In this document: piece after piece, positions 1 through 64,000 of the stretch
Layout: every line of letters starts with the position of its first letter
Position numbering within the stretch: position 1 is the first letter of the stretch
Source: Chiridota heheva
Lineage: Eukaryota > Echinodermata > Holothuroidea > Apodida > Chiridotidae
Assembly (NCBI GenBank): GCA_020152595.1
Contig: JAIGNY010004604.1
Span: 53,501-117,500 of the forward strand
Length of the DNA: 64,000 nt
Direction: 5' to 3'
The notes under the pieces: model-generated
Told to the model about the DNA's origin: nothing
The model's database searches: none
The model's input: only the letters and a program-made list of their open reading frames with translations
Made by a program: the position numbers and the translations under genes

Positions 1-238
1 TTTGAATATTGATATTTCGATTATGTGGATATTTTCAGATGATTTGTTGAACCTTAAGTCATACATGTACATCACAAATTAAGCATAAATGAACAAGTTA
101 TCAAACTTTAATGGGTTAAAACCCCCAAAATAGATTAATAAGGTTATTAACAAAAGTAAAAAACATAATCTGCTCAAATTTTAGATCTCTTTTAAGAAAT
201 ACTGCATATAATTTGTGATACATCCATAGCATAGACCT
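1..238. other. AT-rich stretch, nothing recognised
   Basis: No open frame with coding character, tandem repeat or transposon end is visible here. It is the left flank of the K1 element. Confidence 0.5.
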
Positions 239-2284
239 TTAAAGTGGTCCTGCCATGGGGGTCAAAACTAGCGAGAAATATGATATTTTAAATATTTGAT
301 TATGATTTTTTTCTGCTCTGCACCCCACCGTTTGCGAGTAACTGGTAAAAGGAGAACGAGTTTTTTGTCATATTTAAAGACTTACGAATTGGACTTCATA
401 TGTGATGACGTCACTTCAGGGACTCCTGTAAGTAAACGATGCATCGCTGACACATTTTGTGTGTGTACACCATTGAAGTTTTGTGACTAGTGTCAATTAT
501 TATCTTAATTTGTCTTTTTAAATGTGAATATTTTCCAAGTAAATATTAATCAAAATCCTGCAGCTTTGTGTAATCGGAGGATGCAGTAATATAAATTCTC
601 AAACTAAAAGTCATTCATCAATGGCAAAGGGCAACAAAACAAGACGATTCTGGATGTGTTTTGTGCACTTGACGTGAACCAAATTTTTGGGGCTTACTTC
701 GGGTACAGTGTCATATTTAGCTCATGGCAGATTGTAATACCCCTGTTCTATTGGATTTAAATAGTAGCTTGACTGCATTGCTCTCTCTCTCTCTGTGACA
801 TGAAATTTTTTCGTTTTTACGAGCAATACAAATTCAAGTGAGAGGAACAGAGGAAGAAAAAAAGTACGATAAGACTCAGTGAGATTCTAACTCATAACCT
901 CTTGCTTAAAAGACTGCCATAACCGACTGGGCCACCTAATCACTTGTAAGCTTATATGATTTATTTGATAGACAGTGTTGTGATTTTACTACTGCTTACT
1001 ATGTACTTACCAACAGGTTATCAGCCAAATCCGTGTGGGTCATTATCTCTTGCTGTTTCTACTTAGGGTTATACTCCTGTCTAGGCCCTGGACATGGGCT
1101 GGCTCATGATGTGGGTTCACAAACAGTGACAAAACCACTAATATTGGTTCTAAGATAGTCCTTGAACAGATGAATTGTAGGCTGGTATACTAGTATGTGT
1201 ACTAAAAGTATACTGGCAGCTGACTTCGTTGAATAGGTATGTGTTTATCTGTGTTTTCTCAATGAAGTCCTCTGGTTGTCTGCACTGAATTCTAGTACTT
1301 TCCGCCACAGGAGGGCTTACCTATGACTACCTATTGACCTGACTCACAGGTCAACCCTATCTCAACCCTTGGTCAGTTGGTAGGACAGCTGTTTGACCTA
1401 GAGGGTTGTCTCACAACAGTTGTGTGGAATATGATCAAAGGAAGAAAAATTGATCAATTAGAACTGAATTGTAATTATTGTGTCTATATGCCAACCCGTC
1501 CCTTTTAGCATATCAAAACTGAGAAAATAACTATCAAAATTTTCACAATTTCTTCAAAAACTTTCAATTCAAGCGCAAAAACACTAACGGAATTCTGTGA
1601 ATGAACTATTCGGTTCACATAGGTCTGCTACTGAGCCTGTTGACTAAACGTCAAGCGACAGAGACTTGAACATTGATAAATAAAACTATTTCCATTAGAC
1701 GTACAAAAAAAGAGGTAAATGTTGTTGCAAACACTTCAATTTGATTATGTTAAACAAAATATTACTTGTGAAACAGTGAGAAATCCATGCCAACTACACA
1801 TGCTTTGTACTGTAGGACTGTGTAAGGGTTGTAAGCCTGACCCTTCTTTTTTGTCTGCAAGCGGTACAAATTGGAAAGGAATGACATCCCCTTCATTATG
1901 AGAATGTTCTTCATTTATTTCCTTATCATTTTTAATATAGCTTGAACTTGAAAATGACAAATTAAGATTTGAACAGCCTGAAAAACGTTTGGAATCAGTA
2001 GCTATTTGTACGTGGTTAGTATGTGTGTCATGCATTGTTTACGCTCAGCAGTCCCTGAAATGATGTAGCAAACTGTTATGACGTAGCAAACTGTTATGAC
2101 GTCACAAATCCCTTTTAACTTTTTCTTCGAAGCAAGAAATAAATGATCAATTTCTAAGTCCTTTTTCATCATGAAAATGGGCTTATTTCCAGTGTTTTTT
2201 GACAGATTATTGAATGCAGGGATATGAAAAACCTGTATCAGGTTAAATCTCAATTGTTTGGCAGGCATGGCAGGACCACTTGAA
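239..2284 (-). mobile_element. K1 copy 1: TTAA-flanked non-coding DNA transposon
   Basis: The ends are inverted copies of AGTGGTCCTGCCATG (starting at 243 and ending at 2280). The left end abuts TTAA (239-242); the right flank is TGAA (2281-2284), a one-base change. Most of the interior aligns in reverse orientation with 25160-26699. Copy 1 is about 0.5 kb longer because 950-1425 has no counterpart in copy 2. No transposase frame is visible, so it is probably non-autonomous. TTAA target sites are known for piggyBac and Kolobok. Ends beginning AG rather than CCC favour a Kolobok-like assignment, which is inference. A CT dinucleotide run lies at about 780-796. Confidence 0.75.
872..938 (-). other. 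tRNA-like module inside K1 copy 1
   Basis: Read on the minus strand this resembles the D arm to T arm of a tRNA: a GGCCCAGTCGGTTATGGC-type D region and a degenerate B box (GAGTTAGAATCTC). The anticodon stem does not pair properly, so it is not a functional tRNA gene. The same module is at 26028-26095 in K1 copy 2, so it belonged to the element before the copies separated. Confidence 0.5.
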
Positions 2285-2338
2285 TGAAATCCTCTTGTTT
2301 TGCTGTGGACCTGGAAAGTTTTGTGCTGCCACCTTATG

Positions 2339-2447
2339 GCCAATCTAGAAGTAGGGTACATGTACAATACATGTACGGTACATGTATGGTGCATGTATGG
2401 TACATGTATGGTGCATGTACGGTACATGTACGGTACATGTACAGTAC
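2339..2447. repeat. 11-bp minisatellite (GGTACATGTAC type)
   Basis: About nine imperfect copies of an 11-bp unit of the form CATGTAYGGTR, rich in ACATGT and GTAC palindromes. It begins about 55 bp outside the right end of K1 copy 1. Confidence 0.85.
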
Positions 2448-3597
2448 TATAACATGGATTTAATGCCTTATTTGCGTACTGTCATTCAGTTCTGATGAAA
2501 TCAAATCTTTTCTATTTCTTACATTTGAGATGTCATTGTGATGTCATAGTCTCTCCAAAACATTTCTTAGTAATTTTGCCATATTACCTGGCTTGGAGGC
2601 CATGCAATTATTATCAAATGGTTCAATAAATTTAATGAATGGGATTTAAGTCTTATAGAGTTATTAGTCACTCAACTTTGTTTACAACTACTGTAAAACA
2701 TATGGTAGCATAAAACTAATAAGGTATCACTCTGCCATCGAAAAATGAGAACGCCCAGAGAAAAGGCTAATAAAAATATTTTCGAGAGGTCCCATTTCAT
2801 GGGACAGGAAGCTGAGAAGTTGAAAATTTCAGGAATGGTAGAGAAAGGATAGGACTTGACTATGCATATCCAAACTCGACGAGATTTGTTTCAGTAAAAG
2901 TTTCTTGGGGAACTATTTTACCAAGAACCAAAACCAAAATTTGAGTGATTTGGTGAGGGTGTATAACACCTCTTCACCTCAGCCTAAAAAAAAGGGCTAA
3001 AACCTCTGGTGACCCCCTATTGAAAGTACCTTCATCCAAGAGATAATAGATAGTACTTTTTGGAAAACATCACAAAAGATCCCAAATCTATAACATTCTG
3101 GTACAAAAAGGACCCTAAACTTTACTCTTTCATTATAGGCTTCAATAGGGAAAATGATTAGTTCCGTGCTACATATGGTATATGAGTGAGGTTATTTCTG
3201 GTTAAATGTGCTTTTTGAATACTTTTTACTTTCAATCATATAAGTTAAGTTTATATGATTCTTTGAACCAAATGCGCATCCTGTAATATTTTTCTGGTAA
3301 CTGATTCCTCAACATTAAGGAAATAATAAGAATAAAATCTTTTAAATACTGCTTTTCTCTTAAAGATTAGTCAGTGGGAGTTCAGACCTAGATCTATTGA
3401 GTTGTATTCCAGATGTTGAAACCCGTAACTCATTTTCCTGTGCGTAACCTGTAACTTGAACCAGCATATTCTGCAATAAAATTCTAGATTATAACCTGTT
3501 GCTATCTGTTTGACTTACTGTAGTTTTGTTTTTGAGGCTACCACCTGTTATAATCAACTTTGTTTTTATTCTGGGCTGATATTTATTCAACAATGCT
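2448..3597. other. Non-coding AT-rich stretch
   Basis: I see no supported gene, repeat array or transposon terminus. Short frames are scattered and lack coding character. Confidence 0.5.
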
Positions 3598-4540
3598 ACA
3601 CCCCCTGTTACAGTACAGCACTGTACAGTACCTGTTGTACAGCACTGTACAGTACCTGTTGTACAGCACCGTACAGTACCTGTTGTACAGCACCGTACAG
3701 TACCTGTTGTACAGTACCTGTTGTACAGCACCGTACAGTACCTGTTGTACAGTACCTGTTGTACAGCACCGTACAGTACCTGTTGTACAGCACCGTACAG
3801 TACCTGTTGTACAGCACCGTACAGTACATGTTGTACGGCACCCTACAGTACCTGTTGTACAGTACCTGTTGTACAGCACCTGTTGTACAGCACCGTACAG
3901 TACCTGTTGTACAGCACCGCACAGTACCTGTTGTACAGCACCGCACAGTACCTGTTGTACAGTACCTGTTGTACAGTACCTGTTGTACAGTACCTGTTGT
4001 ACAGTACCTGTTGTACAGTACCTGTTGTACAGTACCTGTTGTACAGTACCTGTTGTACAGTACCTGTTGTACAGTACCTGTTGTACAGTACCTGTTGTAC
4101 AGTACCTGTTGTACAGTACCTGTTGTACAGTACCTGTTGTACAGTACCTGTTGTACAGTACCTGTTGTACAGTACCTGTTGTACAGTACCTGTTGTACAG
4201 TACCTGTTGTACAGTACCTGTTGTACAGTACCTGTTGTACAGTACCTGTTGTACAGTACCTGTTGTACAGTACCTGTTGTACAGTACCTGTTGTACAGTA
4301 CCTGTTGTACAGTACCTGTTGTACAGTACCTGTTGTACAGTACCTGTTGTACAGCACCTGTTGTACAGCACCTGTTGTACAGCACCATACAGTACCTGTT
4401 GTACAGTACCTGTTGTACAGCACCTGTTGTACAGCACCTGTTGTACAGCACCTGTTGTACAGCACCTGTTGTACAGCACCTGTTGTACAGCACCATACAG
4501 TACCTGTTGTACAGCACCATACAGTACCTGTTGTACAATG
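3598..4540. repeat. 14-bp minisatellite (CCTGTTGTACAGTA)
   Basis: About 65 units. A central run from about 3955 to 4352 is nearly perfect 14-bp CCTGTTGTACAGTA. Both flanks carry a CAGCA variant of the unit and compound 24-bp units in which an extra CCGTACAGTA (or CCATACAGTA) is inserted. The unit contains the palindrome TGTACA. Fourteen is not a multiple of three and the unit has no stop in most frames, so long but meaningless open frames cross the array on both strands. Confidence 0.97.
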
Positions 4541-5629
4541 CCATTTCATACTAGTTTGGAGAGAGAAAACAAATATTTCATGCTCGTTGTGCTTCAAACA
4601 TATACAGTACATTGATTTTGTCTTATATTGTCATCATATGAAGTGTGTCAATTGTCAACAAATTGATTGATAATAACAATCCTGCTTCATTTGTGCCATG
4701 ACATGCAGAGATCATGCACAGTAAAGTCTGCAAAAGTAATTTCCCAACAACCAATGGTCCATCAAATCCTTAACCCAGTTATAGTTTGCATCATTCGAAA
4801 AACAGGTGTATTGTGTTTACTTTATTGATACTTTTCATGCTTATTTAATGAATATTGAATACCAGTTAAGATGAAATTTAGCACAGGCTGTAGTGCTGAA
4901 GAAGACATGTTGTGTTGACTCCATAATGAGACCTCTTAATGTACTCTCTGCAAAGCTGTTTAAATTCAACACGCAGCACAGTATGATGCATATGCATTTA
5001 ACAGCTGTTTCCTTATATTTATTTATTTTCTTTGCTTGACTGAAAGATGTAATCAATGGCTTTGGATAGCTTGTGTCACTGCAAGCAGTCAGGGTGCTGA
5101 TTACTTTCTCTATGTTGCAAGTGCTGAAAACGAAAGTGTTGATTGAATTTGTAAACTTCAGATTTGTGTGAATGACCCCCCACTGTCATGGCAATCAGCA
5201 ATTGTTTATTGTATACAGTAGGTACTGTCAGGGACATGTCTCCTGGTACTGTGCTGTGCTGAACTACTGTATATTTAAGCTATGATTTGGGTGCTACCTT
5301 TTATTTTCTCACACAGTATTAAACAATCATTTGCATAATTTATTTAAAGTTACAACAACAGTTGGTTACATCATAGAATTTAGATGGGGTAACATTGTTC
5401 ACCCAAAATTGTTATCTGGGCCACATTAAAGGGTACAAAGTGAAACATTAGTCATTCATTCAATTAAAATGTTTGAATTTTAGTTAATATAAGTTAATCA
5501 ATTGTACTCCACTTCATCATTCAATATTGACATGTCAACCACAAAAACACAACAGAAAATACTGTACATGCAAACTTTGCAGTCTTTTATTAAACTTAAC
5601 TTGCAAATCATTCAAAAATAGGTCCTTTA
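4541..5629. other. Non-coding AT-rich stretch
   Basis: Nothing recognisable. Isolated TGTACAGT-like words echo the array upstream. Confidence 0.5.
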
Positions 5630-5690
5630 TACTGTACATGTACAGTACTGTACAATACTACAGTAAACAGGGAGTTGCAGCTCCCTGACA
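5630..5690. repeat. Perfect 18-bp palindrome and adjacent hairpin
   Basis: TACTGTACATGTACAGTA (5630-5647) is a perfect palindrome. About 25 bp further, CAGGGAG and CTCCCTG flank a 6-nt loop, giving a perfect 7-bp stem. No protein or RNA role can be assigned. Confidence 0.75.
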
Positions 5691-6899
5691 GTAAATATGT
5701 TGCAAGTTTGTAAAACCAGAATTACACTCACAATTTCAAAATCCTTGACGTGTTCTTCCAGTATACCCACATACATGTACCCCTCGGTGTAAAAGTTAAT
5801 CACCCTCCCACATCCATTTTGATTGTGATTACCAAGAGATATTAAAAATTAATAATGAAAAATATTAATAATAGTTAACAATATTAATGGTAAAATGCTA
5901 TAATGCAGTAATATAATGTTAATGATAGTGGAATATATATATCAAAAATAAAACAAATTGAACGAGAAAGTGAAATTATCAGATATATTATTTGTTGTTT
6001 CATTGGTACTGTTCACTGACCATTTAGCTGCAGTTGCTCTAGGGAAAGTTATAAACAACAATATACAGTATGCATGTATCACATACACTAAGTACTGTAG
6101 AACATTTGAAATTTCTTTCAGATGGTATTTACTGTATATATTATAGTAATAATTGTGACTAATTTTTCACTTCCGAGTAATTTGTGTTTGTGGTGGTACT
6201 CTCCGTGTTCTAGAATACCAGTATTTAACTTCCATAGATAACAGCTCTGTGTTTAAACGTTGATGTAGTATCTCCAATCAGATAAGAGATTTAGTGCGTT
6301 AACCCTCATTTTCCATTTCATCATATTGTTTAATATTGATTGTTTAGGGACGACTTATTAACCGGAAAGTACACTTGTTCACCGACCCTGACCTCAGCAT
6401 CTTACGTTGTCTGGGAGGACAGTCATGTTGTCCCTCAATTTTGTTGCATACTTGTTGTCTAAATTCTATCAGAAAAACAGGTGCAGACTTATTTCTGCCA
6501 GATTTTGTACTTTTTTGATGAGCAGTTATAGTGATTTGTTACTTCTGTCAATAAATTAGGACAGAGGTCATGTTTTTGACTCAAATTTGTTTATCTGTTT
6601 GGTTGTTTATCACCAAGTTACACCAACTAACTGTACTCAAGAACAGGTTGAATGGATTATGGTCAAGTCTGGTGTATGACTTTGTAAAAGGAAGGATCAA
6701 CTAAACTTGGGGGTACTTCGGGACATGGGAAAGATATAGATAGTTGTACAGTAGGTGCTGTAATAGGGACCGAGTTGAAGTATTGTATTACTCTGAATGC
6801 GTTCAACAATGAATTTGTGCCTTCAAAAGGAAATTTAAATGATCTATTGTACGTGAAAAAAACCAAATTGATGAAAAGTTGGAGATATTTTTATATTGT
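5691..6899. other. Non-coding AT-rich stretch
   Basis: No gene or repeat that I can support. Confidence 0.45.
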
Positions 6900-7216
6900 T
6901 TTTTTTTTTAGGGTGGGAGGGGGGGGGGGGGGTGAAAGTGAAACTTGGTGGTCCTAGGATTTCTGAGGTTTGGAAGGTGGAGCTGGAGACAGTAGTGGCG
7001 CCTAAGGAAGGAGTGTGGTGGGAGCTTCTCCCCCTATTTCTCGCAAAGATTGATTTCCCTTCATCAAAAATCAAGGAGGAAATATGGAGGGGTACAGTAG
7101 GTGTAGGTCCTTCTATAAGCGATACCACTGGGAAGAAAAAGGGACTCGTCCCAGCGTTTGACAAATTGCCTGTCCGGACGCCCGGGGCAACTAATATTCA
7201 TGTCCAGGCAAGTTGA
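6900..7216. other. GC-richer block after a poly-G run, unassigned
   Basis: A T-run and a G-homopolymer (about 6918-6932) precede some 270 bp that are less AT-rich than their surroundings and stay open for about 100 codons on both strands. No domain is recognised. The simultaneous opening of both strands argues for composition rather than selection. It could be a repeat fragment or a remnant exon; I assign no product. Confidence 0.25.
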
Positions 7217-7957
7217 TTTACAAGTTGATATGCCTGCCAGGCAACCATAAATTGATCCGAAGTAATAGAGTGAATTTATCTTTAGAAACTGAATTCATTA
7301 CGCAGTTTATACTTACTACAATACACAGTAACTGATGGATATGCCCAGAAAATAACTTAAATCAGACTTTTATTCCATTTAATTGGAAGCAAAAATATTT
7401 TGTTATGTTACGAAATAATCTTAAACCTTGCCATAACAACATCATACACACACCCATACATAAGAGGTAAACATACATTGCACACACACAAAACATATAA
7501 TGTACAGAAATATGATCCAGGCCACCAAAGCTGGTTGAACATCTGCGCAAAGCATGCTGTTTGCTAGTGAGGCTTGCTCCTTTCAACCAATCATATTTCG
7601 CGTAAAATATCTCATGCATATTTGTTTTCAGTCACTGCTTCTTGCCGAGGTCTGTTCTGCTGTGTTAATGCACCACACGCAATGGGTCCAATACCCCATT
7701 CCATGTACACATACAGTATCGTACAGGGCATACCGTACGTACGCTATATATACTGTACTGGTACTAAACTTGACCTGCCTTTGCCATGCCACTTGTTTAC
7801 ACAAAAGTTTATTGAACTTTCCTGTTTCTTTTTTTTATTTTATGGAGCCTGTTATTGCTTTATATTTGTAGAGAATATATGGATTGCAATTTCCACTGTT
7901 TTTTGGTAAGTGTAAGAGTATTATTTATATAGCATTCTCAGTAAAAATTGCTGTAAG
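7217..7957. other. Non-coding stretch with short CA repeats
   Basis: Contains imperfect CA-rich runs at about 7448-7495 and a GTACGTACG-like palindromic patch near 7733. No gene is supported. Confidence 0.45.
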
Positions 7958-8439
7958 CAACAACCTCTTTCTTGTCGACAACGTTTATATTACCCGTCTT
8001 AAAATAGGTCACACCCACCTCACTCACTCCCACCTCCTTATTGGCTCCCCCAACCCCTCTGCAACAATTGCCATTACACCCTCACAGTCCATCACGTTCT
8101 CCTAGCTTGCCCCCTGTACAACCTTCCCAGAGCTTCTCTCGCTCCCCACAACTCAATTGCTGAGTTCTTCCAGAAAAACCTTCCAGATAAAATAATCTCC
8201 TTCCTTCATCATGCTTCCCTCTACAACCATATTTAGTTCTCCTCTTCCAACCCCCTCTCTACTTTGTTTTTTTCACCCATGCACCTCCTGTCTCGACCCC
8301 AGCTTTCTGACTTTTTGTTCTTGTATTTCTCTCATTCTCCCCATGTTTCCTTTCCTTCCTACGTCAAGAATGATCTAAGCTTTCAGGCACAATTTGACTC
8401 TCGTTGTCGTGGTGCCGTTAAGCCCTCATCAAGCAAACG
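7958..8439 (+). mobile_element. 5'-truncated LINE copy, 3' end only
   Basis: Aligns closely with 18955-19425. It encodes the C-terminal part of a non-LTR retrotransposon ORF2-like protein: the segment ITRLKIGHTHLTHSH and a C-x2-C-x7-H type knuckle whose final Cys (ACPLY) is present here but is Tyr in the other copy. A one-base shortening of a C run (five instead of six, near 8048) breaks the frame. It ends at the shared 3' sequence GCCCTCATCAA, followed by a decayed AAAC tail. Truncation at the 5' end is the usual result of incomplete LINE reverse transcription. Confidence 0.8.
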
Positions 8440-8580
8440 TAAGAAATATTTTACCATAACGTGCATCGCCACCTTCCATTTCTTGCCAAGATTCCATGAT
8501 CAATTTTCCACGTGTCCAAATCCAAGTAAAAAATGTTGAGAAGTGCTCTAGGGGTAGGGTTCCCATGTTGGGTCCCCCAA
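8440..8580. other. Short spacer
   Basis: Unique sequence between the LINE fragment and C1 copy 1; nothing recognised. Confidence 0.4.
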
Positions 8581-8871
8581 CAGACCCCTAGCTGGATTTA
8601 AAAACGGGCAGTGTGCTAGAATTGTTGAGAGGAACATTAATGCGTGCGCAAAGCGCTGCGTTTTTTCGGCATGGAGTTCAGGGGCCCTGTGAGGTTAATT
8701 AAGATTATTTAGTTTAAAAAGAAATTAAAAATTCTAAAAACAAAAATTATATTTTTGTCTCATTAGGGGCACTGTGGATCTCCAGGGAACAGGGTGGGCC
8801 CCCAGCGGGCAGGGCGGTCCCACAGAGGGGCAGGACAGGCTGCCCCTGTGAAACAGCAAAGCTAGGGTCTG
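8581..8871 (+). mobile_element. C1 copy 1: CAGACCCCTAGC-ended element
   Basis: Begins CAGACCCCTAGC and ends GCAAAGCTAGGGTCTG, the inverted partner. The left part has the family text on GGGCAG and GTGCTAG. The right part is GC-rich with repeated CAGGG/GGGCC words. An AT-rich core lies between. No coding frame. No convincing target duplication is seen at this copy. Confidence 0.75.
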
Positions 8872-9080
8872 CTCAATGTCCTTCCCATTTTGTGGTATCG
8901 AGCCACTGATTGGAGATAGGGAATTCATAGATACTGTATGATCTCTAATAAATATGTACTGTAGCATGGTCAAATTGCTCGAAATTTGGTCCAGTGAAGG
9001 TATGGTAACATATATACTTTACAGAGTGCTAAAGTTCTAGCTGTTTTCTGTGATGGTTCTAGTATACTTAAAGAATATCT

Positions 9081-9525
9081 GTCCTATATGAAAGGGTTTC
9101 AAAAGAAACAAAATAGTGAAGAAAGCATTCCAAAATCTTATTCTGTTAAGGAGATATCTAAGTTCCTGCAATTTTGTGGATTATATGCCATGGAATATGT
9201 CAAAAAAGTAGTAAAACTGAATCTAGGAAGGGTATTTATAATATACCACCTGAAGAAAGTTTGAGGGAAAATAATTTAAATAGTACAAAAAATTAAATAA
9301 ACTTTCTTTAAAATACATTAACAATTGTTAAGAATGTGAGGATGAATACACCAACTTTCCATAGTAGACTAACTATACCAGTCATTTCTACACAAATAAA
9401 ACAGATTTAAACTTGATTATCTCCTCAACGGAATAAGATTTTTGAATGCTTTCTTCACCATTTATTTTCTTTTGAAGTCCTCTTTCATATAAGATGGACA
9501 TGCTTGACCACTGAACTAATCCTTG
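9081..9525 (+). mobile_element. K3 copy lacking its left terminus
   Basis: Shares long stretches with 55370-55892, including GTCAAAAAAGTAGTAAAACT and the right end CTGAACTAATCCTT. Inner left and right halves are partly inverted copies of each other (GTGAAGAAAGC near 9116 and GCTTTCTTCACC near 9449). The left terminal repeat is missing. Confidence 0.65.
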
Positions 9526-10751
9526 AATCCCATCATTTGTAAATGTATTTATCTGTGTTACTGAATCATGCTGACAATGTTGTCTTGATGAATAATAGGA
9601 TGTCATGCATGTGTTGTACCACTTATCATAATTGCTTTTTCATGATGTACTAATAGCAGTTTTAGAAATGTGGAAATGCTCTGATTAATTAGCCTCAGTA
9701 CATTATTTGTCTGTCAGGTGCAAGGAAGTAGGGTTGGCACCTTTCATATATCATTATACTCAGTCAAATAATTGCTTTCCTCATCTGTCTAACATATAAA
9801 GGGCTGATGATGACTGCGTATATAGAATTTTGTGGAATGAGTACCTTTTGAAATAATTATTTTGGTCCCTTTAAACTTCGGCCAAAAATAAGATAATAGT
9901 TATGTCTATTTCCACTACTATTTCCCTCAAATCTTGGTTTAGGGGGTAGGATTTATTGTGTACTTTTATTATAGACAACTGTTATTCCTCCTTTTAGTTA
10001 AAATTGTACCTGGTTGAGACAATGTAAAGACTTCATGATTTAGAATATATTTTATCTCGTTAGAATTGGCATTAAGGTTTTGAATATTTTATTTGAAGCT
10101 CACAATAAAATTGTTACGTTTGCACGTTTATATGATGGTTTGTCAGGAAATGGAAACTTACATTTTATTTTGGCCTGATGTATTGAGTTAAGAATCTATT
10201 CTTGAAAGGAAACTAGGAAGAAGTGATCCAAATTCATTTCAGTCATGAATATATAAAAGAATGTGTTTATCATGATGCTGCTTTTTCGCTCTTTAAATTG
10301 TCTGAGCTTATCACTCTCGTGTGCATCAATTTTGAGAGAAATCCCAGATAAATATTTTTTTGAAGTGCAGTATTTTTCTCTTTGATCATTTATTCAGCAT
10401 CCGTACTTCCATTTCTTTCTACTTTATACTGAAATATGCGTACTTCCATTTCTTTCTACTTTATACCGAAATATGTACGATTCCTTCTTACATTTGTTTT
10501 CAATATTTGTTATGCCTGATGTAGTTGATCCAGAATGCTGCAAATTGCCCAAAAAATTAGCTCCAAAAAAATAAAACCATCCACCCACATTACTTTTCCA
10601 AATGGGTTAGGGTGATAAGTCAATATTTATATATCTTTTTGTGAGGCCTTAAACTAGTTTGAGTTATTCATCCATTCTTTTCACCCTTTCTTACAGTATA
10701 TTGTATATGAAAAACACAAAGGGGGTCCAGAAATATAGCAGGCTCAGGTTA
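9526..10751. other. Non-coding AT-rich stretch with one 37-bp duplication
   Basis: The only structure is two tandem copies of a 37-bp unit at about 10402-10476 (each starting GTACTTCCATTTC). No gene is supported. Confidence 0.5.
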
Positions 10752-11149
10752 CAGACCCCTAGCTTGATTTCAAAAGGGGCAGGGTGCTAGACTTGTTGAG
10801 GGGCACATTAATGCACTGTCTTTTCTTAAGGCTCAAACCTCTGGTGAAGAAGCTCTGGGATTTCAGCTATAATCATACATCTCAGAATGAAGCTATTCTG
10901 ACCTATAAGGACCAGTCATTAGCCAAGCAGAACAATTGCTTACTATGCTACCATTCTGTGTTCTATATCCATGTAAGGTATTTCATTTATGAGGCTAATT
11001 AAGATTATTAAGTTTAAAAAAAAGATATACATGTTTTCTCATGAGGGGCAGACTTGGGGGAGGGAGGAAGGGTGGACCCCAGGGGGCAGGGCAGGCCCAC
11101 AGAGGGGCATGGTGGGCTGCTTCTGTGAAACAGCAAAGCTAGGGGTCTG
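10752..11149 (+). mobile_element. C1 copy 2
   Basis: Ends CAGACCCCTAGCTTGATTT and AAAGCTAGGGGTCTG. A direct repeat GGTTA touches both ends (10747-10751 and 11150-11154). It carries the family interior: AGGGGCACATTAATGC near the left end, a GGTATTTCATTTATGAG middle and a GC-rich right part. No coding frame of substance. Confidence 0.8.
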
Positions 11150-11992
11150 GGTTAAATGTCATTCAACTTCAAATCAATTACATGTAGTTCTTCTCAAAAC
11201 ATTCTCTAAGAGATAATACAGTAGTTTGTAGATTTTGGTTCCAACCAATCCCCAATCATTTTCTAATTATAAAGACATTCTCATCATTTTCAATTACTAA
11301 AATTTAAGCAAAATTTTTTAATCATAACATAATTTTGAGCTTTCTGCCTTTTACTACATTGATAATTAGATATTTGTGCGAACAGACCTGTTTTAAACCA
11401 TAACTCATTAAGTAAAAGTATTTTCAAAATACTCACCCACTTAAAATTTAAGTTAAAAGCTTTGTAAGTACTCTTATTAATTGAGCACATCAGTAGGTCA
11501 AAAGGTGAGGGCATCACATTGCGCTGAATATTAATTTTATTCTTGTGTAGTTTCGTATTTCTTGCTTCGATTTAATGGTAGCAGGTGGACATGGGCGTTG
11601 CAGTGTACTTGTGGGTGTGTGAATATCATGGACGGTTCAGAACAGGGGCAGGAGGGTGCATCGGCATAGGGGCAGGAGGGTGCATCGGCATAGGGGCAGG
11701 AGGGTGCATTTGCCCCCAAAGATTTGCTTATCATTGTTTTTGGCTTCAAGTATACGCAAAATAAAAGTGATGTCTATGTTTTGTTCTCCAATCATGTTTT
11801 ACCCTCCATTGCCTCCAAATATGTCAATGTCTTGAAATGAGTATGTCGTAACAAATCCCTGGTCAGAACATATTGTCATGCACTCATGAGCTGGGGGGCT
11901 CTTGGGCCGGAATAAGATGTTACTTTGTGCTCACTGTGTAGTACCATCGACGCTTATGACAGTGTGAAAAGTAATCAGACAAATTGATCAAA
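11150..11992. other. Non-coding stretch with a small 24-bp tandem repeat
   Basis: About three copies of a 24-bp unit (AGGGGCAGGAGGGTGCATC plus spacer) lie at 11643-11708. Nothing else recognised. Confidence 0.5.
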
Positions 11993-12213
11993 GAGGTGCG
12001 GTAGGTCATTGGTTAAGGAGTCATGCTCATATTCGAAAGGTACCTGGTTTGATTCCTGTAGTGAGCGCTGCATTGTGTCCTTGAGCAAGACACTTTACCC
12101 TACTTGCTTCAGTCCACTCAGCTGTAAAATGAGTACAAGCACTGCTAGGGAGTTAATCTGGGATGGATTGGTGTCTCGTCCAGAGAGAGTAATGTACCCT
12201 CATCCGCTTGCAC
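11993..12213 (+). mobile_element. tRNA-derived SINE with a V-/HE1-like core
   Basis: The head has an A-box-like TAGGTCATTGGTTAAGGAG and a strong B box, GGTTTGATTCC. The body carries TGTCCTTGAGCAAGACACTT, followed by a stretch ending in GGATTGGTGTCTCGTCC. Text of this kind is typical of the conserved cores of animal SINE superfamilies; I name it V/HE1-like from memory only. No autonomous coding capacity. Tail and target duplication were not defined. Confidence 0.7.
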
Positions 12214-13133
12214 CATTAAAAAAGGGGATAAACACTTACTCTGAGAGCATAATGAGTAACCAAAAACACTACATTTTTAACAAATTAAACATTTTCCAAA
12301 ATAGAAATTTCCAAAATGGGACAAATAAAGAAATGAATCATTTTCATTTTTACAATTAAGAATTTGATACCACATTGCCAACATTGATGCCAATTAATAG
12401 CATATTTTTCTGTGGGATCATTGTTTGTGTACTATTAATTAATCACTGAGTGGATGATTACCCATCAGTGGTGTAGCTAGGGCCCTATGTAAATCTAATT
12501 GCTGGTACCCAGAACACTTAGCAAACTGAATTTTTTTGATCCCTTTTTGTTAAACACGCTAAAGTTCTGAACAAGGGCCTTAAATGGATCAAAGCTTGCA
12601 GATTGCCTCATGAACATCTACTAAATGTCAATGTGTTGGTCATGCATGATTGCTGATTTGATGTTTGTTTGACCCACCTAGTTACCGCATTGCTAAGGTG
12701 GGCGTTGCCTATATCCGTAATCAGAGAGGTTATTTTGTAAGTCTCCACAGACCATTTTCATTTGAATTTATCTGGTGCTTTAAAACTTTTGATGCGAACA
12801 GAATATTACAGTGTTCCAAACAAAATATTTGCTTTAACCACATCAAGAATCGAGTAGTATTCATCATTCATTCATTACGCACTCTTAAATAAATGTTTCA
12901 GGGATACAGTATGTTACTTTAGCTAAAGTACCGTAGTCCCGAATGTATATCAGTCAGTACAGTAAATATTACAACAAGGAATTCCTGATTACAGGTACAG
13001 TAGTTCGAAAGGGAAAATTGCTCAAAACTTTATAATGTAACAGTACACTCATATCAGCAGAAATGGCTAACTGTAAGTCAGGATGTAACCTTTAAAATTC
13101 CTATTAATAACCTTTTGGAGTCTATATGAATCC
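12214..13133. other. Non-coding stretch
   Basis: Contains CAGTGGTGTAGCTAGGGCC near 12469, a start typical of some dispersed DNA transposons, but no matching end was found. No gene is supported. Confidence 0.4.
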
Positions 13134-13311
13134 CATTCACCTTCTGCGAATTGTCCCAACAAACCAGAACTCACCCAAAAGGTTATTCAATTCTGGCAGC
13201 TGCAAACCACTCATTTGGACAGATTGCAGCTGCACAGAATGCAAAATTGTGTGACCTTTTCAAGTTTTGGGAGAGTTACAGTTTGTCGGGACAATTCACA
13301 GAAGGCGAATG
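13134..13311. repeat. Hairpin-forming MITE-like inverted repeat
   Basis: About 32-bp outer arms (CCTTCTGCGAATTGTCCC on the left, its near complement GGGACAATTCACAGAAGG on the right). Inner arms continue the pairing: AACTCACCCAAAA with TTTTGGGAGAGTT, and perfect CAGCTGCAA with TTGCAGCTG. Nearly the whole element can therefore fold on itself. No target duplication is certain. Confidence 0.7.
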
Positions 13312-13385
13312 ATGAGATTTGGTTTTGTAACTAGTGAAATAGCAGTGTACATCACATAGATAAATTTGTACAGTTTATGGCAGCT

Positions 13386-14466
13386 TATGACAGTAGAGCT
13401 GTGAACGTTTAGGGATTTTAGTAAACATGTACACGCCAAGAAAGCGAGCGTGTATCGTTTACACGCGTTTAGTACAATAATTTTCAGAAATACACCAAAA
13501 TTGCTCCAAATTTACGAGGCGAAGTAAAAGAATCACGCAACCAGTATGGCAAAAGTATTTACTCCATTGCCCAAATAGATGCTTGAGTTTTGCTTTCCAA
13601 ATCGTAAAAAGTTTACTTCTACAGTATAAATCATTATTTTTATGGAAAATATGCATGGAAATTCAGTTTAGAAAGAACAGATAACTTCCTTTTAATGTCA
13701 TTTAAACTCAACATCGCGTAACTTTTTTTCCTTACTAGCTACGGCTTTCAAAGTTCCACTGTGCAAATCTTGCATACTAGGCCTATGTTACCTCGCCGTA
13801 AAATATTTTAAAAGTACGCCACCACCCGGAAGTTCTGAAACATCAGTCCTCTCGAACAAATGGCCGCCATCTTTGCAAAGCACGTAGAATTTCAGTTTTG
13901 TTAAATCCTTTTTATGTTTGTTTATTTTACAATGTTTTTTCTTTGTTGGATTTTTTTTTTGACTTAATTAATGTTTACATGTAAATGTACTGATTGTCAC
14001 GATTGAAGTATTTTGACTGTGTTTGTTGGTCGATGTAACAGCTTGTAAAACGGGCCTTAATTGCGAATTACTTAAAGCCTTATTAATTATGGCCTCACGT
14101 AAGGCCTTTTTGTAGTTTCACTGTTTACAGCTGCACATTCGCGGTGCATTTTACAAATTAGCCTACTCAGATGTTGGCGAAATTAAAGTGCATATTCCCC
14201 CTATTTTTTGGTGATTACTTCGCATTTGTGATTCGCACATTTAAAAAGAATTATGCTAATCTAATTTATAGTTTGTAAAAAGTCATTGATTGGAATTTTG
14301 TCAGCCGAATGTGTGTGATTTGAATCATGAAGTGATCATATTGATTTTCAATGGCAAGACTTGACAATAAAAACGATTACTCGCAATGAAGTATTTAGTA
14401 AACGTTTACAAGGATTTGCAAGCGTGTAGCGTGTACATGCCAAACAGTCACAGCTCTATATGACAG
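13386..14466. mobile_element. Non-autonomous hAT-type element with perfect 8-bp target duplication
   Basis: The element (13394-14458) starts TAGAGCTGTGA and ends TCACAGCTCTA, an 11-bp perfect terminal inverted repeat, and is flanked on both sides by TATGACAG (13386-13393 and 14459-14466). An 8-bp duplication and a first five bases fitting YARNG are hallmarks of hAT transposons. Subterminal ACACGC/GCGTGT words recur on both sides. No transposase is visible in about 1.07 kb, so it would depend on a transposase elsewhere. Confidence 0.88.
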
Positions 14467-14596
14467 GTGCCATTTGTCTCCGTAGTTTATACATGTGAAA
14501 AGATTTGTTTCTATTTCAGTAATTTCCAGTTATTATAAACTAATTAAGATGTCATAGAATTCTAGCAATCACCATTAACCTCAAATTATTACCATT

Positions 14597-14776
14597 GAGC
14601 TGCAGGCACATGTACAGGAGCTGCAGGCACATGTACAGGAGCTGCAGGCACATGTACAGGAGCTGCAGGCACATGTACAGGAGCTGCAGGCACATGTACA
14701 GGAGCTGCAGGCACATGTACAGGAGCTGCAGGCACATGTACAGGAGCTGCAGGCACATGTACAGGAGCTGCAGGAG
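14597..14776. repeat. 21-bp minisatellite, eight copies
   Basis: Eight near-identical 21-bp units (GCTGCAGGCACATGTACAGG plus one base). Palindromes CTGCAG and ACATGT occur in each. Because 21 is a multiple of three, frames stay open on both strands (for example SCRHMYR repeats), but no start context or homology supports a protein. The last partial unit abuts the SINE head. Confidence 0.95.
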
Positions 14777-15170
14777 AATAGGTAGCTCAGTTAGTAGAGC
14801 GCACGGCTGAGATGATGGAGGTCCCAGGTTCAAGCCTCTGTCAGGTCTAAATTAATTTTTCCACAGATATGCAGACAGATACGTCGAACATCAAAGCAGG
14901 AGCATTTTGTCTGCAGCTCCTACTCCTCACTCAGCTTTTGAGAGAAGTGACAATGGTTGAATGGCGCACCGTCCTTCGGAGGGGAGGTTATGCTGGTCCT
15001 GATGGCAGGACAGTCACCTCTGCCTGGTTCTCTGAATGCTATAAGAGAAGAGAAGCGTGAAAACATGGTGTTCATTCAATTCCCATCCTGGCCCAGTCAA
15101 GTCAAAGTTCATGTGGGCCGATTCGTTAGCAACCGGAGAACTTGACTGGAAGGGCTGTGGTCTTAATGGA
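14777..15170 (+). mobile_element. tRNA-derived SINE (family A), copy 1
   Basis: Head: GGTAGCTCAGTTAGTAGAGC (A-box region) followed by GGTTCAAGCCT (B box). Body: TTTTTCCACAGATATGCAG, then CCGTCCTTCGGAGGGGA, then GCCTGGTTCTCTGAA. All of these recur, reverse-complemented and in the same order, at 59936-60268. The head resembles a Lys- or Ile-type tRNA. The GTCCTTCGGAGGGGA core is reminiscent of broadly distributed invertebrate SINE domains; this is from memory and unverified. Confidence 0.8.
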
Positions 15171-15496
15171 ATGGCGCAGTATAAAAGCCTATTGTAAAGT
15201 AAAGTATGTAAAGGTACAATACGAGATACAGCTCCTTGCTGTAATTTGGTGAAGGATTGTTTAAACATATGTGTACATGGTAACAATACCTTGAGATTAA
15301 ATTGGAAGAAAATATTTTACAAACTATGAAAATGGCACAGAAACATTCATTACAATTGGGTAACAATAAACCATTTGATATCATTTTGAATTTTAAAGCT
15401 TATTATAATGAATTATGAAAATGTTATTAAACTTTTGTGACATCACAAAAAAAAAACTATGAATTTCCTTTTATTAACTTTTTTTCTTTCTTCAAG
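15171..15496. other. AT-rich spacer
   Basis: Nothing recognised. Confidence 0.4.
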
Positions 15497-15612
15497 CCAC
15501 CACTATTATAATTTAGTTGGGACCAGTTGAATATGAACCACCATTGTAATTAAGTTCGGACCAGTTGAATATAAACCACCATTGTTATTTAGTTGGGACC
15601 AGTTGAATATGA
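15497..15612. repeat. 38-bp tandem repeat, three copies
   Basis: Three copies of a 38-bp unit containing GGACCAGTTGAATAT and AACCACCATTGT. Confidence 0.85.
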
Positions 15613-15810
15613 TGAAGAAGTTCCATTATATGCCTCAATCAAAATTAAGCTGGAGAGAATGAGTGTGATGATTTTCAGTGACTGAAATTTAGAAAAGTTT
15701 TAAAAACTTTTTCAGACATTAAGATTTACTGTATTTAAAAACTATTTTATATAGAATTTAAAGCTCTTTCTGGTGAAAATAAAGTTCATACCTTTCCCTA
15801 TACCTTTAAT

Positions 15811-15866
15811 GGGGGTAAAAATGAGGGGGGGGCAGTAAGGGGAGGGGGGGGGTGGGTAAGGGGGGT
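15811..15866 (+). repeat. G-rich tract with G-quadruplex potential
   Basis: Several runs of four to eleven G separated by short spacers on the plus strand. Such spacing allows G-quadruplex folding, but nothing shows a function. Confidence 0.6.
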
Positions 15867-16465
15867 AGCTCATTCACACATAGTTTTCACGTTTTAGCCA
15901 CAATATTCAGGTAAGTAATTTTCAGATTTGCACACACATATTCAGCTGCCTTCTATTTCATACATCACAAATTTTGTCAAGATTTTCAACATTTAAAAAA
16001 CATTCTTCTCATAGCTTAATGCTCTCTTTACTGCACTATGTAATATTCAAATCAGAATTCCCCCTTTAAAGGGACTTCTGTGAAAGTGCCAGCCTCTATA
16101 CATTTTATATACTTCAGCAACATACAGTATACATGTACTGAAAGATGAAGAAGCAAAGCCACAGATCTAAATCTTGAAGTTACTGTATGGATGGTATTTT
16201 CCAGATAACTTTCTCAGGTAACACCCCATAGAGATAATTATTCTCCTGTCACCCAAATAATCTTTGCTGGGGAAAATTTCCAAGAAAATACAAAAAAGAA
16301 ATGATTGTTGGGTCACAATTTAATCCAAGGTTTAACTGAGTCATTTGCAATTAAATGATACTTGAGCTTAGTGGTCAAGCCTGACTATCTCATTTTGAAG
16401 TGGACAATAGTAGGAAGAAAATGATGAAGAAAGTGTTCATCAATCTTATTCTTATAGGAAGACAT
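15867..16465. other. Non-coding stretch
   Basis: Nothing recognised. Confidence 0.4.
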
Positions 16466-16533
16466 CTGTGGTCAAGCGGTTTTAGCATCAATTTGACAAG
16501 CGTGAGGCCTGTCCCAGGTTCATCTCCTGGTTG
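16466..16533 (+). other. Degenerate tRNA-like fragment
   Basis: GTGGTCAAGCGGTTTTAGC resembles the D arm of a class II (Leu/Ser) tRNA, and GGTTCATCTCC resembles a B box with two changes. Stems are not convincingly closed. It is probably a SINE head or tRNA pseudogene remnant. Confidence 0.35.
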
Positions 16534-16629
16534 ATCTTCATTCACCAGTGCTTGTCAACTGGTTTATTAAATGGCCATGGCATCTCTATATAAACCTAGC
16601 TATTGAGAAAGGGATGTCAAATTAAGAAA

Positions 16630-16765
16630 TAAACTGCAATTGCGAGCCCATTGTTGAGTAATATCCGGCAAGCCCAAATAATTTGAAGAATAATCGGGCT
16701 CATTATACTTCAAATTATTTGGGTGAGCCTGTTATTACCAACAATGGGCAAGCAAGAGCAGTTTA
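16630..16765. repeat. Long hairpin-forming inverted repeat
   Basis: Two perfectly complementary 16-bp arms (CCCAAATAATTTGAAG and CTTCAAATTATTTGGG) surround a short AT-rich loop. Pairing continues outward with few mismatches through GCCCATTGTTG / CAACAATGGGC to TAAACTGC / GCAGTTTA, about 58 bp per arm in all. It may be a small foldback MITE. Confidence 0.85.
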
Positions 16766-18310
16766 TATCTATTTTATCACCAAATATGATTAAAAACTTT
16801 AAAAGAATAAAGAAAATCTGATCAAATTCAGATAAAGAAACATGCAAAAAAAAATCACAGTACGGCACATGCATCAATGTAGCTTATTTGCATATGACAA
16901 CAGAGAGAATGTTGACGGTTTCTAATCCACAAATTTGTATTTTTGACCAACGAACAAAACTTGGTCTCGTAAATGACTAGCCAATTTATAAAAGCAATAT
17001 TTCAGAAGAAACACATTCTGGTTTATCCCTAAAGAAAAAATATCTCTGTTAACTTAGCGAGAAACAATACACAAAGATCAAAATATGTCAGTGTCATGTC
17101 ACTACACGCTTGTACCGAAGACCAGCTGTAAACATGTACTGCACTGTACAGTACATAGTAAAACATCAGTGCAGTAACAGTTTGGCTGATGGCTTAAAGC
17201 ACACGCCTGTGTCCTGTCAAAGTGTGAAGAATACTGGAAAATGGTAACTCTTTTAGGCCTAGTTATTATTGGAACAGAAACTACTGTTATTTAATATTCT
17301 CAAATTTGTCAGAATGGGAAAGTTTGAGCAGTTTTGAAGTTGTTGAACATAGCGTTTTGATTTGGGGCTATGCACTGCTAGGCTAGTTACATGTACAACG
17401 AAAGTACTGTGTAGCTTGTGGGCCTAGATACATGTACGCACAATTAAATTGTGTTGTAGGCCTAAACACTTTAAAGCTTAGGCCCTCATGTTACAAAATA
17501 AGATTAATGATTCTAAAAAAAAGTAAAGCAGGCAGTTTCATTCCTACAGTTGTAATATACTTGTTTGGTGCAAGTACTGAACAAATATATTCCTGTTGAA
17601 CTTGTATTAGTATGAACTTGTACAAGGCTTAGCTTAAATTTTTACATTTTGCTTTTGGATTTTTATTTATCACATTCTATTTTAAGGTGTGCGCATTGAC
17701 TATGTTGTTGCTCAAATTAAATCTGGAATAATCAGCTTGTCAGCAAGAAGTTTGTTCCTGCTGAAATTGAAATTGAGTATTTTTGGCATAATTTATTTTT
17801 GTGCGTGGAATTATTAGTGAAGGCTTAATCCGTGGTTGCCATGATTAATGTAGGAGTTTAATACCTGTACCCCACATCAGACACTGTCAATCTTATGAGT
17901 ATGCAACTAATAACCAGACAGTAGGATGAGGCTTGTCAGCCAATCGGGTAGCTTGAAATAAATAACTGGTAATAGAATACCCATTCTACCCACCTACTGT
18001 ACCTGTTGTTTAGGAAATATCTTAGTGTACAGTAAGTCATATTAGCTCATTTATCTTTTAAACATTATCATTAGACAACTTGTTTTGGGATCTACTTTCA
18101 TAAATTAGGAGGATTTAATTAGCATCTTAGAGCACTACGTATAGGGTGAAGAGGCAGCAGGTGAAAAAGAAATAAGTAAGTTCAAAGTTAAAGGAAAACT
18201 AGACTTAAACTAAGGTTCGTTTGGTGATTTATTCAAATATTCATTAACCTGTTTTGCCTTCAAAAGTGAAACAATACTATTGTTTATGAATCTTAGATAA
18301 CTACCAGGTA
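16766..18310. other. Non-coding AT-rich stretch
   Basis: About 1.5 kb with scattered TGTACAGTAC words and no supported gene, array or transposon end. Confidence 0.45.
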
Positions 18311-18360
18311 TAATGCACTTCTCAGTTGTGTGACTACACCCCCGGACAAAGTGAGTCATA

Positions 18361-19229
18361 ACCTCTTCATCAATCTCTACAACCAAATCAAAGACCAACT
18401 CTCAAATTACACCTCCATCTATACTGATGGCTCCAAGGAAGGCAACAAGACAGCTGCTGCTACTGCTGTCATCCAAGACATTGCCCTCAGTAGTAGGCTT
18501 CCCGACTACTCATCCATCTTTTCAGCCGAGGCAAAGGCTATCCTCCTCGCCCTCAACTTAATTAAGTACTCAACTTAATTGAGTACTCTCCGCTCAGGTA
18601 TTATGCCATTTTCTATGACTCAAAGGCTGTTCTTACTTCTTTACTCAATCTTAAATGAGATAACCTCACATGCCACCTCCTCCTCCGGAAACTCCTTTCT
18701 CGCACCCTCTGCAGGAAAAGTGTTCTTTTCTTCTGGATACCCAGCCATGTTGGCATTCCTGGCAATGACAGGGCTGATGCAGCCGCTTAGCTTTTCCTCA
18801 ACCTCCTCCCTACCCCTTTTCAAAAAACCCTCTCTGACATCAAAATGCTTATCGCTTCCCTTGTTCGTGACCGCTGGCAAACCTGATGGAACTCCCAAAT
18901 TGATAACAAACTCCATGTCATCCAGCCCACAATTCCAAACAAGTCCACCATCAACAACCTCTCGTATCGACAACGTTCATATTACCCGCCTTAGAATTGG
19001 TCACACCCACCTCACTCACTCCCACCTCCTTATTGGCTCCCCCCAACCCCTCTGCAACAATTGCCACTGCGCCCTTACAATCCATCACATTCTTCTTGAT
19101 TACCCCCTGTACAACCTTCCCAGAGCTTCCCTCGCTCCCCACAACTTAATTGCTGAGTTCTTTCAGAAAAATCCTCCGGATAAAATTATCTCCTTCCTTC
19201 ATCATGCTTCCCTCTACAACCATATTTAA
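18361..19229 (+). pseudogene. Broken LINE RNase H and C-terminal domain
   Basis: RNase H motifs are visible in order: IYTDGSKEG (first catalytic Asp) near 18418, SAEAKAILLAL (catalytic Glu) near 18522, FYDSKAV (second Asp) near 18612, and WIPSHVGIPGNDRAD (His, Asn, Asp end motif) near 18740. They lie in different frames. The first break coincides with a 17-bp tandem duplication (18554-18587), and at least one further indel follows. The C-terminal knuckle reads CNNCHCALTIHHILLDYP, with Tyr where the last Cys is expected. The copy is dead. Confidence 0.88.
18554..18587. repeat. 17-bp tandem duplication inside the RNase H frame
   Basis: CAACTTAATTAAGTACT is followed directly by CAACTTAATTGAGTACT. 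Seventeen is not a multiple of three, so the second copy shifts the frame. Reading on from the second copy continues the RNase H domain, which shows the duplication is the inactivating change. Confidence 0.9.
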
Positions 19230-19697
19230 TTCTCCTCTTCCACCCCCTCTCTACTTTGTTTTGTTTCAACCACGCACCTCCCCTCTCGATCACAGCTTTC
19301 TGACCTTTTGTTCTTGAATTTCTCTCATTCTCCCCCTGTTTCCTCTCCTTCCTACCTCTAGAATGATCTGACCTCTCAGGCACAATTTGACCCTCGTTGT
19401 CGTGGTGCCGTTAAGCCCTCATCAAACAAACAAACAAACCAAGGTAGGTGGACAAAACATGTACATTGACACACCCTCAGTCACTTGGGTGACTGACTTT
19501 TTTTGTAAAATGACTTACCCCACATCAATCACCTGTACAAAGTTAATGGGTCTGAAGTAAATTGACCCAGCCAGAGTCACTCTGGTGACTGACAATTTGG
19601 TACAATTATAAACATGTTAGTCACTATTTCATATGTCAATGACTCACCTTTGACTGACATTCGTACAACTGACAAGTGCCTAAATTTTGGTATAAGA

Positions 19698-20058
19698 AAA
19701 GTTGTGTAGCTCTTTACCTAGGTCAAAGAGCTTTGTTGAATATTTGAGAGACTTTAGAAAGTTGTGTAGCTCTTTACTGGGTCAAAGAGCTTTGTTGAAT
19801 ATTTGAGAGACTCTAGAAAGTTGTGTAGCTCTTTACTGGGTCAAAGAGTTTTGTTGAATATTTGAGAGACTTCAGAAAATTGTGTTGCTCTTTACTGGAT
19901 CAAAGAGCTTTGTTGAATATTTGAGAGACTTCAGAAAGTTGTGTAGCTCTTTACTGGGTCAAAGAGCTTTGTTGAATATTTGAGAGACTTCAGAAAGTTG
20001 TGTAGCTCTTTACTGGGTCAAAGAGCTTTGTTGAATATTAAAGAGACTTTAGAAAGTT
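19698..20058. repeat. 59-bp tandem repeat, six copies, each with a hairpin
   Basis: Six units of about 59 bp. Each contains GCTCTTT - 8 nt - AAAGAGC, a perfect 7-bp stem (first unit loop slightly longer). A sequence matching the K4 transposon terminus follows immediately. Confidence 0.93.
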
Positions 20059-20062
20059 GCAT

Positions 20063-20091
20063 GCTCACTTTTCGTACTAGTGCCCCTTTAA
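20063..20091 (-). mobile_element. K4 terminus, partner end not found
   Basis: CTCACTTTTCGTACTAGTGC is followed by CCCCT and TTAA (20088-20091). It matches the right end of the intact K4 element at 41095-41125. The 59-bp array lies just inside this end. Confidence 0.6.
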
Positions 20092-20391
20092 ATTTAGGAT
20101 GCCATTCTTCTGTAATCTTTGTATACAGTAAGTACACGGACCTTTTTCTGTATGACGTCTAAATGTCTGACATCTTCATAGAATTTCTTGTTATCAGCAT
20201 GAAAGGATTCTTCCCTTTTCAAGTGAGAAATTATTGAAGAAAGGAAATAATTAATATTCATTTCTGTTGTGGTGTCTTCTCGCCAAGTGTGTATTACATT
20301 AATTTTTCACATGTCAAGGTGTAATTGAAACAGGAGTTAAAGATAAAGTACAAGTCTTATTTTCTACTTATACCATCGATTTATGTTTTCC
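20092..20391. other. Non-coding stretch
   Basis: Nothing recognised. Confidence 0.4.
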
Positions 20392-20807
20392 CAGACCCCT
20401 AGCTTGATTTAAAAAGGGGCAGGGTGCTAGACTTGATGAGGGGCACATTAATGCGCTGCATCTTTTCGGTGTGGAGTCCAGGGGCATGGTGCAGAAGCTC
20501 TAGGATTAAGGCTATAATCATACCTCAGAATGAAACTATTCTGACTGATATTGACACGGATCATTCATGAGCCAAACAGGACAAGTGCTTACTATGCTAT
20601 CATTCTGTGTTCTGTATCCATGTGAGGTATTCATTTATGAGCTTAATTAAGATTTAAGTTAAAAACAAATATAAAAATCTTTTGAAAATTTTTTCTCATG
20701 AGAAGCAGGGCGGACCCCAGGGAGGCAGGGCGGACCCTCAGGGGGCAGAGCGGGCCAACAGAGGGGCGGGGCGGGCCGCCTCTGTAAAACTGCAAAGCTA
20801 GGGTCTG
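20392..20807 (+). mobile_element. C1 copy 3 with near-perfect 8-bp flanks
   Basis: Ends CAGACCCCTAGCTTGATTT and GCAAAGCTAGGGTCTG. Flanks are TGTTTTCC (20384-20391) and AGTTTTCC (20808-20815), seven of eight identical, which would suit a hAT-type 8-bp duplication. Interior as in the other copies, with no transposase. Confidence 0.8.
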
Positions 20808-21063
20808 AGTTTTCCTACAGTACCTACTGAGCCAAAGTTTTCTGGAAACTAAATTAGAAACTGAAATGTGTTTGCTTGGCTCAATCCAGTTTCCTCCAGA
20901 TACTGGCATTGTTAATCTAGTTATACTAGATATTCATCACTTTTATGAGTGGACTTGCATTGGAAAATTCAGAGCATTTGCATACTGTCTGCATTATTTG
21001 TTTGAATATTTAGACCTGAAAAGGAGTTGTTCAGCCACAAAATTGCAGGTCGTAATATGATTG
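20808..21063. other. Spacer between two C1 copies
   Basis: About 250 bp with no recognised feature. Confidence 0.4.
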
Positions 21064-22477
21064 CAACCCCATAGCTTGATTTAAAAATGAGCAGGGTGCT
21101 AGATTTGTTGAGGGGCACATTAATACGCATGCAAAGCGCTGCGCCTTTTCTGCATGGGGTTCAGGGACCTTCTTTAAGGCTTTAGTCCCTGGGGAAGCTC
21201 CAGGATTTGAGCTATAATCATACCTCAGAATGAAACTATTCTGACTGATAAGCATCATTCATGAGCCAAACAGGACAAGTGCTTACTATGCTATCATTCT
21301 GTGTTCTGTATCCATATGTAAGGTAGTTTTTTATTATGAGTTTTATTAAGATTATTCAGTTTTTCAAAAATTAGAAAAAATTGGTAGTATTTTTTTGTTT
21401 ACATTTTTGGTTCCGATGCAATAGCATAACGAACCTATGTAGTCATGCTGGCGTGTGTAAGTATGTATGTATGTGTTTATGTATGTATGCATGTATATAT
21501 GCATGTATGTACAGTATGTACTGTATGTATCTGTCTGTGACAAGGTTGTAAACACGATATCTCAAGAACTGTTTGGTGGATTTATATCATACTTGGAATA
21601 TGGATGTGTTGTGGCCTGTAAATGATTCCTATTGTTTTTGTGCTGATGTCATGAATATTAATTAGTAGGCAGGACTAAATGTAAAATTATATTCACAAAC
21701 TTATAAACACGATATCTCAAGAACCGTGCAGTGGACTTATGTCATACATGGTGTATTATTGATTTTGATGCTGATATGATAAATATTACTTAGTAGGCGG
21801 GGCTAAATGTAAAATTCTGTAAACAAGCTTGTAAACATGATATTTCAAGAACCGTGCAGTGGATTAATGTCATACGTGGTATATAAATGTGTTGTGGTCT
21901 GTAGATGATCCATATTGTTTTTGGTGCTGATGTCATGAATATTAATTAGTAGGCGGAGCTAACTGTAAATTCTATTAACAAGGTTGTAAACACTATATCT
22001 CAAGATCATTAGGTGGATTTATGTCATACTTGGTATATGGCTGTGTTGTGGTCTGCAGATGATCTCTATTGTTTTTGGTGCTGATGTTGTAAATATTTAT
22101 GAGAAAGCGGGACTAAGTGTGAAATTCTGTTCATGCTCATATTTCCTCAAACCCATATCAGATTTAAATCAAACTTGGTATGATGCTGTTGATAAAAGCA
22201 ACAATGTTACAGGATCCCATAGAATGTTAAGTTGTTGACTTCATTATTATTTATGTCAGGCACTAAATGTGTAAGAACACAACATTAAAAAGATATACGA
22301 TAAACAAAATTGCTTCTGATCCAAAGTTAGCATCGGAACCACATGGAATTTCTCCCTCTGGTTTCTGAGGAGCAAGGCAGACCACTAGGGGACTAGGAGG
22401 TTGGGAGGGACAGGACAGGCCAATGGAGGAGGGGTGGGACAGACCGCCCCTCTTAAAAAAGCAAAACTAGGGCACTG
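21064..22477 (+). mobile_element. C1 copy 4, split by an S element
   Basis: The left half (CAACCCCATAGCTTGATTT onward) and the right half (GC-rich, ending GCAAAACTAGGGCACTG) are diverged C1 halves separated by the S element. Direct repeat GATTG touches both ends (21059-21063, 22478-22482). Confidence 0.75.
21409..22340 (+). mobile_element. S copy 1: transposon with internal satellite
   Basis: Terminal inverted repeats are GGTTCCGATGC and GCATCGGAACC. Order inside: AGCAT-rich lead, GAACCTATGTAGTCATGCTGG, a TATG/TGTG microsatellite (21454-21535), then four to five satellite units of about 150 bp. Each unit starts near GTAAACACGATATCTCAAGAA and ends near TAGTAGGCGGGGCTAA. The element interrupts C1 copy 4. 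No protein is encoded. Superfamily unknown; no target duplication could be defined. Confidence 0.8.
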
Positions 22478-22484
22478 GATTGAA

Positions 22485-22575
22485 TACTTAAAGACTTTGG
22501 AGGAGTCTGAGGCTATGACAGCACAGCTAGACTGATTTCTTGACGGACCTCTGAACTAATTCTGTAAGGCAAATC
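22485..22575 (+). mobile_element. K3 relic
   Basis: Retains TCTGAGGCTATGACA and the terminal words GACCTCTGAACTAAT of K3, strongly diverged. Confidence 0.45.
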
Positions 22576-23200
22576 TTTTATGGAGGTGGTTCAGGAGAAA
22601 TTGATTTGTTTTGTTTGGTAAGTTGTTATGACTGACAGTGTTTGTTGTGAAAAATTGATTTGATCTGGAATTACAAATTGCAGCAACTTAATTGTATTCT
22701 AGGCCTTTCCATATGCGTGGGTGTATAGTGTAATATTAATTTCATATCTTGTGGGCTTTGATGGTAAAATCTTTGTTTGTAAGGTACTAAATAGTATTTG
22801 CCATAAAGGTTTAAAGTGTAGTTTTTAAAAGTATTTATCTGGCACAGTAGCGATAGATAGTAATATATGTTAAGTGCTTTTTTTTTATTGTTGAATTTTG
22901 AGTGCTCAATAAAAAAAAAAAATTAAAGTTGGAAGTCTTTTGAAAAAATCTATAATAATTTCCAATGGCAGAAACTGTACACTGTACTTCATAAAAGTTT
23001 TCAAACTCATTTAGGTATGGTTGAAAATTTGGCATTATTACAGCAGAAGATTACAAAAAAACAAGAACGCAATTCACATAGTTGCTGATCTCATCACCAC
23101 TTATCCTATACCCAATACTTTCTATAAAATAAAATGAATTTAAAAAAATCTTGTCATTTGCAATAAACTATTCTTCACATGAATGAGGGTCATTCTGTAT
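22576..23200. other. Non-coding AT-rich stretch
   Basis: Only poly-T and poly-A runs near 22879 and 22910. Nothing else recognised. Confidence 0.4.
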
Positions 23201-23706
23201 TTCAGCCTTGAAACTTTGACTTTGTAACAGTCACTTGACTTTTCTTATCACAACAATAAGACACCCACAATGGTTCCCATAAGGCACCCACAATTTGCAA
23301 AATCCCATTCATCCCATTCAAACACTGCAGCAGAAATGTGAAAAATAGGTTCATGATACCACTTGACATTTGTGCTCGAAAGCCTGCGCAGCACAACCTC
23401 ACCTTACAAGGTATCGTGCCACCATTTGGATCACAACCAGCCGTGTACTTTTTATGTTTAAATTGACTCAAATTTCTCCATATTGAACAAATATTTGACC
23501 TTTGACTCTTGGCTTTTTCAAAAACCAAACTATCACATATCACAAGATACTCCTATTTTACTCTTTAGGTCCCATCCACAGCTCGAACTATGACCTCATA
23601 ACGGTTTACCTTTGACTTTTCTCATCACAACAATGCAATAGTTCCCATAAGGCCCCCATAATGTGCAAAGTCCCATTCACCCATTCAAGCACTGCAGCAG
23701 AAAGAT
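23201..23706. repeat. Duplicated segment, two copies about 390 bp apart
   Basis: The text from TTGACTTTTCTTATCACAAC to CACTGCAGCAGAAA (about 23217-23335) recurs at about 23611-23703 with substitutions and small deletions. Not coding as far as can be seen. Confidence 0.6.
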
Positions 23707-24719
23707 AAAGATAAGCTTCATTTTCAGTTTACATCTAAAGTCTCCTCGATATAAGAATTAGTAAGCTGTTGTAATATCACTACAAGGAAATTTAAGTTTT
23801 CTCACATCAAGTTCTATATACTATTTTTAGACATGTTATTGATTTATCTCCTTGAATACCATAAGCCTAGGCCTATCTGTAACCTATTGAGAACAAAAGA
23901 AACAAGATTAATAAGGATACACGAAAAGGAAACGAGGTAGTTTTTATGAAAATTCGTTGAGGCCTACATGCAATGAAATACTGGTTTTAATACCAATACT
24001 CTCTTCTTACATGCTTGGGATTTGTACAATATTTACATTTCTTATTCTTTTTGAAAATGTGAGTTTTTTTTTATTTGCATCTACAATATACTCATGGCAT
24101 GGTAGGAAAAACTAAATCCAATTATGTCTGTTCCGGTGTTCTGATTTTTTACTCGGCTGCACGCATGATTGGCAGGGGCGACTTCAAATTGCCCAACAAG
24201 CGTATGGGAAAGGGGACGTCATCACAAATCAGGATTTAATGGTATATAAAATATCGAAGAACACAATTCAGTTTCATACTGAAAGATTGCCAATTCTATA
24301 GAAAAGAAGCGTGATACAAAATTAATATTGGCAACTATCAGGATATGTGTCTACAACCAAATGTTTCATTCGCAAGTATAATGCTAATTGATAGAGTTGT
24401 AAATTCTATAGATAAATGATTTTACATATGAACCACCACCAAAGCACAAACTTATGATAAATCACTGCACTGGACCAAATGAGAACTCTGAGAAAAGGCT
24501 TAAGAAATAATTTCTTTGTCAGTATGCCACTATACATTATGGCGCTAGGCCTACGTCCACGCTGTGTGTCTCAAATCAAATGATGAACATATCAAATTCG
24601 AATTACGACTAAAACAGTTAACAAGAAAACAATCCATGGAGTTGCAGATCTCATGACCTGCAGCATACAGCATAGTGGGGGAAATAGCTAATAATGATAA
24701 CTATGGGGGTTAATATTTT
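23707..24719. other. Non-coding stretch
   Basis: About 1 kb without a supported gene, array or transposon end. Confidence 0.4.
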
Positions 24720-24882
24720 AAAGGGGTCACTAGCTCTTTGAACTTTTGACCCCATAGCTTAGGGACACAAATTGTACCATGTGATACAAACATAGGATTG
24801 GTATAGGTCTTGCACTTTCGGAATTTAAAGTGGCACAAAAATGTGTGAATTAGTCCATAATTACTCCCTAAAATTACATATT

Positions 24883-24902
24883 TGACCTCTGACCCTTGAC
24901 CT
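24883..24902 (-). promoter_or_regulatory. Three TGACCT/TGACCC hexamers in DR1 spacing
   Basis: TGACCT-C-TGACCC-T-TGACCT: the complement of AGGTCA repeats with one-base spacers. Nuclear receptors of the RXR, HNF4 and COUP-TF groups bind DR1 sites. No gene with a promoter here is known, so this may be chance within a repeat. Confidence 0.35.
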
Positions 24903-25117
24903 TAATTACTGAAACAACTTCTGAATTTGTTTACAATTATTGTACGCTACTGTATGACACCATTCATGCTCATGTCAGGCTTCCCATTCCATAACTATAG
25001 AAGTCTACAGGACACAAATTCATGTACAAGTTATCATGGTACAACATAGGGTTGGTATAGGTCTTGTACTTTTTTAGTTTAAAATGGTGCAAAATTTTGC
25101 ATAAGAAAGCACTTATT

Positions 25118-25145
25118 TGACCCATGACCTTTGACCTTTTGACCT
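25118..25145 (-). promoter_or_regulatory. Four TGACCY hexamers in 28 bp
   Basis: TGACCC-A-TGACCT-T-TGACCT, then two bases and TGACCT. This contains a perfect DR1 (AGGTCA A AGGTCA on the minus strand) plus a DR2. The function is unproven. Confidence 0.4.
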
Positions 25146-25154
25146 CTAATTATT

Positions 25155-26703
25155 TTAAAAGTGGTCCTGCCATGCCTTCTAAAAAAATTGAGATTTAACC
25201 TGATATAGGTTTTTCACATCCCCTACATTCAATAATCCATTAAGGAATCCTGGTTTAAGTCCATTTTCATGATAAAAAAGACTTAAAAATTGATCATTTA
25301 TTGCTTGCTCCGAAAAAAGTTGAAAGGGATTTGTGACGTCACAACAGTTTGCTACGTCATTTAAGGGACTGCTAATCGTAAACAATGCGTGACAGACATA
25401 CTAACCACGTACAAATAGCATCTAATTGCGAAAGTTTTTCAGGCTGTTCAGATCTTAATTTGTCATCTTCAAGTTCAAGCTATGATAAAAATGATTTGGA
25501 AATAAATGAAGAACATTCTTAAAAAGAAAGGATGTCGTTCCTTTTTAATTTAAACCGCTTGCAGACGAGAAAGAAGGATCTTGCTTACAACTCTACACAG
25601 GCCCTGACACGGTCCTACAGTACAAGGCTTGTGTAGTCGGTATGAAATTCTTAGTTTTTTTACAAGTAATATTTTGGTAAACATAATCAATTTGAAGTGT
25701 TTGCAAGAACATAACTGTTTTTTTTATAGTTTTTTTTATGTCTGTTGGAAATATACAGTTTTATTTATCAATGTTGAAGTCTCTGTTGCTTGACATTTAG
25801 TAAACAGGCCTACGTGAACTGAATAGTTCATTTACACAATTCCGTTTGCGTTTTTGCTCTTGAATTGAAAGTTTTTGAAGAAATTGTGAAAATTTTGTTA
25901 GTTTATTTTTTAACGGCTTGGCATATGGACACAATAATTACAATTCAGTTCTAATTTGTTGATTTTTCTTCCTTCGATCATATTCCACACAATATATGAA
26001 ATAAATCCTACAAATTTTCAACTGATTAGGTGACCCAGTCGATTACGGCTTGGTCTTTTGAGTGAGAGGTTATGAGTTCGAATCTCACTGAGTCCTTTTA
26101 TTTTTCTTCCTCTGTTTCTTTCATTTGAATTTGTATTACTCCCGAAAAAGTACAAAATTCATGTTAGTGACTATGTGGTCAAACTACTGTTTAAATCGAA
26201 CAGAACAGTGGTAACAATCTGGCGTGAGCTGAATATGACACTACCTGGTAAGCCCTGAAAACTTGGTTTACGTCAAGTGCACAAAACACGTCCAGAATTG
26301 TCTCGTTTTGTTGCCCATTGATAAACAACTTTTAGTTTGAGAAATTATTTTACTGCATCCTCCAACTACACAAAGCTGCAGCATTTTGTTTAATATTTGC
26401 TTGGAAAATGTAATATTTTAGAAGAACAAACAGAGATGCTATCGATACTAGTTGTGAAATTTTAATGGCGGCCACACGTTATATGTGGCATCGATGCATT
26501 GTTTACATACAAGCGTTCCGAAAATGGCGTCATTGCGTAATGAGCCTTATTCTGGGTTTTTGCATCAAAATTCATTTTTCTTTTGCTATTTTCTTACAAC
26601 AACCAATGAGGTTTTGTGCAGAAAAAGTTATATTTTTGCAAATCAAATAATCCAGATAACATATTTAATGTAAGATCCGACCCCCATGGCAGGACCACTT
26701 TAA
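25155..26703 (+). mobile_element. K1 copy 2: TTAA-flanked non-coding DNA transposon
   Basis: Ends AGTGGTCCTGCCATG and CATGGCAGGACCACT, with TTAA at 25155-25158 (one extra A before the element) and 26700-26703. Oriented opposite to K1 copy 1, which matches most of its length. Lacks the 950-1425 segment of copy 1. No transposase. Confidence 0.85.
26028..26095 (+). other. tRNA-like module inside K1 copy 2
   Basis: GGTGACCCAGTCGATTACGGC (D-arm-like) is followed about 25 bp later by GAGTTCGAATCTC, a near-ideal B box. It matches 872-938 in the other copy. The anticodon arm does not fold, so it is not annotated as a tRNA gene. Confidence 0.55.
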
Positions 26704-27210
26704 TTTTCGCTAGAATGTTAAACCCTACCCACTTATGCAATTTGTAAAGATACCAAGTAATTCCTTCAAAAGATACAGCCATCACCAAAAACTTATTTCA
26801 TTTGACCGTTGACCTTTGTACCCCAAGAACTTGGAGACAAAAGTTCCGGGTCAGGGGTTACCTGTGCACCAAATTTTGGTTGATATGTGTATTACATTTT
26901 TTTAGTTATCAGCGACAAAAAATAATATTTTGCATATGCACACACACACACACGGCCTACATACCAGGCACAAAGTACTCACTGCAAATCCTAGTGTGAA
27001 CTGAAGATTGAAAGACATTGCATCGTACAGCAGAAACCGACTTCGAACTTCGATCAGGATCAAATTCAAATCGAGAAAAACGTTTATTAGGGCAACCAAC
27101 AGCACAGCGAGATTCCTGCATAATTATCGTACAAAAATTATCTTATATAACAACATGCAAGCGTTTGTAAGTCCAAATAAGTGTACAGCAGACGATCGTT
27201 CTTGTCCGAC
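26704..27210. other. Non-coding stretch with a CA run
   Basis: A CA dinucleotide run lies at about 26940-26953. No supported gene. Confidence 0.4.
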
Positions 27211-27247
27211 AAAATGGCGATGTAAACAAAGTCACGTGACCTTGTGA
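27211..27247 (+). promoter_or_regulatory. Candidate cis-regulatory cluster
   Basis: Within about 37 bp lie AAAATGGCG (YY1-like), TGTAAACAAAG (forkhead consensus) and CACGTGACC (E-box of the USF/MITF/TFE type). The combination is promoter-like, but no exon is recognised beside it. Low-complexity chance cannot be excluded. Confidence 0.35.
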
Positions 27248-28600
27248 CATCAGCTGAAACTCCCTAATACATCAAAGTGACTACAATACCTCATCCCCAC
27301 ATATGTATATGTGTGTGATGATATAAAAAGAATAGATTTGAAATAGAAGGTGGTAGGCACTGTAAATTAAAAAACAAATCTACCTGCTTTAAAGAAGATG
27401 TTAATATCTTGTACTGTAAGAGAGAACGTTCAGTCAAAGTTTAAAAAAAATGACATAAGATGTTTATCTGGGTATTAATTACTGTATCTAATCATGTAGA
27501 ATAACCAATCTGTTTTGTCTCTTATGTTACAAACATTTTAATGAGATTAAACTGCGCTTTCAGGGTCTGGAACTGATTTTTAAATCCCCTTTTCCAAACT
27601 TCCAAGATTTTGTGCAAAATTGACAGATACGCTCAGGCAAACATGGAAGGATCTAAAATAAGTGAGTAAAGAAAGGGTCAACAATTTACAGGGATTGCCA
27701 AGTTTTGTACCAAATTTCAATGGAAATGCGCTAAATTTTGCAAAAAAAGAAACAAAAATTATCTTGCCCTTAAAACAAATTCTGGGCAGAGACACAATGT
27801 CTGTAAAATTTCTGTGGTACATCATATTATCCCCCAAGTTCAGCTAAATCTCGAGACACATCCTATCTTCCAAATTCAGCTGTAACCAATAAGTGGGATA
27901 TGAAAATAAAATAAATCCTGCAATTCCCTGATTAGACCAACAATTGCTCTCTTGAACCACGGAGCTATTAACTTAGATCTCCATGCTTGAACCAAACCAT
28001 TTATGAGATCTATTTCCCAGGGCTATTTATTTTACCTGTTGTGGTTGGTGAACTCAAAGTGCTTCCATTGTTGAATTTTCTTTTCAAAATGCCACAAAAT
28101 ATGACAAAAACCTGTTTTATTTGGATCTGTAACTTTATACACCCATACTTAAGAGAAAAGGGGTCTAAGCCCCAAATGGAGGCAGTTCTGAAGAAACCAC
28201 AAAACAAATAATTAGGTAAAGCCATAGTGTGTGATATTGTACTTTAAGAAGTTCTATATTTTCACACCTAATTAACATCTTTGTTTGGGGTGAGGTCTAC
28301 GGGCGCTATAGTGAGTCATCAAATTTCACCAATATGAACATTGGCTGAGTAAGTTATTGTTTGTTTTTTCCAGCAAGAGCTGGCAGTGTTATAAAAGTAT
28401 TGTACTCATGGTTACAGTATATGTTTTGCCAAATGATGATTTTCATTTTTCAAGCTCATAGATCTTTGCTAATTTATTGAAAAATCACAAACTTGTAAAT
28501 GAATTTCATGCCAAAAAACTCACTGTTAAGTACAGTTTGTTGAGTTACGGGAGCACTGTGCAGTGACTTCACAGGGCCAAGGGCATAGATCCATTTTTTT
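27248..28600. other. Non-coding AT-rich stretch
   Basis: No supported feature. Confidence 0.4.
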
Positions 28601-28800
28601 AAGTGTGGGGGGGGGGGGAGGGGGGATGATTTTTGTGGGAGGACTAGTTTGCCACATTAGCGGCTATGCGAGTGTGAAGCGTTTGCTGATAGGCGTGGGG
28701 TCCAGGGGCCTGCCCATTTAAGGGCCTAGTGGAGCCCAGGGGCGAAGCCCCGGTGTGGATCCAGGTGGTGAAGCCCCTGGAAGCTCCTGGAATATTAAAT
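28601..28800. repeat. G tract and dispersed GGGGTCCAGGGG-type repeat
   Basis: A G run at 28607-28625 is followed by text with GGGGTCCAGGGGCC, GGGGCGAAGCCCC and GAAGCTCCTG. Related wording occurs at 35455-35520 (GGGGTCCAGGGGAAAAGCC, GACGAAGCCCCTAGAAGCTC), so this is a dispersed family of unknown type. Confidence 0.55.
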
Positions 28801-29380
28801 ATTTTAGGAGAATGAAAAGTTGAAACAGTTATCAGAATAAGATAAGTGTGCCCATTGCCCAGGTGCCCAAGAGCAACTATTTTCTGAAGGTATGAGGACA
28901 ATTACATGTAGTGGTCCATATTGCTATATGCTAAAGCATGGCTTCTTAATTAATTTTTTTAAGGGACACCATTTAACAACAGCTTCAGGCCGCGGGCCAA
29001 TCGCATTGCAAAACCAGCATCACATGACAAACAAAACCCGTCAAAATAATCCCTGAATACAAACAAGCTGAGTCCACACGTAATAAGGATGTATGCCAGA
29101 TGTCGGCGGTTCTTTTATCCGCCTTCCTTTGACGCGCCGCAAGTCTGCCTATTTTGTAGGGAAACTATTTTATTTGATAAGCCACGATGTTTTAGTGCAC
29201 TGTTCTGCCTTGGAAAAAGACAAAATACTGGCATTTGGGATTTTTACGGATCTCATTCGGATTGATCAGGACGTACGATATATTTTTTCCACTATGACTA
29301 TTGTTCGCGGGCCAGATTGATTTGTCTGGCGAGCTAGATTTGGCCAGCGGACCACCTATTTAACACTCGCTGTGTTAAAG
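28801..29380. other. Possible DNA-transposon relic
   Basis: GGCCGCGGGCCAATCGC near 28989 and GGGCCAGATTGATTTGTCTGG, then TATTTAACACTCGC near 29350, recall the subterminal text of some hAT elements. Neither ends nor a target duplication could be paired, and the 75-codon frame between them is not recognised. Confidence 0.25.
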
Positions 29381-30570
29381 GGATCATCTACAATAGGCTA
29401 TTGGGGGCAATATTTATTACTTTTCAGACAGTGCCATAATATCCGAACTTTTAATTTGTGATATAAAAATGACCTCAAATTTGGTATTTTATAGTTCACT
29501 GGGGAAAATAATAAGTTGTGAGCTATAGTATGCCAAGCCCTTAAAAGATTTAAAGTTGAAAGGTCAGGGTTATCCTATTACCTGCAGAAGTTATTTTATA
29601 TTACACCCCAAGTAGCCCTACCTTGAGGCAAAAATACAGACCTGATTTTACTACTTAAAAAATTGTTTCATTTTATACAATAATCCTTTTGTTTTTCTTC
29701 CGCCAAGATTTAGGAAACATTACCTAGTAATTTCAAAAGTAGGTCAACGATATATCAAATGAACTGAAATCTGAAAATTTGATCACATTTTCAATTGTTT
29801 TTCAATCTTATCTAATCAATTTGAATTGAGGGAGTTAATTCCCCTGAGATGACATATTTAGATTTCTGATCAGAACCTTTAGGGTAGGAATCTGTTATTT
29901 AGATGTGATTTATGTTGTCATATACCTGGTTCCTGTATGTTTGCTATCGATATTTTGTGTTGTACACTTTATAGGAAATGTGCATGCAAAATGATCAATA
30001 ATTTGTTAATGCTAGATTTTGGTAAAGACTGGAGCTATATGTAGTGAGGGTTTAAGCCTCTGGGGGCAGGGGAGGGGGTTGGGGAAAGGACCCAACACAA
30101 GTATGATATAAAGTGTCTAAATGATGGTCTTGTACACACAAAAAAATCAAAAATTATGAATGCTTTACCAACGCACTTATATTCAAAGCTCGCTGTTAGC
30201 TGATATGAGCCCAGCACAAGCTTGCTATGAGGAGGAGTTTGGTCAAACATGTCAGGATTTGTAACTTTTTTCCAAATTTATGATATTTTGTAGCTTAGCA
30301 CCCCCTCCCCCTCCCCCCTCCTACCCTCTCCCATTTTCGGTAGGCAAATCCTGCCTATGAACGTGCACATTTCTATTCCCAAGCTCAGACAGGCTCCAAT
30401 TGTTAGCTTGTTTCAAAATTACATCTTTGTCAAACTGCTCGCATTGGTATTGTAGTTTACGTATACATTGCATGTAGACTTGTAGAGTTTTAGTTTATTT
30501 GCATTAAGTATTAGCTGGTAGAATACGCAAAGCAAGAAGAAAAGCAGTATTAATTTTAGGCCACTGACAG
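29381..30570. other. Non-coding AT-rich stretch with a C tract
   Basis: Only a C/T-rich tract at about 30300-30335 stands out. Confidence 0.4.
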
Positions 30571-30890
30571 CAGACCCCTAGCTTTGCTGTTTCACAGAGG
30601 CAGCCCGCCCTTCTCCTCTGTGGGCCCGCCCTGCCCCCTGTTATGTTAAAATGGGTTTTTTTAACTTAAAACAAATTTAAACGTAATAATTTTAATTAAT
30701 TTCATAAATGAAATACCTTACATGGATACAGAACAAAGATTGATAGCACAGTAAGAAATTGTCATGCTTGGCTAATGACTGGTCCTTATCAAGTAGAACA
30801 CTTTTATCCTGAGGTATGATTATAGCTAAAATCCCAGCACTTCTTCACCAAGGGCTTGAACCCTAACCCTTTCTCAACCATGCAGCGATT
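30571..30890 (-). mobile_element. C1 copy 5, inner end missing
   Basis: Starts CAGACCCCTAGCTTTGCTG (the right terminus in reverse), followed by the GC-rich block and the AAATACCTTACATGGATAC / GGTATGATTATAGC interior of the family. The other terminus is not found. Confidence 0.7.
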
Positions 30891-31097
30891 ATTGCCATAT
30901 TTAAACCACCTTTTTTTAAATCAAATTGGGACCTTTCCAAAATTCTGTATGAGTAATCTTAGTATCATTTGAAAGAGCTCGAATAGTTCTTTCAGACAAT
31001 ATAATTTTTTGATGGGAGTTATGTTGAAGATTTTTAAGAAAAAATGGCTTGAAATAGTGCAAATATAATCTAAAAAATCACAAAAATTAACGAAAAA
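30891..31097. other. Spacer
   Basis: Nothing recognised. Confidence 0.4.
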
Positions 31098-31145
31098 TAA
31101 TATATATATATTTATATATATATAAATATATATATATATTTATAT
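31098..31145. repeat. AT microsatellite
   Basis: TA repeats interrupted by TTTA, self-complementary. Confidence 0.9.
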
Positions 31146-31503
31146 TGTTTTGTTGTTAAAACTTACCAAACTTCCAGATCACACTTTTGCTACAAAATCA
31201 AACACACAAGTCCCAAGACATGATAGTATTGATTTCTGGGCAAATTTTTATTATATCTATCTGCAATCTCTTTTTCTGTGTAAATTTCATGAATTTTTGC
31301 TATTTTTGACACTACTTTTTCAAACATTTGTGTACCTAAACCGTATATCACACATGCTTTGTTTAACTGCCATTTGAAGCTGCTTCAAATTTTCTTCCAT
31401 TTGGTACAGTATTTAAATAAAGGCATATGCTCTCTAGTTTGACACATTCCTATAAGAATTCAAATTCAATTAGCAGTAAATAATGACTATGTAGTGTAGT
31501 GTT
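31146..31503. other. Spacer
   Basis: Nothing recognised. Confidence 0.4.
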
Positions 31504-32393
31504 ATCAACACGTGCTGAGCGCCCCAGGTTAGAGCCTCAGGTGAGCGCCCCAGGTTAGAGCCTCAGGTGAGCGCTCCAGGTTAGAGCCTCAGGTGAGCGC
31601 TCCAGGTTAGAGCCTCAGGTGAGCGCCCCAGATTAGAGCCTTAGGTGAGCGCTCCAGGTTAGAGCCTCAGGTGAGCGCTCCAGGTTAGAGCCTCAGGTGA
31701 GCGCTCCAGGTTAGAGCCTCGGGTGAGCGCCCCAGGTTAGAGCCTTAGGTGAGCGCTCCAGGTTAGAGCCTCAGGTGAGCGCTCCAGATTAGAGCCTTAG
31801 GTGAGCGCTCCAGGTTAGAGCCTCAGGTAAGCGCTCCAGGTTAGAGCCTCAGGTGAGCGCTCCAGGTTAGAGCCTCAGGTGAGCGCTCCAGGTTAGAGCC
31901 TCAGGTGAGCGCTCCAGATTAGAGCCTCAGGTTAGAGCCCCAGGTGAACGCTCCAGGTTAGAGCCTCAGGTGAGCGCCCCAGGTTAGAGCCTCAGGTGAG
32001 CGCTTCAGGTTAGAGCCTCAGGTGAGCGCTCCAGGTTAGAGCCCCAGGTGAACGCTCCAGGTTAGAGCCTCAGGTGAGCGCCCCAGGTTAGAGCCTCAGG
32101 TGAGCGCTTCAGGTTAGAGCCTCAGGTGAGCGCCCCAGGTTAGAGCCTCAGGTGAGCGCTTCAGGTTAGAGCCTCAGGTGAGCGCTCCAGGTTAGAGCCT
32201 CAGGTGAGCGCTCCAGGTAAGAGCCTTAGGTGAGCGCTCCAGGTTAGAGCCTCAGGTGAGCGCCCCAGGTTAAAGCCTCAGGTGAGCGCTCCAGGTTAGA
32301 GCCTCAGGTGAGCACCCCAGGTTAGAGCCTCAGGTGAGCGCCCCAGGTTAGAGCCTCAAGTGAGCGCTCCAGGTTAGAGCCTCAGGTAAGTCT
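31504..32393. repeat. 26-bp minisatellite, about 34 copies
   Basis: Unit: GAGCGCTCCAGGTTAGAGCC plus TCAGGT. Most units contain GAGCGCTC (an 8-bp palindrome); others have GAGCGCCC. A variant pair (GAGCCCC then GTGAACGC) recurs at 31935 and 32041 together with its neighbours, showing block duplication. Each unit contains CTCAGGTGAGC, a good fit to an animal splice-donor motif, and the last copy ends in CAGGTAAGT, a perfect one. Confidence 0.96.
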
Positions 32394-32728
32394 ACAGCAT
32401 TACATTTTTCCTACTGCGGTTTTCAGGGGACATTTGGCTAAAATTATTGTTAGTGTTTTCTCATCTTTCCCTTCTAGCCAATAAAGCATCATTGAAAAGG
32501 AAATTTCATAAAGAATCTAAACATGTAAGACAAAACTCATATTCACAAGAGTTATACTAATGCAAAATTGGCCCATTTCTTGATCGAATTTAACAAATAA
32601 TTGCTTAAATTGCAAATATTTGTTCATTTTTTTTCAAATTTTGCTTTCATTACTCAAAAGATCAATATCATACAATGTAGCTTCCATTAAAACCAAACTT
32701 GTAATACACCAGAACCAAAAGGTTTTGT
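32394..32728. other. AT-rich spacer
   Basis: Nothing recognised. Confidence 0.4.
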
Positions 32729-34691
32729 GGTTCCAATGCTTTTTCATAAGCTGATTAATTTAATAAAAAAACACAAAATGGTGAAGAAAGCATTCAAAAA
32801 TATTATTCTCTTAAGGATATATTTAAGTTTAAAGTTTGGTATCATTTGTATAGAAATGATTAAAATCAGACGAGTTGTTGTGATGTCATAGCCTCAGATT
32901 CCTCAAAGTGTTTTATTCTATCATATTTTGTCCTGCGATTTTGTGGCTTATAAACCATGGGATATGTCAAAAAAGTAGTAAAACTGAATCTAGGAAGGGT
33001 ATTTATAATGTACCACTTGAAGAATAATAATTTAATAGTGAACAAATTAAATAAACTTTCTTTAAAATAGATAAAGACTTTGAGGAATCTGAGGCTATGA
33101 CATCACAACTAGTCTGATTTGAGTCATTTATTCAAAAATGATACCAAACTTTAAACTTTCATATCTCCTTAACGAATAATATTTTGAATGCTTTCTTCAC
33201 CATTTTGTTTCTTTTGAAGTCCTCTTTCTTATAAGATGAAGATGCTTCACCACTGAACTAATCCTTCAAGTGTCATATCATTGCATATCATGAAATATTT
33301 ATCGCATGATATTCATTCATAAGCCACACCCACCATGCAGATCAATAAAAATGTTGACAACATTAACATTTGCACAATTATTAACATCAAAGCAAGTCTG
33401 ATGCAAAAACAATTGCTCATTTATCCTATATCAAGAATTTGTCAGTAAGCCCCGCCTACTTATTAGCATTCATGACATCACTACCACAACATCTGTATAC
33501 CACACATAGCATGAATCTGATATACCGTTTATAGTGTTTACATCATTTACAACTTTCACAAAAAGCCATGTATATCAATGATATTCTGTTGATAACATAA
33601 GCATGTATGTACACAATAGCCTACAAAATTATCATGCCCAATATGATGCAAAACGGACATATACAGTAGTTGCTTAAATACTGTGTTTACAAGGTCTTTT
33701 CAGCAAAATCATGGTAAGTTCCAGACACTGTCCATATTTATGAAATTCAACGTTTTTACATCATGAACATTTACAAACCAGCTAACATCATAATTATACC
33801 AAACATGAAACAAAACAGACATGTGGTTGTTAAAAAATAAACATCTCAAATATTTTCATTTTAAGCCCTGCTACTCATTAATATGCAAGATATCATCATC
33901 AAAATCAATAGGGCACATCTACAGACCATGGGCTATCTGTGTACCAAATATGACATGAATTTAGTATACCGTTCTTCAGATACCATGATTACAATCTCTT
34001 TTCAACAAAATCATATTAAGCCCCGCCCACTATGCATAATAATGATATTCAACATTTTTACATCGAACAACCTGCTTATGCCAAACATGAAACAACAGAC
34101 ATGCGATTGTTAAAATATGAACATTGCAAGATTTTTACATTAAGCCCCTCCTATTCATTAATTAATATGCATGACATCACCATTAAAAACAATAGGGCAC
34201 ATTTATAGACCATGGGCATGTCTGTGTACCACATATGACATAAATCCAGTATACCATTCTTGAGATACAGTACCATGTTTATAAGCTCTTTTCAGCAAAA
34301 TCATATTTAGCCCCGCCCACTATGCCTTATAATGAAATTCAACAGTTTTACGTCATGAACATGTACATACCAGCTAACATCATAATTATACCACATATGA
34401 AACAAAACAGACATGTGGTTGTTAAAATATGAACATTTCAAGACTTTTACATTAAGCCCCGCCTACTTATTAATATGCATGACATTACAATCAAAAATAA
34501 TAGGCACACCTGTGCACGATGGACTCCGTTTACCACATGATCTGAATCCACTGTACCATTCTTGAGATATCGTGTTTACGAGCTGGCCGTCACAAACACA
34601 CACACCCACATACATACACACACGCATACATACATGCACACGCCGTGATGACTGCATACATGTAAGTTCCTGATGCTATCGCATCGGAACC
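32729..34691 (-). mobile_element. S copy 2: satellite-bearing transposon
   Basis: Ends GGTTCCAATGC and GCATCGGAACC. Read on the minus strand it has the lead, a CA/TG microsatellite (34590-34645) and about seven satellite monomers of two alternating types. One type has GAGTAGGCGGGGCTTAATG, the other GTGGGCGGGGCTAA. A K3 element occupies its far end. No protein. Confidence 0.8.
32765..33272 (+). mobile_element. K3 foldback copy inside S copy 2
   Basis: Left arm (about 32775-32935) and right arm (about 33075-33235) are long inverted copies of each other (GGTGAAGAAAGCATTC against GAATGCTTTCTTCACC). The right terminus CACTGAACTAATCCTT is present. The left terminus is lost. Confidence 0.75.
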
Positions 34692-34756
34692 AAAAAATGG
34701 AAGAGAAATTGTCAAAAATTCATATGCAAAAAAGTTACACAAATTTGACTCGCATT
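34692..34756. other. Spacer
   Basis: Nothing recognised. Confidence 0.3.
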
Positions 34757-34895
34757 TTTCAAACCCCTGGTAAAGTTAGGGTTAAGGGGGGCCCTGCTCT
34801 CCATGCCAAAAAGACCCAGTGCTTCGTGCAAACATTGATGTTCCCCTTACCAAGTCTAGTACCCTGCCCCCTTTTTGAATCAATCTAGGGGTCTG
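34757..34895 (-). mobile_element. C1 copy 6, end fragment
   Basis: Ends AATCTAGGGGTCTG, with the CTTACCAAGTCTAGTACCCTG text that is the complement of the C1 left end. The rest is missing. Confidence 0.65.
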
Positions 34896-37800
34896 GACAG
34901 CTACTGTATGGTAATTTCTCAAGTTCTTTGTAGTTTAGCGATGGGAAGTCAAGCGCAGATATCAGATATGTACTAGGTACTGCATATTTCTTTATGTGTT
35001 CAGAATTCTCTCTCACTCTGTAATGGTTCCCAAGTGTTTTCCTCTTATTTCCTACTTCTTCAATTCAAATTTGTATGTTTTTGTAAGTGCTACTATGCCC
35101 CAAGGACATTGCAAGTTGCATAAATCAATGACAAATTTTGTTTGAAGAAGGAAACTATTGTACTTTTAATGGCCACAATTTGAATTTGGCAGTCTGTAGA
35201 TCATCAGATTTTTGTATTGTTTTTGCATTGGTTGAACTAGTGTTGCTGTATTGCAGCTGTTTACATTGTTTATTATACTTTTAAGGACTTAAAACTAATG
35301 AAGCTGGTCGGGCTGGCGGCCGAAATGATGGCATAGGTTTCTTGGGTCTCAAGAAAATTTCAACACTTTTCGTGCATGTGATCAAGCGCAGCAGAACAAA
35401 AAAATATTGGGGAGGGGAGCTGAATTAGCTGGTGAAACATAATTACGTTTAGAAACCAGGGGTCCAGGGGAAAAGCCTCTGGTAGGGGTCTAGGGGACGA
35501 AGCCCCTAGAAGCTCTTGCAAAATAACAATATTTAAGGCAAAAATATGCCTAAAAACAATTTCCTTTAAAAATATTTCATTAACGAGTTTATTGGACAAG
35601 ATTCAATAGGGCAATAATAACACATTGATAACAATAAAGTCATTCTTTACTATTCGTCTCATCCAAAAACAAGTATATCACTTTCATGTGACGAGGGCTC
35701 AGATGGCAAAGCCCATTAAGATCTCTTACTAACTATTAAGTACAAGTGGAATATTGAAATATGATGAATAGAGCGAATGGTTGTAGGGAGGCTGTAGTGA
35801 AAATTCAAAGTGGCATGTATGTTTATAAATAGGATTAAATGAAAGATGGTAGTTGTAGGAACAATTTAAAAAAAATCATGTAAATTGGTGACAGGGCTCT
35901 CAAGTTATGAGAGAAAAAGGTGTCACTTGGATTACCCCAAAATTAATTTTTGTTTCCATGACAACTAGATTTGGCCAAATTTTAATCAATTTTGAAGATT
36001 TAAGCATTTTTAAAGCATAATAAATGTTTGGACATGTTACTTTACCACTGATATGAAGTATTTTCTTCTGTACAATAATCTCTTCAACTTAAAACAAATT
36101 AATGATTGAAAATATGATATCACTAAAGAATTAAGGACAGCTAAAGTGTAAACAAACCATAACATACATTAAATTGGTAAAAGTGGGACAAATTTGTTTT
36201 AACGTAAAATTTGCTAAATTTGATTTGAATGCAGTTTTAAAACCAAATGAGCTGTGTTCTTAATAAATGGTTTAGCCATGTAAAATATTATCAGTTAAGG
36301 ACAACGGGAAAGTCTAATTAACGACCTAAATAATTAATTAACATTGACGAAAAGTGAGAATATTCATTGGGTCAAAGTGCAAATCTGAAATTATTTCATT
36401 GTGCTTCAACTGAATATTTAAGCTGACAGTTGTAAGATTCTAGCTAAACTGTGTATGATTTAAATAACAAGACAAACAATAACGTAATTAAAAAAATAAT
36501 TAATAATCTTAAATCATGTGAAATTAATTAGAATTCCCCACATTTTGGGTTATTTACTATGACATTGTTCAAAACTATGCATTTAATTTGATCAAAATTA
36601 ATTTGAATACACTTGTAATATTCCATTAGAATGTTGAAAGAATACAAACATTTAACTATTGATTAATTGGTAATGAATTAATCAAATTTTTTTACAGCAA
36701 TTTTATGAAACAGGTTATATACACTTAAATCAAAACATTTCATGATAGTAACACACTCAGTAACAGTGTACTTGCAATGTTCCGTTAATGGATAAATAAC
36801 TGGCACTCGTGTGAAGACAAAAATAAAATAACAGGCCATAGGCCAAGGTAGCTGCCCAAGTGATTGTTATGAAAGTTTAAGAGTTACAAAAAAACAAAAA
36901 AACATGCAGTAGCAGCTACCCGCGATGTATTCAGTTTATCGAGTAATGTTAGTTTAACTCGCCTAAAAAAAAACAGGCCCTAAATATTAGCTGCACAGTG
37001 AATGTTGAAAGTTAAATATAAATAAAGTTTATTTTAAAAAAAAGTTAATTTTCTTTCAACAATGATAGTAAATTATATGCAATAGATCAAGAAAATTTAT
37101 TTTAAAAAAAGTAAATTTTCTTTCAGCAATGATAGTATTTAAAAAAATTATATGCATAGATCAGGAAAATGTATGATGCAATGTTCGGTTTAATGAGAAA
37201 TTATATCCTCCACCACCCCCCCCCCCCCTCCCCTCCCTCCTCAAAAAGAAAAACAGGCTAGTTGCAGAGCTTAAAAAAGCTGCAGAGATTGTGCTTTTGA
37301 TTACAAAAAGATCTTACTAGAAGTCAATAATAACTAAGAAATTAAATTCAAGTACACAATAACTAAACATTAGTTGGGCCCTAATTAATCACAGGCCCAC
37401 ACAAATTACAGTCGAAAATGGCTGCAGTGCTCAGTGCTAATGTTATAGCACACAATTCTTGTACATGCACTATAAAAGTAATGTTAGTGTCAGTAGTTAC
37501 ATTACAAAGGTACTGTACAGTGTCAGTGTCAGAACTGCATGCCGAAATCGACTAAAAATCACTCTTAAACCAGTTGATAAATCATTTAATTAAGCTTACC
37601 TTAATATAAGTAAGTTATGCTTAACATTACGTACGATTAGAAATAGCAATTTAATATGAACTGCCCTCGAAATATGGAAATTCCATGTACAGTACAGCCT
37701 TGTTTACAACTATTTAAGAGTTACAACGCAACTTTAATGTGATTGCGAAATCATGGGTCAATTCAAAAATAAGTCGCTTCCCGTATAAATGGGGCATCGT

Positions 37801-38456
37801 GACTAAGTATATCTCATTTTAAGATAAGAAAATTCTCTTTCAAACAACCTTGAGTTTTTGCAATTGTATTTTGATAAGCAAGCTTTAAGATTAAAATTAA
37901 AATGATTTTCAATTGTTTTCTATTAAGAAATCATCGGAAACTGAAAACCCACGTATCATTAGAAAGCTTAAGGTATTGTCTTTCTTTCTGGCCACATATT
38001 GGTTATAGGTGATGAATGACGTAGCAGCAATGGCTTTTTAAAAACCCACCCTGCATAACACACAACACAAATTCATGTCCCAAAAATTTAACACGGCTTT
38101 AAGTCGCATATAGATAGCATTTTTTATCACCCGGTAATTCACTCAAATTTTCATCAAATTGCATAATTTTGGTCTTATATAAAAGGTAATACTACACAAA
38201 TTAATAATATCATATCGACTTTTAGATATGTTTATCAAAAGTAGTTAATATCGTAAGTTAAAAAGAAGTATTTTTTAACGCATAACGTGAGTTATTAAGA
38301 TGGTAACTGCGCATGCTCGCAAATCGCGAAGTCGTAACGTCTGTGGCTACACATTGCGTATGGAAATATGATTGTTTGGGCCTCCCTAATGGTTGGTACA
38401 ATATTCAGTATATTGACCACATGTTCCGAAAGAGGTCCAGCCACTTTAAAGACAAT
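34896..38456. other. Long non-coding AT-rich stretch
   Basis: About 3.5 kb without a supported gene. It holds a GGGGTCCAGGGG-type repeat fragment (35455-35530), a 68-bp tandem duplication (about 37027-37170) and a C/T tract (37204-37240). A GC-richer patch lies near 38305-38380. Confidence 0.5.
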
Positions 38457-40150
38457 TGATCATGTAATGACATGTGTGCTCAGCCAGACTAATTGATAAT
38501 ATATAATGGCATGTGTGCCTAGACTAATTTAAAATGACATGTGTGCCCAGACTAATTGATAATATATGACATGTGTGCCCAGACTAATTGATAATATATG
38601 ACATGTGTGCCCACACTAATTGATAATATATAATGACATGTGTGCCCAGACTAATTTATAATGACATGTGTGCCCAGACTAATTGATAATATAATGACAT
38701 GTGTGCCCAGACTAATTGATAATATATGACATGTGTGCCCACACTAATTGATAATTTATAATGACATGTGTGCCCAGACTAATTAATTATATATATTGAC
38801 ATGTGTGCCTAAGCCAGAGATCGCGTTAACGACAAGTTTGTCATATATTACGCCATGGCTGAAATTTCTTACGACACAGTTTGTACCTGCGTCGTAAGAA
38901 TTAGATATAACATGTGAAATTTTACGCCAGAGTTTTTCATTAACAAAAATGAAAATCATGAACATCTTACTTCTCTGATGCGATTTAAAGTTTTATTTGC
39001 ACACAAAAATGATTTTGCATTAGGCCTACTCATGAATAAAAGAAAAATAATACAACTACAAGACTAACGGCCGAATGATTCAACATGCCCGTAGTGCTGT
39101 CATAAACACGTAGGCTTGTACATAGGCCCTATGCATGATGTATGTACACTGTACAGCAGTGTACATGAAAGTTTTGATCTTGTTTTGAATGCAGGGTGTC
39201 AATTGTCAACGATATTATTAGCATGGATTCTACTTTCCTCCTGTATTGTTTGTGTTGATCGTATATCTGTAAAGTGATCACAGTCTGCAAGTCAAGTTAC
39301 TATACTGCAAAGAAGTAAGCGTGTTTGAGATCTGAATAGTATATTATTGTTGACAATTGGTCAAAGTTTACTAAAACCTCATGAAAGTTTGATAACATTA
39401 AACAAAAGTATTTTCTAGTATATTTTGAGATTGTTAACCCAAATATTATGATTCAACAATTAACATTACACAATGATTAGGTATGAACTTTTTCTTAATA
39501 TCTTTTATGATAATATAGTTCGATTTTTGATTTTGTTTTTGTATTTTAAGCCAATTTTCATTCACTTAAGTGAGGCAGGCCTACACAAGTGTGTGTGTTA
39601 ACAAATATATTGCAAGCTTCGCTAGCGCGCATTGCCCTGTACATTACGCAGTGCCCTGTACTGACGGAAAATTTACAAAATGCGACAGCAATTTTACAAA
39701 ATACGCCAAAATTCAAGGGCTTCTCATATCCAAATACGCCAGACAAAAAATTATAATGCAATCTCTGGCCAAGATTAACTGATAATATATGACACGTGTG
39801 CCTAGACTAATTGATAATATATGACGTGTGTCTAGACTAATTGATAATATATAATGATATGTGTGCCCAGACTAGTTGATAATTTATAATGACATGTGTG
39901 CCCAGACTAATTGACAATATATTATGACATGTGTGGCCAGACGAATTGATAATTTATAATGACATGTGTGCCCAGACTAATTGATAATATATAATGACAT
40001 GTGTGCTCAGACTAATTTATCATTTATGATGACATGTGTGCCCATACTAATTGATAATATGTAATGACATGTGTGCCCAGACTAGTTGATAATATATAAT
40101 GACATGTGTGCCCAGACTAGTTGATAATATATAATGACATGTGTGCCCAG
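38457..40150. repeat. 35-bp minisatellite, split by a hAT element
   Basis: Units of about 35 bp with GACATGTGTGCCCAGACTAA and TTGATAATATATAAT; shorter units lack part of the AT-rich end. About ten units lie left (38457-38814) and eleven right (39768-40150) of the insertion, and the register is kept across it. Confidence 0.93.
38807..39775. mobile_element. hAT-type element inserted in the 35-bp array
   Basis: The element (38815-39767) starts CAGAGATCGCGTTAACG and ends AATGCAATCTCTG. The ends CAGAGAT/ATCTCTG are inverted and fit YARNG. Flanking octamers GCCTAAGC and GCCAAGAT are both decayed forms of GCCCAGAC, the array sequence at that phase, as an 8-bp duplication would give. An interior inverted repeat TGTACACTG / CAGTGTACA lies at 39142-39164. 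No transposase is visible. Confidence 0.75.
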
Positions 40151-40225
40151 ACTGTCCTTCATTAAAGGTGATTGACCTGATGACTTTATTATTGGATCAG
40201 GTATATGATGAAGCTCAAAACTGCA

Positions 40226-40646
40226 ATAACATACATGTCCATGTACTCAACAACTTACATGTCCATGTACTCAACAACATACATGTCCATGTACTCAATA
40301 ATAACATACATGTCCATGTACTCAATAATAAGATACATGTCCATGTACTCAATAATATACATGTCCATGTACTCAATAATAACATACATGTCCATGTACT
40401 CAATAATAACATACATGTCCATGTACTCAATAATAACATACATGTCCATGTACTCAATAATATACATGTCCATGTACTCAATAATAACATACATGTCCAT
40501 GTACTCAATAATAACCTACATGTCCATGTACTCAATAATAACATACATGTCCATGTACTTAGTAACATACATGTCCATGTACTCAATAATAACATACATG
40601 TCCATGTACTCAACAACATACATGTTCATGTACTCAACAACATATA
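40226..40646. repeat. 24/27-bp minisatellite
   Basis: About 16 units with ACATGTCCATGTACTCAA and a 24- or 27-bp period (AAC or AATAAC spacer). Every length change is a multiple of three, so frames stay open on both strands (NNIHVHVLN-type). ACATG-2-CATGT is an inverted repeat in each unit. A protein is not claimed. Confidence 0.94.
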
Positions 40647-40886
40647 AGAAATAAATACAAATTGATTTGTATTTGCTTACTTGCTTTTCTCGTAAAGGTG
40701 CTACAAGTAAGCTTAGCTACAAGAAAGCGTGTACATCCCGACTTCTAGTGAGTGTATAATACATGCTTTCCTGTTTGCTGCATAAGGCTACTAGCTAGTG
40801 TTCCGAACTGTAAATGCCATTACAGACCATATAAAATGATGGAACTTATTTCATTACGTATATAAACAATACTTACATTTTCTTAC
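40647..40886. other. Spacer
   Basis: Nothing recognised. Confidence 0.4.
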
Positions 40887-41125
40887 TTAAAGGAGCAGTA
40901 GACCAAAAAGTGAGGACGTATTTTTAGGGGTTCCCCAAAAATCAAATGCTTATGTAGCATGCAACTGTATAGCAAATTTCTGATTGATATGAATATTCAA
41001 ATTACCTTGACCCTCATGTCATCTGTGGGCTATGAAGGCATGAAGTTTATTGATCTGTGGTGGATAATTTATATGTGAAATTGCAAAAACGAGCGCCTTC
41101 ACTTTTCGGTCCAGTGCTCCTTTAA
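40887..41125. mobile_element. K4: 231-bp TTAA-flanked MITE
   Basis: Perfect TTAA on both sides (40887-40890, 41122-41125). Terminal inverted repeats AGGAGCAGTAGACCAAAAAG and, from the right, AGGAGCACTGGACCGAAAAG. Non-coding. Kolobok-like by target site and AG start, which is inference. Confidence 0.85.
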
Positions 41126-43614
41126 TCATAAAGTTTCCACGTGGACGAGTGCAGCTTGACTGTCATCCTTGTCTTCCAAAGGCTCACTGTCTTCACTTTC
41201 TTTTGCTAGGGATTTTTTTGAAACAATTTCGAATGTCCATACTATTCTAATTTTGTAGTAGTTGTCTTCTTTCAGTCTTCAATAAAGATAGTCCCATGTA
41301 TGCTAGTCCTTGCATTTGGCAAGGGTTTTCAGTCACGGGTCCTTGCTTCTGACATGTAAGCATGGTCACAGTGTTAAATTGTGATGAATATTGCCAGTGT
41401 CTATATAACCTTTGGCAGGGTAACAATATGTTTTTGTGGTTTAGTAAATCCAATAAATCATAAGTTCATTGGATCAAGGAATTTTTATTTTAGCAAAACA
41501 ATATATAAAACCTATAGGAAAATGCTTTTAGGGGCCTTATGTTATTTTATTTATGTTTTTTCAGGTTGATATAATTTATATATGTTAGGAAAAATTAAGA
41601 GTAAATATTAGGAGGGGGGGGGCTAAACAACACTTTAGCATAAACTTTTTTCGTGGGAGGCAAGGGGAATCCCCCAAGCCCTCCAAACCTACCCCCTTCA
41701 CCCCCACCACCCCATATGTTCCGGTTCTGCTGCCAGTGCATGTAATGGCACTGGAAACCTTTAATACGAATGTTCAAATTTATCATAATTATTTCTTATA
41801 AGTAATTTTTCAAAGACACTACAAAAATGAGAACTATATTCCCTTGAATGCCTCACTTTCAGCTAAGAGCTCCTTTAAAAAAAAAAAGAGTTCACTGGTG
41901 TATAAGAATAATAGAAGTACATTTCTGATATTTAAATTTCAATTACAAACTAAACAGTGAAAATCAATCAATAAGAATTGTGACTTTTTGAGACATAATA
42001 TCATGAATGAAATGACCTAACTCGGGCACTTTTCTTTCATGGATGATTTCCCTTTATGCATATCGCTTAGAGCAGCCAATTAGTGCGAGCTCGCCATCAG
42101 ACCCACTCTGATCATGAGGGATGAGTGAAGCTGAAAGCTGAGTCATTGAAAACTCCGTGAAATGCAATGAGCAGCGTAACTTCCCGCAAGTTATAACAGC
42201 ATGTTGCATAACACTGTAGTACATATAACATCATCGCAGGTCACTGTTCTGCATTCACACACATTTAGAGAATCTCATCTGTGGATCCAAATCTTCCTAC
42301 TAAAAATTGTAAAACAATATTAATGTAGTCGATACATTTTTATATGCTTCCTCTTTTGCATTTAATGTACTATTCATTGCATAATTACACCGGGGACGGT
42401 TTTAGAGCACACAATATATTCTGTTGCTTATTCAAAAAATCTTCTGTTTTTATTATAGAAAAAAAAAGAAAGATCATCCCGTGAATTCCTGTTTTTTCCC
42501 CACTTATAACCGCCGGAGCTGTATATTTGTCCAGCTCTGCCCGCCTGGGATCAATATCAAGGGACTGCGATCAGATCCAGGAAACGTTCTGACAATAACC
42601 AACTGATCGCTTGCCTGATCACGAGCTTGTTGTCAAGCCATTCTTATAAAGACTTATCAAATCCAAACAAACAGACTTTTAGTAAATGTAAAATGTAGTG
42701 AATTATGTTATTCTTCTTATACTTCTTTATGAACAAATTTTAGATAATTTAAGGCTCAAAAGTGTATGAAATCTCTGATGAATTACTTTGTCAATTCCTT
42801 TATGTATCAGTTTACTTTAATTATTTGAACACTAAATCACACACCACCAAGCAAATAGAAATGACAGACAAGTTCCTTATTCCCTCCCAATTAGTCATTT
42901 TTTATTCCTTCTCTTTCAATTTTCAAATGTGATTATTTTTGGTGTCAATTGACTGCATCTGAGCACATACATAGTAATGAAGTCATTTGATATTAATAAG
43001 CTTGTTCATTCATTATGAAAATTCCAGGATTCCCACAACTTCAAGACGTGATGGAATTGTTAAAATGAGACAGTAATGTGTGAAAGTCTCTCAAAAGTTG
43101 TAATACAAATGCATTCGAAAGTCTGTGGTGATTACTGGTCTGTGGTACAGGGGTTTCATCCAGGGGTGTCTTTTTATAAAGGGGCTCTGATTAAGTTCTG
43201 GTATATCTGGGGAGAGGGTCCAGGATCTACATATGCTTTTTTTGCAAAAAATATTGAAAAACACAAAGAAAAAATTGAAAATGATAATTATACAAAATTT
43301 GTTAAATCAAGTATGTGTAAGGGTCTGGGAAAATCCATGTTCTGTAAATACAGCCTATGCTGGAGGCAGTAATAGTGGTCAAGTGTGTTCATCCAGTGGT
43401 GTACATAAGAAGATTAACATAGGGGGGGGGGGGTCACTATGATTAAGCTACTGATGAGGAGGGGGTCCATGCTTAAAAATAAAAAAAATAACACAGAAGA
43501 AGAAAAAAAAGTAAATGCATGTAAAATCAAATATTTGGATTAGGGTTCTGGGAAAATCTGGTATTGTAACTTTAGTACATATTGCAATGCATTAAAGTTT
43601 GAACTAGAATTATA
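41126..43614. other. Mostly non-coding stretch, G tracts, one low-repeat block
   Basis: G tracts lie at 41611-41622 and 43420-43433. About 42040-42650 has fewer repeat signatures and some GC-richer text (for example CTGCCCGCCTGGGATC) and could hold a 5' exon or control region of the downstream Ig gene. No exon is demonstrable. Fragments around 43140 and 43390 (CATCCAGGGGTG / CATCCAGTGGTG) look like dispersed-repeat pieces. Confidence 0.4.
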
Positions 43615-43630
43615 GCACTCTGCAGAGTGC
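43615..43630. repeat. 16-bp perfect palindrome
   Basis: GCACTCTGCAGAGTGC is fully self-complementary and is followed by CACCTCCGGCGCTC. It may mark the end of an unrecognised dispersed repeat running right. Confidence 0.6.
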
Positions 43631-45472
43631 ACACCTCCGGCGCTCTTCATTCCCCACCGAAATGAAATTTACCTCAGAATCCGTCAACCCACCACATAAG
43701 CCTAAACAATCTATTTCTCACTGTTGATCTGTATTGCCATTTACATCATAAACACTTTAAGGATCATCACTTGTGATCATTGTTTTCAGCTTAATTCAGG
43801 CTAAGCATTCATTGTTTGAGATCTATACAGGGTAGATTCACATTCCATCATTTTCAATCATGGCAGAAGCCAATTGTCTTGATTTCATTGATACCAGAGA
43901 CCACTTCACTTAATTTTTTTTGAGTCCAAAAAATTCATTGTATGGGTGTTCTTTTATGGCATAAGTTTATTGTTCAGCACATTCTATTGGAAAGTTCCAA
44001 CTGAGTGTTGATAAATCTTGCCTAAATTATCCCCAGCCCTCCCATTTTTGCCCTTCCCCTATTCCAATACATCCCAAATTTTAATCACTTCTTCCTAAAG
44101 CAGAAACAAAACCACACACCAAATTTGATCCAAATCCAGTCATCAGTTCTTCAGATATCTGGATGACAGATCAAATGTCCCCACCCCCCATTTGCACTCT
44201 AACCCCATTCCAATATCGCTCAAATTAAAACCACTTCTTCCTTATGCAGTAACATAACTTCCGTCTAACGTCGTAGGTGGAAGTAACATTTATTTCATTT
44301 CTGTCCAAACAGACAGTTCTGAATTTTTGGGGCTATGGAATCCCCAAAGTCTAATAAATTTTAACAAAGCATCCTATTGTCAATCAGGCCTGTAGTTGGG
44401 TGGGGGCACAAGCACTTTAAGAGGGACTTGGGACAGATTCTTCATACACCCACCCATGTGTTATATTTCTTTGTTTTAGTTTATGCAAGGGGGCTTATAC
44501 CTTTGCAATGGGGGCAATATTTCCACAGCTCTTTCTGACTAAGAATTTCTATAAGTTCATCATACCTACAGTCATCAGTTTGATGGGAAATACGTTGGTA
44601 ATTTTCAACAGCTGAATTTGACAATTGAAAAGAATCAATGATCTTGGCCGTGCATTTCAGAAATCATCATACTAAGTCTATAGATCTGTCATCAGCCATA
44701 CTGTAAACTCGGCAAGATTGAGGAATTGCTCTGCTCAAAATTTGACTCGTAGCATAAATGTGTTATAAAGAGTTACTGTTCCTTACAGTATGTATACATG
44801 AATCCCAGGGTTGCTGATTTTAAATATTCTGTCCGTCTAGCTTTACTCTATGATTGAGATAACTGTCTTGGATGTTAAAGGAAGCAGTCTTCGTTGACGT
44901 TGATGAAGACCAATTTCAATAATATTACTCCTCAATCATACAACATTTGTGGATAGATATAATTCTCTAAGCATCAATGTATGTTAGGATCGTTTAACAT
45001 TTATGCTAAGATAATTGTTACAGATTGTGACATGTCTTGACTTGCATGCACCATTTATGATGTACAGATTATTAATACATTAATGTTCTCAAATTCCCTC
45101 CATAACTTCTCCTGAAATTTTTTAAGTGAAGTAATATTTTTTATTTAGCTTTCTTCTTCAAACATCAAGAAGAAAATACCTTCTTTTTTCCAGGTCTAAA
45201 TTGATTCAGTATTCTTAATTTTGCTGGTTGTCTTTTGTAGTCTAAAGGAGCCAGGCACATAGCCAGTAATTTTCAAGGGGGAACCGACCTCTGTGAAAAA
45301 TAATTTCCACCTGAGTGAACTATATATAAAGTAGAAAAACTCAAAAGCATAGCCGTTACAATAATTTTAAAAAGTTTTAAAAGAATACATTCAGAAAAGG
45401 GTATCTCGGTAGCATGCATGCTTTATTTTGATGACAAATTGTGAAATTATTAACATAAAATTGAAATTTTGT
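43631..45472. other. Non-coding stretch
   Basis: No supported gene. Some text, such as CACATAGCCAGTAATTTTCA near 45256, looks like dispersed-repeat ends. Confidence 0.4.
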
Positions 45473-45765
45473 TTCCTGGAAAGTGAAGAATATTCCTAGA
45501 AAGTGAAGAATATTCCTGGAAATTGAAGAAAAAAAATCCTAGAAATTGAAATTTTACGAACATGCAGGAAATTTCTCAGAAAATGAAAGAGGTTTCCCGA
45601 AAATTGATGGAGATTTTTTTTTAAATTCATGAAAACTTTGCAGAAATTGAAGAAAATTCTCTGAAACTAAAGAACATTTCCTGAAAATGAAGAATAATTC
45701 CTGAAAATGAATAAAAATTGCTGTAAATTCAAGGAGAATCCCAAAAAATTCCTATGAATTTTTCC
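45473..45765. repeat. Degenerate ~20-bp tandem repeat
   Basis: About fourteen loosely conserved units of the type ATTCCTGAAAATGAAGAA, with growing divergence toward the right. Confidence 0.7.
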
Positions 45766-46372
45766 AATTAGCATGAGCAAAAAAATAAAAGGTCTATTTT
45801 AGAATTGTATTGCTTTGAAAATTTATGATGGCTCCCATGCGCTCATGATAAGAACTTCACCTCCTTATTCAAAGGTTTTTGGTTCTACAGTATATTGTAG
45901 ATTGTGGCCCTTGAAAATTTTGGTCCAACATTAAATTTTTTGATAAAACCTGGAGCCTTTTATCCAAAAGTGTAGATTTTTTGGTCAATATTGGTTGAAG
46001 ATTTTGGAGCCAAAATGAAAGATGTTTGGTTGAAACTAGGAGGATTTTTGATGCAAATTGTAAAAGGTTCTGTCTAAAATGAACGATAGCTCAGTTGATA
46101 CGATTGCAAAAAATGCCATACATGGTTCATTTGATATTTCAGTTAATTATATTTATGGCTTCGACATAATTTTTTGGGGTGAGAGGGAGGCTTAGCCCCC
46201 AATAGCCCCCTTACACATGTCACTGCTTTCTTTATTACTATTCATACAAACAGAAAAATCCTATGACAGCCTTTTTTTTAAAGAGTGTTCTTGTAATGAC
46301 TGAATTTGATGATTTAAGCATGGCATTTGCTTGTACAAGCTGCAGAGAACTCTAACAAGATTGTGATAATCT
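45766..46372. other. Non-coding stretch
   Basis: TTTTGG-rich, weakly repetitive text; nothing assigned. Confidence 0.4.
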
Positions 46373-46670
46373 TTAAAGGATTAGTTCAGGGGTCAAATAA
46401 GTCCACATTATGTGAAAGAGGACTTCAAAAAAATACAAAATGGTGAAAAAAACATTAAAAAAAAATCTTATTTATTTAAGGAGATATTTAAGTTTTAAAT
46501 TTGGTATCATTTGTGTAGAAACAACAGAAATCAGACTAGTTGTGAGATCATAGCCTCAAATTCTTCAAAGTCATTATGTATTCTATCATAATTTATCCTG
46601 CGATTTTGTGGCTTACAAACCATTGCTTATGTCAGGAAAGCAGTAAAGTAGAATCTTGAAAGGGTAATTT
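46373..46670 (+). mobile_element. K3 left half
   Basis: TTAA (46373-46376) followed by AGGATTAGTTCAGGGGTCAA and then the K3 left arm and GTGGCTTACAAACCAT text. The right half is replaced by the 69-bp array. Confidence 0.75.
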
Positions 46671-46673
46671 TAA

Positions 46674-47080
46674 GGGAGGGTCTGTAATTGAATTTGCACA
46701 TAGACCACCTCGCCCACTTGAACAAGGAAGGGGGCATTACCAGGGAGGGTCTGTAATTGAATTTGCACATAGACCACCTCGCCCACTTAAACAAGGAAGG
46801 GGGCGTTACTAGGGAGGGTCTGTAATTGAATTTGCACATAGACCACCTCGCCCACTTAAACAAGGAAGGGGGCGTTACCAGGGAGGGTCTGTAATTGAAT
46901 TTGAACAAGGAAGGGGCGTTACCACGGAGGGCTGTAATTGTTACCAGGGAGGGTCTGTAATTGAATTTGCACATTGACCATAGACCTTTTGCACATAGAC
47001 CACCTTGCCCACTTAAACGAGGAAGGGGCGTTTTTAGGGAGGGTCTGTAATTGAATTTGCACATAGACCATTGGCCATAG
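46674..47080. repeat. 69-bp minisatellite upstream of the Ig gene
   Basis: Six to seven units with a 69-bp period (GGGAGGGTCTGTAATTGAAT ... AACAAGGAAGGGGGCGTTA). Later units are shortened. The period is 23 codons, so the minus strand stays open for about 145 codons, but nothing else suggests a protein. It ends about 105 bp before the splice acceptor. Confidence 0.92.
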
Positions 47081-47167
47081 ATTTAATTCAATATGTCTTT
47101 TTGTACTTTCACATGCACATTTATACTCATATAAATTATACTTGTATAATTTGTTTACCCCTTGTTT

Positions 47168-47185
47168 ATTGACTTGTTCTTTCAG
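47168..47185 (+). other. Splice acceptor of the Ig-gene exon
   Basis: A pyrimidine-rich TTGACTTGTTCTTTCAG precedes G at 47186. The frame runs open through the site from 47162, but no ATG is in frame before 47249, so upstream text is taken as intron and an earlier exon is expected. Confidence 0.6.
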
Positions 47186-47248
47186 GTTCTTTCTGATGCA
47201 CCAAGGGAATATGTTTACCTGCTATCTTCAGTCTTAGTGAGAGCAACA

Positions 47249-48745
47249 ATGTTGATAAACAGAACCCCCCAGAAGACTTGCCTCTTCTTCAAAAAGAAGC
47301 TATATGTGCTATTCAACTCTTATGGAAGTTTCCTCTTATTCATAGTTGTCAGTTTATGTTGTTCCTTAACTTGTGGAAGTGAAATTTCATTTAGCTTTTT
47401 TCCAAAAAACTTCGAATATATGGTTGGAAGTAAAAGTTTTCATATATTTTGTAGCGCCAACTTCTTGCCAGACAATCATTCGATATCGTGGGTGGTCAAC
47501 GGAGTGGTTATAAGTTCTGCATTACAAATGAAGGAAAACTCTACAGACTACCATCTAAGGAAGAGTGACAGCAGATATGTTTTGAGTAAATCACTCGTTT
47601 TGAAAGAAGATCATGGCACTGTCTATCAGTGTCGCGTATACAACAGTACTTCTATTCTTCAAAACCCCAAGTATCCATTCATTATAGAATCGCCCCCTGC
47701 CCAGTTGACGGTGCTGTATGCTCCACTTAAATCAGACCCACAGTGTCAGCTGGATTTTAACGTACAGGGTGAAGAAAGGATTATTGAAGCTTCTTGTTGT
47801 GCGGAATTGACCACTTCTCCACTCAAGTTGACATGGGTCCAACGTCCAGTTGAGTGGAGTACACATGTTACTAGTACAATTGATTCAATTGGCACTCAAA
47901 AACATGAGTGTTTGACACATCAGATTGAAGAGGATTCACTGGATGGTAGTGAGTATAAATGCCGACTTCAGAGCCCCAATGTTTCATCACTAACACAGGA
48001 GTGTTCTATAGGAAACGTTGAAGCAGAGATTAATTACTTGACGGTTCTTGACAACCAGTTAGAACTACGTTGTGACAATGGTGCCACAAATATTATTGGT
48101 TATACTTGGAAACTTGAACCAGATGTCGAAGGTTATACCCTATCAAAAGACAGATCAGAGATTTCTTTTGAAGTCCACTTTACAGAATCGGTGCGTGAAC
48201 TAGATGTTACTTGTACTGTTTTTACTCCAAATTCTTTTGGCAGAGCGTCACTAAAAATCAAAGAAAATCCTACCACAGATACTCCCAACCCTTTATATCA
48301 AAATCATATCCTTATAGTGATTGGGAGTTCATGTGGTGTTGTAATATTAGTCCTGATCATTATTATTCTTGCATACCTAATTAAAATGCGAGGTATATGT
48401 TTTTGTTTTCAACCTCGTGATAGATATTCAGCAATGCAACTTAATCAAATGAAACAAGCACGTGAATCACTTAAACCAAATTCATACAATAGAGAAAATG
48501 GTATCAGCCCGCTGAGTGACAATGTCAACAATCACATGCAGGAAGAAGAGGAGGACATACCTCCAGTCCCCGGAGGAAATCGACAAATCAGCTCTCATCT
48601 TTTGAACTACGTTGATTTGGATCACGGGAATGCAGCGGAGGGCCAGTCAGAAGAGTCACCTGCCCTTGAAAGAGCGGAACAGATTAGAGTTGAATATGCG
48701 GACATTTTGAAACCCCCGACGCAACCTCTAAGAGAAATGAGTTAA
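47249..48745 (+). CDS. Three-Ig transmembrane receptor with ITIM-like tail
   Basis: A 498-residue type I membrane protein in one exon. The start is the first in-frame ATG after the acceptor, with A at -3. A hydrophobic segment at 27-40 serves as signal peptide behind a long basic lead. Ig-like domains: first C68, W81, YQC128; second C183/C184, W196, YKC238; third C275, W287, C322. N-glycosylation sites at N97, N132 and N244. A transmembrane helix lies at about 354-379, followed by Cys-rich ICFCF. The 119-residue tail has YSAM (Y393, a YxxM PI3K-type site), acidic EEEED, IPPVPGGNR, and two ITIM-like motifs, LNYVDL (Y454) and VEYADI (Y483), 29 residues apart. Known ITIM receptors recruit SHP phosphatases when phosphorylated. 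An inhibitory or adhesion receptor role is inference; the exact family is not recognised. If an upstream exon supplies another ATG, the N-terminus would change. Confidence 0.85.
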   Translation: MLINRTPQKTCLFFKKKLYVLFNSYGSFLLFIVVSLCCSLTCGSEISFSFFPKNFEYMVGSKSFHIFCSANFLPDNHSISWVVNGVVISSALQMKENSTDYHLRKSDSRYVLSKSLVLKEDHGTVYQCRVYNSTSILQNPKYPFIIESPPAQLTVLYAPLKSDPQCQLDFNVQGEERIIEASCCAELTTSPLKLTWVQRPVEWSTHVTSTIDSIGTQKHECLTHQIEEDSLDGSEYKCRLQSPNVSSLTQECSIGNVEAEINYLTVLDNQLELRCDNGATNIIGYTWKLEPDVEGYTLSKDRSEISFEVHFTESVRELDVTCTVFTPNSFGRASLKIKENPTTDTPNPLYQNHILIVIGSSCGVVILVLIIIILAYLIKMRGICFCFQPRDRYSAMQLNQMKQARESLKPNSYNRENGISPLSDNVNNHMQEEEEDIPPVPGGNRQISSHLLNYVDLDHGNAAEGQSEESPALERAEQIRVEYADILKPPTQPLREMS

Positions 48746-49001
48746 CTGCTTGTATCTACTGTCGTTTCATGAGGCATTGTGTGGGAAGGTGGTTTATTTC
48801 ATGAAACATTGTGGGAAGGTGGTCTATTCCTTGAGGCATTGTGGGAAGTTTGGCTCCATGCCGAAGAAGAATATGCAAAATGAATCCTGTAACACCTGAG
48901 GACTTTTCTTCCGTTGCCCTATCTGCAAATTAGATGTCTCAGGTGAAGGGGTAGATACTTGCAGTTTGCTTAAAAGTTAAGACTCAGCACTGGGAGTTCA
49001 G

Positions 49002-49057
49002 AGGTCACTTTGAGATCACAGGTCACTGCCAAATCACAGGTCAGATCTGAAAGGTCA
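49002..49057 (+). promoter_or_regulatory. Four AGGTCA hexamers
   Basis: AGGTCA at 49002, 49020, 49038 and 49052; the first three are spaced exactly 18 bp and share a TCAC before each copy, so this looks like a small tandem repeat. It lies in the predicted 3' UTR. A nuclear-receptor role is possible but unsupported. Confidence 0.35.
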
Positions 49058-49113
49058 CCATTGAGAGGTTTATATGTTTGTTAGGATTAGTTTCAAGTTT
49101 TAATTTCTTATGA

Positions 49114-49119
49114 AATAAA
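49114..49119 (+). terminator. Polyadenylation signal AATAAA
   Basis: AATAAA about 370 bp after the stop codon, followed by GTGAGGTTTG (GU-rich). Confidence 0.5.
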
Positions 49120-49467
49120 GCACTGTGAGGTTTGAAGAGTTTTCTTGGAAGGATGCTCTCAGTCATATTGGACCAACAAATTATAGTAGAAGATGGTTTT
49201 CTTGTTTTGACAAAAATATTTTCCATGTTGCTTCAATATTTAGGTATGCAAAACATTTTTTGTAAAACAAAAGAGAGCGATGTGTAAGACTGTCTAGACA
49301 GCATGTGGTGCATGCAACTAATGTGTGGTCCCTGCCAAGGTTAGCTTGATCGTGACAAATGAAAGAGTTTATATTTAGTTTCCCAAATATGAGAATGGTA
49401 TTCCTAGATGTTGAACTTGCAAGCCAAGTTAGATAAGTTTTGATAAACTTGAGGTCTGTCATGAGAT
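49120..49467. other. Spacer
   Basis: Nothing recognised. Confidence 0.4.
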
Positions 49468-49498
49468 GTTTAAGCCCTCATCAAACAAACAAACAAAC
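49468..49498 (+). mobile_element. Extreme 3' end of the LINE family
   Basis: TTTAAGCCCTCATCAAACAA plus further AAAC repeats, the same tail as at 19412-19439. Probably a very short LINE insertion or a SINE sharing its tail. Confidence 0.65.
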
Positions 49499-49645
49499 TA
49501 AAGTAATACAAAAATAAAAACTCAGTTTGCTTAAGTTTCTACTGTACATCTGTCAGCAATGATTTTCTCATAAATTGCATAGAACTAAATACTTGTTTCT
49601 CAGAGTTAGGTCTCCTATACAATTTTAGATTCAAAATCTTTTTTT

Positions 49646-52406
49646 GGTGCTTAAGGAACCTATGCAATCATGTTGGCATGTGTATGTGTGGGTGTGTGTA
49701 TGTGTGTGTGTGTGTCTGTGACTGCAAACTTGTACGATATCTCAAGAACGATACACCGGATTCATGTTATATGTGGTACACAGATAGCTATGGTCTATAG
49801 ATGTGCCCTATTGTTTTTGGTGATGTCTTGCATATTAATGAGTAGGCGGGGCGTAATGTAAATATTGTGAAATGCTAATATTTTAACAACTGCATGTCGG
49901 CTTTGTTTCATATTTGGTGTAGTTTTGATTTTAGCTGGTGTGTTCATGTTCATGATATATAAATGTTGAATTTCATTAATATGCGTAGTGGGCAGGGCTT
50001 AACATGATTTTGTTGAAAAGAGCTTGTAAGCACGGTATCTCAAGAATGGTAAACTTGATTCATGTCATATTTGGTACATAGATAGTCCATGATCTGTAGA
50101 TGTGCCCTAACGTTTTTAGTGGTGATGTCATGCAGATTGATAAGTAGGCGGGGCTTAATGTAAAAATCTTGAAATGCTCATACTTAAACAACCACGTGTC
50201 AGTTTTCTTTCATATTCAGTATAATTACAGGTATTTTGTTAGCTTGTGTATATGTGATCATTGTATACAAATGTTGGTTTTCATTCATATGCATAGTGGG
50301 CGGGGATTAATATGGTTTTGTTGAAAAGACCTTGTAAACACAGTATCTCAAGATGGACATACTAAATTCACGTCATGTGCCATACACCGATAGCCCATGG
50401 TCTGTAGATGTGCCCTATTGTTTTTGGTGGTGATATTATTCATATTAATGAGTAGGCGGGGCTTAATGTACAAGTCTTGAAATACTCATATTTTAACAAT
50501 CACATGTCTGTTTTATTTACTAAAATCATAATGTTAGCTAGTTTGTACTGTACATGTTTATTTTATAAAAACATTGAATATCATTAATATGCGTAGTGGG
50601 CGGAGCTCTTTCATGTCAGATCACCCAATGGAAAATACACCACCATCTCAGAATTTACTTACATTTGCTACATGCCATTGTTATCACCAAGAAAGGCCAA
50701 ATTTCACTTTTAGCGAAATTGGGCCTACGGATCAAAAGTTATGAATATTGCGGACAATCATGAAAATGGGCCGGGCCCACAAACGTTAGAGACCCATAAC
50801 TTGAAAAGTAAAGGTCCAATATTGACGGAAAAGATGACATTTTAAAGGTAATGAAATAGGATTTAAGAATCCATTGTCATGTTCCAAGTAAGCAATATAA
50901 ATAAATGATTGATCATTTGACATTTATTTTGAGGCTATACTTGAAATGGCAACTGTAGTGGTCATCAAACCTCAATTTTGGTATTTGTTTGTATTATTAT
51001 TATAAAAATTGGCACATTTGTGCATGGTCATAAACATGTAAAACTCGCACATCCCTGCATGGTCATAAACATGTAAAACTCGCACATCCCCTGCATGGTC
51101 ATTACAATCCACACCCTGCAATTTTTTTTCTCTAAAAGTTACCTCCTTGGGTGCAAAATTAGGGAAAATTTCAGACACTTAAAATAAAAAGTTGAGGCCT
51201 AAAAATGAAATTCAGTTGTTTTTTGTATTACCAAAAACAAGTTATTCACATATTGTGTGATATGCCATTTTCATATACTAAATATTATAACAAAAATTTG
51301 TGAAACAGAATTTCAGAAACATTTCAAATGCCTGATATTTTAACAGAACATGTGCAGCATATCTGATTATTATATCCCTCCCTTCCTTAGATCTTACAGT
51401 TTATAGAAAAAATTTGATCTGTATGCTGACAACCCAAGCAGTTTTTGAAAATTCCTAATAATAACGTCATATATTGCGATATAGTAATACATATGTCGCA
51501 ATGTTTTTGTCTACGATGATCAATATCTGATTAACCCACATCCCTAATAAATATTATATTAAAGTTGCCAAGTAACTTGGGAAGTTATGTAACTTGTGTT
51601 TTATTACATTCATGAATTGACACAAAAAAATCAACTTTCATAATTACAACACCACACTCCATACAGTTCAATGTAACTCAGTGTATAGTTTGCATACAAG
51701 TGTATGTAATTGCTGAAATGACTATTTTCAAGTGCCTGTTACAAAGATTCAAAGCACAAAAAACAACCAAGCTTTTCTTACAAATTACAGGTAAGATATC
51801 AAAGAATTTAACATTGGAACAAAACAAAATGGTTCCACAAGGTCATTTCCAAGGTCAAAGTAAAGGTCAAATGATCAATCAGTTATTTATATTGCTTACT
51901 TGGAACATGACAATGGATTCTTAATCCCTATTTCATTACCTTTAAAATTACACCTCTCCTATCAACATTTGACCTTCACTTTTCAAGTTATGGGTCTCTA
52001 AATTTTCATGATTTTCAGCAATATTCGACGGTCCATAACTTTTAATTCATTTGTCCGATTTTGCTCAAAATTGAATTTTGTTTTCCTTTTAGTGATGAAA
52101 TTGGAAAAGGCTCAGTATGACATCACAGTTACACATTCTCCCACAAAGTTGATGTATTTCATTAAAATCTATCATCCTTGTTTATTAGTAAAACCTGCTA
52201 GAAATACACCAATTTGAACAAATTCTGAGATGGATGTGTATTTATCTTCATTTTTTGGGGGTGATTTGACATGGAAATGATCTTGCTGAAAATAGCTTGT
52301 GAACACAATAACTCAGAACGATTAATGTCATGTCAAATATTTCATGATATGCAATGACATTAACAGTTACATACAAATTCAATCAGTATGAAAAAAGCAT
52401 CGGAAC
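49646..52406 (+). mobile_element. S copy 3: satellite-bearing transposon
   Basis: The left end is damaged (GGTGCTTAAGGAACCTATGC), followed by a TG microsatellite (49676-49720). Six satellite monomers of about 150 bp alternate between a GAGTAGGCGGGGC type and a GTAGTGGGCGGGGC type, making about 300-bp dimers. A foldback element interrupts the last unit, satellite text resumes at about 52275, and the right end is GCATCGGAAC. No protein. Confidence 0.78.
50612..52256. mobile_element. FB: large foldback element inside S copy 3
   Basis: Outer ends CATGTCAGATCACCC and GGGTGATTTGACATG. Arms of roughly 330-400 bp (50612-50940 and 51850-52256) are inverted copies, for instance TGATTGATCATTTGAC against GTCAAATGATCAATCA. 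The right arm carries an extra ~105-bp block (52100-52205) that also occurs at 53715-53825. The loop holds a 35-bp tandem repeat (51021-51102). Non-coding. Confidence 0.8.
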
Positions 52407-52991
52407 ACAAAACCGTTTGGTTCTGTTTTTAATTAAAAAAAATATTTTATGGGATCAACAAGATGTTTGTGTGTAATTGACCTTTTGAATAGAATGATAA
52501 ACAATAATTTATGTGATAGACATTCCTAGCATAGCATTGTATGATCTGAATGAGGTTTCTACTACTAAACACCAAGTACAGCATGTTTTAGGAACTTTGA
52601 ATAAAATCACAAAATTATGACTGGACAGATCAAATTTTGTACCTATTTGGGAAATCAGTTACATCATTTTGGCAGGCTTTAGTACCATTTGTTGATGTAT
52701 AAAAAAGTTTTGAATTTCTAGTAAATCATAACAATTTACAAATTTCTAGCACATCTAAGTTGGTGTTAATGTTTTTGAAAAATATGTGTGTATTATATTA
52801 ATTTACTGTGTAGTCATAAATGCCATAAAGGGAAGTGCAGTGGCTCAATTGTGCTAGCATTATATTATTCCAAGATGGTGGTCCAAACTGGTACTGTGTA
52901 CAGTAGTGTTATGGGTCTAGACAGGGTAGCAGCGTAGGATCAACTGGGTTGTACGATCCCGGTTTAAAAAAAAAAAACTAGGTCTTTCATG
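52407..52991. other. AT-rich spacer
   Basis: Poly-A at 52968-52979. Nothing recognised otherwise. Confidence 0.4.
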
Positions 52992-53322
52992 TAATGCACT
53001 TGTCAGTTGTATGACTCGCCCTACTATCCGGCAATGTCAATCAAAGGTGACTCATTGACTTATGAAATAGTGACTCACATGTGCATCATTCATTATACCA
53101 AATTGACAGTTACCAGAGTGACTTTGGGGTAGGTCAATTACTTCAGACCCAATGACTTTGTACAGAGGTGACTGATTTGGGGTAAATTATTTCATAAAAA
53201 ATATCAGTCACGTAAGTGATTGAGGGGTGCATCAATGTATGTGTTTTATCCACCCACCTTGGTACAATGACTCACCTTGTCAGGGGGTGTAGGAGTGAGT
53301 CACACAATTGACAAGTGCATAA
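52992..53322 (+). mobile_element. H copy 2: intact TAA-flanked MITE
   Basis: Element of 325 bp (52995-53319) with TGCACTTGTCAGTTGTATGA and, inverted, ACACAATTGACAAGTGCA, flanked by TAA on both sides. It is the empty-site counterpart of the LINE-interrupted copy at 18314-19680. Non-coding. Confidence 0.85.
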
Positions 53323-53386
53323 CTCAAAACCTCCAATACATTACATTTTGTTGTGAAGACTTGTCAGATTAAATATTTTTAAACAA

Positions 53387-54479
53387 TTAAAGGTGTATGG
53401 ACAGGTAGAGATTTTATATTCAGCAGAAGGAGCTTTAAAATCTGAACAGTTATCTTTAAATAACGTCACAAGCACCTGTAGCTTCCGGGTTATGGCTGAT
53501 CAAAGTTTGAAGAATTTGTAATGTATGCAGAAGTTGTGATGTATGAAAGAGAAGACAGCTCAAAGTCTTTACAGGAATATTTCCATGTTCTTTTGTAACC
53601 TTTCATAAGAAAGAGAAAAAATTGGAAACAATTTAGCACAAAAACATGTTAATATTTTATTCCTATTAGGAGATATGCAAACTTTAAGGCTCACAAAAAT
53701 GCCAATAAACGAATAGGAAAAGGCTCAGTATGACATCACAGCAACACATTCTCCCACAAAGTTGATGTATTTCATCAAAATCTATCATACTTTTTCATTA
53801 GTAAAACCTGCTAGAAAAATAAATTGATGAAAGTTAGGTATTTATATACATTGCCAAATATACCCTACTTCAATTACTTTCGGAAAATTGTTTCTAATCA
53901 TACAGAAACAACCAACTGACCAAGAAATTCATAAACATTTGCAATGGAATTGCCTGTATGACATCATCAAACACGAATTCATCATACCATGGAGAAACTT
54001 CAAAATGCAGTTAAGAAATCTTTAAAATTCCATATCTCCTAAACAGAATATGATATCAACTTGATTTTTTTTCCTTGGCTCTAAAGGTGTGCACTATCAA
54101 AAACCATGGGAATATTCCTTTATATGTAATTCTTTATATTTTTGTCCTAAATTTCAGTCACTTCTAATCAGCAGACTGCTTTCTCTGTTAAAAATGATTG
54201 GGGGTATGATAGAGTTTTAAAGCTGCTTTGTCATATTCAACCTCCCATTGAAATAAAGCTGGTGAAGGATTGAAAAACAATAAGTCAACAATAAAAAGGG
54301 AATTCATTGGTCGCGTCACAAATTTCAATCAAATTTGCACAATTTATTATAAGGCTTATTATAATTCAAAACGCTGTAAAATGGTTAATTTGTGACTGAT
54401 TTGGATGAATTTCTTGCTATTTTCATGGGTTTTCTTCCAATCAAGATCAAGTAGCTTCTTGCTGCCCATAGATCTTTAA
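53387..54479 (-). mobile_element. K2 copy 1: TTAA-flanked element
   Basis: TTAA at 53387-53390 and 54476-54479; ends AGGTGTATGGACAGGTAG and, from the right, AGATCTATGGGCAGC. The segment near 54290-54430 is the inverted counterpart of 58440-58570 in copy 2. It includes a ~105-bp block (53715-53825) shared with FB (GGCTCAGTATGACATCACAG). Non-coding. Confidence 0.75.
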
Positions 54480-54956
54480 TGTGAAAACTTGTAAAGAATC
54501 AGTTTGTATAAACATTGTAATGGAAGTTTTAAACCTGTATTGCATGTCACAAACTCCCACAGAGTTTTAACAACATATGTATCTTTTGTAAAACATGAGT
54601 TTCAGTTTTTCAGCTGTTACAAGCTATTTATAGATCATAATCAATCACATTTTACCTCCTATAGCAGGATCTATAACAGAGTAACCAGGGAACTTCCCCT
54701 GTAACCTACAGTAGACATGTATGTTGTGTTGTCTCCATTCTACCAGGAAGTTGTTAACAACTCCCTGATTCTACAGCAGTGCAGTAAAGTTTTATCAGAT
54801 TTGACCTTGAGGTCATGCATCCCCAGAGGCGATGTACTACATGAGGGGTTGTTCAAATCTCAAGAATCCTGTTATATGAAATACCAGTTTGTGACTGATG
54901 AAGCATAGAGGTACCACTTTCTAAAGTGGTGCCTTCATGGAAGAAGCCTCTCTTTT
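54480..54956. other. Spacer
   Basis: Nothing recognised. Confidence 0.4.
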
Positions 54957-55070
54957 CACAGTGGAATGGAGTATGAGGAAGGGACACAGTAGAATGGAAT
55001 ATGAGGAAGGGACACAGTAGAATGGAATATGAGGAAGGGACACAGTAGAATGGAGTATGAGGAAGGGATG
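54957..55070. repeat. 28-bp tandem repeat, four copies
   Basis: Unit with GGGACACAGTAGAATGGAAT and ATGAGGAA; the outer copies are slightly diverged. Confidence 0.88.
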
Positions 55071-55139
55071 TACAGTTCGTTTCTTTGGAATGATGCTTTA
55101 TTTATTTTTGGTTTTTAGGATCTCTAAGTGTAGTAGATA

Positions 55140-55250
55140 TGAGGCCTATAGAGCCAATGATTTGGTGATGTCCACATTGTAAAGATCAGTATGGGGCCTA
55201 TAGAGCTAATGCTTTGGTGATGTCCACACTGTAAAGATCAGTGGACAGGT
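55140..55250. repeat. ~60-bp tandem duplication
   Basis: GGCCTATAGAGCCAATG and GGCCTATAGAGCTAATG begin two adjacent copies that continue through TTGGTGATGTCCACA. Confidence 0.8.
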
Positions 55251-55273
55251 AGAAGCAACATTCACTTCATTGC

Positions 55274-55896
55274 TTAAAGGATTACTTCAGGGGTCAAGCA
55301 AGCTTATCTTATGTGAAAGAGGACTTTAAAGGATTAGTTTAGGGGTCAAGAAAGTCCATCTTTTGTGAAAGAGGTCTTTAAAAAAAATTTAAAAAATGAA
55401 GAAAGCATTCCAAAATCTTATTCCATTAAGGAGATATCTGAGTTTAAAGTTTGGTATCATTTGTGTAGAAACGACTGAAATCAGACTAGTTGTGATGTCG
55501 TAGCCTGAGATTCCTCAAAGTCTTATTGTATTTTATCATATTTTGTAGCTTAAACGCCATGGGTTATGTCAAAAAAGTAGTAAAACTGAATATAGGAAGG
55601 GTATTCATAATATACCACCTGAAGAAAGTTCAAGGAAAAATAATTTTAATAGTAACAAATTTAATTAAACTTTCTTTAAAATACATTAACAGTTGTTAAG
55701 AATGTGAGGATGAAGATGTCAACTTTCCATAGTAGACTTACTACACCAGTCAGTTCTCACAAATAAGACAGTACTTTAATCTTAAATATCTTTGTAATGG
55801 AATAAGATTTTTAAATGCTTTCCTCACTATTTTGTTTCTATTAAAGTTCTCTTTCATATAAGATGGATTTGCTTGACCTCTGAACTAAACCTTTAT
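55274..55896 (+). mobile_element. K3: most complete copy, with duplicated left terminus
   Basis: TTAA (55274-55277) precedes AGGATTACTTCAGGGGTCAA. About 50 bp on, TTTAAAGGATTAGTTTAGGG starts a second copy of the terminus. The right end is GACCTCTGAACTAAACCT followed by TTAT, one base from TTAA. Inner halves are partly inverted copies. Non-coding, about 615 bp. Confidence 0.8.
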
Positions 55897-56115
55897 AGAA
55901 GCCATACAGTCAAATTCTAGCTTGCTATATGATAGAACATTAACAAATAATCCAACTACCAAAAACCCATCATAAAATCTTATTCCATTCTCAAGTTATC
56001 CAAGTTTAAAATTGTAACATGGACGCTGCCATTTTGTCTAATTTTGTGTTGAAATCATGGCAATGAATGTATTTTTATAGAACTATCCTGGTGGGGGGGC
56101 ACTTCCAAATGTGAG
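55897..56115. other. Spacer
   Basis: Nothing recognised. Confidence 0.4.
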
Positions 56116-58386
<2,271 letters not shown>

Positions 58387-59510
58387 TTAAAAGGTATATG
58401 GACAAGTAGCAAGAACATGACATTAAATATACTGAAATGATGAAAACAGCAAAAAGTCACATCAGAATCGGTTAGAAATTAACCATTTCACAGCATTTGA
58501 AAAATTAGATACCTAATTAGCATAATTTGTACAATATTTTGTGACCTCGGAATGAAAAGTTGAAAATTGCTCAAGTTAACTTAATGTTTTTCGGTCCTTC
58601 CCCTAAACTGCTAAATATCCATTGGGAGAAATTTGGTATATTGAACAGGAAATTAGATCTTATTATTACCTTGATCCAGATTTAGCACTAGAACTTAAAT
58701 TAAGAACCTTTGATATCAAAATTTGGGAAAGAAATTGAACAATTATGGCGGAATATAAGCTTTCTTCCCTTTCGTACATCAGCCCATTTGTACATGCTTG
58801 ACCGGCCCCTCAACTAATCCTTTCACTTTTGTACATGCTTGACCGGGCCCCTCTACTAATCCTTTCATTTTTGTACATGCTTGACCGGCCCCTCAACTAA
58901 TCCTTTCACTTTTGTACATGCTTGACCAGGCCCCTCAACTAATCCTTTCACTTTTGTACATGCTTGACCAGCCTCTCAACTAATCTTTTCACTTTTGTAC
59001 ATGCTTGACTGGCCACTGAACTAATCCTTTCACTTTAATACATGCTTTACTGGGCCCCTTAACTAATCCTTTCACTTTTGTACATGCCTGACTGGCCCCT
59101 GAACTAATCCTTTCACTTTTGTATATGCTTGACCAGGCCCCTCAACTAATCCTTTCACTTTTGTACATGCCTGACTGGCCCCTCAACTAATCCTTTCACT
59201 TTTGTACATGCTTGACTGGGCCCCTTAACTAATCCTTTCACTTTTGTACATGCTTGACCAGGCCCCTCAACTAATCCTTTCACTTTTGTACATGCTTGAC
59301 TGGCCCCTGAACTAATCCCTTCACTTTTGTACATGCTTGACCGGGCCCCTTAACTAATCCCTTCACTTTTGTACATGCTGAAAATTGTACAAACTGAATT
59401 GTCCATAGCTTAAGAACTAGGCCTATATGTGCTATTGTGGCTATTTTTAAGCTGTTCTGTTCAGAATTGAATGCTCTTTGTAAAAATAAATACCTGTCTA
59501 TATACCTTTA
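58387..59510 (+). mobile_element. K2 copy 2, containing a minisatellite
   Basis: TTAA (58387-58390) precedes AAGGTATATGGACAAGTAGC; the right end ACCTGTCTATATACCT is followed by TTAA (59507-59510). About 1.1 kb, as in copy 1. The right half is taken up by the 42-bp array. Non-coding. Confidence 0.8.
58797..59383. repeat. 42-bp minisatellite derived from a K3 terminus
   Basis: About 14 units of about 42 bp: ATGCTTGACCAGGCCCCT, CAACTAATCCTTT, CACTTTTGTAC. The portion CTTGACC...CTGAACTAATCCTTT equals the right terminus of K3 (for example ATGCTTGACCACTGAACTAA at 9500-9520). Variants: GGCCCC/GGGCCCC, CAACT/GAACT/TAACT. Confidence 0.93.
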
Positions 59511-59935
59511 ATACCTCATGAATATTCACGTTTTGTAATTTATCATGCATATGAAAGAATTTCATATCCCTAGCATTTAAAATAGTCTGTTTATTATTTG
59601 CATTGTTTTAGCATGGCCATAAGTCTGTACTAGTCACTCTTTTTTGTATGTTTCTGTTTGTATAGTGTACAGTATATTCCTTTGAAACAGAATTGATATA
59701 ACTCACTGTGTACAGTATCTGTATTCACCAGCTGCCAAATGTAAATTGATGCCATTTTGTAATTTTTGAAGGTAGGAGAATTAAGCTTTGTATGGTTAGC
59801 GTTTGATTTTGATGTTTTGTCAGAATATGCAAGACTGCACCTTATGGACATTTCAATTTTGTATTTGTATTTGTTTTTAACTCTTAGGCATATGCCAGGG
59901 AAAACACACATAAGTCACAATTACTTGTTCTTAGT
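59511..59935. other. Non-coding stretch
   Basis: Nothing recognised. Confidence 0.4.
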
Positions 59936-60268
59936 CTGATGAATTTGCCAGGATGGAAAGTGCATGAACACTGGGCTACCACCCTGCTCTTTTCGAGAAG
60001 TGTTCAGAGAACCAGGCAGGGGAAACTCCTACCATCGGGACCAACAGCTTTACGTCCCCTCCGAAGGACGGTGAGCGCCACCCAACCATTGGCCACTTTC
60101 CACAAAGGTCTGGTTGGAGAGAAGGTGTGATGCAGAAGACAAACTGATGTCAACGTATATCGTTTTGCGTATCTGTGGAAAAATCACTGGTTAAATCGCC
60201 ATTGGACTTGAACCTGGTCCTCCAGTATCTCAGTCGTACGCTCAGCCGACTGAGCTATCTGCTTCCCT
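59936..60268 (-). mobile_element. tRNA-derived SINE (family A), copy 2
   Basis: Read on the minus strand: GATAGCTCAGTCGGCTGAGC (A-box region), GGTTCAAGTCC (perfect B box), TTTTTCCACAGATACGC, CCGTCCTTCGGAGGGGAC, GCCTGGTTCTCTGAA, CATCCTGGC. Same order as the plus-strand copy at 14777-15170. Confidence 0.82.
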
Positions 60269-60784
60269 TAAAATGCATTTAATGTGTCTACTTTCAGTTC
60301 ATTGTACTTCTTGCCAGCTATGATCTCTGTGGTAGTGTAGACCTATTATGTTCCCATGCAGAACATTAACACCAATGGGGCAAAATGGGCAACAATATGG
60401 GGGCATAAGTTCATCAATTTTACAATGTAAATTGTGGCCCTTAAGGAGGAGATTGGGACATACTTTTGCTCCACAAAGGAGGAGAGACATTGTTTTGCTC
60501 AACCTTATGTATTTTTTTTTCTGCCATATCCCCCACCCCTACCCCCAGGAATTATGACACTGATATTTATTAAAGCTTCATGTAGTATCTTGAACAAATT
60601 GTAGGTATTATTTTAGAGATATACAAATTCTAAAAGTAAGCTATTGACAGTTGAAAGAGAAAAAATACAAAGGGCTTCCATAAGAATTACGATAATATTT
60701 TGCTAATCAAGATTTTTGTTGAAACACTTGTTGCAAGCTAGATGAGTGTTCAAGTTTAGCAATTGAATTAACCTAAAACAGATA
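60269..60784. other. Non-coding stretch
   Basis: Nothing recognised. Confidence 0.4.
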
Positions 60785-63012
60785 GAATCGTCTCACACAA
60801 AGGCAACTCCCACAAAACATAGAAGTGTCTCACACAAAGGCAACCTCCACAAAACATAGAAGTGTCTTACACAAAGGCGACCCCCCCACAAAACATAGAA
60901 GTGTCTGACACAAAGACACCCCCCCCCCCCACAAAACATAAAAGTGTCTGACACAAAGGCAACCCTCCACAAAACAGATAGAAGTGTCTCACACAAAGGC
61001 GACCCCCATAAAACCAATGGAAGTGTCTCACACAAAGGCAACCTCCACAAAACATAAAAGTGTCTCACACAAAGGCGACCCCCACAAAACATAGAAGTGT
61101 CTCACACAAAGGCGACCCCCATAAAACCAATGGAAGTGTCTCACACAAAGGCAACCTCCACAAACATAAAAGTGTCTCACACAAAGCGACCCCACAAAAC
61201 ATAGAAGTGTCTCACACAAAGGCGACCCCCATAAAACCAATGGAAGTGTCTCACACAAAGGCGACCCCCACAAAACATAAAAGTGTCTCACACAAAGGCG
61301 ACCCCCACAAAACATAGAAGTGTCTCACACAAAGGCAACCTCCACAAATCTTAGAAGTGTCTCACACAAAGGCAACCCCCACAAAACATAGAAGTGTCCC
61401 ACACAAAGGCAACCCCCACAAAACATAAAAGTGTCTCACACAAAGGCGACCCCCACAAAACATAGAAGTGTCTCACACAAAGGCAACCCACACAAAACAT
61501 AGAAGTGTCTCACACAAAGGCAACCCCCACAAAACATAAAAGTGTCTCACACAAAGGCGACCCCCACAAAACATAGAAGTGTCTCACACAAAGGCGACCC
61601 CCACAAAACATAAAAGTGTCTCACACAAAGGCAACCCACACAAAACATAGAAGTGTCTCACACAAAGGCGACCCCCACAAAACATAGAAGTGTCTCACAC
61701 AAAGGCAACCCCCACAAAACATAGAAGTGTCCCACACAAAGGCAACCCCCACAAAACATAAAAGTGTCTCACACAAAGGCGACCCCCACAAAACATAGAA
61801 GTGTCTCACACAAAGGCGACCCCCATAAAACCAATGGAAGTGTCTCACACAAAGGCAACCCACACAAAACATAGAAGTGTCTCACACAAAGGCGACCCCC
61901 ACAAAACATAGAAGTGTCTCACACAAAGGCAACCCACACAAAACATAGAAGTGTCTCACACAAAGGCGACCCCCACAAAACATAGAAGTGTCTCACACAA
62001 AGGCAACCCACACAAAACATAGAAGTGTCTCACACAAAGGCAACCTCCACAAAACATAGAAGTGTCTCACACAAAGGCAACCCACAAAACATAGAAGTGT
62101 CTCACACAAAGGCGACCCCACAAAACATAGAAGTGTCTCACACAAAGGCAACCCACACAAAACATAGAAGTGTCTCACACAAAGGCGACCCCCACAAAAC
62201 ATAGAAGTGTCTCACACAAAGGCAACCCCCACAAAACATAGAAGTGTCTCACACAAAGGCAACCCACACAAAACATAGAAGTGTCTCACACAAAGGCGAC
62301 CCCCACAAAACATAGAAGTGTCTCACACAAAGGCAACCCACACAAAACATAGAAGTGTCTCACACAAAGGCAACCTCCACAAAACATAGAAGTGTCTCAC
62401 ACAAAGGCGACCCCCTACAAAATATAGAAGTGTCTCACACAAAGGCAACCCCCACAAAACATAGAAGTGTCTCACACAAAGGCAACCCCCACAAAACATA
62501 GAAGTGTCTCACACAAAGGCAACCTCCACAAAACATAGAAGTGTCTCACACAAAGGCGACCCCCACAAAACATAGAAGTGTCTCACACAAAGGCGACCCC
62601 CTACAAAATATAGAAGTGTCTCACACAAAGGCAACCCCCACAGAACATAGAAGTGTCTCACACAAAGGCAACCCCCACAAAACAGAAGTATCTCACACAA
62701 AGGCAACCTTCCACAAAACGGCGACCCCCTACAAAACATAGAAGTGTCTCACACAAAGGAGACCCCCTCACAAAACATAGAAGTGTCTCACACAAAGGCG
62801 ACCCCCCACAAAACATATAGAAGTGTCTCACACAAAGGCGACCCCCCACAAAACAGATAGAAGTATCTCACACAAAGGCGATCCCCCACAAAACAGATAG
62901 AAGTGTCTCACACAAAGGCGACCCCCACAAAACAGATAGAAGTATCTCACACAAAGGCGACCCCCCACAAAACATAGAATTGTCTCACACAAAGGCGACC
63001 TCCACAAAAGTC
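60785..63012. repeat. 37-bp minisatellite, about 60 copies
   Basis: Unit GAAGTGTCTCACACAAAGGC followed by RACCCCCACAAAACATA. Diagnostic variants (AAC/GAC, TAAAA/TAGAA, ATAAAACCAATGG, CACACA) are ordered rather than random. The rare GTGTCCCACAC variant occurs twice exactly 333 bp apart (61394, 61727), which is nine units. The AAACCAATGG variant recurs about every three units at 61011, 61124 and 61234. Frames open on either strand are artefacts. Confidence 0.97.
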
Positions 63013-64000
63013 ATAATATTTTGCTGATAAAGCCACTGACATCTAGCTTTGCTTGAGAGCCCCAACCCTAGGTCTCTTCCATTTGATGAAACCCTGAGGG
63101 TCTCTTTAAGTGCACCATGATACATTTTGTGAATTTCATGCAAACATAACCAAATGTGATTGGTTTGTTAAGGTGTCAGTGTTGACTATCTTTTGTTGGT
63201 TCCGTGTTAACTTAGTGTCTTTCTCTGGCCATGTCTCAAATTTTCACGGAGTATATAAAACATCAGTGGGCTTTCCAGTTTTTATCGGTGGGTCTCCGGC
63301 TGTTGTCCCACTACTCGTTCATAAAACAGCTATGGACATTTATCTCTATATGACCAACAATCTTTGATATGAAAATAGCTGCCATGTTAACTTACACCTT
63401 CAAAGTCACATTTGTTTGTTATGTCCCTCAAACAAGCACCAAGGGGGTGGTGTTGTATCAAGTAATGTCAAGGTCTACAACTACAAGTCTACGCAGCTGC
63501 AAAAATACTAATTCACAGAAATTCCAAGAAACATGCCATGAGCCTTACGGCACTTAAAATCTATTCCGAGATTTGAATGTACTGTATATTCCTAATAAAC
63601 GCTCCCAATGGCTGGCGTTACATTTTCAAAAATGGGTCGTTTATTTGAGGTTGAGTTTTTTAGTCAGTTCTTGTGTGCACAGCAAGTTCCAACTCTTTCG
63701 ACAGTATTTTTTGGGCAGTTTTACAGTTTTTCAATGAGTTTTGGCTGAAGGCTTGTGCATCATAAGTGCTTGATGTGTTTTTGAAGGTTTTGTACTTCTT
63801 ACAAGAATTGACCTTACAATGAATAATTAATCAACTTGCATCTTTTCTGATTGATTTTTGTCAAGTGTGTTTTTTATCATATTATCTGTATAAACACTTA
63901 AAATATTTATGATCTGGTGAGTGCTATAGATCATCAAATCCCCTGGGAATGTTTGGTGATGTGCGTCAAAGCCTTACTAGTGCATATATTTTTCTTTTTG
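63013..64000. other. Non-coding stretch to window end
   Basis: No array or transposon end recognised. A frame of about 85 codons at 63110-63367 has no recognised domain and no splice context I can defend. Confidence 0.4.

Follow-up and report, generated by a model that had tools for sequence, protein, structure and literature searches.

A triple-Ig receptor gene with two ITIM-type tail motifs and its single-coding-exon family in the holothuroid Chiridota heheva

Does an open reading frame of the holothuroid Chiridota heheva encode an inhibitory immune receptor, and to what kind of genes is it related? The locus lies within a stretch of 64,000 nucleotides (the window, from here on) of contig JAIGNY010004604.1, C3741 in our numbering of the assembly. 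An earlier note on this DNA had described, at 47249..48745, three C...W...C Ig-like domains, a transmembrane helix and a tail with the motifs LNYVDL, VEYADI and YSAM, and had seen in them a candidate immune checkpoint receptor. Coordinates and motifs proved correct, and the cores of three Ig-like domains were found, the third of them by alignment.

The interval 47249..48745 on the plus strand constitutes a single coding exon of 498 aa plus stop, running from an ATG at 47249 to a stop codon ending at 48745 with no internal stops. The stop-free run around it spans 531 codons, for which the chance expectation in the window is 6e-11; it is the longest non-repetitive open frame of the window, the next one having 216 codons. 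When the assembly (1.10 billion bases, 3,744 contigs) was searched, the sequence occurred once at 100%. An AATAAA about 370 bases past the stop (49114..49119, plus strand) is a candidate polyadenylation signal. A possible 3' splice acceptor (ttctttcag; 47169..47185, plus strand) was noticed by eye 63 bases upstream of the ATG and might hint at a 5' untranslated exon; we rate it weak because a threshold scan, which flagged two of 18 genes (17 paralogue loci plus the window gene), did not flag the window gene.

Other elements are present in the same stretch of DNA. A minisatellite with a 69-base unit lies just upstream of the receptor gene (46673-46907), another of 2.2 kb with a 37-40-base unit is located at 60782-63009, and a 14-base tandem repeat, TGTACAGTACCTGT, of about 69 copies occupies 3622-4537 and is open in several frames on both strands. 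Fragments resembling a non-LTR element were observed at 18297-19226 and also in L008 and L010; their RNase_H match is weak (E = 0.029, below cut-off), and similar frames can be recognized by eye elsewhere on the contig. In the assembly a single match to Bindin, an echinoderm sperm protein, was obtained (Pfam PF02084, E = 7e-34, model positions 105-165), in agreement with an echinoderm genome; 14 control genomes lacked Bindin, a comparison of little weight because those named are prokaryotes. A search for COX1 in the assembly yielded no match.

The predicted protein has the organization of a type of receptor with one membrane span. Hydrophobic 19-residue windows start at residues 18-30 and 349-370, corresponding to a signal peptide region (residues 1-43, 47249..47377; hydrophobic core about 24-42 by hydropathy, cleavage site putative) and to a transmembrane segment (about residues 350-377, 48296..48379; hydropathy maximum 3.15), all features being on the plus strand. 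Between them lie Ig domain 1 (about residues 44-157, 47378..47719; core C68-W81-C128, supported by the core pattern, Pfam and the paralogue alignment described below), Ig domain 2 (about residues 158-258, 47720..48022; core C183-W196-C238, whose cysteines do not vary among the 16 proteins aligned) and Ig domain 3 (about residues 259-338, 48023..48262; core C275-W287-C322). Two extra family cysteines, C166 and C252, flank the core of Ig domain 2 within 47720..48022 and are likewise invariant in all 16 proteins. Extracellular N-glycosylation sequons are found at positions 76, 97, 132 and 244. The cytoplasmic tail (48380..48742) is 121 aa long and contains four tyrosines.

What kind of Ig domains are these? 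In the Pfam scan of the window protein the sole model above cut-off was C1-set, over domain 1 (27.5 bits, E = 4e-6), while Ig_2, Ig_3 and ig over the same domain and Ig_ADGRF3 over domain 2 (E = 0.006) stayed below the cut-offs. The C1-set domain is an antibody-type fold typical of jawed vertebrates, and the closest PDB match of the window protein was an antibody light-chain constant domain (E = 0.007), with antibody and TCR constant domains on top of the list. A true C1-set identity of domain 1 was nevertheless rejected, given that C1-set was unlisted in 11 of 11 paralogues (P0002 at E up to 1, the ten others at E up to 0.01). Ten of these 11 had V-set listed over domain 1, nine of them above cut-off; the remaining one, L042, had neither V-set nor C1-set in Pfam. 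Judging from these comparisons, we take domain 1 of the window protein as a diverged V/I-type domain. Domain 3 rests on its core pattern and the paralogue alignment, because Pfam listed no Ig model there in the scan of the window protein. Single-sequence structure prediction gave no usable fold: the pLDDT was 36 when the whole ectodomain was submitted and 33 when domain 1 was taken by itself.

Used as a genome query (E up to 10), the window protein returned itself and one other place, on contig C134 (E = 0.0024), a 517-residue open frame whose product, P0002, is 21% identical to it over 316 aa. P0002 carries in one frame a signal peptide, three Ig domains, a span and a tail, and V-set, I-set and C2-set_2 models all score above the Pfam cut-off. 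As a query in its turn, P0002 matched 41 places within an E limit of 1, of which 27 had E up to 0.01, and a second paralogue, L041, matched 22 places, seven of them additional and two of them fragments beside L041 itself. The family thus comprises at least 34 paralogue places, or at least 35 including the window gene; these counts are lower bounds, and, with 20 of the 34 paralogue places read, some of the remaining 14 may be unrelated Ig genes. The window gene was not returned by the genome searches with P0002 or L041. Open frames of at least 360 aa were present at 21 of the 27 and five of the seven paralogue places and at the window gene, 27 of 35 altogether, one of them (L035) being lengthened by masked bases (N). 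Some family places are clustered; C3134, for instance, carries four, and so does C3267. On contig C134, where P0002 is located, three open frames look alike by eye (L018:3353-4357, L020:398-1495 and L021:4700-5782), each of which starts like a signal peptide and has a stretch rich in Thr and Ser.

Twenty loci were fetched, and 15 usable three-Ig paralogues were aligned with the window protein to give 16 sequences; the alignment excluded L032 (no span found), L035 (masked tail) and the partial loci L033, L038 and L039. Invariant in all 16 are the six canonical Ig cysteines, C166, C252 and prolines 159 and 164, and the same ten ectodomain positions are invariant in a 15-row alignment from which the near-duplicate L043 was omitted. 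A profile built from the 15 paralogues scored the window protein at 53.3 bits, compared with 8.0 for the best of 1000 shuffles, the control here being shuffled sequences and not unrelated Ig proteins. In the tree made from the 15-row alignment the window gene groups with L031, L040, L041, L042 and L044 (97/97), and has the longest branch (3.84); because of this branch length, and because the program warns that long branches meet, its position within the family is unsure. Membership of the window gene in the triple-Ig receptor family is, on these sequence comparisons, well supported. L040 (G000:C3522) and L044 (G000:C2084) have membrane spans followed by tails of just a few residues and L032 lacks a span; these three may be decoy or partner forms.

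Two of the paralogues, L041 and L043, are located about 15 kb apart on the minus strand of G000:C3267 (about 2396436-2412797). A block of 1,138 bases, which opens shortly before the ATG and closes shortly after the tail has begun, shows 97.3% identity between them, and BLASTN of the two loci yielded no match outside this block except for extra domain-1 copies beside L041. The synonymous divergence (dS) rises from 0.031 in the ectodomain to 0.89 in the tail, for which an alignment of 82 codons shows a protein identity of 45%; for comparison, the next closest pair of the tree, L029 and L034, is separated by about 2.2 changes per site. The tail of L041 displays ISYNRV, an ITIM fit, and YMDM, while that of L043 contains PPYDLV, DEYDII and DEYELV and no ITIM fits. 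This is a paired-receptor pattern, seen in one pair of the family only, and its simplest account would be that gene conversion acted on the ectodomain while the tails evolved on their own. Directly upstream of L041 there are two extra tandem copies of signal peptide plus domain 1 (671-990 and 1012-1335 in reverse-complement coordinates), both broken by stops.

We then turn to the tail of the window protein, on which the checkpoint reading depends. Its four tyrosines are Y393 in YSAM (48425..48436), a YxxM motif that also fits the YxxPhi sorting signal, Y413, without any motif match, Y454 in LNYVDL (48602..48619) and Y483 in VEYADI (48689..48706). Both of the latter fit the ITIM pattern, as had been claimed, and they do so even in its strict form, [ILV]xYxx[ILV]. 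Among 200,000 shuffles of this tail, two or more ITIM matches appeared in 0.8%, a YxxM in 15.5% and both in 0.07%; the two ITIM fits are consequently unlikely by chance and the YxxM alone is unremarkable.

Seventeen tails were compared over the family, dropping L032 (no span), L035 (masked) and L040 and L044 (tails of few residues). They contain 157 tyrosines, with [ILV] at +3 in 43 of 156 against a background of 15.4% (p = 7e-5); at the core sites, D or E occupied +1/+2 in 26 of 86 positions against a background of 13.4% (p = 4e-5), a composition that suits kinase and SH2 sites. With respect to shuffled tails, Yxx[ILV] was seen 43 times (22.4 expected), ITIM fits 16 (5.9), YxxP, a Crk/Nck-type motif, 27 (10.9) and YxxM 4 (2.2, p = 0.18), the Yxx[ILV] and YxxP counts being reached in none of 4000 shuffles. 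Leaving out the window gene and the near-duplicate L043 gave 38 (20.7), 14 (5.5), 27 (10.3) and 3 (2.0), respectively, and leaving out also the tyrosine-rich L036 gave 36 (18.0), 13 (4.9), 16 (7.3, p = 0.0025) and 2 (1.7). The tail of L036 (G000:C835), which resembles a Crk/Nck docking platform, has as many as 33 tyrosines; 11 sites are of the YxxP type, three YDKPP repeats among them. The YxxM as a PI3K signature, proposed in the earlier note, was set aside in view of its lack of enrichment over all tails.

The residue at -2, by contrast with that at +3, was not clearly enriched at the core sites of the 17 tails (16 of 43 versus 11.8 by permutation, p = 0.07), and strict [ILV] at -2 occurred in six of 43, with 5.9 expected. 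Because +3 is enriched and -2 is not, selection is visible for SH2-type sites generally rather than for ITIMs family-wide, and SH2-docking motifs are a feature of the tails as a class. The tandem-ITIM checkpoint reading stands in part: the gene encodes a three-Ig, single-span receptor of an invertebrate, no other tail among the 17 combines two strict [ILV]xYxx[ILV] sites, and a candidate partner gene exists (see below), but the ITIM is not supported as a family-wide signature; in P0002, for instance, neither the late tyrosine (PPYAEI) nor the last one (YTLQ) fits it. For the window protein itself we regard the tandem-ITIM reading as plausible. More robust than this reading is the finding of an echinoderm family of single-coding-exon, triple-Ig receptors with SH2-type motifs.

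There may be an ITIM-rich subgroup around the window gene. Within its tree group, ITIM fits account for two of two core sites in the window gene, two of three in L031, one of two in L041 and two of three in L042, that is, seven of ten (p = 0.006 versus a 27% background), or five of eight without the window gene (p = 0.04). If L039 (one of two) and L043 (none of three), both outside the tree, are included, these figures become eight of 15 (p = 0.03) and, with the window gene set aside, six of 13 (p = 0.11), and the remaining 11 tails show eight of 28 (p = 0.51). We treat the subgroup as a lead, since the grouping was picked post hoc, most fits have S at -2 and the placement of the window gene is unsure.

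An ITIM receptor calls for a tandem-SH2 phosphatase, and mapping of the genome located SH2 domains at 53 places and PTP domains at 151. On the minus strand of contig C584, within 39 kb, two SH2 exons are followed in order by two phosphatase exons among the matches listed, and the SH2-SH2-PTP order is the SHP architecture. PTPN11 is the closest PDB match of both the N-SH2 exon (E = 2e-32) and the C-SH2 exon (E = 4e-30); the phosphatase exon L047 matches receptor PTPs best (E = 1e-22) and PTPN11 more weakly (E = 1.5e-17). An SHP-2-like gene is thus present in this genome, which very probably possesses an SHP-2 homologue.

Taking the evidence together, we think it somewhat probable that the window gene has diverged fast within its echinoderm family, and that the single-coding-exon receptors of this family signal via SH2 proteins, possibly SHP-2. 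The receptor, in whichever cell type bears it, would meet a ligand on another cell or particle, and Src-type kinases would phosphorylate Y454 and Y483. The phosphorylated tyrosines could then dock tandem-SH2 proteins. Judged by motif only, the SHP-2-like protein of the genome comes first among the candidates: SHP-2 prefers a hydrophobic residue at -2, A or V at +1 and I or L at +3, a pattern seen at both sites, which sit 29 residues apart. Local dephosphorylation would be the outcome, and the signal would presumably be one of inhibition or tuning. A further reading, which we consider unlikely, sees in the family a paired activating/inhibitory system of at least 35 germline receptors, with ectodomains homogenised among neighbours by gene conversion, tails free to differ and the window gene as a tandem-ITIM, SHP-2-coupled inhibitor. 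In such a system the tails would be ITIM-type, acidic core-type, Crk/Nck-type or absent, and the window gene would belong to the ITIM-rich subgroup.

The same genes could be adhesion receptors of KirrelL type, used for the recognition of like cells in development, for example in skeletal mesenchyme, and with tail tyrosines that couple to the cytoskeleton via adaptor SH2 proteins instead of to immune inhibition. The enrichment of YxxP in the tails would agree with this, and the 15-row profile placed SYG-2, which we take to be a nematode nephrin-type adhesion protein, second among its PDB matches, in a search where the 6,129 PDB sequences passing 1e-5 indicate generic Ig likeness. The kirrelL gene lacks introns in all echinoderms examined and encodes an Ig transmembrane protein required for skeletogenic cell fusion, according to the available text of its description (PMC8903837); the window gene resembles it in being an echinoderm Ig transmembrane gene with an intronless coding region (a 5' untranslated intron being possible), and its family is likewise single-exon. 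Adhesion or fusion is a serious rival to immunity, because KirrelL is the closest published echinoderm gene that we found. However, KirrelL is described in that text as one gene in skeletal cells, while the present family, with 35 or more divergent loci and one pair sharing its ectodomain, looks more like a recognition repertoire; moreover, it was published as a skeletal cell-fusion protein, tyrosine goes unmentioned in the main text (PMC8903837), and the likeness drawn here is to its published description. On balance this alternative seems to us rather unlikely, though of some substance.

Could the tail tyrosines instead be YxxPhi endocytosis or sorting signals, and not kinase sites? Each of YSAM, YVDL and YADI agrees with YxxPhi, a number of fits that 3.3% of shuffles equal or exceed, and YSAM begins 16 residues into the tail as drawn, but sorting signals leave unexplained both the acidic residues at +1/+2 across the family and the enrichment of YxxP, and we find this improbable. 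Little credence is given, too, to the view that this is an ordinary adhesion protein whose tail shows the motifs by chance: the p of 0.008 for two ITIM fits is uncorrected for the many tails and motifs that could have been noted, and the -2 residue lacks enrichment over the family, yet +3 is enriched over the 16 other tails, which were not picked for motifs (41 versus 21.5 expected). That the window gene is a retropseudogene, as its intronless coding region and the lack of a close paralogue might suggest, is very improbable in the face of a 531-codon open frame so rarely expected by chance, of intact glycosylation sites, cysteines and tail, and of the 26 of 34 paralogue places that are open over at least 360 aa as well.

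How does the preferred reading, a receptor signalling through SH2 proteins, compare with systems already known? Vertebrate paired and ITIM receptors (Siglecs, KIRs, SIRPs, CEACAMs) combine an Ig ectodomain, a single span and spaced tandem ITIMs; the window gene is alike in its Ig ectodomain, single span and spaced tandem ITIM fits, and L041 and L043, with near-identical ectodomains and different tails, recall the paired receptors, whereas the single coding exon of the window gene sets it apart. Specific homology to Siglec, KIR, LILR or CEACAM was not found in the Pfam and PDB searches, which returned generic Ig similarity only; a two-sequence profile put carcinoembryonic antigen first in its match list (E = 1.5e-12), over positions of domains 1 and 2. 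Tandem ITIMs as a signature of vertebrates, as the earlier note had it, is too strong a statement, since such motifs have been reported from a tunicate and a cnidarian (PMC12065747), and oyster is reported to have Ig receptors that are Siglec-like or carry an ITAM (PMC5877582, PMC11999971).

Among invertebrates, ITIM-type receptors are reported in Botryllus and Hydractinia in the available portion of PMC12065747. According to the same portion, the Botryllus fester co-receptors (FcoR) are, like the present family, multi-gene type I Ig receptors of similar size, with long tails that carry ITIM, hemITAM or bare Y-x-x-I/L/V core motifs; they differ in an ectodomain that combines a V-type Ig domain with a sushi domain and two Ig domains of C2 type, and in pairing with fester genes (PMC12065747). 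A sushi domain was not listed by Pfam in the window gene (E up to 10), in P0002 (E up to 1) or in ten further paralogues (E up to 0.01). The oyster proteins CgSiglec-1 (PMC5877582) and CgIgIT2 (PMC11999971) are also invertebrate Ig receptors with inhibitory or ITAM-type signalling in immune cells, but they come from a mollusc and have two and five Ig domains, respectively, and a single-exon paralogue family is not described in the accessible text of either paper. In the literature that we surveyed, which covered few subscription papers and is weak evidence of absence, no echinoderm ITIM receptor family and no large single-exon Ig receptor family was found.

Innate recognition in vertebrates centres on inhibitory and paired receptors, whose history before the vertebrates is documented by a few cases. 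An echinoderm family of this kind would offer a tractable setting, in sea urchin or sea star embryos and in coelomocytes, for asking whether paired signalling arose repeatedly, and whether such signalling has its roots in adhesion proteins like KirrelL. For the question of SHP-2 binding, the natural choice within the family is the window gene, given the two strict ITIM fits of its tail.
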